A stretch of DNA of 64,000 nt from Methanobacteriota archaeon (GTDB lineage: Archaea; Thermoplasmatota; Poseidoniia; Poseidoniales; Thalassarchaeaceae). The stretch lies in assembly GCA_002718995.2 (NCBI GenBank), contig PBGL02000007.1, positions 36,622 to 100,621 of the forward strand, in the 5' to 3' direction. Within the stretch, counting starts at the first letter, position 1; the number at the start of each line of letters is the position of its first letter. A program made the translations under genes and the position numbers. The notes beneath the pieces were generated by a model, which searched no databases, was not told where the DNA came from, and saw only the letters and a list, made by a program, of their open reading frames with translations. Below, one piece after another: positions 1-64,000 of the stretch.

Positions 1-450
1 CACTTCCAAGTAGGGTCTAGGGAGCTTGACGCCCATTTCCAGGGAAAGGCCTGGTTCGAAACCAAACTCATCGGACCCGACCTCTCCGCGTTCATAGCGC
101 CTCCACCCTGAACCTGCGAGATGATGTCTGCAAATTACTTCCAGAGGAACGAAAACATTCTCCATATCCCTTGGAATGGCGCCGGGCTCTTTTATCACCT
201 CGAACTTTTTTGCTAGGCAACGATCTGGGGCATTCATCTCTATCAGGTGGGTTTCGCAAATTCCCTCTTCTTCGACCATTCTAAACCAGTGACATGTAGT
301 TCTGTTTAGACTCTCTCCCTTCCTTGGGACCAAGCTCGGAATAATTTGATCGAATACACTGATCTGATCTGTATACCTGAACTCAATTACTCCGGGGTCA
401 TCAGTACTCCAAACCTGCTTTACCTTTCCCTGATACATCATCTCTGCCAT
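1..450 (-). CDS. purC: Phosphoribosylaminoimidazole-succinocarboxamide (SAICAR) synthetase, partial, runs off the left edge
   Basis: Reverse-strand translation begins MAEMMYQGKVKQVWSTDDPGVIEFRYTDQISVFDQIIPSLVPRKGESLNRTTCHWFRMVEEEGICETHLIEM..., typical of the SAICAR synthetase N-terminus. An in-frame upstream ATG at 483 is possible. Confidence 0.85.
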   Translation of the reverse strand, partial: MAEMMYQGKVKQVWSTDDPGVIEFRYTDQISVFDQIIPSLVPRKGESLNRTTCHWFRMVEEEGICETHLIEMNAPDRCLAKKFEVIKEPGAIPRDMENVFVPLEVICRHHLAGSGWRRYERGEVGSDEFGFEPGLSLEMGVKLPRPYLEV

Positions 451-496
451 AGCACGTTTCGGAAGGGGCACGACGATGAACATTACTGAGGGGATG

Positions 497-1474
497 TCAG
501 TCCTTTCTGAGCACTTCTCTCACTATGAATACTGAAAGTACGAATATTGCAACTATCCTCAAATCGAATTCGGATTCCTCCTCCTGTGGCTTCTGGGAGT
601 CGAATAATTCCATGGCAGAATCTATCTCAGGAGATTCTGAAGAAGAAAGAATCACAGTTCCCCCAACATGGTACGGAGATGACGAAATGAAGTCTCCGGG
701 AATCTGATCTTGCTTCACCGAAGACATTGCGATGTCACAAAGATCAGACTCGGACAAGTCACTTAGGGAATTGTCGAACACTCCGCTATCGTGAGTGAAA
801 AGCGTTAATTCGACCTCATAATGACTGGCTATGCTATTCATAATCAATTCTGCCATATCAACCTCGAAACCGACTAACTCTCCGTTATTTCCATACCTAG
901 TCATTGGTGACTCTTGGTCCAACATACAGACTCCCAAATCCGAATCCTCGTACAGTATTCTATGAAGCGTACCGCCTTCGGTGGGTGTAGGCCATGCATC
1001 CTCATAAGACTCGAAATCTGAAAAATCCAACTGTGGCCTGTCAGCGAACCAAAGTTGGTGTGTCGAAATTGCTGTTCCCCTCTGATGAATATCCGCCAGC
1101 GCGGAGTTGACTGCGTACCTCAGTTCGTCGTTCCCCAATTCCTGGGAATTATCCGATCTAATAATCGCGACGAAATAATCAGAAATATCAAACATCTCAT
1201 CTACGGCAATTGTGGGCCATTGAGCGATTACCTCGGAATCGGCCATTAAATGATGCGGGCCAATTAAGAAGTCAACTTCCCCGTCCCTTAGTGATCTAAT
1301 CGCAAATTGCACATTCTCAAACTCCATTTCCTCTAAGTCTGAATTCTGAGCTATGAAATGTGAGGACCCTTCTTCCGAAATAGTGCCAATTGAATAGATT
1401 GCTTCACCTGAAGCGACAAGCCAAGAAGAAGAGAGCAAAATCGGGACGATTAGCACAGCGGCAATCCCCCTCAT
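497..1474 (-). CDS. Membrane-anchored amino-acid ABC transporter substrate-binding protein (SBP_bac_3-like), apparently circularly permuted
   Basis: Signal peptide; lobe 2-like segment (aa ~26-144), then lobe 1-like segment with GELVGFEVDMAELI (aa ~178-278), then C-terminal TM. Divergent from the permease gene. Confidence 0.7.
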   Translation of the reverse strand: MRGIAAVLIVPILLSSSWLVASGEAIYSIGTISEEGSSHFIAQNSDLEEMEFENVQFAIRSLRDGEVDFLIGPHHLMADSEVIAQWPTIAVDEMFDISDYFVAIIRSDNSQELGNDELRYAVNSALADIHQRGTAISTHQLWFADRPQLDFSDFESYEDAWPTPTEGGTLHRILYEDSDLGVCMLDQESPMTRYGNNGELVGFEVDMAELIMNSIASHYEVELTLFTHDSGVFDNSLSDLSESDLCDIAMSSVKQDQIPGDFISSSPYHVGGTVILSSSESPEIDSAMELFDSQKPQEEESEFDLRIVAIFVLSVFIVREVLRKD

Positions 1475-1547
1475 GAACGAATCAAGGAGTGTTTTGACTT
1501 AGAATTGGCGGTCCGCCTAGACTATATCCAAGGAAGAATGCCAGACA

Positions 1548-3743
1548 TTGGGGCTCACCATGCTTGAAGGGAATTCTCGGCTCTCCAAGCCAAGGAGGGG
1601 GAGTATGTCGGCTCGGACAGTTTGCGTTGCCATAGTGATTCTTCTACTGACTTCTGTAAACCCTAGTCAAGCTACTGAATTTGAGAGTAGTTGGGAAATT
1701 GTAGAAAGCGGGACATCTGAAGATTTGCTGACCGCTGCTGAATTTGAGGGGGAGGTTTGGGCGTTTGGAACTGCGGGCGTCATGCTACGCAGTGGTGATA
1801 ACGGGGCTTCATGGACGGTTTACGAATCGCCGACCACAAGTGATATTCTGAACTCGGCCTCGGGTTTTGGTTCCTTGCTAATCTCCGGAGATTCTGGATT
1901 GGTACTCCTCAGGGAAAGTGAGAGCGATTCGTGGATCGATATTTCACTCCCAGAAGAGGATTCCGTAAATGGGATCTCGTTGACTGGCAGCGATACAGCC
2001 GTGGCAGTAGGAAATCATGGGACAATATGGAATCTGGATGGTGGCGTCTGGACGGAGACCGCTCTATCCATAGAAAGTGACCTTCTTGATGTGTCATTCC
2101 TGGATGAGGAACTAGGAATAATAGTCGGTTCCGAGGGGACGATTCTCTTTTCCGAAGATGGAGGAGAAAGTTGGGAGTATCGTGAGTCGCCCGAGGGAGC
2201 TGCCGGTGCAGTTATTGTGTCAGTAGAGTTCTACAGCCCCACTCGAATTTATGCCATTACAGATGATGGGAGGGTCCTTATCTCGATGAGCAATGTAGTT
2301 ACTGGGACTGATGTCGGATACATATGGAATCTTGTTGAGTTCGAGAGACACTACCCTCCAGGAACAAATGAGTACATCCTAGGGCCAGAGAAACTAGACG
2401 TACAATTGACCTCTATCGAAGTGGTTACAACGTCTAAGTTCCTGATGACGGGAGATGGGGGTTATATCTCCATGAGCGTCAATGGTGGGACGATAGTTTC
2501 GCAGCAGATTAACCCCCTTGGAAATAACAGTAACTTCAACGATATTGTGATGGTGACCGGATTCACGGGCGTGGCTGTCGGAAACGAGGGTAAAATCCTG
2601 TGGACAGAAAATGCTGGTGCAGACGATCAAGCGGGATTCGTAGTTCCTGAATACGGGAACTTCGGAGTATTTGTTGATGAGACAAAGGCCATGTTCCTAT
2701 CCGGATTTATCGCGACGCTGAAGATAGTAGCATTTGGAATTGTTCTGGGCTTTCTTCTGGGAGTTACCCTGGCAATGTGCAAAACATCACCAATTTCACT
2801 AAGGAACGTCGTAGAGCGATATGAACCGAAATATGTCAGAATCATTGGAATACCCCTACTGGCTGGCGGACTGCTGCAAATCTACTCCGCCATTCCGGGA
2901 GCGAGTGGTCTTGGACTTCAGGGTATTGAGTACATCTTCCTCCCAGTCGGGGCACCTGTTTCTTTTGCTAAGATTCTCTTAGGGATAGCGCTAATATTCA
3001 TTGGCACACTTTTCATTAGCAACGACAATAAATTTTCGAAAATCAATATTGGCCCATTTACATTGAATCCTTGGAGAGTAAGGCCACTGAATGCCATAGC
3101 GACAGTTTACACTGACTTCTTCCGTAACACCCCCTTAATTGTGCAGTTCCTATTCATACACTTTGGACTTCGGCTAGGGGCACTAATTCAAGGTCCCGGA
3201 TTGGAGATTTTTAGCTTCGAAAATTTGGAAAATAATCATAATTTTATGACAGACATTATTGCCACATATGATCATTCAGAGGGCAATTATGGAACACTGA
3301 TCGGCGGTGTTCTATACGACTCTGCTTTCATCAGTGCGATATGTGCTCTGGGATTCAATTCGGGTGCCTACCAATGTGAAACTATCAGGGGCGCGATACA
3401 GGCGATCCCATCTGCCCAGATGGAAGCTGGCAGGAGTATTGGCCTAACCTATCTTCAAACCATGCGAAGAGTGATCATGCCACAAGCAATCAGAATCTGC
3501 ATCCCTCCAATGGGCAATGAGATGGTCAATCTTGTACTAAACTCATCTCTTGCTATGATTATAGGATATGCTGAGTTGACTAGGCAGGGGAAGTTGATAG
3601 TCGCTAGTACGTTCCAATATGCATATGCTTGGGGGATGGTTCTGATTTCTTACTTCGTGGTGACGTGGACTCTTGCCCTGATACTCAGATGGCTAGAGGA
3701 AAAAACTAGAATTCCAGGATTGGGGATAACTGGGGGTGATTGA
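1548..3743 (+). CDS. Fusion of Ycf48/BNR-like beta-propeller with polar amino-acid ABC transporter permease (HisM/GlnP type)
   Basis: N-terminal half has repeats such as GTILFSEDGGESWEYRES and GVMLRSGDNGASWTVYES. C-terminal half has DFFRNTPLIVQFLFIHFG and EAGRSIGLTYLQTMRRVIMPQAIRICIPP (EAA-loop type). Confidence 0.85.
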   Translation: MGLTMLEGNSRLSKPRRGSMSARTVCVAIVILLLTSVNPSQATEFESSWEIVESGTSEDLLTAAEFEGEVWAFGTAGVMLRSGDNGASWTVYESPTTSDILNSASGFGSLLISGDSGLVLLRESESDSWIDISLPEEDSVNGISLTGSDTAVAVGNHGTIWNLDGGVWTETALSIESDLLDVSFLDEELGIIVGSEGTILFSEDGGESWEYRESPEGAAGAVIVSVEFYSPTRIYAITDDGRVLISMSNVVTGTDVGYIWNLVEFERHYPPGTNEYILGPEKLDVQLTSIEVVTTSKFLMTGDGGYISMSVNGGTIVSQQINPLGNNSNFNDIVMVTGFTGVAVGNEGKILWTENAGADDQAGFVVPEYGNFGVFVDETKAMFLSGFIATLKIVAFGIVLGFLLGVTLAMCKTSPISLRNVVERYEPKYVRIIGIPLLAGGLLQIYSAIPGASGLGLQGIEYIFLPVGAPVSFAKILLGIALIFIGTLFISNDNKFSKINIGPFTLNPWRVRPLNAIATVYTDFFRNTPLIVQFLFIHFGLRLGALIQGPGLEIFSFENLENNHNFMTDIIATYDHSEGNYGTLIGGVLYDSAFISAICALGFNSGAYQCETIRGAIQAIPSAQMEAGRSIGLTYLQTMRRVIMPQAIRICIPPMGNEMVNLVLNSSLAMIIGYAELTRQGKLIVASTFQYAYAWGMVLISYFVVTWTLALILRWLEEKTRIPGLGITGGD

Positions 3744-5902
<2,159 letters not shown>

Positions 5903-5995
5903 TTACAGGTACCGGGCGCTCTGGCGAGCCGAATCGCCCTTTTGAATGGTATCCTCCTGAGATGTGCCATAATGCCTCTATTCCAGGTAGATGAA

Positions 5996-7312
5996 TTAGG
6001 AGAAAACCATTCTATCGGCAATTTCTGACACCTTTTTCTCATGTCCGGGCAGGGTCATGATGTATACGGCGGCTTGACTCACCTGACGTATCTTCAGGGC
6101 GTCGGCTATCGGGGTGTGATCCTTGAACCAGCGAGTCTTCCCGTCGTCCCCAATAATCCTGATATCAACTTGGGACATTCTTGGCTCTGCCAGAAGCAGT
6201 TTGATATTGGGAACATCAAGAGCTACGTAACCCGGCTGAAGGCCCGCCCTCAGGGCCATCTCATCTTCGAATAGCCTGCGTTTTTCGGAGTCTGATGCAA
6301 GTCCTGCCAGGAGTTCCACCTGTCCATCAGTCAGATCTTGACGCCTTCTGCTAGAGCAAACCTTCAGCAGTTGCCTATACTTGAGTCTCCTAATCATGTC
6401 TCTCGCGTAATCTCCAGCCCCGTACAATGCTTGCCATATCTCAGCATCTACGCGCCTCTGTAGATCGACTGAATCAGGAAGTTGGTCCGCACTTCTTTCG
6501 ACCGCCCTGGAGAGCATTATTTCGGTTACTCGGGTAACTCGGTGGAAATATACAGCGCTGTACATCAGTCCTCGAGCCATCAACATCCCCTCCAATGCAG
6601 GGATGCCCCCTTCCTCAACTGCAATATCCCCGCCATGCCTTTCTAAGCACATAATTAGTCTGCGATAGTCAATCACTCCGTGATTAACTCCTGTGAAATG
6701 AGAGTCCCTAAGGAGGTAGTCTATCTGATCGCAATCAACTGGCCCGTGGACAAGATGAGCGAGTGTGTTGTCCTGCTCGACAAAGTCTGAACGGCCCTCT
6801 GACCAATCCATTAGATTCCTCTCCGAACCACCTGCATCCGGGCCCCTAATTAGGCTGGCAACCTCATTGGGATCAATTCCATGGCCCTCGAGAATTTCAG
6901 GGATGGATTTTCTATCGTTGATTGAGTTGAGCTCTCCCTCTCTTAGTACATCATAGTCACCTGTAATGATCCCCTCTGTTATCGACATGTGATCCATGCC
7001 CCCTCTCTCGTGAAGGATGTGCTCTAGAGTGTGAGAGTAGGGGCCATGCCCCACATCATGCAACATTGCAGCGACCTGCACGATATCCTTCTCAGAATCA
7101 TCTAGGGACATTGAGTCGGCCATCATCCCGGCAACATGTGACACCCCTAGTGAATGCTCAAAACGGGTATGATGGGCACCGGGAAAAACTAGGTGTGCAA
7201 GTCCGAGTTGCTTGATGTGGCTAAGTTTGTTCATCTCAGGTGTCTTCAGTAAGTCCTTCCTGACGCCATCGATTCTGAACTGGCCGTGGATTGCATCATT
7301 GATGGTCTTCAT
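5996..7312 (-). CDS. HD-domain phosphohydrolase (dGTPase/SAMHD1-like)
   Basis: HTRFEHSLGVSHVAG ... AAMLHDVGHGPYSHTLEH HD motifs. Confidence 0.88.
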   Translation of the reverse strand: MKTINDAIHGQFRIDGVRKDLLKTPEMNKLSHIKQLGLAHLVFPGAHHTRFEHSLGVSHVAGMMADSMSLDDSEKDIVQVAAMLHDVGHGPYSHTLEHILHERGGMDHMSITEGIITGDYDVLREGELNSINDRKSIPEILEGHGIDPNEVASLIRGPDAGGSERNLMDWSEGRSDFVEQDNTLAHLVHGPVDCDQIDYLLRDSHFTGVNHGVIDYRRLIMCLERHGGDIAVEEGGIPALEGMLMARGLMYSAVYFHRVTRVTEIMLSRAVERSADQLPDSVDLQRRVDAEIWQALYGAGDYARDMIRRLKYRQLLKVCSSRRRQDLTDGQVELLAGLASDSEKRRLFEDEMALRAGLQPGYVALDVPNIKLLLAEPRMSQVDIRIIGDDGKTRWFKDHTPIADALKIRQVSQAAVYIMTLPGHEKKVSEIADRMVFS

Positions 7313-7399
7313 ACCGTTCCCTGCGGCCTCCGGAGAGTATGCTTCCCCTTGAATGGCACTCTATGCGGGATTCTTACAATGGAAGTCAAGGTCTTATTC

Positions 7400-7434
7400 A
7401 TTGTATTTCATTTGCATTTCAATTGAGATACAAT
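7400..7434. promoter_or_regulatory. Imperfect inverted repeat ATTGTATTTCA-N13-TGAGATACAAT, candidate operator upstream of the ribbon-helix-helix gene
   Basis: 11-nt arms match at 10 of 11 positions as reverse complements; about 40 nt upstream of the RHH start. Confidence 0.5.
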
Positions 7435-7474
7435 TAAGACCCCTTGCCTCTCTGTGCGGATCGGAGGAAGCAAG

Positions 7475-7843
7475 ATGGCCGGCCACAGCCCCATGGTTTC
7501 GCTAAGGATTCCAGAGGATCATCTACTGGAATTGGAGAGGCTAGTGGGCCTTGATGGGATGAGGAATAGATCCGACGTGATCCGATTTGCAGTAAGGCAG
7601 TATCTTTCTTCCGAGCACCAGGTATCGGGAGATAGGGTCCAAGTTGACTTGGGGCCCGATCTGAGTGCCAGAATTAGTGACTACTGCAAGTTGCATGGAG
7701 AGAGTCCGGATGTTGTGCTTAGACAGGCAGCCAGGGAGCATATCAGGCGAGTAGCCATCGAGGATGCTACCGTTGAGGATATTCTTGCTGCTCGGATGGA
7801 TGCCCTGCGTGCAAGATATGATGATGATTCAAACGCTATTTGA
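7475..7843 (+). CDS. Ribbon-helix-helix (CopG-like) transcriptional regulator
   Basis: MVSLRIPEDHLLELERLVGLDGMRNRSDVIRFAVRQYL matches the RHH_1 pattern. ORF track start 7454; ATG at 7475 preferred. Confidence 0.75.
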   Translation: MAGHSPMVSLRIPEDHLLELERLVGLDGMRNRSDVIRFAVRQYLSSEHQVSGDRVQVDLGPDLSARISDYCKLHGESPDVVLRQAAREHIRRVAIEDATVEDILAARMDALRARYDDDSNAI

Positions 7844-8044
7844 GGCGAGGGAAAATGTGTGAGGACGGGATGCACGGAACCAACGCGGGGGGGCGCACTA
7901 TGCGCCCTCTCGCACCCAACTTCGAAGGCCTCTTAGACCGAGCCAGGAAGGCAAACTCAATGATGAGGGCCGATGCTTAGAATGGCTTGTTGAGTTGGAC
8001 ATGAACCCAATCTTCTTGGTCGTTCTACTGACAGGGCGCTTTCC

Positions 8045-10069
8045 ATGACGGCATCCGAAACGCCGAATCTCGGAGTTTACCTCGCTCATGAGGAGATGAG
8101 AGATTCCCAAATTGAGATGATCGTGGACGGTATCGATTCTCTTTCTGAGAGAGGTTTTCTCCTAGCTGCAGCGCCGACTGGCATCGGTAAGACTGCGGCA
8201 TCCCTGGCTTCGGCCTTACATGTGGCAAATAATAGAGGTGAAAATGGCTTGAAGCCAAAAATAGTGTTCATGACGGGAAGGCAGTCGCAACACAGAATTG
8301 TTGTCGATACAGTGAGGATGATTAACTCGAGGCTTCCTTCGGGCATCCCTAGGGTGAAATTAGTTGACATAATTGGAAGAGAAGGGATGTGTGAAGTGAT
8401 TGACAAGTCCACGGGTAAATGTGACTGTGAGAAGGGGACAACTGAGGAAGGAAGACATAGAAAAAGAGGGATAATGAGGGATATTATTCTCTCAGAACCT
8501 CAACATGTCGAATGGGGAATTAGGTATGGCAAGCAGCAGAAAGTCTGCTCTTGGGCAGCTGCCAGATCTGCGGCCAGAGATTCGGATGTTTTGGTATGCG
8601 ACTACAATCATGTTTTCATCGAGGGAGTCAGAGATAGTTCACTGCCTGCCATGGGGATTGACCTTGGAGACTCCATATTGATAGTTGATGAGGCACATAA
8701 CCTCCCCGATAGAATTAGGAATGGCCTAGAAAGAAGAATTACTGACCAGGTTTTCAGGAGGGCACTAACCGATGTCCAAGAGTACAAAGACAAACTGGAA
8801 AAGATTGCTTTGCAACTAGATACTGGAGAATCATACGGTTTCGGGGAAGCTGTGATACTCGAGAATCAGATAAAGGCCCTGCGGGACGATGTTGGCCTCA
8901 GGAAATGGTTCGATACTAAGACTCAGGAAAATAATGACTCCGATTGGGATGACCTCAGGGTCGATACAAATGAGTTCCTAGACATCATAGGAAGGGCGAT
9001 AGAGGGAATAGGCGAAAATGGTGAAAAGGGGCAAATTGCGATTATTCGAGAGATGATTAGAGGTCTGATGAGAGTAAAAATTGATGAGGACGAGTCGTTG
9101 GAGGATGAAGAACAAAACGACTGCATCAGACTTGCGGAGATGCTAGATGTTTGTGTCCAATACAGAAACAATGATGCTCTGGCCATAGTTTTTGATAATT
9201 TACTGGAAGAGCCCCGAATCACTAGTCACTTACTGGATCCGGGAGTTGTGGGCGCCCCAATATTCGAAGAATGCGCGGGCTCCATACTGATGTCGGGAAC
9301 ACTATTCCCTCCAATAATGTATGGCGAAATTTTAGGGATTCCCGAAGTCGGTTACAAAGGCAAGGAGTATGATTCTGGATTTCCTCCCGAGAATAGACAT
9401 GTACTAATTGCAAGCGATGTTACGAGTAAGTTCTCAGAAAGAGAGTCTAGTTTCAGTACAATCAGTGAACATATTGCTTCAGTATTGGAGAAGACCCCGG
9501 GGAACGTTGCAATCTTCGCTCCTAGCTACTCCATGATGGAGAGAGTTGTGTCTGAGACTGGATATGTATTCGGGAGACATCGCCTGGAAGAGAAAAGGGG
9601 GATGTCCAAGCGCTCGGTGGATGGGATGGTCAATAGGCTTCACGAGCTAAAATCAATGGGCAAGAATTCCGTAATATTCGGAGTTTTGAGCGGTAAGCTG
9701 TCAGAGGGGATTGATTATTCGGACAATATCCTCGATGCAGTAGTCTGTGTCGGTCTACCACTTCCCCCTCCTAGTGCCAAGCAGGATGCCCTGTTTAGTT
9801 ACTACACTAGCCGATTTGGCAGATCTAGTGCTTGGAAGTATGCCAGTTTACAGCCAGCAGTCAATAGCATCCTACAGGCACTGGGCAGGCCAATCAGGAA
9901 AGCGGAGGATAGGGCAATTGTGGTACTTCTAGAGAAGAGGCTCTTAGAGAGCAGGAGCAGGGATTGTATGCCTGGCTCAATGGACTCACTCAGGACCTCT
10001 AGCCCATCGAGAACCGGTAAGCATGTAGAGCGTTTCTTCCGGATACCTAAATCAATGGGTTCATCTTAG
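8045..10069 (+). CDS. XPD/Rad3-like (DinG family) DNA helicase
   Basis: AAPTGIGKTAASLASAL Walker A, LIVDEAHN DEAH box, intervening cysteines (GMCEV, KCDCEKG, KVCSW, LVCDYN) plausible for an Fe-S cluster, GKLSEGIDYSDNILDAVVCVGLPLPPP, QALGRPIRKAEDRAIVVLLEKR. Confidence 0.9.
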   Translation: MTASETPNLGVYLAHEEMRDSQIEMIVDGIDSLSERGFLLAAAPTGIGKTAASLASALHVANNRGENGLKPKIVFMTGRQSQHRIVVDTVRMINSRLPSGIPRVKLVDIIGREGMCEVIDKSTGKCDCEKGTTEEGRHRKRGIMRDIILSEPQHVEWGIRYGKQQKVCSWAAARSAARDSDVLVCDYNHVFIEGVRDSSLPAMGIDLGDSILIVDEAHNLPDRIRNGLERRITDQVFRRALTDVQEYKDKLEKIALQLDTGESYGFGEAVILENQIKALRDDVGLRKWFDTKTQENNDSDWDDLRVDTNEFLDIIGRAIEGIGENGEKGQIAIIREMIRGLMRVKIDEDESLEDEEQNDCIRLAEMLDVCVQYRNNDALAIVFDNLLEEPRITSHLLDPGVVGAPIFEECAGSILMSGTLFPPIMYGEILGIPEVGYKGKEYDSGFPPENRHVLIASDVTSKFSERESSFSTISEHIASVLEKTPGNVAIFAPSYSMMERVVSETGYVFGRHRLEEKRGMSKRSVDGMVNRLHELKSMGKNSVIFGVLSGKLSEGIDYSDNILDAVVCVGLPLPPPSAKQDALFSYYTSRFGRSSAWKYASLQPAVNSILQALGRPIRKAEDRAIVVLLEKRLLESRSRDCMPGSMDSLRTSSPSRTGKHVERFFRIPKSMGSS

Positions 10070-10077
10070 TCGGGCCA

Positions 10078-10575
10078 TTGGGGGTGAGTGATAGCATGAC
10101 ATGGAGGCGGTTGGAAATAGGCGACTCGAACGAAGGTGTGGGAGGTGAGTCTGATGTCGGAGGAACTTCCCTAGGGCTCGACGTTACTGCTTTCGAAGCG
10201 CATTCGCAATTCATCTCAGACCTACCTCACATGTCAGAGGTTTCGGAAGCTCATGGAGAATTCTTGGGGCAAGCTGGGAACGTACCTGAATCAGCTAGGA
10301 TGGCGAATAGCGATATCACAACTATGGGCGAGATGGTAGCTGATCTGGGGGGTTCAATAGAAGGTCATTTCATGGAGATTCCGATGCCTTCGGCGGATAG
10401 AAGGGGAGTTGTCCTCGAAGTCATGGAGGGAGAGAGTGGCACCATAGCCAGAATTATTGCCCCCAGTGGCTTTGGAGGTGTATTGAGGACATTTAGATTA
10501 CCCGCTGGCTCCTTCATCTCTGGTGCGTCGTGGAATGGCCATAACCTGGGGCTATCTCTAGAGGATCATTCCTGA
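10078..10575 (+). CDS. Hypothetical protein
   Basis: 165-aa ORF directly downstream of the helicase with a small beta-rich C-terminal part; no family recognised. Confidence 0.55.
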   Translation: MGVSDSMTWRRLEIGDSNEGVGGESDVGGTSLGLDVTAFEAHSQFISDLPHMSEVSEAHGEFLGQAGNVPESARMANSDITTMGEMVADLGGSIEGHFMEIPMPSADRRGVVLEVMEGESGTIARIIAPSGFGGVLRTFRLPAGSFISGASWNGHNLGLSLEDHS

Positions 10576-13500
10576 GGAACTATCGCTGACTCCCTAGATG
10601 GGACTTCCTCGAGTTGGTCGATCTCCTGTAGAACGGCACTAAGTGCCATCTGAGCACCTTCCCTGTGGGGCTCTCCGAGAACGTGGCTTGAGTATCTGGC
10701 CTCTTCGAAAATTCTATCCAGGGACAGGAGGGCCTGTTCGCTTATCGGAAGTGCGTTTCTTATTGCCAATTCGAACTCCCTGACTGTCTCGAAATCCCTC
10801 CTCAGGAAACCCCTGCTCATCAAAATCTGGCATAGTCCCTCGTAGCAGTTGAATATCGCCTCTCTGACCTCATCGCCAGCCGCTAGGAGTTCTGCTGTGT
10901 AGCTGAACACCCCGGCCAACTCGTCGATGGCTGCTTGCTTCCTCCTCCTGAGTAAAATCGCTCCGACTGCGGCTAACCCGATTATCACGAGCATGGCCAA
11001 AGCGGCCATGGCTGGACCGACGAGAGATGCTCCCTGCTCAGGCTGGTACTCCACTTCGACCACAGCGAACTGTGAGAGTCGGGCGGCGTCAATGGGGTCG
11101 ATGATATCTGAGTCCGAACTGAACTCTACCGAAAGGTCTCCCCAGAAGTCCCTGTCCCAAAGTGGGTGGCCCTCATGGAATGACTCGAAGTTGTACGTGA
11201 ATATACCATCCTGATTGGTGACTCCCACAACTGTAAAGTGAGTACTAGTCGCATTTACCAGTCTAGCTGTAATTGAGACGCCCTCGATGACCTCGACCCT
11301 GTCAGTGGCAGTGACATTGACCCTTCCCGAAAGGGAACTTTGGCCTATCTCCAGATACAACGAGTCGGGGATGAACTCGAAGTTTACAGGTACTTTGATT
11401 ACCACCTCGAACCCGATCTCGCCACCGTTCAGGAACCTGGAGGAGTCGGGGTCAACCACTATTGACATGCTCGCCGTACCAGGTGGCATTGTTGAAATCG
11501 CATTCGACTCGACCAGGAATTGCCCCGTAGTCTCGTCCCATGAAATCTTGGTATTCGGCCTTAGGGAGTCCCCCCAGTAGAGCGATAGGTCCATCTCCTC
11601 CATTGTATTTCCTTCCCCGCCGATTTCAATAATCCTACCAAGGACCCTTATTGGCCTATTTCCGTCACTTCTGACGACTTCGTCCTCCAGGAATAGTATC
11701 TCTATCTGAATGTCTGCCCTTGCATAGACGGTGGCATTGATGGAATTCGAGAGGTATAGTTGCTCCCCGGCAAAAACCAATGAAACATCATGCGAACCCC
11801 TTGATATCAGATAGCCAAGCTCGTGACTAATGCTGAATGTACCATCTATGCTGGTTGTTATGGTAGAAACTTCTTCTCCGTCCAGTAGGAAGGATAGCTC
11901 CCTCCCTTCCAGGCCGGGATTGCCTGTGGAGTCTGCATCGAATAACCTCCCCGTGAGATTCCATGAACCGCCTCTTGTCACCACGTTGTTCTCAACTTGC
12001 AGAGTCATTCCCGTGTGATACGCGATTGTTAGATTTGCCTCTACTGAACCTTCCCGGTGATAACCCTGATTCGGAGCTACTACAGTTAGCGTGTGCTGGC
12101 CCACATCCAAGAACTCTGAGACTACCCACGAATGGGACCAGAGTCCATCCTCGTCAGTTGTAGTTGTACCAATCAGGATTCCATCTATGAAAATCTGCAG
12201 TGAGTGGTTCTCTAGCCACCCATCCGGAAGGTTGTCCTTGACAGATCCACTGAGCTGAAGCACATCTCCAACTGCTACTGGGGATGGCTGTTCCACACTA
12301 ACCTCGGCAGGCCCGAAAACAGTGAATATGGTGGTCGAATTTGAACCTATGACAAACTCCTCGCCGCCGAACTCTATTCTGACATTCCTTGGCCCGAGAG
12401 GCATGTCCGGAGGTACTGGGAAGAATAGGCTAAACGTGCCGTTTTCAGTGACTGACAGTGAAGTTAGGAATTGATCATTCATGTAAACGTCGAGATTCCT
12501 TCCTGGAAGCACCCTTCCTGCTCCATCGGTTAGCATTCCCTCGATGAGCAATAGCTCGTTTCTATCGACCTCTCCCGGAGGCGTAGTGAGGACGACCTGA
12601 GAGGTCTGGGTCGCGTTGAATTCGTGTGTTAATGTGGAAGGGAGGTAGTACTCGGGATTCAACGAGTCCCCCTGGCCCATTGGATCTACCCATGTGAATC
12701 CACCTAGGAAATCGACAGTGAAGGTGTGGACCCCATAATCGGTATCTAGTGGCAAATCGTAAGTTATGCTCCATACCCCGGTGGAAGAGTTGGAAATGGA
12801 AGTATAGACAGGCCCCACATCAATTCCGTCAATAGAGAGGTGTACGACTCCCCCTTGGTCTTCGCCATTCTCGACAAGCGGCAATCCATGCTCATCGAGT
12901 AGCGTGCCGGTGAATGTGACTGTCTCACCAGCGATAGCGGAGCCAGTGACCGAAATCACATCTAGAACCGAGGGGGCGAGTATTACCACCCTAGTCCACG
13001 TCTCGTCACCCAGTAGTCCGGTTGTACCATTGATACCCGCGAATGTAGCTGTAATGGTCATTGGCCCGGGAGCCCTGTTGGGATCAGTTGTGATCACAGT
13101 TGTAAGAATGCCCCCTTCATCGGTAAGGCCCGACCAAGATTGTACGCCGTCTATTGAAACATCGACTTGAGCCCCGGGTACAAACTGTCCGGAGTTGTCG
13201 ATAAGGGACATGTTTAGTGTTATGTTGTCCCCTCTTACCGTCCTCTCATCGGGATCTAAGTCCGTAGGGGATATTATTGAGAGCATTGAGAAACCCCTGC
13301 TATCAAACGTGCCATCCTCTGAGCTGGGGCCGTAGTAGTTGACGGAAGGGGTGTATGATGCAGTGATATTGTGTGTACCGCGGGGGAAAGAGAGGTCAAG
13401 GAATATCCTAGCTGACCATGATCCGTTTGCGTCCACGGTCCCGCCTGTTACTGAGAATGAGTTTGTATCCCCGTCGATCGCGAAGTTGAGTGTAGGATTT

Positions 13501-16500
13501 AGGGCGTTACCGGCTCTGTCGACTATTCCACTGCCATTGCTTGAAGTGAGTGTTCCGCTGATATCCAGGAACTCACCAGCAGCGGGATTTGACGTAATTG
13601 GATCAAATGTTATGTTGGTAGGGGATCTGACTGTGATTGTGTTGATCACCGTAGAGGAAGGGTGAAGGGTATCTGAGCCGTTGGAGCCGTTGAAAAAGAG
13701 GAAAATTGGCATTAGCCCCAGAGGGTGAGAATGGGGGACAGAGAATGTGAAATTGACTAAACCCTGGCCATTAGTAGGTTGTTCCGGTATCAGCCAGGTC
13801 TCATGGAATAATGCCGAAACTGACATGTCGGAGAGTTGCCTATCCCCATCACTTGATTCGACCAGCCTTGCTCCGAATGTGATAGACGTCCCTCTGTCCA
13901 CTATGGTGTTTAGGATGGGATTCCTGTCAGTAATTTGGGTAACGCCACGAACTAGGATAGTTTCATTCCCAGTTCCCGTCAGATAGAAGGGAGTACTGCC
14001 ATTTTCCACGCTCACAACTACCGTCTTGAGACCATTAGTTACGCCGTCCCCAAGTGGATCGGTGGGGACTGATATTGAAAACGAGCCATTTGCTGCAGTA
14101 ACGTGTCCTGTGATTAGAGTCTCACTGGGGTCATTCAAGAAAAATACCTCCACCGTCATAGGCCCCGATACCGAGCGATTCTCATCCACGCCATCTAGGA
14201 CCTGGCCCTGTAGTTGGAAGAACTGCCCGGCAGTTACTTCTGGCAATGGCGAGTTGTCGATTCTTATGCTACTCGCAACCTGCACCGTCAGGTTGACCAC
14301 GCTCTCGTTCCCAATCCACCTTCCAGCATTTGGTGTAGTCAAACTATCAGTTAGGTCGTCAGGGGCGTGGAGTCTGACATCATAGTAACCAGGGGGGGCA
14401 TCTGCGGGGATTGTCGGGGTGAACCTCGCGACACCATCCGACCCAGTGACAGTGGAATTGAGAACCTGCTGCAGAGGGCCGCCCCAATCGAAGTACAGAT
14501 CGACAGTAGTATTCTGCAGTCTGTTATTGCTCTCGACATCGGTGACTGTGGCATTCGAGATCAAAGTCTGGCCCGCGATTACGATTGACTGCAGTGGTTC
14601 TGCTTCCACCACATACTCGGTCTGGACCCCTGCTTGGAGGACCACTGCCCCGGGAACCAAGTAGTAGGCCCCGCCTGTGGGAGGGCTCTTCTCAAAGTCA
14701 AGAATCAGCCTGAGGTCGTACACACCGGCTCCAACGCCAGCGGGCATCTGGAAGGTGATGTTGTACTCTCCTGTCGTATTATCTATCCACTGCTCCCCGA
14801 GCCTGTAAGTTACTGGCGGGGCGTCTAGGCCATCGGGAGTAGGGGGTTGGTCGGATGGGACTTCCATGTTGATAATGATCGAGGAGTTATTGCCCAGTAT
14901 TGTGCTGTTTAGGTTAATGTCTCTCGCAAAGCCGGAAATCCATGAGGACTGGCCGCGGGGAGTCCATTCCGAGCCAAGCGTGAATGAGACGTCAGCTCTT
15001 CCTTGAACTCTTACGGTATCTAAAACGCTGTTAGGAAGAAGCCAAGTTGACCCACTGAAGTTCAGTTGCCAGGGGTAGTCTCCGGCCTCCATATCTATGG
15101 TTGGCCTGAACGAAACCATCACACGGGGAAGCTCTGGATCAGACTGGTTCCATGCCAACTCACCGTTGAAGTCCAGTGTGTAGTCTCCAACGAAACTCGC
15201 AACAGAATTACCAGTGTGGTCAGACAGCGTAACTTCGACCTCAGAGTCTGATCCGACAGGGGCTGGATTCAGTATGTAACTGAAATTTACATAGCTCTTT
15301 ACGCCATGCTCATCGATTACTACTGATTCGTCTTTCGCGAACAAGCCATCAGCTTCGAACTGATATCTGATTTCCACAAGACCGGCAGGAACTGGAACCT
15401 CTGACGCCGAGAATGACCAGTTGACTGCGAATTGGCCCAAGGCCCCCGTCCAGTCTGAGTCATTGAGGTACCATGAGTTCAGTGTGGTGAAGGGACCGTT
15501 GGCTGCGGATCGGCGCATCTGCAATGTTAGGGTGCCATTGAGTGCCTCTGGGATGATTGACCTGCTGAGTACGGTGCCGTTCAGATATATCGGCTGGTCG
15601 ATTTCTAGAATGGTATTGTTCAAACCCTGGCCCTCCAGAGTCACTGTGAGATTAGGTGCTGGAGTAAGGTTGAGATTGAGTCCTACTGACTTGGGGCGCA
15701 GGTGGTAGAGGGGTGAGCTTGCATTGTTGAGGTCCTCTTCGTGCCAACCTAAGAAATTCAGAGTAGCGGAAATTAGCCCCTCCTGCTCCGATTCATCTAT
15801 TGGGACCGAGAATTCGTAATATCCGCCTGCACCAACACTGGAAATCAGACTAACTGGACCATCGGCTGAGGTAGTATAGTTTAGCACCACTTGCAGGCTA
15901 TCTAACTGTGTAATATCGTTGTAGGGCTCACTTGATAGAGAAATTTCCCCCACGAGTGTCGTGTTGACTCCGATGCCTATCTTTGGCTCGTCCGCGGGCT
16001 CAGGCTCTGTTATTGACATGGCCACATCGTCAGTGATATTCAACCTCCATGGGAAAGTAATGCCCTGTGAGCCGACATATCCATTCTGGTACGTACGAAG
16101 TACAAGGGCGCCATAGCCCGGATTAATCACCTCCTGAGGCTGTCCTGTGATATTGAAAGAGCCGTTCTCATCAGTCACAGCGGATCCCACATAATGCTCT
16201 TCCAATGCTGCAGAACCGGGTATATTCTCGGTCTGATTTGACTTCACCAGATACATGTCAATTGTAATATTCCCAACAGAAGTCTGATTTTCAGTGAACC
16301 TCAATACCCCATCGAGGGAGAGATTCCCTGAAGACAGATCCCTTTCAAACCAAATCGGACCCCGATTCTCATCTACGACTTCGACGGTAGAGAGGGAAGG
16401 GCACGCCTCAAATGGGATCCAACCGAGATCGGCATTACCCAAGTTGGAGTTAGTCTGGAGATGGACCTCGACCCATGTCGTGAAGTCTTTTCCATACACC

Positions 16501-19500
16501 TCGAAAGACGTGCCTGTCCACTTTCCTCCGGAGAAGCCAGTAACCTTACGAGCAGGTATTCCAGCGGAACGTAACATTACAGCAAAAAGCGTACTGAACT
16601 GATCGCAATCGCCCTCGAATGAGTTATTCAAGATCCAGTAGGATAGGTCGTCCTCATCATCTAGAACCCCCACTTCTGTCCCATTGTGATTCCTCAGGAA
16701 AGTAGTAGTGGAATTTCCATTAATGATAAAGTCCTGAATTGCCGACACTCTATCCCAAGCCGAGAAGGCGCCTGACTCGTTGATTACTGTCGTTGTTATG
16801 GAATTGACGAAGTTGGCTGCGTTCCCCTTTGCCAGATATGAGCTAGGAAGGTCGGTCGCATAGGTACTATTGGCGAATTCAGTGGTATTTTCCCTAATAG
16901 CCTGTGTAATCAAAACTTGTGGAGCGGTGACGAATAGGGTATCTATGGTGGCACCGTCCACTATTGCGTCCCTGGTGAAGTTCGAGAAATTGAGTCCTGC
17001 ATTCGCATCGGTCCATCCTGTGTAATTGACAGCATTGTGAGGGGCTATGATTTCCTCACCGGGGAAAATCAGAGCTCCGGACTCGAGGGATATCTCCCAA
17101 CCGAGTACCTCGGAGCCGTCCCAGAACTGTTGGTCGGCAACGCCCTGCGTCGTAGAGAATCCGGGGAACATCTGAGTGTTTCCAACGAGGCTGGTGTTGA
17201 CACCCCAAGAAATCCCCGTGTAGAAGTCGTATGTATGCCACCTCCAGTAATGAGTGATATTGGGATCGACCCCAGCAGATGTGTTCGTGGCCTCGAAGAA
17301 CATCATGTTGGCATCTATATCGTCTGCGGGATCCCAAGGATTTCCATCGGCATTTAGGCAATTAATGTCCCAAAATTCGGAAGTACACTCCTGGCCATCA
17401 GGTATTCCTCCTCCGTCTGTATCCGGATCCCTCCAGTCTGTGCCGGTGGAATTCTCGATTGTGTCCGGTATTCCGTCCCCGTCGGTATCTACTGGGTTAA
17501 GATCGTCATTAGGGTTATTCTGGGGATTTGTCCCATCTAGGTACTCCTGGAAGTCGGTCACCCCCCCATTGTCCGTGTCGGTTACATTCCACAATGTGAA
17601 GTAAGTATCAGTAGTGGCGTTGCCCCCTAAGTCACCGAAGGCGACAAGGCAAACCGTTGTATTCTCAAAGTAGTTGTTTAGCCCGTCCCCATCTGAGTCC
17701 AGTAGGTTATCGCAGGGGTTGCTTGGATCGGTGAGGTTCAGGATCTCGTCTAAATCATTAACTCCATCGCCGTCGGTATCTGACATATTCCAGTCAGATA
17801 AGAAACCAAAACTTCCTGTTGATTCCTCCCAGTCAGCCAGGCCATCCCCATCAGTATCGAAATAGTCATCGTCGCATATCGGATCATTGGACAACCCGAG
17901 CGATTGATCCCAGCACCAAGAGAAATTTACGAATGTCACGGATGTAGCGTCAGGAGGCTTGTCCGTGTCTATGCCCCTCAATGCATCTCCATTGATGGAT
18001 GTGAATCTAAAACCGGTTAGACTGCCATTAGTTGATGAGACATAGAATCCCATTGGCTCCCCATTCTGCCTCCAATCCTCGGGGGTCTGGTCGAGCGCGG
18101 AGGTATCGTTCAACGTAAGTACCATATTAGTGGCATCGAAGTCTATGATAGTCAAATTCAGCGTTTGCAGGGAGGTGCATGGATCGGTGCCATGAGATGG
18201 GTCGAGTTCAGAACCGTCACTAATTCCCCCTCCGTCTGTATCCGCAACATTCCACAGGGTACATGTCATATTTTCTTCCCAATTTGGTATTCCGTCATCA
18301 TCGAAGTCGCCCGAATCCTCAATCCTAGTTGGATCAGTCTCATTTTCATCGACGATGCCGTTTCCATTCAGATCCTCCTCGCCGTCATCGAACTGGTCAT
18401 CATCTGTATTGTTGTCCCTTGGATCGCTTGCTAAAGGAGGGTCACCATACTGCGCATTGACCTCGACGCCGTCGCTAATTCCGTCTCCATCGGTATCGGA
18501 GGAAGTCGGGTCAGTAAGCAAGACGAGTGCCTCATATGAGTCATTTAGGCCATCGCCATCAGTATCATTCAGTTGGGGGTCTGTGGAGGTTATTCCGTCT
18601 ACCTCGGCGGTGAAAATAAGACAACCGCCCGGACCCAGCAGAAGTACCGGGTTGCAAGGCGATTCTGTGGCCGTCATGCTCAAAGGACCAGGGCGGAAAT
18701 ATTGGGTGGGAGGAGTGGTAGAACCATTCCTGGTCCCCCAAGCAGGGTTGACGAATTCCTTCAGGTTGACCAGCCCATCGCCATCTGGATCCCCGAATGC
18801 TCCGTCTTGATTGGTGCGGGAGGTTGGATCTAGGCCATTTGCTACCTCCCAGCCGTCTGGCATACCATCTCCATCGGTGTCCCAACCATTGGGATCCTCA
18901 TCGATGGCTCCATCGCCATCATCGTCATCACTGGTGCAGTTTGAGTCCCCGTCCCCGTCTGCATCGAAATTATCGACCAGTCCATCCTTGTCATCATCGA
19001 ATGAATTGAAGCAGATATTACCCCAGGGATCCTCATCGGCTCCGTCTGAACCCAATCCCTGAATGAGCTGCATGGCGCTCTCCTCGTCCCAATTACTTAC
19101 TGGGACGGTACCATTCCACCAAACGCCATTGTCCAGCTCATTTGGAGTATTTGTGGAGTCCCAATTCGCTGGAATTCCATACATGTACTCATTCAGATTA
19201 GAAAGAGAGTCGCCATCTGGATCGCCGGTTGACCCATTATCGCCTGTTGCGGAAAGGGGATTAAGTCCGTATTGCCATTCCCAGCCGTCAGGGAGGCCAT
19301 CATTGTCAGTGTCCCAGTCCTGGGGCTGAGTATTGATGTAGAACTCAAGACCATAGGAAAGGCCGTCGCCGTCCTGGTCGGTGGATGCCAATGCCTCCCA
19401 TGAAGCAAACTCCAATGCTGAGTATGAAGAAAGGAGCATCAAGATAGAGAAAATAATGGCTGACCGGCTCTTACTGAGCCCGTCCTTATCCAACCCTTTG

Positions 19501-19559
19501 GATTGATTGAATGAGCCCATGCTACGCAACCCCTTGCTCTTGGGCGCAAAGTAGGGCAC
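10566..19559 (-). CDS. Giant secreted/surface protein: TSP3-like Asp-rich repeats, transglutaminase-like domain, Ig/carboxypeptidase-regulatory-like repeats, C-terminal TM and DUF4129-like domain
   Basis: Repeats of DTDGDGxxD type; GDCDQFSTLFAVMLRSAGIPARKVTGFSGGKW transglutaminase core; many 'GxPLxGxxVxLxxDG...TDxxGxxxxxxxxP' modules; TM AMAALAMLVIIGLAAVGAILLRRRK; C-terminal helical domain. Confidence 0.85.
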   Translation of the reverse strand: MPYFAPKSKGLRSMGSFNQSKGLDKDGLSKSRSAIIFSILMLLSSYSALEFASWEALASTDQDGDGLSYGLEFYINTQPQDWDTDNDGLPDGWEWQYGLNPLSATGDNGSTGDPDGDSLSNLNEYMYGIPANWDSTNTPNELDNGVWWNGTVPVSNWDEESAMQLIQGLGSDGADEDPWGNICFNSFDDDKDGLVDNFDADGDGDSNCTSDDDDGDGAIDEDPNGWDTDGDGMPDGWEVANGLDPTSRTNQDGAFGDPDGDGLVNLKEFVNPAWGTRNGSTTPPTQYFRPGPLSMTATESPCNPVLLLGPGGCLIFTAEVDGITSTDPQLNDTDGDGLNDSYEALVLLTDPTSSDTDGDGISDGVEVNAQYGDPPLASDPRDNNTDDDQFDDGEEDLNGNGIVDENETDPTRIEDSGDFDDDGIPNWEENMTCTLWNVADTDGGGISDGSELDPSHGTDPCTSLQTLNLTIIDFDATNMVLTLNDTSALDQTPEDWRQNGEPMGFYVSSTNGSLTGFRFTSINGDALRGIDTDKPPDATSVTFVNFSWCWDQSLGLSNDPICDDDYFDTDGDGLADWEESTGSFGFLSDWNMSDTDGDGVNDLDEILNLTDPSNPCDNLLDSDGDGLNNYFENTTVCLVAFGDLGGNATTDTYFTLWNVTDTDNGGVTDFQEYLDGTNPQNNPNDDLNPVDTDGDGIPDTIENSTGTDWRDPDTDGGGIPDGQECTSEFWDINCLNADGNPWDPADDIDANMMFFEATNTSAGVDPNITHYWRWHTYDFYTGISWGVNTSLVGNTQMFPGFSTTQGVADQQFWDGSEVLGWEISLESGALIFPGEEIIAPHNAVNYTGWTDANAGLNFSNFTRDAIVDGATIDTLFVTAPQVLITQAIRENTTEFANSTYATDLPSSYLAKGNAANFVNSITTTVINESGAFSAWDRVSAIQDFIINGNSTTTFLRNHNGTEVGVLDDEDDLSYWILNNSFEGDCDQFSTLFAVMLRSAGIPARKVTGFSGGKWTGTSFEVYGKDFTTWVEVHLQTNSNLGNADLGWIPFEACPSLSTVEVVDENRGPIWFERDLSSGNLSLDGVLRFTENQTSVGNITIDMYLVKSNQTENIPGSAALEEHYVGSAVTDENGSFNITGQPQEVINPGYGALVLRTYQNGYVGSQGITFPWRLNITDDVAMSITEPEPADEPKIGIGVNTTLVGEISLSSEPYNDITQLDSLQVVLNYTTSADGPVSLISSVGAGGYYEFSVPIDESEQEGLISATLNFLGWHEEDLNNASSPLYHLRPKSVGLNLNLTPAPNLTVTLEGQGLNNTILEIDQPIYLNGTVLSRSIIPEALNGTLTLQMRRSAANGPFTTLNSWYLNDSDWTGALGQFAVNWSFSASEVPVPAGLVEIRYQFEADGLFAKDESVVIDEHGVKSYVNFSYILNPAPVGSDSEVEVTLSDHTGNSVASFVGDYTLDFNGELAWNQSDPELPRVMVSFRPTIDMEAGDYPWQLNFSGSTWLLPNSVLDTVRVQGRADVSFTLGSEWTPRGQSSWISGFARDINLNSTILGNNSSIIINMEVPSDQPPTPDGLDAPPVTYRLGEQWIDNTTGEYNITFQMPAGVGAGVYDLRLILDFEKSPPTGGAYYLVPGAVVLQAGVQTEYVVEAEPLQSIVIAGQTLISNATVTDVESNNRLQNTTVDLYFDWGGPLQQVLNSTVTGSDGVARFTPTIPADAPPGYYDVRLHAPDDLTDSLTTPNAGRWIGNESVVNLTVQVASSIRIDNSPLPEVTAGQFFQLQGQVLDGVDENRSVSGPMTVEVFFLNDPSETLITGHVTAANGSFSISVPTDPLGDGVTNGLKTVVVSVENGSTPFYLTGTGNETILVRGVTQITDRNPILNTIVDRGTSITFGARLVESSDGDRQLSDMSVSALFHETWLIPEQPTNGQGLVNFTFSVPHSHPLGLMPIFLFFNGSNGSDTLHPSSTVINTITVRSPTNITFDPITSNPAAGEFLDISGTLTSSNGSGIVDRAGNALNPTLNFAIDGDTNSFSVTGGTVDANGSWSARIFLDLSFPRGTHNITASYTPSVNYYGPSSEDGTFDSRGFSMLSIISPTDLDPDERTVRGDNITLNMSLIDNSGQFVPGAQVDVSIDGVQSWSGLTDEGGILTTVITTDPNRAPGPMTITATFAGINGTTGLLGDETWTRVVILAPSVLDVISVTGSAIAGETVTFTGTLLDEHGLPLVENGEDQGGVVHLSIDGIDVGPVYTSISNSSTGVWSITYDLPLDTDYGVHTFTVDFLGGFTWVDPMGQGDSLNPEYYLPSTLTHEFNATQTSQVVLTTPPGEVDRNELLLIEGMLTDGAGRVLPGRNLDVYMNDQFLTSLSVTENGTFSLFFPVPPDMPLGPRNVRIEFGGEEFVIGSNSTTIFTVFGPAEVSVEQPSPVAVGDVLQLSGSVKDNLPDGWLENHSLQIFIDGILIGTTTTDEDGLWSHSWVVSEFLDVGQHTLTVVAPNQGYHREGSVEANLTIAYHTGMTLQVENNVVTRGGSWNLTGRLFDADSTGNPGLEGRELSFLLDGEEVSTITTSIDGTFSISHELGYLISRGSHDVSLVFAGEQLYLSNSINATVYARADIQIEILFLEDEVVRSDGNRPIRVLGRIIEIGGEGNTMEEMDLSLYWGDSLRPNTKISWDETTGQFLVESNAISTMPPGTASMSIVVDPDSSRFLNGGEIGFEVVIKVPVNFEFIPDSLYLEIGQSSLSGRVNVTATDRVEVIEGVSITARLVNATSTHFTVVGVTNQDGIFTYNFESFHEGHPLWDRDFWGDLSVEFSSDSDIIDPIDAARLSQFAVVEVEYQPEQGASLVGPAMAALAMLVIIGLAAVGAILLRRRKQAAIDELAGVFSYTAELLAAGDEVREAIFNCYEGLCQILMSRGFLRRDFETVREFELAIRNALPISEQALLSLDRIFEEARYSSHVLGEPHREGAQMALSAVLQEIDQLEEVPSRESAIVPQE
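16400..16800 (-). other. Transglutaminase-like domain within the giant protein
   Basis: Cys/His region EGDCDQFSTLFAVMLRSAGIPARKVTGFSGGKWTGTSFEVYGKDFTTWVEVHL. Confidence 0.75.
17400..19400 (-). repeat. Coding tandem-like Asp-rich (thrombospondin type 3-like, calcium-binding) repeats
   Basis: Recurrent DNA motifs such as ccgtcgccgtcggtatc encoding DTDGDG; translation repeats DTDGDGxPDxxE. Confidence 0.75.
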
Positions 19560-19602
19560 TTAAGAGGAATGGAGCGTCGTTCGGACAATGACTCGCTACT
19601 AA

Positions 19603-22536
19603 TCAAACCAGTTCGATGTCATCATCCTCATATTGGTCGTCTTCTTCCTCTTCTATAGACACAACTGGAGCTGGTAAATCATCATCTTCATCATCCTCCA
19701 AATCATCATCTGAATCATCGGAAATAGCATCCAAATATGCCATGTGTGCCTTCCATCTCCTCCTGTTCATGGCACCTTGTATTCCTGCGATTAGTAGCAT
19801 TGCTGCAACTAGGCCGACGACGTAGGTAGAAAGCCGCGGGTGCGTGATCTCGTTTACTAGCCTGTCAATCAGAGAGGAAATGCCCACCCTCATCACTACC
19901 GTCTTCTCTGCTGTGGCATCGTCGGGCCAGCTCTGCTGGGTATCGAAGGGGGTTGCCGAGACTAATACATCAGCTGTCTCGCCATTGTTTGCTGAATCTG
20001 GAACGTTGACGTCCAAGACGAATGTTACTTCCTCAAATGCATCCAGTACTATCAGAACTGATCCTGAAGGGCCGTCGATGTCGACTGTCCATCCAGTTCC
20101 ATCGACCTCGGCCTCTAGCAGGACTGTCAATGGGCTATTACCCAAGTTCTTGACCTTCATCTGGATAGGGTATGATTCGCCGGGGACCAAGAGCCTATTG
20201 GGCGTAACTTGGACAATTTCCAAATTGGGGTCATCGGCGTCTATCTCAAACACCATTGGTAGGTCGAAGTACTTGGCATCGTCATCCGTAGTATCTTCGA
20301 CTATCCTCAGGTAAACTGTATGATTTCCGAATTCAACCTGATTTGTCAGAGTCACAGTCACGAAAACCTCAGTCTCATCTCCCGGTGCCAGAGACACACG
20401 GGGAACTGCATTCCCCGACGAGTCCTCGATTCTGAATTGCCATTGCCCATATGCCGCGTTTCTGTCGGTGTTCTCATCCAAAGATGCAGGATTCTGGATC
20501 CTCCACCAAGTGGCCGATTCGCCGGATGTCATTGTATTGGTGATCTTTGCCCTGAGTGAAACTTGTGCGTTTCCTGGGCCTGGTGCACAGAGGGAAACTG
20601 TGATGTGGCCAAGTGGGGAGCCATCGCAGTCATAGGAAACCTCAGCCCTGATACCAAAGGTACGTTGGATGGTGAATAATACAGTAGATCTCAATGAGGC
20701 GTTTCCAGAGCTTACCACCTCTATCTCGACTGGGCCAATGTCTGGGTCCTCCCTGTCAGCAGAGGGCTTGATCATCAGCCTCAGTGTTTGTGTATCGTGC
20801 CTGTCCAAGAGGACGGTGTGAAATGTTCCGTCGCCTTCATCTTCCAGAATCCGCTGACCTGTGTCGTTGTCATAGACATGGATAATCGCCTTCGACCTTT
20901 GCAGAACGTCGATTCTGAATGTGTCGGCATCGAAACCGGTATTGAAAATCTCGAGGAGGAATGGTGTGAATTGGTCGTAGTCAACATATCTAGGTATGGT
21001 TGAATCTATGTCATCGGGACGCGAGGAGTTTGCGATGGGTACATCGTGATCTTCTGACCAAATGGAAACTTGTGGTGGCTGGAAAACGTCAATCTTCTCC
21101 AAGTCAATTTGCAGAGTGTCTTGGTGGACAACGGTGAGTACCCCGTCGACCTCTGCTTCTGCAACTGCCCTGATGTCTATGGAGCCTGGAGCGCCAGTCA
21201 GATCCTCGGGTGCAGTAAGAGTGAGGATTGGATTCAGAATATCTCCGCCCGCATTCAGGGTGTAACCACCGGGTGAGTCGAATTCTAACAGCCAAGAGCT
21301 TGGGAAATTTGTTAGAACTTCCAACTCCACGTCCATCGACTTCGTCGAGTCGCCCCTGTGGACTAATTGTAGTGGAACGGGTGTTGTCTGACCTGGGGCC
21401 ATATATTCTGTAGTGCGATCTAGCCTGTGATTCAATGCAACGCCCCACTGCTCCATGGTTACAGGCTCGTGCTCGATGATTACGCTGTTACCCTGAATAT
21501 CAGAAACCTCGAGTTCTACAGAATATTCTCCAGACGGTATTCCGCTCGGATATGACCATAGATACTCTCCAAAGATTCCTTGGCTGGTATCTTCGATTTC
21601 CTCATCATCCTCATCGATGACATGGTCTATTCTATACATGCCATCAGGATCTCTCATCAGCAACCTCACAGAGTCTACGTCATACCTGCCAAAACTACTC
21701 TTCACATCGAACGAGAATTGCATTACCCTCTCTGATAGAATGTCGTTCGGGTACCATTCCAACTCTGGCCCCTCTGCGAGTTCTGCACCCTCTCTCTGAA
21801 GGAGTACAAGACTGTTGGAAATTGCATTTGCCTCGATCTCGAGTGTGCTGAACCTGTCATCGCCATCGATCTCATTCCATGCCACCTCTGCCTCGCAACT
21901 TGAGCCGAATGGACTTCCGCCGCTATCACATCCAGACATGTCAGCATCGACAATCAACTCAAGACGCTCGTCCTTGTCGATTGTGAATCTTTGGTTATTC
22001 CCTAAATCAATCTCAAATGTCTCGTGATCGAAGCTGCAGCTCTGAGTGATTCCGGGGTTGCATGCGTCTGTACTCCAAGAAACTGAGCCGACTTGGCTTC
22101 CCGATGACTTGAGGGTGATTGTCCATTCTACCGTAGAGGTGTCCGGACCAGTTGCCCTCATGAATAGGCCCAATGGGAGATAGTAAGATCCAGAGCCCGA
22201 GCCATGATTGGGTCGGCCTGCGACGTCCAATGACGAAAGCATGGGACTTGTTCGAAACTCTATGCTGTTATCGAGAGCGCTCATTGACTCCTGGCCCCCG
22301 GACTCCGGGACCTGTGTTGTGATGTACCCATCGCCACCCGCAGAGGAGTTCTGAGAAGCGAAATACATTGTATAGAGGTTTAATTGAACGTCTGAACTTG
22401 CTTTAATCGTGGATTCTTCCGGGAGTTCGTATTGGTTGTCTGAAACCATTCCAAATGGCATCAACATCAGTACTGAAAGTGCTAGAGCCAGCCTGAAACG
22501 GCGGGACGCGCTATTCGCTATGCTGCTCGCATACAC
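19603..22536 (-). CDS. Large secreted surface protein with CARDB/NEW3-like beta domains, C-terminal TM and acidic cytoplasmic tail
   Basis: N-terminal signal; VTPNRLLVPGESYPIQMKVKNLGNSPLTVLLEAEVDG; TM YVVGLVAAMLLIAGIQGAM; tail DDSDDDLEDDEDDD...EEEEDDQYEDDDIELV. Confidence 0.75.
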   Translation of the reverse strand: MYASSIANSASRRFRLALALSVLMLMPFGMVSDNQYELPEESTIKASSDVQLNLYTMYFASQNSSAGGDGYITTQVPESGGQESMSALDNSIEFRTSPMLSSLDVAGRPNHGSGSGSYYLPLGLFMRATGPDTSTVEWTITLKSSGSQVGSVSWSTDACNPGITQSCSFDHETFEIDLGNNQRFTIDKDERLELIVDADMSGCDSGGSPFGSSCEAEVAWNEIDGDDRFSTLEIEANAISNSLVLLQREGAELAEGPELEWYPNDILSERVMQFSFDVKSSFGRYDVDSVRLLMRDPDGMYRIDHVIDEDDEEIEDTSQGIFGEYLWSYPSGIPSGEYSVELEVSDIQGNSVIIEHEPVTMEQWGVALNHRLDRTTEYMAPGQTTPVPLQLVHRGDSTKSMDVELEVLTNFPSSWLLEFDSPGGYTLNAGGDILNPILTLTAPEDLTGAPGSIDIRAVAEAEVDGVLTVVHQDTLQIDLEKIDVFQPPQVSIWSEDHDVPIANSSRPDDIDSTIPRYVDYDQFTPFLLEIFNTGFDADTFRIDVLQRSKAIIHVYDNDTGQRILEDEGDGTFHTVLLDRHDTQTLRLMIKPSADREDPDIGPVEIEVVSSGNASLRSTVLFTIQRTFGIRAEVSYDCDGSPLGHITVSLCAPGPGNAQVSLRAKITNTMTSGESATWWRIQNPASLDENTDRNAAYGQWQFRIEDSSGNAVPRVSLAPGDETEVFVTVTLTNQVEFGNHTVYLRIVEDTTDDDAKYFDLPMVFEIDADDPNLEIVQVTPNRLLVPGESYPIQMKVKNLGNSPLTVLLEAEVDGTGWTVDIDGPSGSVLIVLDAFEEVTFVLDVNVPDSANNGETADVLVSATPFDTQQSWPDDATAEKTVVMRVGISSLIDRLVNEITHPRLSTYVVGLVAAMLLIAGIQGAMNRRRWKAHMAYLDAISDDSDDDLEDDEDDDLPAPVVSIEEEEDDQYEDDDIELV

Positions 22537-22570
22537 GTCTTGTCGCCCACAGGAGTGGCGTTAAAGCGTT

Positions 22571-22587
22571 CGTGCCCTAAGGGCACG
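22571..22587. promoter_or_regulatory. Perfect 17-nt inverted repeat CGTGCCCTAAGGGCACG in the divergent intergenic region
   Basis: 8-nt arms CGTGCCCT / AGGGCACG around one central A. Confidence 0.45.
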
Positions 22588-22653
22588 TGATAAGTCGGTT
22601 CTGGGGGTTGTCAAAGCGCTCGATTCAAGGAGGAGGACCCGCGCTCAGGGGTT

Positions 22654-22739
22654 GCAGAGGTACCCGAGTTGGTCAAAGGGGCCGGACTTAAGCTCCGGTG
22701 CATAGTGCTTCGCAGGTTCAAATCCTGCCCTCTGCACCA
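22654..22739 (+). tRNA. tRNA-Leu (anticodon UAA), CCA encoded
   Basis: Acceptor GCAGAGG/CCTCTGC, anticodon stem CCGGA/TCCGG with loop CTTAAGC, long variable arm, T-arm GCAGG-TTCAAAT-CCTGC, discriminator A, encoded CCA. Confidence 0.93.
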
Positions 22740-22740
22740 A

Positions 22741-23145
22741 TCATCTGATGCGTGTCATGGAACAGCCGAGCTCGCCCTCAATCCCTGCAATGTCGAGTTT
22801 CTTGATAGACACAGTAGCAGCAGCTATCTCTGCAGGGGACATTATCTCGTCCAGCAATTCTGATGCAAGGGTCTCCAAAAGGGCGTTCCTACCCCTTGTG
22901 GCGACTCTATCAATCGAAGAAGAAAGAAATTCGTAATCGAGAACCATGTCAATCTGATCCTCTTCCGGCTTGGATGCGCCCTCTAGGATTACGTAAAGAT
23001 CGAAACTAACCCTTTGGGGATTGCCAATCTCATGATCATGGACGCCGATATCGAGCTCCCTCACGGAGTTCTCCAAGAACAGAGTCGTAAACTCGTTGGC
23101 CCCAGATTTTGCCATTTCTCTTAGCAACTCCGCATATGAACTCAA
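22741..23145 (-). CDS. folB: Dihydroneopterin aldolase family protein (FolB-like)
   Basis: TLFLENSVRELDIGVHDHEIGNPQRVSFDLYVILEG...DYEFLSSSIDRVATRGRNALLETLASELLDEI...VSIKKLD. Confidence 0.8.
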   Translation of the reverse strand: MSSYAELLREMAKSGANEFTTLFLENSVRELDIGVHDHEIGNPQRVSFDLYVILEGASKPEEDQIDMVLDYEFLSSSIDRVATRGRNALLETLASELLDEIMSPAEIAAATVSIKKLDIAGIEGELGCSMTRIR

Positions 23146-23927
23146 TCCATTCCCTCCGTTTCAAAATAGACATCCCTCTCCCTAGCAAGGAACCTCTCCC
23201 CAGAGTCCACGAAAATGGTCTGACCTGTGATGGATCTGGAACGCATGAGGAAGACAACTGCATCTGCTATGTCTCCCGGGGTCGGACCGAATCCCAATGG
23301 GGCCTCGGATTGAGCTCTAGCGAAACCTGCCTCGGTCTGTTCCGGGCTTGGCAGAGTATGCCCCGGTGCCACGGCATTCACTCTAATGGCTGGTGCTAGG
23401 CCTCTTGCCAGAGCATCAGTAACTCCCAACATTGCATACCTTGAGGCAGTGTAAGAAAGGTGGTCGGGATTCGGCTGAGCGACCTTTTGATCCAATATGT
23501 TCACGACGCAAGCCCTCTCTCCATCGGGAAGTCTTCTAACAAGTTCGCCGATTAGCATAATTGGAGATAGGGCATTGACCTCCAAATGGCCAGACCAAGA
23601 CTCTGTTGAGATGTTTGAGATGTCGTCATGAGAAAACTTGGATGCATTGTTGACCAGTCCGACAACAGGGCCGAGAGAATCTTCGGCCTTTGTGATGATT
23701 TCCGATACTGACTTGGGGTCGGACAAATCGCATCTGACATGCGTGGCACTACCTCCGTGAGATTGTATCTCTGAAACTACCTCCTTGGCTTCATTCTCGG
23801 AAGAAAAATAGTGGACTGCTACTGAGAATCCACTCTGAGCCAGAGCCAAAGAAATCTGCCTGCCTATCCTAGCTGCCCCGCCAGTAACAACCACTGTACC
23901 GCCGAGCATGACACCCCGAGTTAACAC
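23142..23927 (-). CDS. Short-chain dehydrogenase/reductase, pteridine reductase (PTR1/FolM)-like
   Basis: VVTGGAARIGRQISLALAQSGFSVAVHY, LVNNASKF, YTASRYAMLGVTDALARGLAPAIRVNAVAPG. Confidence 0.8.
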   Translation of the reverse strand: MLTRGVMLGGTVVVTGGAARIGRQISLALAQSGFSVAVHYFSSENEAKEVVSEIQSHGGSATHVRCDLSDPKSVSEIITKAEDSLGPVVGLVNNASKFSHDDISNISTESWSGHLEVNALSPIMLIGELVRRLPDGERACVVNILDQKVAQPNPDHLSYTASRYAMLGVTDALARGLAPAIRVNAVAPGHTLPSPEQTEAGFARAQSEAPLGFGPTPGDIADAVVFLMRSRSITGQTIFVDSGERFLARERDVYFETEGMD

Positions 23928-24010
23928 ACCCCTATTACGGGTTGTTCTTGATAGGCTCTAAGAGGACCTCATGAGAATGGTTAATTTCGTACCTCCATCC
24001 GAAGGAACTG

Positions 24011-25069
24011 ATGGCCACTCGCCTGCCACTCGCTGGGGACGCCCCTGAAAGTGGCAGCGGATGCGGCGCAACCCCTTCAGGGAGTACCAAATTAAGAAGT
24101 CCCAGGGAAAGGAAGAGGCTTCCAAAGTGGTTCAAAACCTCGCTTCCAGTGGGTGATTCTCAAGTAAGGTACAACGAAACAAAAAATAGAGTTGTTGAGA
24201 ATGGCTTGAATACAGTTTGCGAAGAGGCTCGGTGCCCCAACGTTCACGACTGTTGGGGAAGGGGTACTGCGACATTCATGATTGCAGGGGACGTCTGTAC
24301 CCGGGGTTGCAGATTCTGTGCGATTGATACTGCTAAGAATCCACCTCCACTCGATTCTTCGGAGCCTGAATCATTGGCGGAAGCGGTAGGCAGGATGGGC
24401 TTGAGTCATGCGGTAATCACGGTTGTCAACAGGGATGATCTGCCTGATGGAGGAGCTAGTCATTACAGAGATTGTATCAAAGCGATTCATGAGAGGTCGC
24501 CCGATGTTGGCCTTGAGCTACTTTGTTCTGATTTAGACGGAGACATGGGTTCCCTTTCCGCGCTTCTTGAGGAGTTGCCTCTGAAGGTGTTTGCACATAA
24601 CGTCGAGTGTGTACCTAGGCTCGACTCGGTAGTCAGGGATCCCAGAGCATCATTCGAACGTTCAATCTCAATCCTAGCAGAGGCCAAGAGGATTAGACCT
24701 GACCTCCTAACAAAAAGCAGCATTATGGTGGGCCTTGGTGAAACGGATGAGGAGGTATCCGAAGCGATGATGAGGCTCCGTTCAGCAGGAGTGGACATGA
24801 TTACCTTAGGCCAGTACCTTCAACCTGGCGACAGGCATCTCCAAGTGGATAGATTCCCCGAGCCATCTGCATTTGCGAAATGGGACAGGGAGGCAAGGGA
24901 AATCGGATTCAGCGCTGTCGCTAGTGGGCCTCTAGTAAGGTCCAGCTACAGAGCGGGTCTACTTTGGGAAGAGGCCAAAGGTGGGGAGCCTGTAGTCACC
25001 AGAGAGTCGACGGGTTCGGCTGTAAGCTTCCTAAAGATCAGCCAGATTGGCCAAACCCAAACAATATGA
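24011..25069 (+). CDS. lipA: Lipoyl synthase
   Basis: CEEARCPNVHDCWGRGTATFMIAGDVCTRGCRFCAIDTAK; AHNVECVPRL; GLGETDEEV; TLGQYLQP. Confidence 0.96.
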   Translation: MATRLPLAGDAPESGSGCGATPSGSTKLRSPRERKRLPKWFKTSLPVGDSQVRYNETKNRVVENGLNTVCEEARCPNVHDCWGRGTATFMIAGDVCTRGCRFCAIDTAKNPPPLDSSEPESLAEAVGRMGLSHAVITVVNRDDLPDGGASHYRDCIKAIHERSPDVGLELLCSDLDGDMGSLSALLEELPLKVFAHNVECVPRLDSVVRDPRASFERSISILAEAKRIRPDLLTKSSIMVGLGETDEEVSEAMMRLRSAGVDMITLGQYLQPGDRHLQVDRFPEPSAFAKWDREAREIGFSAVASGPLVRSSYRAGLLWEEAKGGEPVVTRESTGSAVSFLKISQIGQTQTI

Positions 25070-25092
25070 GCATGAATAGAGAGTGATGAATC

Positions 25093-26334
25093 ATGGCCGG
25101 AGATAGTTCTGACATCCCCCTCCATATCCCGGACGCCCCCCATAGGCCTGGTGATGAGTCGGAATTTGCCGATTGGCCATGGAAGCCGGAAGACCTGGAA
25201 ATGTTGGAAATTGATTGCTCTGCAGAAGAGTCATCTGAGCATGCAATAGGGCTAGTTAGAGTCCTAGGTGATGATAATAAAGCCTCTGGGAAGTGGAATC
25301 CAGAACTTCCTACAGAGGATCTAAAGAAGGGTCTTGAGCATATGCTAAGGCTTCGAATTTTTGATGATCGGATGATGAAAATGCAGCGCACTGGTAAGCT
25401 TTCCTTCTACATGAGGTCATTTGGCGAGGAGGCAGTAGCAATAGCCCAGACAATGGCTCTAGAAACTCAGGACTGGTTATTCCCCACATACAGGCAGCCA
25501 GGGGCCCAATTTGTCAGAGGGCGTGATATGGTTAGCATGATTTGTCATTGCATTGGTAACGAGGAAGACAACGTGAAGGGCAGGCAGATGCCAGTCCACT
25601 ATACGTACAAGGAGGGGAGGTTCATTTCCGTCTCAAGTCCTGTTGGAACACAATTCAGTCAGGCAGTCGGAGTTGCTCTGGCCTCCAGGTACAAGGAGCT
25701 CGACGAGGTGACCATTACATGGATTGGTGATGGTGCTAGTGCTGAGGGGGACTATCACTACGCACTGAACTTTGCAGCCATTTTCAAGGCCCCGGTCATC
25801 CTTAACATCGTAAACAATCAATGGGCGATTTCGACTCACAGTAACTTCGCAAGCGGGCTACAGAATTTTGCCATCAGGGGGATACCTTACGGAATACCTA
25901 GCATCAGGGTGGATGGAAATGATTTCTTGGCGCTATTCTCAGTAACCAGGTGGGCCAGGCAGAGGGCAGCTAGGGGATTGGGACCAACCCACATAGAAGT
26001 TCTGACCTATCGCGCTGGGGCCCACAGCAGCAGTGACGATCCGTCCAGGTATAGACCTCGAGATGAAAACGAATACTGGCCCGGAGGAGATCCAATCGAC
26101 AGACTGAAGGACCATCTAATCAGTATCGGCGAGTGGACTGAGAAAGATCATGATAAATTATCCGAAAAGCTAGACAATGAGGTGATGGCAGCATACAAAG
26201 AGGCAGTTAAATTCGGGGATTTAGCGAATGGCCCATACCCCTCATCAGACGCAATCTTTACCGAAGTTTACGAGACTCCGCCCTGGCACCTAATGGAGCA
26301 ATGGGACGAAATGAAAAAGTGGAGGGAGGATTAA
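25093..26334 (+). CDS. 2-oxoacid dehydrogenase E1 component, alpha subunit (PDH/BCKDH type)
   Basis: GKLSFYMRSFGEEAVAIAQTMAL, TPase-type GDGASAEGDYHYALNFAAIFKAPVILNIVNNQWAIST. Confidence 0.93.
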   Translation: MAGDSSDIPLHIPDAPHRPGDESEFADWPWKPEDLEMLEIDCSAEESSEHAIGLVRVLGDDNKASGKWNPELPTEDLKKGLEHMLRLRIFDDRMMKMQRTGKLSFYMRSFGEEAVAIAQTMALETQDWLFPTYRQPGAQFVRGRDMVSMICHCIGNEEDNVKGRQMPVHYTYKEGRFISVSSPVGTQFSQAVGVALASRYKELDEVTITWIGDGASAEGDYHYALNFAAIFKAPVILNIVNNQWAISTHSNFASGLQNFAIRGIPYGIPSIRVDGNDFLALFSVTRWARQRAARGLGPTHIEVLTYRAGAHSSSDDPSRYRPRDENEYWPGGDPIDRLKDHLISIGEWTEKDHDKLSEKLDNEVMAAYKEAVKFGDLANGPYPSSDAIFTEVYETPPWHLMEQWDEMKKWRED

Positions 26335-27344
26335 TGTCTAACATGAATATGGTAGAGTCAGTCAATAGTGCTCTGGACACCATGCTTTCGAATGACGAAG
26401 ATGTAATAATTTTTGGAGAAGACGTGGGCTACTTCGGAGGAGTGTTCAGGACTTCTGATGGGCTTCAGGAGAAATTCGGAAAGCACCGTGTCTTCGACTC
26501 GCCCCTCTCGGAAGGCGGTATTGCCGCCACTGCTTTTGGAATGGGGATAAATGGGCTACGGCCAGTAGTTGAGATTCAATTTGCGGACTATATTTTCCCG
26601 GCATATGACCAGATCGTAAATGAGATGGCAAAGGTTAGACACAGATCCGGGGGCGAGTTCTGGTGTCCCGTCACCATCAGAACTCCAGCCGGAGGGGGCA
26701 TTAGAGGGGGGCATCACCACTCACAGTCTCCTGAAGCTCAATTCACACACACGCCAGGGCTCAAGGTCGTCTATTGCTCTACACCCTACAATGCAAAGGG
26801 ACTTCTAATCAGTGCAATTGAAGATAACGATCCAGTAATTTTCCTTGAGCCGAAAAGATGCTACAGGGGTCCATTCTATGGAGATCCCCACAACGTCCCA
26901 ACATGGAGCGGACACCCGGAGGCAGAGGTTCCCGAATCCCACTATTCAATTCCACTTGGAGAGGCTCGATTGGCATTGGAGGGAGATGACTGTACGGTAA
27001 TCGCATGGGGCACCATGGTTCATGTTTGTGAACAGGCGATAAAAGATAGTGGCATTTCCTGTGACCTAATCGACCTTCAAACTCTAGTCCCGTGGGACAG
27101 AGAGGCGATTGAGAAATCAATATCCAAAACTGGTCGATGTGTGATTGTCCACGAAGCCCCAAAAACCAGCGGTTTTGGAGCGGAAATGGTTGCTTCGATA
27201 CAAGAAAGGTGTTTCTGGAGCCTTGAATCACCAATCGAAAGAGTCACTGGTTGGGACACACCTTTTCCCCATACTACTGAATGGGATTACATGCCCGGAC
27301 CGGACAGGATAGCCGCGGCGATCGCGAAAACACAGGAGGATTGA
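26334..27344 (+). CDS. 2-oxoacid dehydrogenase E1 component, beta subunit
   Basis: DVIIFGEDVGYFGGVFRTSDGLQEKFGKHRVFDSPLSEGGIAATAFGMGINGLRPVVEIQFADYIFPAYDQIVNE. ORF track start 26301; ATG overlapping the upstream TAA preferred. Confidence 0.94.
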   Translation: MSNMNMVESVNSALDTMLSNDEDVIIFGEDVGYFGGVFRTSDGLQEKFGKHRVFDSPLSEGGIAATAFGMGINGLRPVVEIQFADYIFPAYDQIVNEMAKVRHRSGGEFWCPVTIRTPAGGGIRGGHHHSQSPEAQFTHTPGLKVVYCSTPYNAKGLLISAIEDNDPVIFLEPKRCYRGPFYGDPHNVPTWSGHPEAEVPESHYSIPLGEARLALEGDDCTVIAWGTMVHVCEQAIKDSGISCDLIDLQTLVPWDREAIEKSISKTGRCVIVHEAPKTSGFGAEMVASIQERCFWSLESPIERVTGWDTPFPHTTEWDYMPGPDRIAAAIAKTQED

Positions 27345-27346
27345 GC

Positions 27347-28630
27347 ATGGGAACTTACGAATTCAAGCTTCCAGACATCGGGGAAGGAGTAGTCGAAGGG
27401 GAGGTTGTAACATGGCATGTTTCTGTGGGCGACAAAGTCTCTGAAGATGATCCGCTCGTGGATGTTATGACTGACAAAGCAACGGTTACCATACCATCCC
27501 CCACGGACGGAGTAGTTTCTTCCCTGAGTGGGGACATAGGAGATATGATTGCAGTTGGCACTACTTTGGTAGAGTTCGAAACCGAAGGATCTCCGGCGGA
27601 AACAGAAGAGCCAGTGGAGGAAGAGCCAGTGGAGGATGACCCTGTTCCGGTTACGGAATCAGAGCCCGTGGAGGAAAGGACTGCAAAGACTGCTCCCCCG
27701 AAAGTTTCCCCTCCGCCACCTCAGATCAAAGTGCCTGATGTCACTAGGAAGAAATCGGGTTCCATTTTAGCTAGTCCCGCGGTACGAAGAAGGGCCAGAG
27801 AATCTGGAGTCGACCTGTTGGGCCTCAACGGGAGTGGTCCTGCTGGGAGAATTCGGCATGCAGATCTCGATGCATTCTTGGCAGGAGGAGGGGCGGTCAT
27901 GGGAGCTGCTCCAAGCGCTTATTCGACAAAGAGGACGGACATTACAGAGGTAAAGGTCGTAGGGCTGAGGAGAAAGATCTCCGAGCAGATGGTGAAGAGT
28001 GCTTTCTCCATACCGCATTTCTCATACTTCGAAGAGGTTGATGTTACAGAGCTTGAAGAATTGCGACAAATGCTAAACTCAAGTAGGTCCCCTGAACAGC
28101 CTAAACTGACCTACCTGCCCTTCATCATGCTCGCACTCTCCAAAATTATGCCAGAACATCCTGAATGCAATGGGCACTTCTATGATGACTCTGGAGTGGT
28201 GCACAGGCACTCAGCAGTCAATCTTGGAATTGCCACTCAAACTGAACGGGGCCTCTATGTCCCAGTCGTCAAACATGTCGAGTCTCTAGATATCTGGGAT
28301 GCGGCTAGTGAGTTAATCAGAGTTTCAGGAGCTGCCAGAGAAGGTACGGCGAGTTTGGATGACTTAACCGGTTCAACATTCACAATTACGAGCCTTGGCA
28401 GAGAAGGCGGACTAGGGGCCACTCCAATAATCAACCACCCTGAGATGTCGATACTTGGTGTCCACAAGGCAAGGGAGATGCCTGTTGCTAGGAATGGCCA
28501 TATCGTCGTTCGTAGAATCATGAATCTATCTAGTTCATTCGATCACAGAGTGGTCGACGGGGCCGATGGCGCCAGTCTTATACAACACCTAAAGAGGATG
28601 CTCGAGCATCCTGCTTTGATCTTCATGTGA
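27347..28630 (+). CDS. 2-oxoacid dehydrogenase E2 component (dihydrolipoamide acyltransferase)
   Basis: Lipoyl domain VDVMTDKATVTIPSP; peripheral subunit-binding domain ASPAVRRRARESGVDLLGLNGSGPAGRIRHADL; catalytic SSSFDHRVVDGADGA. Confidence 0.95.
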   Translation: MGTYEFKLPDIGEGVVEGEVVTWHVSVGDKVSEDDPLVDVMTDKATVTIPSPTDGVVSSLSGDIGDMIAVGTTLVEFETEGSPAETEEPVEEEPVEDDPVPVTESEPVEERTAKTAPPKVSPPPPQIKVPDVTRKKSGSILASPAVRRRARESGVDLLGLNGSGPAGRIRHADLDAFLAGGGAVMGAAPSAYSTKRTDITEVKVVGLRRKISEQMVKSAFSIPHFSYFEEVDVTELEELRQMLNSSRSPEQPKLTYLPFIMLALSKIMPEHPECNGHFYDDSGVVHRHSAVNLGIATQTERGLYVPVVKHVESLDIWDAASELIRVSGAAREGTASLDDLTGSTFTITSLGREGGLGATPIINHPEMSILGVHKAREMPVARNGHIVVRRIMNLSSSFDHRVVDGADGASLIQHLKRMLEHPALIFM

Positions 28631-28639
28631 GGATTCAAA

Positions 28640-30076
28640 ATGGGCGAACTAAGGAAGTGTCAGGTTCTCGTTGTCGGTGCTGGTCCAGGAGGATACGTTG
28701 CTGGGATCAGATCGGGACAATTAGGTCTAGACACAATAGTTGTCGAGGGAGATAAGGCCGGGGGGACCTGTCTAATCAGGGGCTGTATCCCGAGCAAGGC
28801 GATGATTCACGCTGCAGAGCGTTTCGAGTCACTTAGCCAGCATGCATCGGAGGGAGGGCACATGGGAATTTCAGTTTCGGGAGAGGCTAGCCTAGACATG
28901 TCAGCCCTAGTTTCATGGAAAGATGGAATTGTTGAACGATTAAACAAGGGTGTCGAGGGGCTTTTGAAGGCAGCTGGTGTAGAGCTGGTCAAGGGTTGGG
29001 CGAATTTCACATCCTCCAATAGGTGTTTAGTGGATACTTCGGAGGGAACTATCGAAATCGAGGCGGAAAATGTCATACTGGCCACTGGGTCTAGTCATAT
29101 CGACTTACCATTTATGCCGTGTGATGAAGAATTTATTCTCTCATCAACTGGTGCCCTAGATCTTAAGAATCTACCAAAAAAGGTGGCAATTGTTGGAGGG
29201 GGGTACATTGGCCTAGAGCTGGGTTGTGCCCTCGCCAAGCTGGGTTCCGATGTAACTGTGGTCGAGGGCATGGACAGCATACTTGGCATATTCGACAAGG
29301 AATTGCGTAGGCCGCTAGAAATATGGCTGAAGAAACACGGAGTCGCCGTACACACCAACTCCCTCGCTAGAGGGGCAGAAGTGAAGGGGAAGGGTGCCTC
29401 GAAGAAGGTCGAGTTGAAATTCGAGAAGGAAGGGGAAGAGCACACTCTGAAAGTAGACAAGGTATTGGTTACTGTTGGAAGAAGTCCAAACACCAGAAAC
29501 TGGGGATTGGAAAAGACTGGAGTGAGGATGGATGCAACAGGGCGATTCATCAGGATAGACAGACAATGCAGAACTAATGTTCCAGGAGTATATGCAATAG
29601 GGGATGTCTCCGGAGAACCTATGTTGGCTCACAAAGCCAGTGCCCAAGGAGAAATGGTAGCAGAAATAATCTCAGGGCTTGATAGGGAATTTGACAAAAT
29701 ATCAATTCCAGCGATTGTTTTCACGGAGCCGGAAGTAGTTTCTGTCGGACTTCTACCAGATGAGGCAGAAGAAAGAGGGGAGTCTGTCATTATCGGTAAA
29801 TTCCCACTAGCAGCGAACGGCAGGGCTCTGACTTTGGAGGCGGAGAAGACTGGCGGCTTTGTAAGAGTGGTAGCCAGAGAATCCGATCATGTGATTTTGG
29901 GGATCCAAGCAGTTGGAAGTCATGTGGCAGAGCTCCATGGCGAATTCATATTGGCCCTAGAAATGGGTGCACTATTGGAGGACATTGCAGAAACGGTCCA
30001 TGCTCATCCGACGATGACAGAGGCGTTCCACGAGGGAGTCCTGAAGACTCTTGGGCATGCCATCCACTCAGCATGA
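28640..30076 (+). CDS. lpdA: Dihydrolipoamide dehydrogenase (E3)
   Basis: VVGAGPGGYVAGIRSGQLG, GGTCLIRGCIPSKAMIHAAE, VYAIGDVSGEPMLAHKASAQGEMVAE, HAHPTMTEAFHE. Confidence 0.96.
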   Translation: MGELRKCQVLVVGAGPGGYVAGIRSGQLGLDTIVVEGDKAGGTCLIRGCIPSKAMIHAAERFESLSQHASEGGHMGISVSGEASLDMSALVSWKDGIVERLNKGVEGLLKAAGVELVKGWANFTSSNRCLVDTSEGTIEIEAENVILATGSSHIDLPFMPCDEEFILSSTGALDLKNLPKKVAIVGGGYIGLELGCALAKLGSDVTVVEGMDSILGIFDKELRRPLEIWLKKHGVAVHTNSLARGAEVKGKGASKKVELKFEKEGEEHTLKVDKVLVTVGRSPNTRNWGLEKTGVRMDATGRFIRIDRQCRTNVPGVYAIGDVSGEPMLAHKASAQGEMVAEIISGLDREFDKISIPAIVFTEPEVVSVGLLPDEAEERGESVIIGKFPLAANGRALTLEAEKTGGFVRVVARESDHVILGIQAVGSHVAELHGEFILALEMGALLEDIAETVHAHPTMTEAFHEGVLKTLGHAIHSA

Positions 30077-30086
30077 GGTATGGGGA

Positions 30087-30761
30087 ATGAGGGCAATCAG
30101 AGTCCTCAGAGCCGGAATGGTCGAACACACCGTTGTGTCCAAGGCCATGAAGAATCTTCAGAAAGAGAGGATTGAAGGAAATATTCCGGACACTCTGATC
30201 ATTGTACAACACCCGGAGGTCGTCACGATTGGACCAAAGGCCAGGAGGGATGGCGTAGAGATTGACGGATACCCCACTACGGATACAGACAGGGGAGGAG
30301 GCATTACTTGGCATGGACCTGGGCAGTTGGTAGTTTATCCCATCATCAAATGGGGGGTTGAAGATCAAAGCGTCAGGAAGATAATCGGCATACTGGAAGA
30401 TTGGGCCATCGCTGCCATGAAAAAATGTGGAGTGGAGTCTTACAAAGATCCGTCCATGCAGGGAGCTTGGGTAGATGGATACAAGATCTGTTCGATAGGA
30501 CTCTCATTTTTGCACTGGGTGAGCCGTCATGGAATGTCGATAAATGTCGACACCCCTGGTTCCAGAGTTGAGGATCTGGAGGGCTGCGGGATGGTCAGAG
30601 GAACTCACACCAGTTTGCACCAGCTTGGATACTCGCAAGATGGATTTGGGAATCCTCTGGATGTTCATCGTTTCGAGGAGGCATTACTCGAAACCTGCGA
30701 AGAAATTCTGAAGAGGACTCCGATGAGTCCTGAAAATTGGACTCCGGAAGTTTTGGTATGA
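30087..30761 (+). CDS. lipB: Octanoyltransferase (lipoate-protein ligase B)
   Basis: DTLIIVQHPEVVTIGPKARRDG, RGGGITWHGPGQLVVYPII, SIGLSFLHWVSRHGMSINV. Confidence 0.93.
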   Translation: MRAIRVLRAGMVEHTVVSKAMKNLQKERIEGNIPDTLIIVQHPEVVTIGPKARRDGVEIDGYPTTDTDRGGGITWHGPGQLVVYPIIKWGVEDQSVRKIIGILEDWAIAAMKKCGVESYKDPSMQGAWVDGYKICSIGLSFLHWVSRHGMSINVDTPGSRVEDLEGCGMVRGTHTSLHQLGYSQDGFGNPLDVHRFEEALLETCEEILKRTPMSPENWTPEVLV

Positions 30762-31951
30762 TTCCAAGGAAGGGAGAACTGTCTGAGCACTGGGGTCTTG
30801 ATGATGGGACCGTGTTTCTGAACCATGGTTCGTTCGGAGCTACGCCAGTAGCAGTATTAGAGGAACAGGACAGGATTAGGAAACTAATGGAGGGGGACCC
30901 TGTACTTTTCGTCGAGAGGGGGAGTCGTGAAATGTGGTGGGACTCTATTGTCGCCATTTCCGAATTCTTGAATGCAGATCCCGATGGAATGGCCTTTGTG
31001 ACCAATGCCACTACAGGGGTAAATACAATCCTAAGGTCGCTTGATCTAAAAAAGGGAGATGAGATAATTGTTCCAAATCACGCATACCAGGCATGTTGGA
31101 ACGCTATCGACTTCGTTACCTCAAGGTCCGGAGCCGAAGCAGTGGTGGTTGATATCCCATTCAGAGTTAGAGACGAAGAGGAGGTTATTGGCCCACTACT
31201 TGATGCGATAACCGAAAAAACAGTTCTTGCAATGATAGACACGGTAACCAGTCCAACGGGCCTCAGGATGCCATTCGAGAGGCTGGTCAAGGAGATCCAA
31301 GGGAGGGGTGTTGATGTCCTACTGGATGCGGCACACGGTCCGGGAATTGTCAATATTGACATCTCTGAACTACAGCCCGCTTACATCACAGGGAATTGTC
31401 ACAAATGGATTTGCACGCCAAAGGGTTCAGCATTCCTACATATCAGGGAAGACAGGAAGCATCTGATTAAACCCCTGAATATTGGCCACGGATATTCTAG
31501 CGACGGTAGCCCCCAGGAGAAGTTCAGATTCGAATTCGATTGGCCGGGAACCCAAGACCCGACTCCCTGGCTTTGTATACCATTTGCACTGAGATATATG
31601 GAGAATTTAGTTGAGGGGGGATGGCCGGCCATAATGGAGAAAAATAGGTCACTAGCGATTAAGGCGCGGGAAATTATCTGTGAAGCACTGGGGACGACCC
31701 CTCCCACTCCCAAATCCATGATTTCTTCACTGGCTGCTGTAGAGTTCCCATGGGAGGGAGAAATTATCACCCCTGGGATTGAGGGTGACCCCATTCACAA
31801 TTTACTATATGATGATTACAAGATTCAGGTTCCGGTGATGGCATGGACGCACCATGGTGCGAAATACATCAGAATTTCCGCTCAACTTTACAATCATGAA
31901 GACGAGTATGTATACCTCGGAAAGGCCCTCAAAGAAATCTTAGGTGATTAG
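30758..31951 (+). CDS. PLP-dependent aminotransferase class V (isopenicillin-N epimerase-like)
   Basis: TVFLNHGSFGATPVAVLEEQDRIRKLME, FVTNATTGVNTILRSL, DAAHGPG, ITGNCHKWICTPKGSAFLHI; ATGA overlap with lipB. Confidence 0.88.
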   Translation: MIPRKGELSEHWGLDDGTVFLNHGSFGATPVAVLEEQDRIRKLMEGDPVLFVERGSREMWWDSIVAISEFLNADPDGMAFVTNATTGVNTILRSLDLKKGDEIIVPNHAYQACWNAIDFVTSRSGAEAVVVDIPFRVRDEEEVIGPLLDAITEKTVLAMIDTVTSPTGLRMPFERLVKEIQGRGVDVLLDAAHGPGIVNIDISELQPAYITGNCHKWICTPKGSAFLHIREDRKHLIKPLNIGHGYSSDGSPQEKFRFEFDWPGTQDPTPWLCIPFALRYMENLVEGGWPAIMEKNRSLAIKAREIICEALGTTPPTPKSMISSLAAVEFPWEGEIITPGIEGDPIHNLLYDDYKIQVPVMAWTHHGAKYIRISAQLYNHEDEYVYLGKALKEILGD

Positions 31952-31988
31952 GCAACCATTCAAGTCTATTGAATGTAGCCCGCAGTAC

Positions 31989-32567
31989 ATGCCGAAGGCA
32001 GTGGTGGCCATTACAGGAGCATCTGGGGCAAGGTATGGCGTAAGACTAGTGGAGCAGCTGAGCAACTCCGGATGGGATGTTGATCTGATAGTTACTGGAG
32101 CGGGCGCAATCAATCTCGATTTAGAATGCGGAATGGAGCCGGGGGAGCTGTCGGAAATGAGCGGGGTTACCCTGCACCACAACGGTAACCTGGCCGCTAG
32201 GCCGGCTTCTGGTTCGGCCAAGTATGATGCTTGCGTTGTGTGCCCGGCCAGTGGGACCACAATAGGCAAGATAGCCTCAGGAATTTCAGATAACTTAGCC
32301 ACCAGGAGTGCTCTTGTCGCAATAAAGGAGCGTAGGAAGCTGATTCTGGTCCCTCGTGAGACGCCAATGTCCACCCCTCATCTCGAGGCGATGGCGAAGA
32401 TGTCTTCATGGGGAGTAGTCATACTCCCTGCGAATCCGGGATTCTATCACGCGCCGACCACAATCGAAGAGTTGGTCGACTTCGTTGTCGCCAGAATACT
32501 AGACCAACTAGATGTGGACCATGATTTGGGTAAAAGGTGGACTGGTGAGGAAGTTTCACTTGATTAA
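31989..32567 (+). CDS. ubiX: UbiX-family flavin prenyltransferase
   Basis: VVAITGASGARYGVRLVEQL, CVVCPASGTTIGKIASGISDNLATRSALVAIKERRKLILVPRETPMSTPHLEAMAKMSSWGVVILPANPGFYHAP. Confidence 0.92.
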   Translation: MPKAVVAITGASGARYGVRLVEQLSNSGWDVDLIVTGAGAINLDLECGMEPGELSEMSGVTLHHNGNLAARPASGSAKYDACVVCPASGTTIGKIASGISDNLATRSALVAIKERRKLILVPRETPMSTPHLEAMAKMSSWGVVILPANPGFYHAPTTIEELVDFVVARILDQLDVDHDLGKRWTGEEVSLD

Positions 32568-32630
32568 CTACGGACTTGGGAGAACGTTTTCCAAATGGGT
32601 TCAATAGTCAAGAGTGCTCGTTAATTCTCG

Positions 32631-34397
32631 ATGGATGAAGTTTCTGATTGGTCGGGGCTTAACGTTTCAGAGCTCAAAGAGGCCCTGAAGTCCAGGGGAC
32701 TGGCTGTTTCTGGTAGTAAATCGGAACTAGTGAAGAGGCTGATTGGGGCAGAGGTTGTAGAAGCGGAAGTTGCAGAAGGGGAAGGAACTCCTCAGGGATT
32801 TGGCAAATTAGTGGGCTTCTTCTCATTCAAGCAAACTGAAATCATACGCGATAGAATAAGTGTATTTCGGGACAAGCCCATCCAGGCCCTTGCAGTTGTG
32901 GCGGTATTGATGATCGGAGGTGCCGGAGGTGCTCTGCTCTATGGTAGCGATATTATTGAGTGGATTCAAGGCGAGCCGGAGTACAAGCTAATTGACTTCG
33001 AACAAGATCAAGTCAGGGACTACGCCCAGTCCCTTGTTGACCTTGGCCACCCTATCTGGGGAGGAAGGATGTCAGGAACTTTAGAAGAGTTGAATGCTGC
33101 AGAGTCAATAAAAAATAACTTTACGGCAGCCGGAATCCCTACGACAATGGATGACTTCGATGTTCCCATGTTCGTTATCGGTGACGAACCCACATTATCG
33201 ATTTGCGTCCCTGGTAGCATAGGGGGCCTGATAGGGGGTCCGACGCCCTGTTCTGCTGCAGATGTGAATAGAGATATTACTTATTTTACCCATAGAGAGG
33301 AGTTCGTAATTCAGGGTTACAGCGGCTCTGCATCAGTGAGTCACGTCGAGAATATGGAGATAATCGACTTAGGCAATGGAAGTTCGGATGCGGACTGGAG
33401 TTCTGCGGCTAGCAACATAGGCATGATTTGGCTAGAAGAAGGTACCGAGGGAAATACGGCTCTACTTCTTCGTGCCATAGAAAATGACGTATACAGCATG
33501 ATCACCGTAAATGCGAAACAGAACTGCAACGATTTAGTCAGTAACGACTGTGTGCCTTACTTTAAGTCGATAGATAAGAGCCAATTCGACTTCATCCCAG
33601 ATAGTTTCGGCTTCATAATGGTCTCGAAGAGCGTTGGAGAGACCATTGTTGACATGGTGATAAATGGGGATGGAAGGCTGGGCATGGTGACCGATGTTGA
33701 TAATCAGGGAGATGCGACTATCCATGTACCCTGCGGAGTAATCCAGGGAAAGTCGGATTCAGTCATAATAATGGGTGCTCACCATGATACCGTATACAAT
33801 GGCCCTGGTGCAGTGGACGATACTTCAGGGGTTGCGACGCTACAGGAAGTTGCCCGGCAGTTCGGAATACTTGAATCGCAACTTGGAGAGCCCGCCCATA
33901 CACTATATTTCTGCACATGGGGAGGTGAAGAGGAGGGGCTATGGGGGTCCAAGGAATGGGTTGACAAATACAGAACAATGCTTGGAGAAAACCTTCGACT
34001 GTACATAAATTTGGACATGAATCACGTTGATCTTGAAAGGAATACGGGGTTGACGATGTATGGCAATAGCAAGTCGGACGTTGAAACGCTAAGAGGGATT
34101 TCAAGAGCCTTCACTGAATCCTTCCCCGAACTGTCATCCAAATATAGCATCAACATAAGAGACATTGATTCGACTGGAATGCCATATAATTCGGACCATG
34201 CACCCTTCGTTTACGATATCGACAATGTTCCAGAAGATGGCATGGAATATGGAAACGCAGTTGTCTGTTATGGCTCTGGTTCTATCGAATACCACACATA
34301 CCTAGATTCAATGGACAGGTTCAACGAGGAGAGTCTGGTTGTTTCCGGAGTGATATTTGGCTCACTGATCAGGTACCTCTCCTACGGCGAGTCATAG
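32631..34397 (+). CDS. SAP domain-TM-M28 family metallopeptidase fusion
   Basis: N-term DWSGLNVSELKEALKSRGLAVSGSKSELVKRLIGAE (SAP); TM ALAVVAVLMIGGAGGALLYG; M28 motifs VIIMGAHHDTVYNGPGAVDDTSGVATLQEVAR, FCTWGGEEEGLWGSKEWV, SDHAPF. Confidence 0.88.
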   Translation: MDEVSDWSGLNVSELKEALKSRGLAVSGSKSELVKRLIGAEVVEAEVAEGEGTPQGFGKLVGFFSFKQTEIIRDRISVFRDKPIQALAVVAVLMIGGAGGALLYGSDIIEWIQGEPEYKLIDFEQDQVRDYAQSLVDLGHPIWGGRMSGTLEELNAAESIKNNFTAAGIPTTMDDFDVPMFVIGDEPTLSICVPGSIGGLIGGPTPCSAADVNRDITYFTHREEFVIQGYSGSASVSHVENMEIIDLGNGSSDADWSSAASNIGMIWLEEGTEGNTALLLRAIENDVYSMITVNAKQNCNDLVSNDCVPYFKSIDKSQFDFIPDSFGFIMVSKSVGETIVDMVINGDGRLGMVTDVDNQGDATIHVPCGVIQGKSDSVIIMGAHHDTVYNGPGAVDDTSGVATLQEVARQFGILESQLGEPAHTLYFCTWGGEEEGLWGSKEWVDKYRTMLGENLRLYINLDMNHVDLERNTGLTMYGNSKSDVETLRGISRAFTESFPELSSKYSINIRDIDSTGMPYNSDHAPFVYDIDNVPEDGMEYGNAVVCYGSGSIEYHTYLDSMDRFNEESLVVSGVIFGSLIRYLSYGES

Positions 34398-34398
34398 G

Positions 34399-36141
34399 TC
34401 ACATTCTCTCGGGACAGTCTATTCCCAGAAGCCCCAGTCCTAATGACAATGCCCTAGCAGTCAAATCACACATTGCTAGTCTACTTGATCTCACTTCTTT
34501 GTCCTCATCGAGGACGTGGCATACCTCATAGAATGATGCGAAAGAGGATGCGATTGAGTGTAGGTGGATACAAAGTCTGTGTGGATAAAGGCCTGCTGTG
34601 GAATAATCTACGGCCTCTGGAAAGGTCACTAGCGTTTTCGCCAAAGCTCGCTCCTCCGGTGTGGCCAAGTGTATTCTTGTGTCATGTGTCGATTCTCTTT
34701 CGATTCCCGAACGCGAGAAGATACTGCATATCCTTGCATGTGCATACTGGAGATATGGGGCAGTATTGCCCTCGAATGAGAGCATCCTGTCCCAGTCGAA
34801 AACATAGTCCTTGGTCCTGTCCGATGACAAGTCGGAATATTTCACTGCTCCAATGCCGATCATTCTAGCTACATTCTCCCTCTCCTTACCACTGAGATCA
34901 GGATTCTTCTCGGAAATGGATGATTCAGCCCTAGTCACCGCTTCCCTAAGAAGGTCAACCAGCTTCACATTCTGGCCCTTCCTACTCTTCAGCATCTGCC
35001 CACTGGAATCTAGAACTGAACCAAAATTCACATGCACGGCACGATGTTCCTCGTTCATGAATCCAGATCTTTTTGCGACCTCGAAAACCATCTCGAAATG
35101 TTGCTTCTGAGGAGTACCTACAACATACAAGAGATCGTCACAGCCCAGTCTCTCGACCCTGTCAATGATGCAAGCTAGGTCTGATGTTGAATAATTGAAG
35201 CCGCCATCCGCCTTTCTAATCATCACAGGGAAAGGTTCGCCATCTCGATTTATCCAATTCCCTCCGAGGTATACTACGTCTGCCCCATCACTATTCTCGA
35301 GAATCCCTATCTCCGATAGCCTATCGACCACGTTAGCCAATAAATGCCTATATGCTGACTCCCCCATGAGATCTTCATCGGTCAGAAGAACCCCTAGCAT
35401 AGAATATACCTCATTGAAGTAATTAGTTGAGACGTCTACGAGAATTTTCCATAGCCTGAGAGTCTCTTCCTCCTCACTTTGTAATTTGACGACTCTAGCC
35501 CTAGCCCTCTCTGCAAAATCTGAGCTCTCATCGAACTTCGTCCTTGCCTGTTTGTAGAACAGATCGAAGTCCGAAATTCCCTTTTCACGAGCCACCTTAT
35601 CTTCTCCAATGTCCAAAAGGTGCTCAATTAGCATCCCGAAGGGAGTGCCCCAGTCGCCTACATGATTCTCCCTGTGAACAGTATGCCCCTTGAATTCCAA
35701 CATCCTTACTATTGCATCACCTATCACTGTTGATCTAAGGTGCCCAACATGCATCTCTTTGGCGACATTGGGTGCAGAATAATCAACAGCTATAATCCTT
35801 GGATTGTCCATCGAGACTCCCAATCTAGAGTCAGTGACTAGGCCCTCAACCCTTGAAGAAAGCCATGACTCAGTAGCTGAAAGATTGACGAAGCCATTTA
35901 GTGAAGAGGCAATAGCGATGCCCTCAAGACTATCTGAAATCGCCAAGGAAATCTCACTGGCGATATCAAGTGGACTCTTTCCCAAAGAAGAGGACAGAGA
36001 ATGGCAGGGCATAGCGACATCAGACAGGGAGCCACTCACCGTAGATGGACCTACAAGTCCCTCCCAGGTTCCCTCCTCAAGACCCAAAGAGCGGAGCTTC
36101 GGGGCCATGAGAGGGAGTATCTCGCTGATTAATTCCCTCAT
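34399..36141 (-). CDS. argS: Arginyl-tRNA synthetase
   Basis: VDYSAPNVAKEMHVGHLRSTVIGDAIVRMLEFKGHTVHRENHVGDWGTPFGMLIEHL; LKSRKGQNVKLVDLL. Confidence 0.96.
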   Translation of the reverse strand: MRELISEILPLMAPKLRSLGLEEGTWEGLVGPSTVSGSLSDVAMPCHSLSSSLGKSPLDIASEISLAISDSLEGIAIASSLNGFVNLSATESWLSSRVEGLVTDSRLGVSMDNPRIIAVDYSAPNVAKEMHVGHLRSTVIGDAIVRMLEFKGHTVHRENHVGDWGTPFGMLIEHLLDIGEDKVAREKGISDFDLFYKQARTKFDESSDFAERARARVVKLQSEEEETLRLWKILVDVSTNYFNEVYSMLGVLLTDEDLMGESAYRHLLANVVDRLSEIGILENSDGADVVYLGGNWINRDGEPFPVMIRKADGGFNYSTSDLACIIDRVERLGCDDLLYVVGTPQKQHFEMVFEVAKRSGFMNEEHRAVHVNFGSVLDSSGQMLKSRKGQNVKLVDLLREAVTRAESSISEKNPDLSGKERENVARMIGIGAVKYSDLSSDRTKDYVFDWDRMLSFEGNTAPYLQYAHARICSIFSRSGIERESTHDTRIHLATPEERALAKTLVTFPEAVDYSTAGLYPHRLCIHLHSIASSFASFYEVCHVLDEDKEVRSSRLAMCDLTARALSLGLGLLGIDCPERM

Positions 36142-36150
36142 TTTTCCACC

Positions 36151-37398
36151 TCAGGATAATGGATACCTCAACAGTGCTGCAATGCCACCAAAAGCTTCGT
36201 ACAGAGTAGCCCCCTCCTCAGTATCCATGGAAACCAGAGTCACAGATGCGGACGTACGGCCCGCTATGATAGTGAGTTCGTCTATCAAATCCATTGACTT
36301 TTGCTGATTCTCTTTGATGTCATCTGAAGAACACGATTTGCAGACTGGTAATTCGGAACGTCTCTTCTGGGTCGCTTCCCACTCTTCGCCACAACTCTTG
36401 CAAATCCATGATACCCTCCTATCGGTTATATTCTCAGAGAGGAGTAGTCTGTCGACCGCGCCTTGTTCCAAGGCGGCCCTAATCATCACCTCACCATATG
36501 TCGCCTTGGGATGGGCCTGCATGACCTCCCTTAGGAAAGAGTCGACTATTTTCCTCTCGACATCTAATTCGATCTGATCCATTAGTCCGCCTGCACGCTG
36601 GATAAGCTCTCTGAGGCCACTCTCATTGGAATACCCTACATCGAAGAATGGTTCTCTGATGAGCTTCTTTATCTCGTGATGGAAATAGTCATTTTTTACG
36701 ACGTAATCCTTAGTTGCACCGGGCCCTCCAATGATTATCCCTTGAAGGTCTTCAATCATAGGTAGCCAGTAAGAGCAGGCCCTCTCCGCTGATTTCTTGA
36801 AGAATTTGTCAGCTGCTTCCTCGATCAACCTCTCGAATCTCTGGGCAGACTGTCCGCCCCTCCCATGCTTAGATGGAACCAAGGAAGTTACATGCTCTTG
36901 ACAGTGTAACCTCTTTCCGCTTGCCAGCCCATATGCTGACTCAGAACGGTCAATTACAAAGAGGCCATAAGCGGTCCTATCGATGAGCATTTCTTCGAGT
37001 TGGCTCAACTCGAATGTCGAACCGCATCTGTATCTGTAGGAGCCGAATGGTTCCGGAGGGTCATCCACTACCACGCTTACGAGCCTCGTCTTGTTATTCC
37101 CTACAATGACATACCCGACAAAGAGTGCCAATCCCCTCTCCCCGGGAGTCTTGTACCTATTCAGAGAAGCTATTGCAGATTCAATGGCATCTGAAACGTG
37201 CTTCCTAGTTGACTTAGATTTGATATTGGCGGCCTGTCCTGCCTCATTGGACAATTGATGACGAACGTCGTGAATCATTTTGTCAGGAGGAATAACCAAT
37301 GAAACGAGTTCCGTGCCCATGCCCTTCATTGATGACAGTTCCCCTACTGCTTTCTTCAGCCGGAGTCTGCGCTGCTGAAGCTCGAGCTCGTCAGACAT
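36151..37398 (-). CDS. prf1: Peptide chain release factor aRF1
   Basis: GMGTELVSLVIPPDKMIHDVRHQLSNEAGQAANIKSKSTRKHVSDAIESAI, GRGGQSAQRFERLIEEAADKFFKK (GGQ), GGPGATKDYVVKNDYFHHEIKKLI, C-terminal Cys cluster. Confidence 0.96.
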   Translation of the reverse strand: MSDELELQQRRLRLKKAVGELSSMKGMGTELVSLVIPPDKMIHDVRHQLSNEAGQAANIKSKSTRKHVSDAIESAIASLNRYKTPGERGLALFVGYVIVGNNKTRLVSVVVDDPPEPFGSYRYRCGSTFELSQLEEMLIDRTAYGLFVIDRSESAYGLASGKRLHCQEHVTSLVPSKHGRGGQSAQRFERLIEEAADKFFKKSAERACSYWLPMIEDLQGIIIGGPGATKDYVVKNDYFHHEIKKLIREPFFDVGYSNESGLRELIQRAGGLMDQIELDVERKIVDSFLREVMQAHPKATYGEVMIRAALEQGAVDRLLLSENITDRRVSWICKSCGEEWEATQKRRSELPVCKSCSSDDIKENQQKSMDLIDELTIIAGRTSASVTLVSMDTEEGATLYEAFGGIAALLRYPLS

Positions 37399-37495
37399 AC
37401 CTACCCTCCTGCGGAAGGCCGGAGGGGCAGCATTTCAACCCTTAGACGATGGTTGGGCATAGGCATTGAAAGGGGGCGTCCCGGCCCATTGGTCG

Positions 37496-38200
37496 ATGGC
37501 GACGGTTATCGCAGCTATCGGAGGCAGCCTCCTCAGGCCAGAAATAGAGGAGCGTCATGCTTGGCTTGAAGGGCTCGTGTCGGTGATCAGAGATAGAGTT
37601 TCAATGGATGACAGGATTGGTATCGTAGTTGGAGGAGGGGCGCCTGCAAGGGAGGGTATTGAGCTGGCTAGGCCTCTAATCGATAATGAGGGGCACCTGG
37701 ATAAGATTGGCATTGCTGCCACTAGGCTAAATGCAACGATAGTTAGGGAGGCGCTTTCGGATGCCGGCGTTTCTGTTTCAGGAACCATTCCAATAAGAGT
37801 GGATGAAGCAGTCTTACTTCTCGAGGAACGGCCCGTCGTAGTCATGGGAGGGACGACTCCTGGTCACACTACAGACGCAGTGGCGATACGTTTTGCCATT
37901 GCATCTGGTGCCGACAGGTGCATAATAGCAACAAATGTCCCCAAAGTCTACGAGGAGGACCCTAGGGAAAATCCTGAAGCTGAATCTCATGATTTTCTTA
38001 CGCATGATCGGCTTCAGGAAATTGTCGGACCTGCCGAACATTCGAGGGCTGGTGCTTCCCAGATCGTTGATCCAGTCGGCGTTTCTGAGGCCAATATGTC
38101 AAAAATGACCCTAAATATCCTTGATGGGAGAGATGTGGGCCTAATTCGTTCTGCCATAGTCGGTGACGAGTTTGTAGGGACGGTAGTCAGAGGGGCGTGA
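37496..38200 (+). CDS. pyrH: UMP kinase (archaeal type)
   Basis: AAIGGSLLRP, VVGGGAPAREGIELAR, VVMGGTTPGHTTDAVAIRFAIASGADRCIIATNVPKVYEEDPRENPEA. Confidence 0.88.
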   Translation: MATVIAAIGGSLLRPEIEERHAWLEGLVSVIRDRVSMDDRIGIVVGGGAPAREGIELARPLIDNEGHLDKIGIAATRLNATIVREALSDAGVSVSGTIPIRVDEAVLLLEERPVVVMGGTTPGHTTDAVAIRFAIASGADRCIIATNVPKVYEEDPRENPEAESHDFLTHDRLQEIVGPAEHSRAGASQIVDPVGVSEANMSKMTLNILDGRDVGLIRSAIVGDEFVGTVVRGA

Positions 38201-38204
38201 TTCC

Positions 38205-38522
38205 TTGAGTAGGACTGACAGGATAGCCAAGGCTGCAAGGAGGACGGCCCAGGAAGCTAGAGATGCTGCTTCCAAACGCAAGAAAGAGGAGAAAAGGAAG
38301 CGTTCCAATAGCTCGATGGGAATAGAGTCACATCGGCATTGCGTGGTCTGTTGGACGCCAATTGCACTGGATAGTGATCCGGCAGTTTGCTCAGAGGCTA
38401 CTTGTATTCAGAAGAATGAGAAGAGAGAGGCATCTAGGAAGAGGCTGACGATTATGATGTACTTGTTCCCAGGCATTGCAATACTCCTACTTTTGTTGCA
38501 GATGGCTGGAGGGGCTGTTTGA
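38205..38522 (+). CDS. Small zinc-ribbon plus TM protein (DUF2116-like)
   Basis: HRHCVVCWTPIALDSDPAVCSEATCIQKNEKREASRKR followed by a C-terminal TM; TTG start near the pyrH stop. Confidence 0.7.
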   Translation: MSRTDRIAKAARRTAQEARDAASKRKKEEKRKRSNSSMGIESHRHCVVCWTPIALDSDPAVCSEATCIQKNEKREASRKRLTIMMYLFPGIAILLLLLQMAGGAV

Positions 38523-38540
38523 GGAGAGAAATGTGGTAAT

Positions 38541-39125
38541 ATGAACATGGTAAGACTTCTTTCCGTCCTTCCGGGGGCAGTGGGCGTAGTATGCGTATTG
38601 CTGGTCTTAGTTAGCCTTCTAGGAGTCGGTTTAGAGGATTCCAGGAGTGACGTACCGATAGTTCCCTGTACGGATGACTCGGTTGGTTGCCTAGTCGGAA
38701 TGACGTCGGAAGACCTCGAAGTCCCTAGTTCGTTCGTCCTTCTTGGAATTGACCTAAACATCGAGTGGGACGATCCTGATAGAAGTTGGATTGGGGTGAT
38801 TGAGAGCCCTCCTCCCGAGGGTTGCGAACCTGATTCTAACGGACTAACTTCCTGTACTTCTGAGGATTTTGATTATGTTGCAGGGGGGCCGAACTCCGAT
38901 GGAGGCGAGTTCGAATTCACCCTTGAGCCTGGCAAATATCGATTTGTCACTGCTGGCAAGGATGGTTCAACGCTGGACGAGCAGATAGTTACGATAAAGA
39001 CAAAAATTCACTTCTCGTCATTTGTGGAGATTGTTCTAGCAGGAGTCGGAATAATGTTACTTGCAGGAGCGGGGGAGATGGCATTCCCGATCAAGAGTCT
39101 GTGGAAGAAGTTCAGGGACTCCTGA
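38541..39125 (+). CDS. Hypothetical membrane protein with two TM segments and an extracytoplasmic domain
   Basis: N-terminal TM GVVCVLLVLVSLLGVGL and C-terminal TM IVLAGVGIMLLAGAGEMAF. Confidence 0.65.
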   Translation: MNMVRLLSVLPGAVGVVCVLLVLVSLLGVGLEDSRSDVPIVPCTDDSVGCLVGMTSEDLEVPSSFVLLGIDLNIEWDDPDRSWIGVIESPPPEGCEPDSNGLTSCTSEDFDYVAGGPNSDGGEFEFTLEPGKYRFVTAGKDGSTLDEQIVTIKTKIHFSSFVEIVLAGVGIMLLAGAGEMAFPIKSLWKKFRDS

Positions 39126-39170
39126 TGTATCCACAGTTTCCTTGAAGAACCGAATCATCTTGGGACGCGC

Positions 39171-39290
39171 ATGGCCGTAGAGAAATGTCCGGGGTGCGGA
39201 TCCGAGATCGATGTTGGGGGACTGCCTTCCTCCATCGGTGGATTCGACCTATATTGCACGGTTTGTGGACACAACTGGCACGTAGAGTGA
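39171..39290 (+). CDS. 39-aa zinc-ribbon miniprotein, absent from the supplied ORF track
   Basis: Direct translation MAVEKCPGCGSEIDVGGLPSSIGGFDLYCTVCGHNWHVE* with CPGC...CTVCGH pairs; fills the gap between neighbouring genes. Confidence 0.65.
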   Translation: MAVEKCPGCGSEIDVGGLPSSIGGFDLYCTVCGHNWHVE

Positions 39291-40358
39291 TCACTCGACT
39301 AGGTCAGCTCTTGGCCAATTATCGGGGAGTTTGAGTGGGTCGACTACTTCGTCCGCCGCGATCATCTCCACGAGAGTCGCTCGTAATTCCTCTACTCCAT
39401 CGCCACTTTCGGCGCTAACCATCAGTCCGGACCCCTCTGGTTGAGAGTCATGGAGATCGGACTTACTGTGAACAACTAAAATTGGCCTCTCAGATATCAG
39501 GCCTCTGACCTCATCCAGAAGATGTTCCTGTTCCGAGAGTGGGGTTGTTGAGGATTCAGTGGAATCAATCAAGAAGAGGAGGACATCGCCAACATTTTCC
39601 AACGCTGCAATTGCCTGCATCTCAATACTATTCCTTTCCGACATTGGACGATCAAGTAAGCCAGGAGTATCCACCATCTGATATTTCCTCCTCCTGTGGG
39701 TGAAGTGCCCCAAGTGCAACTGTTTGGTAGTGAAGGGATATGCAGCAACCTCTGGCTCCCCACTAGACAAAACGGTGATTAGAGCTGATTTACCGACATT
39801 TGGAGATCCGGCTACCACGATACATGGCTCCATTGAGTCGATTGAAGGGAGTGCCCTCAATGTGTCACGTGCCGCTCCTAGCCACTCTATCTCAGAAGAC
39901 ACTTGATCCAGGATTGAGGAAAACCTCCCATATGCCGCCCTTCTTGCCTGGTGGAATCCATCAATATCCCGCAGCCTCAGAATCTTCCTTTGAGTATCAC
40001 CGGCTATCGATCTGACTCTTTCAGCTGCCCACTGGATAGCCCCCAGGGACCTCCTATATTCATCACTACCTACTGCAGCTTCAACCAGTGCCTGGTCAAA
40101 AGACGAAAGAGCATTCAGGCTGGGCCACATTTCAACATATGCGATCAAAGTTGAGTCTATTACCGATGCTGCTGATTGTACCATCTTATTCATCTGCTTG
40201 CGGACTCTATGATACTTGTCCGGGTCCTCTACAGTATCCGGTTGCTTACTGGCACGCCTGAATGCTTTATCCAGGATCTCATCGGTCCTCAGGACCGTTG
40301 GAATCCTACGCCACTCGACCGATGCCATGCCTTCCCTCGGCCGCTCCGCTGTAACCAT
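39291..40358 (-). CDS. NOG1-like GTPase
   Basis: GSPNVGKSALITVLSSGEPEVAAYPFTTKQLHLGHF, VDTPGLLDRPMSERNSIEMQAIAAL, HSKSD. Confidence 0.92.
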   Translation of the reverse strand: MVTAERPREGMASVEWRRIPTVLRTDEILDKAFRRASKQPDTVEDPDKYHRVRKQMNKMVQSAASVIDSTLIAYVEMWPSLNALSSFDQALVEAAVGSDEYRRSLGAIQWAAERVRSIAGDTQRKILRLRDIDGFHQARRAAYGRFSSILDQVSSEIEWLGAARDTLRALPSIDSMEPCIVVAGSPNVGKSALITVLSSGEPEVAAYPFTTKQLHLGHFTHRRRKYQMVDTPGLLDRPMSERNSIEMQAIAALENVGDVLLFLIDSTESSTTPLSEQEHLLDEVRGLISERPILVVHSKSDLHDSQPEGSGLMVSAESGDGVEELRATLVEMIAADEVVDPLKLPDNWPRADLVE

Positions 40359-40438
40359 CCCTCTTCAAGTGAGCAGTTCATAGAAATTGGTGAGATCAGG
40401 AACACACTCCTTTTCTATGACGTTCCCCACGGAGGGGC

Positions 40439-40891
40439 ATGCCGGACATTGAAGAAGGGAGTATGGAGAGCAGTCTCCCAGATTGGGCCCGTAAAATTCA
40501 CGAGGCACATGGATCGCCATCTTTGGACGAGCTTCGGGATGTTTTCCATGGCCCACTCTCCGGCAGGAGGGCAGGCCTGAGGAAGGACGATCTGCTTGAG
40601 ATATTGATCGATTCAAGGGCCCTTCCTGAGGGGTCCGATAACTGGGTCAGGGGGATGTTGTTGGGGACAACCAGGAATGCGGTAGAAATTATGGATGAAG
40701 GAGGGGCATTCAGATCCATTGCAAGAGACGTGATTGTAGAAGTCAGGCTTCTAGCACATATGAGACTCCCCTACCTAGAAGACAAAGAGATGATGAAGTT
40801 CGAGAAGGAAGATATGCGCCGTCGCTCCATGATGCAGGAAAAGGCCGAGCAAATGGCTGACGGAAGGCAGGACAATAACCTGTGGGGATAA
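40439..40891 (+). CDS. Hypothetical protein
   Basis: 150-aa ORF, first gene of a run with 40894 onward; no family recognised. Confidence 0.6.
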   Translation: MPDIEEGSMESSLPDWARKIHEAHGSPSLDELRDVFHGPLSGRRAGLRKDDLLEILIDSRALPEGSDNWVRGMLLGTTRNAVEIMDEGGAFRSIARDVIVEVRLLAHMRLPYLEDKEMMKFEKEDMRRRSMMQEKAEQMADGRQDNNLWG

Positions 40892-40893
40892 CT

Positions 40894-41226
40894 ATGGAAG
40901 ATCTTGCAGAGAAGAAGTGTTTGGCTTGCGAGGGCGGGCAGCCCCCCCTTACAGATGATCAGATTTCTAGACTAATGCCGGGCCTTGATGAGAATTGGGA
41001 AGTTGTTGAAGGTCATCACCTGCAGAAAGAGTGGTCATTTCCAGATTTTTCCTCTGCCCTAGAATTCGTCAACCTAGCTGGAGGGATTTGCGAGGACGAG
41101 GGGCATCATGCGGACTTCGAATTGGGCTGGGGCAGAGTCAAGGCGTCGATCTGGACTCACAAAATTGATGGGTTGACGGAATCTGATTTCTTCTTAGCTG
41201 CGAAGTTCGATAGAATCGAACGGTGA
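40894..41226 (+). CDS. Pterin-4a-carbinolamine dehydratase family protein
   Basis: WEVVEGHHLQKEWSFPDFSSALEFVNLAGGICEDEGHHADFELGWGRVKASIWTHKIDGLTESDFFLAAKFD. Confidence 0.9.
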   Translation: MEDLAEKKCLACEGGQPPLTDDQISRLMPGLDENWEVVEGHHLQKEWSFPDFSSALEFVNLAGGICEDEGHHADFELGWGRVKASIWTHKIDGLTESDFFLAAKFDRIER

Positions 41227-41798
41227 TGTGGATGAGTGGGGTTCAGGAAGCAATTACCTCGAGGCGAACCATATACAGGTATAGCACTAGGGAAGTTGAT
41301 TCAAGATTCTTAGAAATGGGCTTTGAGGCGGCTCGTAATGCGCCTTGCCACAAGAATACTCATCCATGGAGATTCTACGTAATGGGAATGGACTCCCGGA
41401 ATACACTAATTCCGGAGATAAAGAGGCTAGCTGTAAAAAAATACGCAGGTGAAGACGATTCAGATGAAATAGTCACTAGGGCAATCAACAAGATACTCTC
41501 CCCCCCAGTACTAATTTGTGTAACTACCTCATTGAGTCCAGATGATAGTTTTAGAGAGGAAGAAGACTATGCTGCTACCGTATGTGCTACACACAATTTG
41601 ATTCTCTCACTTTGGGGGAATGGAATAGGTTCTCAATGGAGCACGGGGTCAATCACTCGTTCTGATTTGGCCTACTCGGCGATAGGTGCCATGAAGGACA
41701 AAGAAAGAATCATTGGATTCATCAAGATAGGATATCCAGATGAAATACCCTCAAAAAGCAAGAAGGGCATAGAAGAAATTAGGACTTATCTCCCTTAG
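41226..41798 (+). CDS. Nitroreductase family protein
   Basis: ITSRRTIYRYSTREVD...AARNAPCHKNTHPWRFYVM; NLILSLWGNGIGSQWSTG. Confidence 0.88.
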   Translation: MWMSGVQEAITSRRTIYRYSTREVDSRFLEMGFEAARNAPCHKNTHPWRFYVMGMDSRNTLIPEIKRLAVKKYAGEDDSDEIVTRAINKILSPPVLICVTTSLSPDDSFREEEDYAATVCATHNLILSLWGNGIGSQWSTGSITRSDLAYSAIGAMKDKERIIGFIKIGYPDEIPSKSKKGIEEIRTYLP

Positions 41799-41823
41799 TC
41801 ATCAATATGGAAAATTTGCAGGA

Positions 41824-42855
41824 GTGAAAAGAATGCGAAAAGTCATCTATCCAAGAACGGGGGGTGTTGACTCGATTGAGATAGTTGAGTGCCCGGAACC
41901 CACCCCAGGTCCTAAGCAGGTAAGAGTGAGGATTCATCGTGCGGGGATCAACTTCGCCGATCTCATGATGAGGCAGGGGCTCTATGGCTCTAATCCAGAC
42001 CCTCCTTTCACCCCTGGCTACGAAGCTTCAGGAGAGGTGGTTGAGGTTGGGAGCGAGGTTGCATCACTATCATGTGGAGACAGGGTTCTAGCAATGACTG
42101 GTTTTGGTGGATACTCAGAACAGGTAGTTTTGGATTCCAACAGAGTGATAAAAATTCCTGATTCGGTAACCTACGACCAAGCAGCTGCTATACCTGTGAC
42201 CTATGGGACGGCGTTCCACATGCTGGTACATCTGGGCGGAATCACATCTGGTGATACGGTATTGGTTCACCATGCTGCTGGAGGAGTTGGCACAGCAGTA
42301 GCTCAGATATCCAAGGCTTACGGGGCCTCACTAGTTATTGGGACCGCTTCAACACCGAAGAAAGAATTCGTTGAATCGATGGGCGTCACCTTCGTCGATA
42401 GGGATTCCGAAGATTTCGTCGGGGTGTGTAAAGAAATGACAGCAGGGAGGGGGGTTCACCATGCATTGGACCCAGTAGCTGGCAGCAATCTCATGGAATC
42501 CTACAAAGCCCTAAGGAAGGGAGGGAAGCTGTATTTGTTCGGCGCCTCTAATGCCGTCAGAGGTGACAAGAGATCGATTCTGTCTGCATTTAGAATGTGG
42601 CGGACGACCCCAAGATTCGACCCCCTGAAGATGATGAGAAGTAACAAGGCGATTTTCGGGGTCCACATGGGGCTCCTGGAAGATGAGTCCATTTTCAAGG
42701 GGCACCTAGCCACTCTCTCAGAAATGTTGCTAAAGGGGCAGATCGAACCTATTATTGACTCAGTGTGGAGGTTCGAGGACGTCGCAAAGGCGCAATTACA
42801 CATGCATAATCGGAAGAATCGCGGCAAGATACTGCTTGATTTCTCGCCGGAATAA
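41824..42855 (+). CDS. Zinc-type alcohol dehydrogenase-like / quinone oxidoreductase (MDR family)
   Basis: RAGINFADLMMRQGLYGSNPDPPFTPGYEASGEVVEVG, VLVHHAAGGVGTAVAQISKAYGA. Confidence 0.92.
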   Translation: MKRMRKVIYPRTGGVDSIEIVECPEPTPGPKQVRVRIHRAGINFADLMMRQGLYGSNPDPPFTPGYEASGEVVEVGSEVASLSCGDRVLAMTGFGGYSEQVVLDSNRVIKIPDSVTYDQAAAIPVTYGTAFHMLVHLGGITSGDTVLVHHAAGGVGTAVAQISKAYGASLVIGTASTPKKEFVESMGVTFVDRDSEDFVGVCKEMTAGRGVHHALDPVAGSNLMESYKALRKGGKLYLFGASNAVRGDKRSILSAFRMWRTTPRFDPLKMMRSNKAIFGVHMGLLEDESIFKGHLATLSEMLLKGQIEPIIDSVWRFEDVAKAQLHMHNRKNRGKILLDFSPE

Positions 42856-42891
42856 TCAGGATCATCCCTAATTTTGCCATTGAGTGGAACC

Positions 42892-43317
42892 CTACAGCCT
42901 TACTGGCCTAGTAGCGCCACAAGCCTGACATTTTAGCAAAGTAGTTCGGTCTTCTTTGATGAATCCAGTATCTGGAGCTCTACACTGATTGCAGAGAATG
43001 TAAGTCTTGACATAGCTGACTAGTTTCTCTTTGATCCTCTTAGGCGGGACTCGTCCCTTCAACATGATACGCGACTGCTCCCTAGTACCCGAGGTGCCCA
43101 ATTCATTCAATAGATACTGGTAGACGTGATTAGAATCCCTGTCCATAGCATCGACGACGTCGGAGAAATTTCGTAGAATTGTCTGACTCCCCTCTATCAT
43201 GATGTCCGGTTCGGGCATTGTCCAGCGAGATCTCTGGCTAATTCCCTCAGGGATTCTATCACGAGCTCGATCCAGAAGGTCCTCATAATCGAAACCCGTC
43301 ATTGAATTGCCGAACAT
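42892..43317 (-). CDS. Translation initiation factor aIF2 subunit beta
   Basis: YEDLLDRARDRIP, RWTMPEPDIMIEGSQTILRNFSDV, YLLNELGTSGTREQSRIMLKGRVPPKRIKEKLVSYVKTYILCNQCRAPDT...LLKCQACGATRPV. ORF track start 43629; ATG at 43317 (or 43302) preferred. Confidence 0.93.
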   Translation of the reverse strand: MFGNSMTGFDYEDLLDRARDRIPEGISQRSRWTMPEPDIMIEGSQTILRNFSDVVDAMDRDSNHVYQYLLNELGTSGTREQSRIMLKGRVPPKRIKEKLVSYVKTYILCNQCRAPDTGFIKEDRTTLLKCQACGATRPVRL

Positions 43318-43384
43318 TGGGTCCCTTTTCACCCCACCGGATACCTCTCGCTCGGACAAGGTCAAAGTGAGGGCACCCATTGGG

Positions 43385-43840
43385 ATGGGTATGGACGAAC
43401 GATTGGAGGTCAAGGTAGCTAAGACTGAAGATGGGGCGAGGCTCCCTACTATGGGCAGTGAACATGCTGCCGGATGGGACCTGTATGCACTTGAAGACTC
43501 AGAGGTGCCTTTCAGAAAGAGCGTGAAACTGCGAACCGGACTCAAGGTAGCAATTCCAGTCGGATATGAAGGCCAAGTCAGAGCACGCTCTTCTTTGGGC
43601 TCGAAGGGACTGATTCTCCCCCATAGCATTGGTACTATCGATGCGGACTACAGAGGGGAGCTCTTCGTACTAATGACGTGGATCGGAGAAGGGGACTCCT
43701 ACACTGTGAAAGCCGGCGAGAGGATTGCCCAATTACTCATTTCTCCAATTCCGGAGATTACTTTCAGAGAAGTGGAGGAGAGTGGACTCGGCGAGACTGA
43801 AAGAGGCGAGGGCGGATTTGGCAGTACCGGTCGTTTCTAA
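43385..43840 (+). CDS. dut: dUTP diphosphatase
   Basis: GSEHAAGWDLYALEDSEVPF, VRARSSLGSKGLILPHSIGTIDADYRGELFVLM, GERIAQLLISPI, GEGGFGSTGRF. Confidence 0.95.
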   Translation: MGMDERLEVKVAKTEDGARLPTMGSEHAAGWDLYALEDSEVPFRKSVKLRTGLKVAIPVGYEGQVRARSSLGSKGLILPHSIGTIDADYRGELFVLMTWIGEGDSYTVKAGERIAQLLISPIPEITFREVEESGLGETERGEGGFGSTGRF

Positions 43841-43913
43841 TTACAATATAACCGCCCTTTTACCATATTCTATTCTCAATAGGTTCATAGCAATTGGAGT
43901 GGGGGAAAGGGCG

Positions 43914-44495
43914 ATGACGGACAGTGTCGACGAATTGCGGTCCAAGGTAGAGCAATATCGCTCAGATGGACTCAACACACAACAAATAGCGGATGAGATG
44001 TCCCTTTCTCAGACTACTATCAAATGGCTCTCTTCAGGAGGGGTTGGCTCTGAGGACCGTCCCGAAGACATCAGAATTGGGTGGAGATCCATAGCCGTTA
44101 AATCAGGAAGAATCGAGGCGATATCGTATGTTTTCTGTGATATTATCGAGGAGGAGATAGGCGAAGACGTCGATACTGTGGTTGGCATTAGTATCAATGG
44201 GATCGCTTTCGCACAGGCAGTCGGCGGGCAGATGGATCTTGATATTGCAATTAGTCGAAGTATCAGCGATGATGGAGGGGGGCACATATCAGAAGTGTTC
44301 GCAGCTGTTGAAGGGAAGCGATGTGTCGTCATTGATGACGTCCTGTCTGGAGGAACTACCATGACCAAGACCGTGAACAACCTGCGAGCGGCAGGAGCGG
44401 ATGTTAAACTCTGCTTGGTACTTGCAAACAAGTCCCATAGGGATGAGGTAGAAGGGGTTCCCCTTAGGGGACTTGTCAGAGTGGTAACCGTCTGA
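43914..44495 (+). CDS. HTH-phosphoribosyltransferase regulator (GfcR/PyrE-like)
   Basis: N-terminal HTH LNTQQIADEMSLSQTTIKWL; PRPP loop CVVIDDVLSGGTTMTKTVNNLRAAGADVKLCLVLANK. Confidence 0.85.
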   Translation: MTDSVDELRSKVEQYRSDGLNTQQIADEMSLSQTTIKWLSSGGVGSEDRPEDIRIGWRSIAVKSGRIEAISYVFCDIIEEEIGEDVDTVVGISINGIAFAQAVGGQMDLDIAISRSISDDGGGHISEVFAAVEGKRCVVIDDVLSGGTTMTKTVNNLRAAGADVKLCLVLANKSHRDEVEGVPLRGLVRVVTV

Positions 44496-44504
44496 GGAAG
44501 AGGG

Positions 44505-46076
44505 ATGCACTGGGCGGACTATACAGCGCAGAAACTCGCTGGACGAGGGAGTCCGCAGGTTGTGGTTTCTGGAATAACTCCCTCGGGAGAGTTCCACATT
44601 GGCCACCTCAGGGAGATACTAACTGCAGAGATGATACATAGGGCCTGCTTGGATTCAGGGATTCAATCCAGGTACGTTTTCATTGTGGACTCAATGGACC
44701 CCCTTCGTAGAGTATATGATTTCCTATCACCGTCTTATGAATCATACATTGGTGTACCACTAGCCAACATCCCAGCTCCTGACGAGAATGGCGAGCCTGA
44801 CGAGGAAGGGGGAAGTTATGCGGATTTCTTTCTGGGGCCATTCCTAGATGCCTTGAAGCAGATTGGAGTCGAGCCGGAAGTTGTCATGAATCATTTGACA
44901 TACGAAAACGGGGACTTTGCAGAGATGATCGACTCTGCTATCACGAATAGAGAGAAAATTCATGAAATAATTGAGAATGTTTCTGGAAGGGACCTCCCTG
45001 AAGACTGGTTCCCATACAACCCCCTTGGTTCCAACGGGAGTTTGGACGGAGTCAAGGTAACGGGGTACGAGAAACCGTTCGTACATTGGGTGGATACAAC
45101 AGGGACAACCGGCAAGTCGGACATCAGACTTGCTGAGGGAAAAATGCCATGGAGAATAGACTGGGCTGCAAGATGGGCCATACATGGAGTGACTTGTGAA
45201 CCAGCAGGTAAGGATCATGGCGCAGCAGGAGGCAGCTATGACACAGGAATACCCATTTGCGAACTATTAGGCGGAAAGCCCCCTGAGAAAATGGTCTATG
45301 AATGGATTCAACTGAAGGGCATGGGTCCAATGTCAAGTTCCAAGGGAGTTACGATAGGCCCGATGGAGGCGTTATCATTGGTGCCTCCGGAGATTCTCCG
45401 ATATGTCATTGCTAGAAGTAAGATAAACCGCCATATTGAATTCGATACGGGAACCGCATTATTCGAAATGGCTGATGAGTACGAAAGATTCCAGGTCCCG
45501 AATGAAGAAGATGGTGATCTGAGTAAGAGGCAGAGGATCGCACGAGATACCCAGTTAGGTGCGATGAGGCTTAGTCAAGTGGAAAGGGGATCAGATCCAG
45601 CTGATTGGATTGCTGGCGTTTCATTTAGGCATCTTTCCATGCTAGCCCAGATCAAATCGGATGATCAGGGAGTTTGGAGTTCTCTACAAAGAAGTGGTCA
45701 TCTTTCGGGGGAACCAGGATTTTCATTGAGGGGACGATTGGAAAGGATGAGGAACTGGGTCGACGGTGAGCACTTTCCTGAAGAGGCGAGGATAACGATA
45801 CAGAGTGAAGTAGATCGCGATATTGCTTCAGAAATCGGAAATGATTCGCGTGCATTCCTCGAGATGCTTGCTCGCGGGTTGAGAACATGTGACTGGGACG
45901 AGGGTTCAATAGGTGAAACGATTAGAACGAGTGCAGCCGATTCGGGCATTGAAAATAGGAAGGCATACATTGCCCTATACATGGTCATTCTCGGGAGAGG
46001 CTATGGCCCAAGAGTTAGCTCGCTGATGTCCGAGATGGATAGAGAATCTCTAATTGGAATTATTTCTAGCATCTGA
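44505..46076 (+). CDS. lysS: Lysyl-tRNA synthetase, class I
   Basis: VVSGITPSGEFHIGHLREILTAEMI, GPMSSSKGVTIGPMEAL, GKDHGAAGGSYDTG. Confidence 0.93.
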   Translation: MHWADYTAQKLAGRGSPQVVVSGITPSGEFHIGHLREILTAEMIHRACLDSGIQSRYVFIVDSMDPLRRVYDFLSPSYESYIGVPLANIPAPDENGEPDEEGGSYADFFLGPFLDALKQIGVEPEVVMNHLTYENGDFAEMIDSAITNREKIHEIIENVSGRDLPEDWFPYNPLGSNGSLDGVKVTGYEKPFVHWVDTTGTTGKSDIRLAEGKMPWRIDWAARWAIHGVTCEPAGKDHGAAGGSYDTGIPICELLGGKPPEKMVYEWIQLKGMGPMSSSKGVTIGPMEALSLVPPEILRYVIARSKINRHIEFDTGTALFEMADEYERFQVPNEEDGDLSKRQRIARDTQLGAMRLSQVERGSDPADWIAGVSFRHLSMLAQIKSDDQGVWSSLQRSGHLSGEPGFSLRGRLERMRNWVDGEHFPEEARITIQSEVDRDIASEIGNDSRAFLEMLARGLRTCDWDEGSIGETIRTSAADSGIENRKAYIALYMVILGRGYGPRVSSLMSEMDRESLIGIISSI

Positions 46077-46089
46077 AGAGGGATGTTCG

Positions 46090-46812
46090 ATGAGGACGGA
46101 TCACCTTCCCTTCCAAATGCCTCCAAGAAGCCACTCATTGAGCCAAGAATGGAGGAATCTGAGTTTTCTCCATTGGGAGGTGGCACCTGAAAGGCTAGAG
46201 CCATATATTCCAGATGGCCTTGAATTAGACACATTTGAAGGGAAGGCGTATGTTGGAACCATACCTTTCATGATGACAAATGTTAGGCCAAGACTTGCTT
46301 TCAGTGTACCTGGGGTTTCTACCTTCCCGGAATTCAATATCAGAACGTATGTAACGAGAGCCGGTAAGTCTGGAGTGCTTTTCATTACCCTTGACGCTCA
46401 GAGTCTTGTTACATGCACTTATGCTCCGAGGGCCTATGGATTGCCATACCGATATTGCAAAGGTGAGGTGGATGCTGATGGAGGAACCTACGTTTGGAAT
46501 AGCAGGAGAAAGGAAGGGGGAGTTGGCATCAAGGGTTCGTGTACGGCGATTGGAGAGGTAATGGAGGCTGAAAGTGGCACACTCGAGGAGTTCCTATTTG
46601 AGAGATATTGCCTATATACGGTCCATAAGGGTAAACTCTGCATCGCACACACCCAACATGATCCATGGAAGTTCAGAGAAGCTGAAGTCAGGATGGAATA
46701 TAACTCGCTGACAGGAATTTATGATTTTGGAATTGGGGATCTATTGAGGCCCGATATCGTACATACCTCGGAAGGGGTGTTGGTACACACTTGGTCAGTC
46801 GAGGAGGTCTAA
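46090..46812 (+). CDS. DUF2071 (YqjF-like) protein
   Basis: EWRNLSFLHWEVAPERLEPYIPDGLELDTFEGKAYVGTIPFMMTNVRP...FPEFNIRTYVTRAGKSGVLFITLDA. Confidence 0.88.
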   Translation: MRTDHLPFQMPPRSHSLSQEWRNLSFLHWEVAPERLEPYIPDGLELDTFEGKAYVGTIPFMMTNVRPRLAFSVPGVSTFPEFNIRTYVTRAGKSGVLFITLDAQSLVTCTYAPRAYGLPYRYCKGEVDADGGTYVWNSRRKEGGVGIKGSCTAIGEVMEAESGTLEEFLFERYCLYTVHKGKLCIAHTQHDPWKFREAEVRMEYNSLTGIYDFGIGDLLRPDIVHTSEGVLVHTWSVEEV

Positions 46813-46814
46813 TT

Positions 46815-47207
46815 TTGCAGATTGCAGAAGGTCGGGACGTCCTCCTTCTGGATGGCGATTGCGGACTCTGCCACAGGCTAGCACTTTTCATGGATCCCAG
46901 ACTAAATGAGGATGCGGATATTGCATATAGAGAGATTTCCTCGGATGAAGGTCAAGAGTTGATCTCGGAATTAGAAGAGTGGGAGAGACGGGCGGATACT
47001 GTATACCTCTTCAGGGATGGCAGAAGTTTCGTCAGATCTTCGGCCGCCATAAGGTGCTTGCTATACCTCAAGTGGTATTGGAGAATATGGTTCCCCATAA
47101 TGTGGCTAGTACCAGTTCCTCTCAGGGACATAGCGTACAGAATCGTAGCAAATAACAGACACAGATTCTTTGATAGACCTGAGGTATGTACCTTCAGGAT
47201 AGACTGA
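46815..47207 (+). CDS. Thiol-disulfide oxidoreductase DCC family (DUF393)
   Basis: VLLLDGDCGLCHRLALFMDPRL...FVRSSAAIRCLLYL; TTG start likely. Confidence 0.85.
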   Translation: MQIAEGRDVLLLDGDCGLCHRLALFMDPRLNEDADIAYREISSDEGQELISELEEWERRADTVYLFRDGRSFVRSSAAIRCLLYLKWYWRIWFPIMWLVPVPLRDIAYRIVANNRHRFFDRPEVCTFRID

Positions 47208-47223
47208 TTGATGGTGTTTTAGA

Positions 47224-47988
47224 ATGAAGATTAGGCTTCATCAATTCCTATCAAAAAGTGGGAGGTTCAAGTCTAAATCCGAAGTCAAGAACGCCATATG
47301 GGAAGGTTACATTTCCATAAATGGAAGAATAATCAAGGACATAGCATACGAATTCAATCCACGAAAGAGAGTCGTCTCATTCAGAGGGGAGACGCTTGAA
47401 CTTCCTAATGAGGAGAGTTATTTCCTCCTGAATAAGCCGCCAGGAGTGATTTGCTCGAGACTAAACAAACAGGAGGCCTCTCTTGGTAAGAAATCGGTTT
47501 TCGAGATTTTCAAAGATAGGGTGGAAGATAAGACGTATCAGAGACTTGTCACCGTCGGCAGACTTGATGAGTTCACTACTGGTTTCCTTCTAGTTACGAC
47601 GGACGGCGGGATCGTGCATAGAATAACCAATCCAGAAAGTGGGATAGGGAAAACATACAGGGTGGAGGTGAAATCGGAAATCAATGAAGGGCAGGCCAAG
47701 TCCATACGTGATGGCGTCAGAATTTCAGTTTCAGATGGGGAGCAGAGCGAGAATTATACTTCAAAGAAGGCCAGATTGACCATAGAAGGGAAATCCAGTG
47801 TCACATTGACCATAGAAGAAGGTAGGAAGCGAGAAGTCAGGAGGATCTTCGAAGCAGTTGGGAATGGGGTGTTAAGTTTGCATAGGATTTCCATTGGTGG
47901 GATGGAGTTATCTGATTATGGCCTTGGAGAAGGAGAATTCTGTGAGATCTCTGCCGAAGAAGTATCGTCAGGAGTTTTTGGTGAATAA
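47224..47988 (+). CDS. RsuA/RluB-family pseudouridine synthase with S4 domain
   Basis: RLHQFLSKSGRFKSKSEVKNAIWEGYISINGRII (S4-like), VTVGRLDEFTTGFLLVTTDGGIVHRITNPESGIGKTYRVEV, EGRKREVRRIFEAVG. Confidence 0.92.
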   Translation: MKIRLHQFLSKSGRFKSKSEVKNAIWEGYISINGRIIKDIAYEFNPRKRVVSFRGETLELPNEESYFLLNKPPGVICSRLNKQEASLGKKSVFEIFKDRVEDKTYQRLVTVGRLDEFTTGFLLVTTDGGIVHRITNPESGIGKTYRVEVKSEINEGQAKSIRDGVRISVSDGEQSENYTSKKARLTIEGKSSVTLTIEEGRKREVRRIFEAVGNGVLSLHRISIGGMELSDYGLGEGEFCEISAEEVSSGVFGE

Positions 47989-47990
47989 AA

Positions 47991-50900
47991 TCAGTTTAGA
48001 GTTGCTATCTCCAGCAGCCTTGGTTCTGGGGTCCCAGTCTGCATTTCGGCAATCGCCTCTACTTCCATCCTAGCTCCTGCCATGGTGGTGACAAAGGGGA
48101 TGTTCAACTCTACAGCAAGCCTTCTCATCATATTGCCATCCAGAACGGCTCCTCCTGTGGATCTTGGTGTGTTGATTACCAACTGAATCATTCCCTTTCT
48201 CATCAAATCGAGAGCGTCGGGAGACATCCTCTCGGCAATTCTGTAGCAGGTCTCGACCTCGATGCCCCCCACTTCCCGCAGCACTCTGGCTGTCCCTCGA
48301 GTTGCATGTAAACGGAATCCCAGATCTTGCAGCCTTCTAGCCAGCTCTATCATATCGTGCTTATCCTCGTCCTTCACGGTGATGTACACACCTCCTGTTG
48401 TGGGGACTGGTAGCTCAGTTGCGAGCCTTGCTTTGAGGTATGCAGCTGCAGGCCTGACATGTGATCCCATGACTTCTCCAGTTGACTTCATCTCTGGGCC
48501 TGGTGCCGGATCAAGTCCTCTTAGCTTGATGAATGGGAAAACTGGTGCTTTGACACAGACCGCTTCCGTCTGGGGACGGGGGATTTCTAGATCGGAAAGC
48601 TTCTCCCCCAGAGCGAGTCTAGCTGCAATTCTGGCTAATGGAACTCCAGTTGCCTTCGCGACGAATGGAAACGTTCTGGAGCCCCTCGGATTTACTTCCA
48701 AGACATAGAGGACTTCGTCTCTAATTGCATACTGGATGTTGAAGCAGCCCCTAATTCCGAGTCTGATTCCGATTCTCTTAGTCCATTCCTCTACCTCTGA
48801 TAGGATACTTTGTGAAATGTTCTGCGGCGGTATGAAACAAGTTGAGTCGCCAGAATGGATGCCTGCTTCCTCTAAATGTTCCATGATCGCACCCACTAGG
48901 ACATCTTCGCCGTCACATACCGCGTCAACATCCAGCTCCACTGCATTGCCCAAGTATTCGTCGATCAGGAGAGGTCTGTCGGGTGCTAGGTATGCCTCAT
49001 TCATGTAGGCCTCCAACTGCCTGTCGTCAGAAAGAATCTCCATCCCCCTTCCCCCTAAGACGTACGAAGGTCTAATCAGAACTGGATAGCCAATCTCAGC
49101 AACCGCCCTTCTCACTCCTTCGGGCTCGATCGCGGTCGACCCCCTGGGCATCCGTAGACCGTTTCTCTCGGCGAATTCCTCGAATCGCTCGCGATCGCTT
49201 GCCTCGTCGACAGCTCCTGGGGTTGTTCCCTCTATTACCAAGTCTAGGCCCATTGAAGAGAGGTGAGGGAGGCTGTCCGACAGAGGCAGTGCTAGATTGA
49301 TTGCTGTCTGGCCGCCGAATTGAAGGAGGATCCCATGTGCCTTCTCTCGAAGAAGTATCTCAGAAACTGCTTCCAAGGACAAGGGGTCGAAATAGAGTCT
49401 GTCACTGGTATCGAAGTCGGTAGAGACGGTTTCTGGATTGTTATTCACGATGATGGCCTCATGGCCCATGTCGCGAATAGCCCCAACGGCATGGACACAC
49501 CCGTAGTCGAACTCTATTCCCTGGCCGATCCTGATTGGCCCAGAACCAATCACTACAATTCTCTGCTTGGTAAAACCATCTAGACCGGGGACATGATCTA
49601 TTCCTGTGGGAGCGGAGCCACCCTCGTAAGTTGCATAATAGTAGGGAGTGACGGCTGCAAATTCTGCTGCGCAAGAATCCACCATACGGAATCTTGGATG
49701 GACTCCCAATTGGTGCCTCCTAGATGTGACTGCGGATTCGTCTCTTCCTGCAGGGAGGTCCTTGAATCCAGAGGAGGGGAATCCAGCTAGTGCATCTGCG
49801 ATATGTAGGTCGGTGAATCCCGCCCCTTTCCATGATCTCAGTTGCGATTCGGGAACCTCTGAGGGCCTTATGCCCATCTCACCAGCTGCTCGTATTTCAG
49901 TTTCTATCGCGGCCATATTCTCGAATCTGTGTAAGAACCACCTAGTCACGCCCCCTGTGAGATCACGGACATCCTCTATCGAATAGCCCCTCCTAAATGC
50001 CTCCATCAAAGCACCCATTCTCCTATCAGTTGCAATTCTTAGCCAGTCTTCAAGAATGGCGGTGGGTAGAGCTTGAGAGGCTCTCTCGTCCATCGTCTCC
50101 CCCCCAGATGCGTCAGCCATAGTCAGGGGCCTTGGATGAGGTAGTCCATATTCCAGACTGGCCCATGCTTTGAGGAACGCTTCTTCGAAGCACCTACCTA
50201 TCGCCATAACTTCTCCAGTTGACTTCATTGAGGTGCCGATTGTCCTATCCGCAGTTCTGAATTTGTCAAATGGCCATCTTGGAATCTTGACAACGCAGTA
50301 GTCTAGTGTTGGTTCGAATGCAGCAGTTGTTCCCTCTCCAGTAATCGGATTTGGTAGCTCGTCCAGGGTATATCCAACCGCTATGAGTGCAGCCATTCTG
50401 GCAATTGGATATCCTGTGGCCTTGGACGCTAATGCTGAGGATCTAGAGACTCTGGGATTCACTTCAATGACTCTGTACTGACCTGTTGATTGCTCAACTG
50501 CAAATTGAACGTTGCAACCTCCCTTGATGTTCAATCTGCGAATCAGCTTGAGGGCTGCGTCCCTTAGCATTTGGTGGTCCTGGTCTGAAAGAGTCTGTTG
50601 CGGGGCGACCACGACGGACTCTCCAGTATGCACCCCCATTGGATCAAGATTTTCCATGGTACAGACTATTATGGCATTATCAGATGCATCCCTCATTACC
50701 TCGTACTCATGCTCCTGCCAGCCCAGGATACTGACTTCGATGAGAACTTGCCCTATTGCCGACTGTAGAAGTCCTTGACTGGCAATCTCGACTAATTCGC
50801 CCTTGTTGAATGCGGTGCCTCCGCCGAGTCCCCCAAGAGTGAATGCGGGACGAATCAGAAGGGGGAACTTGCCGATTTTTTCTGCTGCTGCGAGGACCTC

Positions 50901-51359
50901 TTGGATCGATGAGCATGCTACAGCCTCACATACCGGAAGGTCGATGCTCTCGCATACCCTCTTGAACAGGTCCCTATCCTCTGCCTCGTCTATTGAGGCG
51001 AGATCGCAGCCAATCAACTCCACATCCAAATCATTCAGAGTTCCATCCTTGGCCAATGCTGATGCTATATTCAATGCAGTCTGACCGCCCATCCCTGCTA
51101 GAAGTGCGTCGGGCTTCTCCATCTCCAGTATTCTCCTTACTACCTCGGGCAGTAGGGGCTCGATGTAGATCCTGTCTGCCATCTCAGGGTCATTCTGTAT
51201 TGTGGCTGGGTTGGAGTTGATCAGAATTACCTCGTAGCCATCATCTCGCAGGGCCCTACATGCCTGAGACCCGGAGAAATCGAACTCAGCGGCTTGGCCT
51301 ATCCTGATAGGGCCGCTGCCGAGAATGACTATTCTATGGATATCGTCACGCCTAGGCAT
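47991..51359 (-). CDS. carB: Carbamoyl-phosphate synthase large subunit
   Basis: VILGSGPIRIGQAAEFDFSGSQACRALRDDGYEVILINSNPATIQNDPEMADRIYIEPL and second-half VVIGSGPIRIGQGIEFDYGCVHA duplication. Confidence 0.98.
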   Translation of the reverse strand: MPRRDDIHRIVILGSGPIRIGQAAEFDFSGSQACRALRDDGYEVILINSNPATIQNDPEMADRIYIEPLLPEVVRRILEMEKPDALLAGMGGQTALNIASALAKDGTLNDLDVELIGCDLASIDEAEDRDLFKRVCESIDLPVCEAVACSSIQEVLAAAEKIGKFPLLIRPAFTLGGLGGGTAFNKGELVEIASQGLLQSAIGQVLIEVSILGWQEHEYEVMRDASDNAIIVCTMENLDPMGVHTGESVVVAPQQTLSDQDHQMLRDAALKLIRRLNIKGGCNVQFAVEQSTGQYRVIEVNPRVSRSSALASKATGYPIARMAALIAVGYTLDELPNPITGEGTTAAFEPTLDYCVVKIPRWPFDKFRTADRTIGTSMKSTGEVMAIGRCFEEAFLKAWASLEYGLPHPRPLTMADASGGETMDERASQALPTAILEDWLRIATDRRMGALMEAFRRGYSIEDVRDLTGGVTRWFLHRFENMAAIETEIRAAGEMGIRPSEVPESQLRSWKGAGFTDLHIADALAGFPSSGFKDLPAGRDESAVTSRRHQLGVHPRFRMVDSCAAEFAAVTPYYYATYEGGSAPTGIDHVPGLDGFTKQRIVVIGSGPIRIGQGIEFDYGCVHAVGAIRDMGHEAIIVNNNPETVSTDFDTSDRLYFDPLSLEAVSEILLREKAHGILLQFGGQTAINLALPLSDSLPHLSSMGLDLVIEGTTPGAVDEASDRERFEEFAERNGLRMPRGSTAIEPEGVRRAVAEIGYPVLIRPSYVLGGRGMEILSDDRQLEAYMNEAYLAPDRPLLIDEYLGNAVELDVDAVCDGEDVLVGAIMEHLEEAGIHSGDSTCFIPPQNISQSILSEVEEWTKRIGIRLGIRGCFNIQYAIRDEVLYVLEVNPRGSRTFPFVAKATGVPLARIAARLALGEKLSDLEIPRPQTEAVCVKAPVFPFIKLRGLDPAPGPEMKSTGEVMGSHVRPAAAYLKARLATELPVPTTGGVYITVKDEDKHDMIELARRLQDLGFRLHATRGTARVLREVGGIEVETCYRIAERMSPDALDLMRKGMIQLVINTPRSTGGAVLDGNMMRRLAVELNIPFVTTMAGARMEVEAIAEMQTGTPEPRLLEIATLN

Positions 51360-52696
51360 CAGTTGCCACCTCCGATGATTGCAGCTTGGGGATCTCCTGA
51401 CAGATGGTCTTCTACGATGTCGGCGAATCTATCGAACAACGGGGACGCATCATGCGGCCCGGGGCATGCCTCGGGATGGAACTGAACCGTGAATGCTGGT
51501 TTACCGACCAAATCAAGTCCCTCGACCGTTCTATCGTTTGCGTTGACATGTCTTACCTCGAAGTCGGCTTCGAGAGTATTTGCACCGGACTCTGAGCATG
51601 CACCACTGGGATGAGGGGCAAGCATTCCTCTTTCGGGATCTTCGACTGCAAAACCGTGATTTTGACTAGTGATATCCACCTTCCCGGTTACTAAGTCTAC
51701 TACGGGCTGATTGGCCCCTCTGTGGCCATACCTCAGTTTGTAGGTCCTGAGTCCGGCTGCCAGACCCATCAGCTGATGGCCCAGACAAATCCCCATCACT
51801 GGGATGTCTTCTCTGACTGCTCGTGCCAGAGTATTCCTAGCTATTGTCGCGGAACCGGGATGCGCTGGATCACCAGGGCCATTGGAAGCGAACATCGCAT
51901 CGGGCCTCCATTCTTCCATTATTTCATCGAAATCTGAAGAGGCGGGGCACCATACTACCTCAAACCTCTTGGAGAGCTCTCTGAGGATGTTGTGTTTGAT
52001 GCCGCAATCCAGTACTGCCAATCTAGGGAGGTTCCTACCCTTTCCATCTTGAGCGCCCGGATTGATCAGAACGGAGTTCTTGCGGGTTACGGATTCTACC
52101 AAATCATCCAAATCTGGTGATTTCATTGTGGAGAGAATTCTTTCCATCTCTGCCTCCCTGCTTTGGGGGCCGAATACGCAAAGGAGTGTACCATGCTCCC
52201 TAACCCTTCTTGTGATGGCCCTGGTATCCACACCTTCGATTCCGGGAACTCCATGGGCTGCAAGGAAATCATGGATGCTACCTATTGAATCCCGGTGATC
52301 GGGAATCCCCATCATCTGCCTGCATACTACCCCTCTTGGGTGGACACCAGAAGACTCTGATATCCCCGGGATAATCCCATAGTTCCCTAAAAGTGGCCAT
52401 GTGAATGTGAGTACCTGTCCTGCGAATGATGGGTCGGTGAGACTCTCTTGATAGCCACACATCCCAGTAGTGAAAACTAGCTCTCCCTGAGCTATGTCAT
52501 CAGCGCCGAAGAGCCTTCCCGTGAATCTCGTACCATCTGCAAGAATGAGCAATCCGGAGTCGCCACTTGGCTGATCTATGCTGGAGGAACCCAATAGCAA
52601 ATCTGCCGCGTCTTGGAATGCTGGTGGTTCTTCCACGCCCGGGATATCAGCGCCGGGAATGAATCCGCGCCGTGTCCCGCTTGCCGACATCAGCAA
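51359..52696 (-). CDS. carA: Carbamoyl-phosphate synthase small subunit
   Basis: ILADGTRFTGRLFG...GELVFTTGMCGYQESLTDPSFAGQ, GICLGHQLMGLAAG, SQNHGFAVE. Confidence 0.97.
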   Translation of the reverse strand: MLMSASGTRRGFIPGADIPGVEEPPAFQDAADLLLGSSSIDQPSGDSGLLILADGTRFTGRLFGADDIAQGELVFTTGMCGYQESLTDPSFAGQVLTFTWPLLGNYGIIPGISESSGVHPRGVVCRQMMGIPDHRDSIGSIHDFLAAHGVPGIEGVDTRAITRRVREHGTLLCVFGPQSREAEMERILSTMKSPDLDDLVESVTRKNSVLINPGAQDGKGRNLPRLAVLDCGIKHNILRELSKRFEVVWCPASSDFDEIMEEWRPDAMFASNGPGDPAHPGSATIARNTLARAVREDIPVMGICLGHQLMGLAAGLRTYKLRYGHRGANQPVVDLVTGKVDITSQNHGFAVEDPERGMLAPHPSGACSESGANTLEADFEVRHVNANDRTVEGLDLVGKPAFTVQFHPEACPGPHDASPLFDRFADIVEDHLSGDPQAAIIGGGN

Positions 52697-52734
52697 ACCT
52701 GCTCAAGTAAGACTCTTAATCATTGAGAGAAAAA

Positions 52735-53331
52735 TCAGCCTTTTTCGGGATGCTGGTCTTCTCTTGTTATGATTTTTTTACCGCTCTCGCTGGGAATCAC
52801 CTCGACTGACCCATCAGAGAATCTTTCTGATCCAACATCTCCCAGCCAAGTGTTCAGGAAAACCGCAAGAGCTGCTACCTCTGAGTGCGGTTGATTGCCA
52901 ACTGCAACATTATAATCAGCGATTCCGAATAGCTCACCTGGAACTTTGGTCCCTCCCACGACTACTGCTACTGGTCCATCGAACTGAATATTACTGGAAA
53001 TATCGCGCCAAGGTTCTCCGTACATTGTGAGGTGGACAATGGCCCCTCCCCCTCTGGAGAAGGAACGCAGCCACGCCATGGGTTTGGGTTCGTACCTACA
53101 CTCAAGAGATCCGCCGAATCTCTCGGAGACTTCTTTCCATGTTTCTAATGGTGTATCATCCTCTTCTCCTGAAAGAATGATCTCGTCGGCGCCGAATGCC
53201 CTAGCAGTAAGTCCTAGGTGCGAAGTAATCCTCTTGTCCCTGTCAACTCTATGACCTAGCCTCAGAACGGAAAGTCGCGGCTCGATTCGTTCGCTCACGA
53301 TTTCACCCAATGGGAGGTGCTTCATCAGCAT
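52735..53331 (-). CDS. tRNA ribose 2'-O-methyltransferase (aTrm56 family, SPOUT)
   Basis: LSVLRLGHRVDRDKRITSHLGLTARAFGADEIIL, VVVGGTKVPGELFGIADYNVAVGNQPHSEVAALAVFL. Confidence 0.93.
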   Translation of the reverse strand: MLMKHLPLGEIVSERIEPRLSVLRLGHRVDRDKRITSHLGLTARAFGADEIILSGEEDDTPLETWKEVSERFGGSLECRYEPKPMAWLRSFSRGGGAIVHLTMYGEPWRDISSNIQFDGPVAVVVGGTKVPGELFGIADYNVAVGNQPHSEVAALAVFLNTWLGDVGSERFSDGSVEVIPSESGKKIITREDQHPEKG

Positions 53332-53971
53332 GACTGCCGAATGACTCCTGCTCTTCAGACGGGAATAAGTCGACGCCCATATTCATCATCGTACTCCTAA
53401 CCCATTGCAGAAGGATTGCATCCCAGAAGAATTTAGTTGCTAGGCCGATCATCAATGCCATCGCCACTAGACGGCCTGAGGCGAAAGCCCCCGATTGAGC
53501 GTCTATACTTGTTCCGAAGATGGTGCCAGCGAATGGCTCAAGGATATAGAAGACTACCAATACAATTAGTCCTCCACCTATATTGTTCAGGATTGCGTTT
53601 CCCGTTTCCCTTCCTATTGACATCACAAGAGTTGCCAGTAGGGAGAGGGCAGGAACAATGAGGCTAATTTCTGCGAAGGTGAATCCTCCAATCACCGATA
53701 GGGGGATATCTGAATCCCCGAGGGACTCCCCGCCCCTATCTATTGCAATCCACCAAAATACAAGTGTCATAGCGGCCATGCCTCCCGAAACTTGTGCCCT
53801 GTAGCTTATCATATCCCTGATTTCATGCCTGTCCGAAGGCTGTAAACGCTGGATAATTGACTCCATTAACTCAAGCGACTCACTAGTCGGACCGTCGGTA
53901 ACCTCGGGCGCCGAAATTGACCCAATAGGTGCATTAAGGGCCTCATCTAGACCTTCGTCTCCCATTACCAT
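53303..53971 (-). CDS. Hypothetical multi-pass membrane protein
   Basis: Several hydrophobic segments (AAMTLVFWWIAI, AEISLIVPALSLLATLVM, IGGGLIVLVVFYIL). Confidence 0.65.
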   Translation of the reverse strand: MVMGDEGLDEALNAPIGSISAPEVTDGPTSESLELMESIIQRLQPSDRHEIRDMISYRAQVSGGMAAMTLVFWWIAIDRGGESLGDSDIPLSVIGGFTFAEISLIVPALSLLATLVMSIGRETGNAILNNIGGGLIVLVVFYILEPFAGTIFGTSIDAQSGAFASGRLVAMALMIGLATKFFWDAILLQWVRSTMMNMGVDLFPSEEQESFGSHADEAPPIG

Positions 53972-54026
53972 CGTATTAATCGGCCTCCGTCACATCATAA
54001 AGCATGCGACTAATGGCACCCCACAC

Positions 54027-54860
54027 ATGGCCGACTGGCGACCTATCCTGAAACGCCGCGACAGCGGTTTTCCTCGTATTATGGGGGTGTTGAATGCTAC
54101 TCCTGACTCATTCCACGCCGGTTCTAGGGTAGAGCAGGTGGAAAATGCAGTAGAAAGGGCTGTGAGGATGTTTGATGGAGGGGCCGATTGGATCGACGTA
54201 GGGGGTGAATCCACTAGGCCCGGTGCCGTGGAGGTCGGTCGAGAAGAGGAGGCGGGTCGGGTTATCCCCATTATTGAGGCGATCAGAGAGGCCTTGCCCG
54301 ATACGGGAATTTCGATTGACTCAAGAAGGGCATTTGTCGCCAGGGAGGCACTTGATGCCGGTGCAGACATGGTGAATGATGTATCTTCACTTGGAGATCC
54401 GGAAATGGCTGATTTGATTGTTGAGTCGGGATGCCCAATATGCCTAATGCACATGAAGGGGCTACCATCCAATATGCAGGAGAATCCCAACTACGGGGAC
54501 GTAGTGAAAGAGGTGCGGGGACGCCTGGAAGTTTCTGCAAAAAAATTGATTGATTATGGAGTTAAATCGTCAAATATAATTGTAGATCCGGGAATTGGAT
54601 TTGGAAAGCTACTAGAGCACAATATCTCATTACTTTCGTCTGGAAGATCGGTAGTCCCAGAGGAAGATATGGGTTTGATGTGGGGAGTTAGCCGAAAGAG
54701 TATGTTCAAGCAGATGCTTGGAAGGGAGGCATCCGAAGACAGGCTTGCTGGCACTCTGGGAGTTGCTGCTATGGCCAAGGATAAGGGTGTGGATATAATC
54801 AGAGTTCACGACGTTACTGAGCACTCAGATCTATTCTCCATGATGGAAGGAATTAGGTGA
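54027..54860 (+). CDS. folP: Dihydropteroate synthase
   Basis: IMGVLNATPDSFHAGSR, GADWIDVGGESTRPGAVEVGREEEAGRVIPIIEAIR, SIDSRRAFVAREALDAGADMVNDVSSL, IIVDPGIGFGKLLEHN. Confidence 0.94.
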   Translation: MADWRPILKRRDSGFPRIMGVLNATPDSFHAGSRVEQVENAVERAVRMFDGGADWIDVGGESTRPGAVEVGREEEAGRVIPIIEAIREALPDTGISIDSRRAFVAREALDAGADMVNDVSSLGDPEMADLIVESGCPICLMHMKGLPSNMQENPNYGDVVKEVRGRLEVSAKKLIDYGVKSSNIIVDPGIGFGKLLEHNISLLSSGRSVVPEEDMGLMWGVSRKSMFKQMLGREASEDRLAGTLGVAAMAKDKGVDIIRVHDVTEHSDLFSMMEGIR

Positions 54861-54864
54861 AACA

Positions 54865-56052
54865 ATGGTAAAAAGTTCCAATGTGGTTGATTTTGACGAT
54901 AGTCTGAGGATTATCGGTACTGCGCACGTGAGTAGTAAGTCTGTGGCATTGGTCAAGGAGCAGATATCTGAATACTCGCCCGATGTGGTTGCAGTGGAAC
55001 TATGTGAGTCAAGAATGGCATCTCTCATGGAGCCAGAATCACTGGATTCTGAGGATCTTCTGAAGATAATCAAAGAGGGTAAATCGGCGATGATCATTCT
55101 ACAAACTGCGCTAGCTGCAGAACAACGTAGAATGGGAGTCTCAACCGGGGAAAAGCCTGGAGCCGAGCTCTTAGCCGCTGTTTTAGAGGCCAGAGAAGCT
55201 AACATCCCAGTTGAAATGGTTGACAGAGATGTTGTTTCCACTCTCCGTAGAGCATGGGGGAAGATGAGCATTAGAGAGAAATGGAGGGTTCTCGATACCC
55301 TTCTTTGGGCGGAGGAGGACGAGGAAGAGGTCGATTTGGATGATGTTCTAGAGGATACAGATCTTCTAAGCAACTTGATGGAAGAGGCTCGTTCTGTTGC
55401 TCCGGGAGCCGGCGAAGTTCTGATTGACGAACGAGATGAATATATCTCTGGCAGAATAAAACAAATCAGAGAGGGAGAAAGTGGCAGAGTACTCGCCATA
55501 GTTGGAGCTGGACACATCAATGGGATTGTCCGTCATCTTTCTGAATCCAAGGAATTCGACAGCCCTAGGATGGAGTCTCTAATTGAGATGCCACGTAGAT
55601 CCATCTGGCCCAAGGCCGTCATGTGGGGCATACCAATGATACTCGTCGGAGCTTGTTTATGGATGATCCAAAATGGCCATTTCGGAGAGCTGCGGGAGAC
55701 TGCTGAGACTTGGCTAATCCTCAATGCGGCTGCAGCTGGAGTCGGTGTAGCGATAGCAAGGGGCCATCCGCTTTCTGTAATCGTGGGGGCAGTCGCCTCT
55801 CCAATTACATCCCTTAACCCGACGGTGGCGGCCGGATGGTTCGCGGGATACACCCAACTGAAGGTTGCTTCACCGACTGGCAAGGACGCAAGTGACTTCC
55901 TAACTTTGGATTCGGTTTCCCTACTATGGAAAAATCGTGTCGGCAAGGTACTGCTAGTTACCGCATTAGGGAATATCGGCTCTTCACTGGGTGCAATAAT
56001 AGCAGGAGGGGCTATTTTCGGCTACTTAATCGAGCTACTCGGAGTTTTCTAG
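54865..56052 (+). CDS. TraB/PrgY family membrane protein
   Basis: IIGTAHVSSKSVALVKEQISEYSPDVVAVELCESRM, VVGAGHINGIV-type motif, C-terminal TMs with NPTVAAGWFAGYTQLKV. Confidence 0.9.
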   Translation: MVKSSNVVDFDDSLRIIGTAHVSSKSVALVKEQISEYSPDVVAVELCESRMASLMEPESLDSEDLLKIIKEGKSAMIILQTALAAEQRRMGVSTGEKPGAELLAAVLEAREANIPVEMVDRDVVSTLRRAWGKMSIREKWRVLDTLLWAEEDEEEVDLDDVLEDTDLLSNLMEEARSVAPGAGEVLIDERDEYISGRIKQIREGESGRVLAIVGAGHINGIVRHLSESKEFDSPRMESLIEMPRRSIWPKAVMWGIPMILVGACLWMIQNGHFGELRETAETWLILNAAAAGVGVAIARGHPLSVIVGAVASPITSLNPTVAAGWFAGYTQLKVASPTGKDASDFLTLDSVSLLWKNRVGKVLLVTALGNIGSSLGAIIAGGAIFGYLIELLGVF

Positions 56053-56316
56053 TAATAATTCTTCATCCACTCCCCAATCCAAAGAGCTCCATCCTCTCTC
56101 GTGTAGGTAGTAAAGTATCATTTTAGTCACTACCTCGAAAGCTGCAACGGTGCCTGCAAGAGCAACTGCCTCCCCTGAGTCAATGCCCTCAACGCCGTAA
56201 TGCGCGGCTAGAAGGGTCAGAATGAATGTATCAGTTGTAGCGATGATTCTCCAAGTAAGGGTCTTCACCAAGCTTCTCTGCCTACTAGCCGACATGATAA
56301 CGGTTCTAGGCGGCAT
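56035..56316 (-). CDS. DUF2061 family membrane protein
   Basis: RSLVKTLTWRIIATTDTFILTLL...AAFEVVTKMILYYLHERGW. Confidence 0.85.
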   Translation of the reverse strand: MPPRTVIMSASRQRSLVKTLTWRIIATTDTFILTLLAAHYGVEGIDSGEAVALAGTVAAFEVVTKMILYYLHERGWSSLDWGVDEELLLENSE

Positions 56317-56341
56317 TCCATCTCGGATTAACCCTGCGGAA

Positions 56342-57613
56342 TCAGCTTCTTGGGATTAAAGACTCCAAAACGACGGCAATTCCTTGTCCTCCGCCGATGC
56401 ATGCAGTGGCTACACCGAACCTACCGCCGCGCCTCCTTAGCTCCAGAGAGAGTGTTAGCAGTAGCCTCGTTCCAGTTGCTGCCAATGGATGGCCAAGTCC
56501 CACTGCGCCCCCATTCACGTTCACCTTCTCGGGATCTATCCCCAGTTCCTTGATGCAGGCAACGCATTGCCCTGCGAACGCCTCGTTGATCTCCCAAAGG
56601 TCGATTTCACTAGCCTTTAGGCCAGCTTTCTCCAATGCAAGAATGCTGCTTGGAACTGGGCCGTGTGCCATGATTGCTGGTTCAAGTCCCACAATCCCCC
56701 ATGAAACGATTCTGGAAAGGGGGGAGTCCCCATCGGCAGCCGCCCGGGATTCTGACTTCACGATCAATGCTGCTGCACCATCTACCACTCCTGAGGCATT
56801 TCCAGCTGTCACCAGAGATTCAGGGCCAAAATGGGTCCGCAGCCCAGACAGGGATTCCTCGGTAGTGCCGATCACAACGTGGTCTTCGTCGGAATACCTC
56901 ACAAGGCCCTCTGGGGTCTCCACATCTACAACCTCCTGCTCCCAGGTCCCTTCAGAAATACTTCTCTCTGTTTTCTGATGGCTTTTTGCAGCAAAGTTGT
57001 CTGCCTGCTCCCTTGAGATCCCGACTCTGCGACATAGCTCATCACTTGTTTGGGCCATGAAATAGCCGCAAACATCGTCTCTGAGATTGGTGAATAGGTA
57101 GTCCTCCATATCTTTTGGTATCTCATCGCCCTGTCTAGGGGGCCTTCCGAGCTTGTATGTATCACGCATGTCTCGAAGGACGTGTGGGGCCTGGCTAAGA
57201 TTCTCCATCCCTCCAGCCACCACTACCTCTGCCTCCCCGAGCATTATCATCTGGGCAGCAGTGACTACCGATTGGGCCCCACTTCCACATAACCTGTTCA
57301 GAGTTAGCATTGGCACCTCATGTGGGATTCCGGACATCAGCCCTGCTCGCCGGGCACCGAAGATAGCCTGTGACGAAGTCTGAAGGGCGTGCCCCATTAC
57401 GACATGGTCAATTTCAGATGGATCTGTTCCGGTCCTTTCCATCGCCCCACTGATTGCAATAGAACCCAATTCCTCGGCACTTATTGAAGATAGTCTGCCG
57501 CCCGGACCTCCATCTCCCCTCTTGCCTCCAAGCCACTCACAGAAGGGAGTTCTAGCCCCTCCGACAATTACGACACCCGTGCCTTCCATGGCATGCCCAG
57601 AAAGGTAGAGCAC
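56342..57613 (-). CDS. Thiolase / acetyl-CoA acetyltransferase
   Basis: LTLNRLCGSGAQSVVTAAQMIMLGEAEVVVAGGMENLSQAPH, NVNGGAVGLGHPLAATGTRLL, ATACIGGGQGIAVVLE. Confidence 0.94.
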   Translation of the reverse strand: MLYLSGHAMEGTGVVIVGGARTPFCEWLGGKRGDGGPGGRLSSISAEELGSIAISGAMERTGTDPSEIDHVVMGHALQTSSQAIFGARRAGLMSGIPHEVPMLTLNRLCGSGAQSVVTAAQMIMLGEAEVVVAGGMENLSQAPHVLRDMRDTYKLGRPPRQGDEIPKDMEDYLFTNLRDDVCGYFMAQTSDELCRRVGISREQADNFAAKSHQKTERSISEGTWEQEVVDVETPEGLVRYSDEDHVVIGTTEESLSGLRTHFGPESLVTAGNASGVVDGAAALIVKSESRAAADGDSPLSRIVSWGIVGLEPAIMAHGPVPSSILALEKAGLKASEIDLWEINEAFAGQCVACIKELGIDPEKVNVNGGAVGLGHPLAATGTRLLLTLSLELRRRGGRFGVATACIGGGQGIAVVLESLIPRS

Positions 57614-57634
57614 AAGAGGATGACTGATGGTGAA

Positions 57635-59047
57635 TCAAGACTCATCTTCATTCATTGAACCCAAGAATTCTGGTAGTTCGACTCCCGACATCTTAGCCAC
57701 GTCGTGGATAGGTGGGAGACTCTGAACCAAGCTACTGACGAAGTTGCTAGTTGCGGAGCTCCCATCGGCGGAGTTTCCGCTATCCCAAACCGTGATCTTG
57801 TCGATCTTGAGATTCCTGATGGCTTCCGTCTGAGCAGAAACCATGCTCTCGATCTTCTCGACCATTAGCAGGGTAGCTGCGGCCTTTGGATCGCCAGATG
57901 CGCTTGAAACGAGGTTCTGGTAACCCTGAGCCTTAGCGTCAAGGACCTTCTGTATACCTTCTGCCTCTGCGTTATATTTGGCCAGAATCGCATCGGCCTC
58001 TCCCCGTGCGACCCTTCTCTGCCTCTCTGCCTCTGCTTCGGCAGCAATCTCAATTTGCTGCTTCTGAATGTTGATTTGGACGATTTCGGTAGCACGCAGC
58101 CTCTCCTCTTCTTCGGAGTAGAATGCTCTCTGAATCTCTGCCTCAGCCTGGGCGGTGGCCACGTCTGCCCTCTTCTTTGCATGGGCCTCAGCCTCGGCGA
58201 GGTCCGCGTTGGCGTTTGCAATCTCGGCCTGGGCGGTGTTCTCCCCAGCAATCGCCATTGCCTCCTGCTGCTCAACGAAGACCCTCTCCCTCTGCTCGGC
58301 CTCCTTTCGCCCCATCTCCGCGTCTGCATTAGCATTGGCGACTTGGATCTCCCTCTCCTTGTTGGCATTAGCTGCCCCTATTGCACCATCCCTCTCGGCG
58401 TTTGCGACGTCTACACGGGCATTCTCGACTGCAGTAGCTGCCGCCTTCTTACCGATGCTCTCGATGTAATCTGACTCATCGGTGATATCCACGATGTTAA
58501 CGTTAAGCTGCGTCAGTCCGAACTTTCTAAGCTCCTGGTCTACGTTCTGGGTGATCAGGGAAAGGAATGCGTCCCTGTCTTGGTTGATCTGCTCGATCGT
58601 AAGAGACGCCACTGTGAGACGAAGTTGACCAAGGATGATCTCCTCGGCGAGCTTCTCGATCTCGGGTATCTTGAATCCCAGGAGCCTTTCAGCGGCATTG
58701 GCCATTATGGATGGCTCCTTGCTGACACCAACGGTGAATGTGCTAGGGACGTTGATCCTGATGTTCTGGAGTGATAGGGCCCCCTTCAGATCTATATTGA
58801 TGGGCATGGGTTTCAGTGAAATGTAGGCATAATCCTGGATTAGCGGCCAAACTAATGCAGCTCCTCCGTGTACGACCTTGGAAGGCTTGGCCTTACCATC
58901 TGCCTGCTTGGCCGTTCGCCCATAGATGACCATGACCTGATCAGGTGGGCACCTCTTGTACCTCTGTGAGAAAAATATCACCACCGCCACTAATACCAGT
59001 ATTATCGCAAATATTCCAATCGTTCCAATAGCTCCTGCTGTTGCCAT
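57635..59047 (-). CDS. Flotillin/SPFH-band 7 protein
   Basis: N-terminal TM, RYKRCPPDQVMVIYGR, long coiled-coil of ANAxAEAE repeats, ASGDPKAAATLLMVEKIESMVSAQTEAIRNLKIDKITVWDSG. Confidence 0.93.
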   Translation of the reverse strand: MATAGAIGTIGIFAIILVLVAVVIFFSQRYKRCPPDQVMVIYGRTAKQADGKAKPSKVVHGGAALVWPLIQDYAYISLKPMPINIDLKGALSLQNIRINVPSTFTVGVSKEPSIMANAAERLLGFKIPEIEKLAEEIILGQLRLTVASLTIEQINQDRDAFLSLITQNVDQELRKFGLTQLNVNIVDITDESDYIESIGKKAAATAVENARVDVANAERDGAIGAANANKEREIQVANANADAEMGRKEAEQRERVFVEQQEAMAIAGENTAQAEIANANADLAEAEAHAKKRADVATAQAEAEIQRAFYSEEEERLRATEIVQINIQKQQIEIAAEAEAERQRRVARGEADAILAKYNAEAEGIQKVLDAKAQGYQNLVSSASGDPKAAATLLMVEKIESMVSAQTEAIRNLKIDKITVWDSGNSADGSSATSNFVSSLVQSLPPIHDVAKMSGVELPEFLGSMNEDES

Positions 59048-59147
59048 TCGTAGTCACTCCTGAACCTATGAAGGAGTTCACAGTGATGAAGTCTTTGCCG
59101 GCAAGGGCGGAAGAATGGATTGGTGGGGCAAATACTCCGAGATTTTC

Positions 59148-59747
59148 TCAAATTCTCTTGACTAGCAAGACCTCGCCTATGGTTCCTACGACCTCTATCA
59201 TTCTACCAGTTCCAATTTCCTGCTGGTCGGCTGATCTTGCGTTGTATGTAGAAAGAGAACCTCCGGTCTCAATCTGCACCTGGCCAACCCCTTCGTGAGG
59301 TATCACCAAGTAAACGGTGCCCTTGGAACCTACTGCGTCCTCGATCTCCACATTGCCAGTAGATTGCATCGCTAAGAATAACTCGAATAGCTTGGCTGTC
59401 CCGTACATTGATGCCGTACCTGCAATCCCTCCAACAGCCACTGCGACTGGATCTGAACCATCAGATTTCAGAACGAACAAACCGGCCAGTCCGAAGAACA
59501 TCATGAATGCCATGACCCCTTGGAAGGTCAGTGCCTTGAACGACGCGTCCGAACTTAGTACGTCTATCTCTAAGCCGAAGAGTCCCTCGAAGACTCCCTC
59601 GGCCACCCCTCCAACCGTCATTAGTATGAACCACAAGAGGAATAGGATCCCTCCCAGAAGAGCGGATGCTGCAAAAATGAACTCGAGACCAGTTGCCTCT
59701 CCCAGTCCAACCAAATCGAAAATATTGAAGTCGTCAATGTCTACCAT
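59148..59747 (-). CDS. NfeD/YuaF-like membrane protein, probable flotillin partner
   Basis: Several TMs followed by a C-terminal OB-like segment VGSKGTVYLVIPHEGVGQVQIETGGSLSTYNARSADQQEIGTGRMIEVVGTIGEVLLVKRI. Confidence 0.75.
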   Translation of the reverse strand: MVDIDDFNIFDLVGLGEATGLEFIFAASALLGGILFLLWFILMTVGGVAEGVFEGLFGLEIDVLSSDASFKALTFQGVMAFMMFFGLAGLFVLKSDGSDPVAVAVGGIAGTASMYGTAKLFELFLAMQSTGNVEIEDAVGSKGTVYLVIPHEGVGQVQIETGGSLSTYNARSADQQEIGTGRMIEVVGTIGEVLLVKRI

Positions 59748-59806
59748 TGAACACCTACGGGAGGATTATGCATTTGACCCATTCGGCTAATTTTGTCAGC
59801 GTTATA

Positions 59807-60073
59807 TTACTTATTCTGCTTTCTCATCGCAGTGTATCTCTCAAATGTAAGAATGGGTCCCACACACAGTCCAGTAAGTGCTGAGGTGACAATCAGATTC
59901 CAGCTACTGCTGAGGTAACTATCCAAAGCGGTGTAGATAAAGAGGGCAATCAGAATTAGAACGACCGGAATAGCGAATCTTCTCAGGAACAGCTGATATC
60001 CGCCCATCTGATCATAGGCCGGATTCTCGATAATTCGATCAATCATGTCATCTAGTGCCATCTTTTCATCCAA
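59807..60073 (-). CDS. Small membrane protein
   Basis: Two hydrophobic segments (FAIPVVLILIALFIYTAL; LIVTSALTGLCVGPIL). Confidence 0.6.
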   Translation of the reverse strand: MDEKMALDDMIDRIIENPAYDQMGGYQLFLRRFAIPVVLILIALFIYTALDSYLSSSWNLIVTSALTGLCVGPILTFERYTAMRKQNK

Positions 60074-60416
60074 CTAACCAAGCCATGGCACCAATAAGGG
60101 TCAGTCCAACTGGGATGGAATACCAAATCGCCTTCACAGCTTTGGGCGTGGTGTCCTCGAGATCGACTATCCTGCCCTCTGCATCCCTTAGGAAAGCGGT
60201 CTTCTCCATCTTCGAGTACCCTTCTTTGAACTGCTTCTCATGCCTAGCTAGGAACATGAGGAAGTAGAATCCGAGAATTACTGAGCTTCCGCCTGTCCCT
60301 TGTAGGATTAACCCCAGTAGTTCCAAAGTTGGGTCGCCCCCTAGTTCGCCGCCGAGGATTAATTGGCCGAAACCGAGCATGAACCAGAGCAACGAGTCTA
60401 CGCGTGCCATGGGCAC
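60066..60416 (-). CDS. Small membrane protein
   Basis: Hydrophobic segments; overlaps 59807..60073 by a few bases on the same strand. Confidence 0.6.
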   Translation of the reverse strand: MPMARVDSLLWFMLGFGQLILGGELGGDPTLELLGLILQGTGGSSVILGFYFLMFLARHEKQFKEGYSKMEKTAFLRDAEGRIVDLEDTTPKAVKAIWYSIPVGLTLIGAMAWLVG

Positions 60417-60452
60417 AGGAAAGGGTGACTCCTCATCAAGGTGTTCCCGTCA

Positions 60453-60926
60453 TTATCTTCTTCCGGCCTTCCCCATGTCGCTAGGGACCCATATGGCCCA
60501 TGTCCCCTTGGCCGTGGCTATTAGCCTGTCATTTTGATCAATAATTTCTCCCTCCAGGTGAGCTAGGTTCTTACCTCTCTTGATGACCCTACCTGCTGCC
60601 GTTAGAATGTCCCCAACCATGGCAGGCCTAATGTAAGAAACGTCGATCTCCGCTGTTGCACACCACTCCTCCTCGGAAAGTGATGAAACCAGGGCGCCAC
60701 CGAGTGCAGTATCTAGCATAGTAGCGTGGAGACCTCCATGAGCCACCCCCCCTGCATTTAGATGCTCATTCTGGACTACTGAACTAACCTTGCACTCTCC
60801 TTGGCCGATCGAAATTGGGCGTATCCCAATCATCTTTGCCAGACCCGGAAATGCAGGTGGATATTCGTCATCGGCCAAATCTACACCCCTTGGTAATTTC
60901 CCGGTTCCCCTGTCTGTACAGCCCAC
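60453..60926 (-). CDS. PaaI-like hotdog thioesterase
   Basis: HLNAGGVAHGGLHATMLDTALGGALVSSL...TAEIDVSYIRPAMVGDILTAAGRVIKRGKNLAHLEGEI. Confidence 0.9.
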   Translation of the reverse strand: MGCTDRGTGKLPRGVDLADDEYPPAFPGLAKMIGIRPISIGQGECKVSSVVQNEHLNAGGVAHGGLHATMLDTALGGALVSSLSEEEWCATAEIDVSYIRPAMVGDILTAAGRVIKRGKNLAHLEGEIIDQNDRLIATAKGTWAIWVPSDMGKAGRR

Positions 60927-62662
60927 AGTCTCGAATACAATCCTCCTGACTCCAGTAGTGACTCATGCGTTCCAGTTTCCGTGATTCCTCCGTCACCTAG
61001 GACTGCAATCATATCTGCATTCCTCACTGTGGATAGCCTGTGTGCGATTATCAGAGTCGTCCGATCTCTGGAAATCAGTCCTATTGACCTCTTCAGAGCT
61101 GCCTCTGTTTCGTTATCGACATTGCTAGTTGCCTCGTCGAGTACCAGTACTTGTGCGTCTTTGAGTACCGCTCTGGCTATCGCGATTCTTTGCCTCTGCC
61201 CGCCTGATAGCCTATGTCCGCCCTCGCCTATGTCGGTGCCCCAACCATCAGGAAGATTCTCTATGAAAGGGATTGCTTCCGCGATTCTAGCTGCCTCGTG
61301 GACCTCCTCCTCACTGGCTTCTGGATTACCATACCTTACATTATCCATCACAGTGCCTGGAAATAGAGTCGTATTCTGGCTCACTAGGGATATGGATCCC
61401 CTCAGGGAATCCAAAGTAAGATCCCTGACATCGTGTCCATCCAACGAAATGGATCCTTCGTCTGGGTCATGGAATCTGAGAAGTAGCCTGACCATGGTTG
61501 TCTTTCCCGAGCCGGTAGAGCCAACCAATCCCACGGTCTTCCCTGAGGGGACATCCAGGTTGACTCCGCCCAGAACGGCCTCCCTTCCAGGATAAGAGAA
61601 GCTTACGTCGCTGAATGATATCTCTCCAGTGACATTCTCGATAGCAGTTTCTCCTTCAATGATGCCGATTTCAGTGTCTAGTAGGTCCAGAACCCTGGTA
61701 GTGGAAGCCATGGCTCTCTGATATAGATCAAAGGTTTCTCCGAGACGAGTTAGGGGCCATAGAAGCCTCTGAGTGATGAAAACTATCACGGAGTATGCCC
61801 CTAGGCCGATTTTACCCTCCAGAGCAAACCATCCCCCTACTAGCATGTTGGCAGTGAAGGCGAATAATATGGCCATCCTGATTATCGGTACGAAGGAGGC
61901 AGAGAGTCTGATTGCCTCGCGATTTGCGTCTCGATAGGAAGTAGAGGCGGCCTCGACGCGGCTTGCCTCCCTCTCCTCGGCTGTGAACGACTTGATGGTA
62001 GTAATTCCCTGTAGATTGTTATTCAGCAGGGCATTTAACTCCGCGACTTTATTCCTGACTAGTGAGTAGCGTGCCCCTATTCTTCGCTGATACATGAATG
62101 ATCCAGTGACGATGATAGGTACTGGAATTATCGCCAGAATGGCTACCTCCGGAGCGACAGAGAACATTATTCCACCAACCACGATGATTGTAGTTGCCAC
62201 ATGAAGCAGGTCGGTAGCGCCTTGATCCAGGAACCTCTCCAGTTGATTGACATCATCGTTCATTATTGACATCAGCCCGCCTGTTGACTGCTCTGAGAAC
62301 CACTGCATCTCTAGATCTTGAATATGGGAGTAGGCTGACATCCTGAGCTCGTGCTGCGCAGTCTGAGCCAAGTTCCTCCAAAGGACCGCGTAGAAGTACT
62401 GGAATAATGACTCAAGTACCCAAATCAGCACTGTCAGACCGGTGAGGATGTACAGCTGGTCATACACATCCGGGTACCCCATGCCAGCCAGGAAAGAGTC
62501 CTCCCTTGCGGAGACTACATCTATTGCCATTCCAATCAGCACTGGTGGAGCTAGGTCCCAAACCTTGTTCAGTATTGAGCAAATGGAAGCTAGAATTACC
62601 GTTGCCCTATGCTCCCTAAGATGGGTCAGTAGACGTGGCAGTGGATGCCTGTCTCCCGACAT
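60881..62662 (-). CDS. ABC exporter (fused TMD-NBD, MsbA/lipid-multidrug type)
   Basis: TMD with SFTAEEREASRVEAASTSYRDANREAIR; NBD VGLVGSTGSGKTTMVRLLLRF, LSGGQRQRIAIARAVLKDAQVLVLDEATSNVD. ORF track start 62749; ATG at 62662 preferred. Confidence 0.93.
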   Translation of the reverse strand: MSGDRHPLPRLLTHLREHRATVILASICSILNKVWDLAPPVLIGMAIDVVSAREDSFLAGMGYPDVYDQLYILTGLTVLIWVLESLFQYFYAVLWRNLAQTAQHELRMSAYSHIQDLEMQWFSEQSTGGLMSIMNDDVNQLERFLDQGATDLLHVATTIIVVGGIMFSVAPEVAILAIIPVPIIVTGSFMYQRRIGARYSLVRNKVAELNALLNNNLQGITTIKSFTAEEREASRVEAASTSYRDANREAIRLSASFVPIIRMAILFAFTANMLVGGWFALEGKIGLGAYSVIVFITQRLLWPLTRLGETFDLYQRAMASTTRVLDLLDTEIGIIEGETAIENVTGEISFSDVSFSYPGREAVLGGVNLDVPSGKTVGLVGSTGSGKTTMVRLLLRFHDPDEGSISLDGHDVRDLTLDSLRGSISLVSQNTTLFPGTVMDNVRYGNPEASEEEVHEAARIAEAIPFIENLPDGWGTDIGEGGHRLSGGQRQRIAIARAVLKDAQVLVLDEATSNVDNETEAALKRSIGLISRDRTTLIIAHRLSTVRNADMIAVLGDGGITETGTHESLLESGGLYSRLWAVQTGEPGNYQGV

Positions 62663-62703
62663 GTTGGGCCCTTGGCCATAAGCCGTTTGAATATGACTGT
62701 GAT

Positions 62704-63774
62704 TCAATCCCGTGAGGCCAGAGGGCCGCCAGTCCATGCATCGGCCCAAAGGTCATACACTGCGATGCTAAGGTCCCCTGTGGCGTTCGTCCTGACTGCA
62801 TATATGTCGCCACTAGAGACGAGTCCATCAGAGTCCTGATCGAACCAAACGAATTCCCACCAAGTGCCATCGCCCAGAGTTTCATTGTAGGAGCCGGAGC
62901 CTAGATTCATTGAGGAGATCGAGGAGGCGTTTCCATCTGAGCCAATTATACCGTGAATCTCCAGCTCGGACGGGTACGCTTCAGTTGCGAATCCACTCTG
63001 AACAGAGCCGGCCCAATTGGTCACCCCCCCTTCGGAGAGAAAGGCGCTATCGGGGGCGAACCCCAGAGGGGCTCTTTCGAGGTCGTCCAATAGAGCTAGC
63101 TCTACCTCCTCCCCTGTGGAAATGGTGAGGATGAATTGTTCCTCATCGCCTGCGTACGTCTCTATTGAGGTTATTATTGGCGGGTCCCCCATTAACTCTA
63201 GAACTATGGTGTGGGATGAATTTGTGGCGGATGCGACTTGCTGGAGTGATGTCTCATCTCCAGTAATCCTCCACTCCAGCCCTGAAATCACAGTAGTGTC
63301 GAATCCGAAAGGAGGCCATTCTCCATTGGGGTCAATGCTTGACAACTGTGCGAATTCCTCGAACGGGTCTGAGTATTTGGGCGCTCTATCCCTTCCTTCG
63401 AACCAAACATTTCCGATTCTGATGTTTGTGGTTTCACCTCCCTCGATAACTTCATTGTTCATTGAATATGTTCCCAAGGTTACCCTAGTTTCAATGGATC
63501 TAAGTTGATTGGCTTCATCCTTCGCTACACTCCAGTGAACTTCTCCAAATTGGCCCTGGACAGTAGAAGAGGAGGTTGTCTGCACCCTCAATCTTTCAAA
63601 CATTTGAGAATAAGCGAGGACATCGAAAGAACTGCTGTCAGACAGTATTTCATTCAGAGCGTCGGAAGTCAGAGGGAAGCAGTTTGAATCTGGACAGGCA
63701 TCTTCCTCGACCTCTAGGCACCCCGAAAGGGGCGTGGAGATTATCATGAAAACCACTGCCAGCAGTACCCTCAT
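62704..63774 (-). CDS. Putative secreted lipoprotein
   Basis: MRVLLAVVFMIISTPLSGCLEVEEDACPDSNC (lipobox-like LSGC). ORF track start 63816; ATG at 63774 preferred. Confidence 0.7.
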   Translation of the reverse strand: MRVLLAVVFMIISTPLSGCLEVEEDACPDSNCFPLTSDALNEILSDSSSFDVLAYSQMFERLRVQTTSSSTVQGQFGEVHWSVAKDEANQLRSIETRVTLGTYSMNNEVIEGGETTNIRIGNVWFEGRDRAPKYSDPFEEFAQLSSIDPNGEWPPFGFDTTVISGLEWRITGDETSLQQVASATNSSHTIVLELMGDPPIITSIETYAGDEEQFILTISTGEEVELALLDDLERAPLGFAPDSAFLSEGGVTNWAGSVQSGFATEAYPSELEIHGIIGSDGNASSISSMNLGSGSYNETLGDGTWWEFVWFDQDSDGLVSSGDIYAVRTNATGDLSIAVYDLWADAWTGGPLASRD

Positions 63775-63857
63775 GATGACTCGCGAGCGCTTGGTGCTGA
63801 TGAAGGCATGCAACATAGGTCACGGCAATTGGGAAAATGACGAGGCGAGTCTCCTAT

Positions 63858-64000
63858 ATGGGACGACTTAGGGGGCAGTACGAAGGTGCTGGCGTGACTG
63901 ACGTACTTGTAGTGTACAAGAAGAACTTCGAAGAGGTGCACGACAAAGCCCTAGAAATGGTTAGGGTGGCATTGGATGAGCTGGAAAGAGAAGGTTCTGT
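63858..64000 (+). CDS. Partial CDS, possibly NAD kinase N-terminus, truncated by the right edge
   Basis: Frame from ATG 63858 / GTG 63894 reads ...VTDVLVVYKKNFEEVHDKALEMVRVALDELEREGSV. The family guess rests on the short VLVVYKK start only. Confidence 0.35.
   Translation, partial: MGRLRGQYEGAGVTDVLVVYKKNFEEVHDKALEMVRVALDELEREGS

Follow-up and report, generated by a model that had tools for sequence, protein, structure and literature searches.

A gene on the reverse strand of the window (the whole stretch of archaeal DNA analysed here, 64,000 nucleotides) encodes a protein that, judging from its profile matches and relatives, is almost certainly a true circular permutant of an amino-acid-binding protein of class F (type II, SBP_bac_3). 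Each segment of the family's fold occurs once in this protein, which we call protein A, in rotated order and with the ancestral termini joined. The open reading frame at 497..1474 begins with ATG and is divergent to the gene of a transporter permease, which is followed by an ATPase gene and then by a glutamate dehydrogenase gene. The features of the locus, with the basis for each assignment, are as follows.

497..1474 (−): protein A, circularly permuted SBP_bac_3 protein, 325 aa (profile matches, homologs)
1397..1474 (−): putative signal peptide, residues 1–26 (inspection; low-confidence N-terminal helix 4–14 in the model)
1040..1396 (−): lobe 2 and the C-terminal helices returning to lobe 1, residues 27–145 (canonical second half, AncQR ~119–232)
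971..1039 (−): linker from ancestral C terminus to ancestral N terminus, residues 146–168, ending WPTPTEGG (homolog comparison)
596..970 (−): first helix, β1, α1 and the rest of lobe 1, residues 169–293 (canonical first half, AncQR ~9–117)
566..595 (−): acidic stalk, residues 294–303 (sequence; pLDDT <50 at 293–303)
509..565 (−): C-terminal transmembrane anchor, residues 304–322 (sequence; predicted helix; conserved in homologs)
1548..3743 (+): PAAT-type permease (BPD_transp_1, HEQRo_perm) with an N-terminal YCF48/BNR β-propeller (profile matches; start codon position uncertain)
3744..4520 (+): GlnQ-type ABC ATPase of the same importer (profile matches)

Swapped segment order in protein A

The motifs of the two lobes had been reported in swapped order by an earlier note, and profile searches confirm that order at the same places. 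Pfam PF00497 matches protein A with an E-value of 3.6e-9 and 36.9 bits, above the curated cut-off of 26.4, and does so in two stretches: residues 182–284 align to profile positions 3–97, and the N-terminal half, when searched alone as the note had proposed, aligns to positions 87–131. Against the solved AncQR, residues 29–144 of protein A correspond to 124–232 and residues 195–283 to 27–108, and the NCBIfam GlnH, ArtI and cystine-SBP models return the same swapped order. The lobe 1 segment closes with a 'DL'-type helix just past the hinge. Beyond it, the sequence and an AlphaFold2 helix at residues 305–322, conserved in homologs, uphold the proposal that the protein is anchored in the membrane at its C terminus.

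Homologs with the order that the note had suggested looking for are found, over the full length of the protein, in 17 genomes from three genera; one relative, whose protein is 91% identical, comes from a contig bearing the label Euryarchaeota archaeon UBA173, and the host apparently belongs to Marine Group II / Poseidoniales. Such recurrence refutes the idea that protein A is an assembly chimera or annotation artefact, to which we attach next to no weight. The assemblies are fragmented drafts (30 contigs for genome G000) and the UBA173-labelled record is a metagenome-assembled genome, which would leave room for such an error, but the same architecture and synteny recur in the 17 genomes and again in those of a second family, and the substitution patterns are of coding type.

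A rotation scan with a profile of solved structures was set aside as stand-alone proof, the bit gain being too small: restoring the canonical order of protein A adds a mean of only 1.9 bits. Protein A is too diverged for such a scan, and the case for it therefore leans on its orthologs.

Intact permuted orthologs in a second family

When the phylum was searched with a relative in canonical order, orthologs of 319–331 aa emerged in a different family belonging to the same class (f3). They too have the transmembrane anchor, and their genes adjoin those of the propeller-fused permease and the ATPase in the same divergent locus. When compared with a canonical-SBP profile, built from only four solved or reconstructed canonical SBPs, the f3 orthologs match positions of about 112–221 first and then 2–111, with no gap and no overlap (residues 32–138 and 175–289, respectively, in one example). 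Each half-match scores about 52–57 bits, and reordering the sequence canonically gives a single match of 117–122 bits covering positions 2–221. These exactly complementary pieces support the earlier reading of a circular permutation of SBP_bac_3.

The main proof for protein A itself comes from turning the f3 orthologs into a profile: all 16 protein A homologs examined give one collinear match (E-values of 7e-13 to 3e-28), so the permutation takes in the whole of protein A rather than being a chance pairing of half-matches. Across the loci examined, we find 75 distinct SBP proteins, 61 with swapped and complementary matches, 14 with a single full-length match and none with redundant coverage. 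Tandem or redundant intermediates were sought among these 75 proteins and none was found; no chain among the 61 swapped proteins carries two complete substrate-binding domains.

Related forms of the same fold

Two further groups, B and C, present the same binding protein in other forms. B is a paralog, a lipoprotein of ~1050 aa present in most host-family genomes with the permease, in which the first ~270 residues are the same SBP cut between α1 and β2; two binding domains of LIV type make up the remainder, and the gene next to it encodes a LIV-type permease. Residues 213–260 of B correspond to 14–61 of AncCDT-1 (5t0w) and residues 14–188 to 62–245, so that the coverage is contiguous and nothing is doubled, and canonical reordering gains 26–39 bits in 36 of 36 cases examined. 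Protein A, the f3 orthologs and B are thus all rotated relative to the canonical order of lobe 1, lobe 2 and return helices. At L046:4091–7225 (−), a triple binding-protein lipoprotein with a permuted SBP_bac_3 domain and two LIV-type domains adjoins a 1252-aa BPD_transp_2 permease.

C, found in two genomes (G035 and G303), is a canonical-order SBP inside larger proteins that contain LDL-receptor-A repeats. Archaeal proteins of 892 and 1202 aa, encoded at L044:3–2678 (−) and L124:4534–8142 (+), respectively, contain LDL-receptor class A repeats together with an SBP_bac_3 domain in canonical order. A further, separate SBP, AapJ-like and likewise in canonical order, is encoded with two permeases and an ATPase on one contig (L123:2460–8213, −). 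Lobe 1 of A, B and C has in common a pair of cysteines at matching positions (C183 and C246 in A; C36 and C227 in the B domain), which is absent from the f3 orthologs and could form a disulfide.

AlphaFold2 models protein A with moderate confidence (pLDDT 71.6, pTM 0.63) and B as one confident domain (pLDDT 86.9, pTM 0.84), and the predicted secondary-structure elements of the two correspond one for one after rotation. The top Foldseek match of B is AncCDT-1, with an r.m.s.d. of 2.0 over 179 columns. Protein A retrieves type II folds with TM scores of only 0.2–0.3; Foldseek aligns sequentially, and low values of this kind are what a permuted chain should give, so that these matches lend the permutation weak support. 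Protein A would presumably close into a single two-lobe clamshell.

The alternative raised in the earlier note, that protein A is two degenerate half-SBPs in tandem, remnants of different full SBPs that share no single clamshell, finds no support and strikes us as very improbable. It could draw on the divergence of protein A and its only moderately confident model, but the pieces in the f3 orthologs and B are complementary without overlap, none being redundant, both of their lobes have intact sites, and B is predicted as one domain.

Loss of the amino-acid site and the proposed role of protein A

In LAO and GlnH, the amino acid is held by an arginine of lobe 1, an aromatic residue of the β1 loop and an aspartate of lobe 2. 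Among the 15 protein A sequences compared, the arginine is retained in none, the aromatic residue in none and the aspartate in two; the arginine of TxxR and the aromatic residue of YPPF are replaced in every one. The class F ligating residues that protein A lacks are all kept in the f3 orthologs (4/4) and in B (18/18).

Protein A is nevertheless under purifying selection, with dN/dS values of 0.05–0.12 in most close pairs and 0.26 in g11, compared with 0.05–0.06 for the permease. The regions read share the divergent arrangement purC, A, permease, ATPase, and the loci of the f3 orthologs contain the same propeller–permease fusion. In at least ten genomes protein A is missing, and purC there directly abuts an intact permease. 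The propeller of the permease is presumably outside the cell and might serve as a docking platform for the SBP. Elsewhere in the window, 10566–19559 (−) encodes a 2997-aa protein in which inspection by eye picks out numerous acidic repeats of calcium type and a stretch resembling a transglutaminase.

We propose that the ancestral C and N termini, both in lobe 1, were joined by the linker and that the chain was opened at the crossing between lobe 1 and lobe 2; protein A would then start with lobe 2 and end with lobe 1, from which the C-terminal helix would hold it to the membrane. It would descend from the working receptor of the neighbouring propeller-fused permease and GlnQ-type ATPase, a receptor that f3 appears to keep intact. 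In the lineage of the window, B has its amino-acid site intact and probably serves as the binding protein. Protein A, its site lost but the protein kept by selection, would most likely be either a tethered accessory subunit or a receptor for a ligand other than an ordinary α-amino acid. This account as a whole, from permutation and receptor descent to the present division of roles, is one that we hold to be probable; for the accessory role of protein A taken by itself, we put the chances at about even. Partnership of protein A with the permease is suggested by the locus, and co-occurrence and site conservation are likewise our guide to which gene product would feed the permease in family f1.

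A narrower proposal is that protein A, rather than being an accessory that binds nothing, still serves the neighbouring permease as its specific receptor but for a different ligand, such as a peptide, a non-α amine or an osmolyte. We regard it as a credible minority reading: selection on protein A is close to that on the permease, its position beside the permease is fixed in every genome read that bears it, and it has conserved residues of its own, but the canonical ligating arginine and aromatic residue are gone from all 15 homologs compared, and the permease is kept in genomes that lack protein A. The simplest reading, we infer, is that B took over amino-acid binding and that protein A persists as an accessory subunit or changed-ligand receptor that is sometimes lost.

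Origin of the cut points

Five of the six B proteins tested have linkers homologous to those of the f3 orthologs, with z scores of 6–13 against 1000 shuffles, as illustrated by GDEIVVLTDDTDANTADAYP and EGAVVLTDDRDANTATAYP. The linker of protein A compared with that of f3 gives z of about 1–1.6, with no recognisable similarity; in the A proteins and in a divergent B (L055), linkers are too changed to tell homology. The flanks of C are somewhat similar to the linkers (z 2–5). A phylogenetic tree sets A, the f3 orthologs, B and C, the last in canonical order, apart from canonical SBPs as a single clade with support of 100/100. AU tests reject no alternative branching of A, f3, B and C, and a tree with C outside every permuted form has P = 0.066.

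Because the f3 and B linkers are homologous, one end-to-end fusion probably preceded both cuts, and on these sequence comparisons a single ancestral fusion was probably trimmed in two ways, giving the A/f3 cut and the B cut. Independent origin of the A-type and B-type permutations, without one end-to-end fused ancestor, seems unlikely to us. The cut points do differ between the two types, C lies in canonical order within the same clade, and the tree leaves the branching of A, f3 and B with C unsettled; against this stand the homology of the f3 linkers with most of those of B and the partial similarity of the C flanks.

More tentatively, the fused ancestor, whether tandem or cyclic, may have acquired three different openings within one archaeal class: A and f3 at the boundary between the lobes, B between α1 and β2, and C in the linker itself, with the canonical order restored. 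If true, C would be a natural reversal of circular permutation, with remnants of the linker on both sides.

Comparison with known systems

Protein A shares its profile and secondary-structure elements with the class F, or type II, polar amino-acid SBPs (PF00497; GlnH, HisJ, LAO, ArtJ, AncQR and AncCDT-1), and shares with them its operon partners, a PAAT permease and a GlnQ-type ATPase. It differs from them in its rotated segments, its ancestral termini joined by a linker, its C-terminal transmembrane anchor and its lost amino-acid site. The fold of class F binding proteins is familiar from textbooks and widely used as a scaffold for biosensors; two natural cut points beside a transporter bear on which openings of the clamshell evolution tolerates, and offer ready-made permuted scaffolds. 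Amino-acid SBPs of MGII have been noted previously at the annotation level (PMC6336850), and in these archaea annotation by profiles breaks up the permuted receptors or overlooks them.

In the literature searched, in which coverage of subscription papers was limited so that silence is not proof of absence, we came across no description of a permuted SBP of class F, and TpMglB-2 (Tp0684) was the only natural permuted SBP found. TpMglB-2, of 'type Ic / cluster Bc', is a natural, family-wide circular permutation of a membrane-tethered ABC binding protein, for which tethering was suggested as a reason for the permutation (PMC4990184). Natural permutation is thus already known for a type I SBP, and the class F case is apparently unreported. 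Protein A resembles TpMglB-2 in being a naturally permuted, membrane-tethered ABC binding protein; unlike protein A, TpMglB-2 has a type I, cluster B sugar-binding fold, is cut inside the N lobe, comes from bacteria and has had its binding shown experimentally (PMC4990184). The profile matches of A and the fold matches listed for A and B are to type II rather than to a type I, cluster B fold.

In GlnPQ, the tandem SBD1–SBD2 places SBP_bac_3 domains end to end (PMC8025302), which is the likely kind of precursor for A and B, although GlnPQ has two complete domains in canonical order and A and B contain each segment once. The permutation-by-duplication model holds that end-to-end fusion is followed by trimming at new places (PMC3320104). 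The case described here departs from it in that the SBP proteins examined include no redundant intermediate, but the model fits the two cut points, those of A/f3 and of B, and the homologous linkers make this a case for tracing permutation by duplication.
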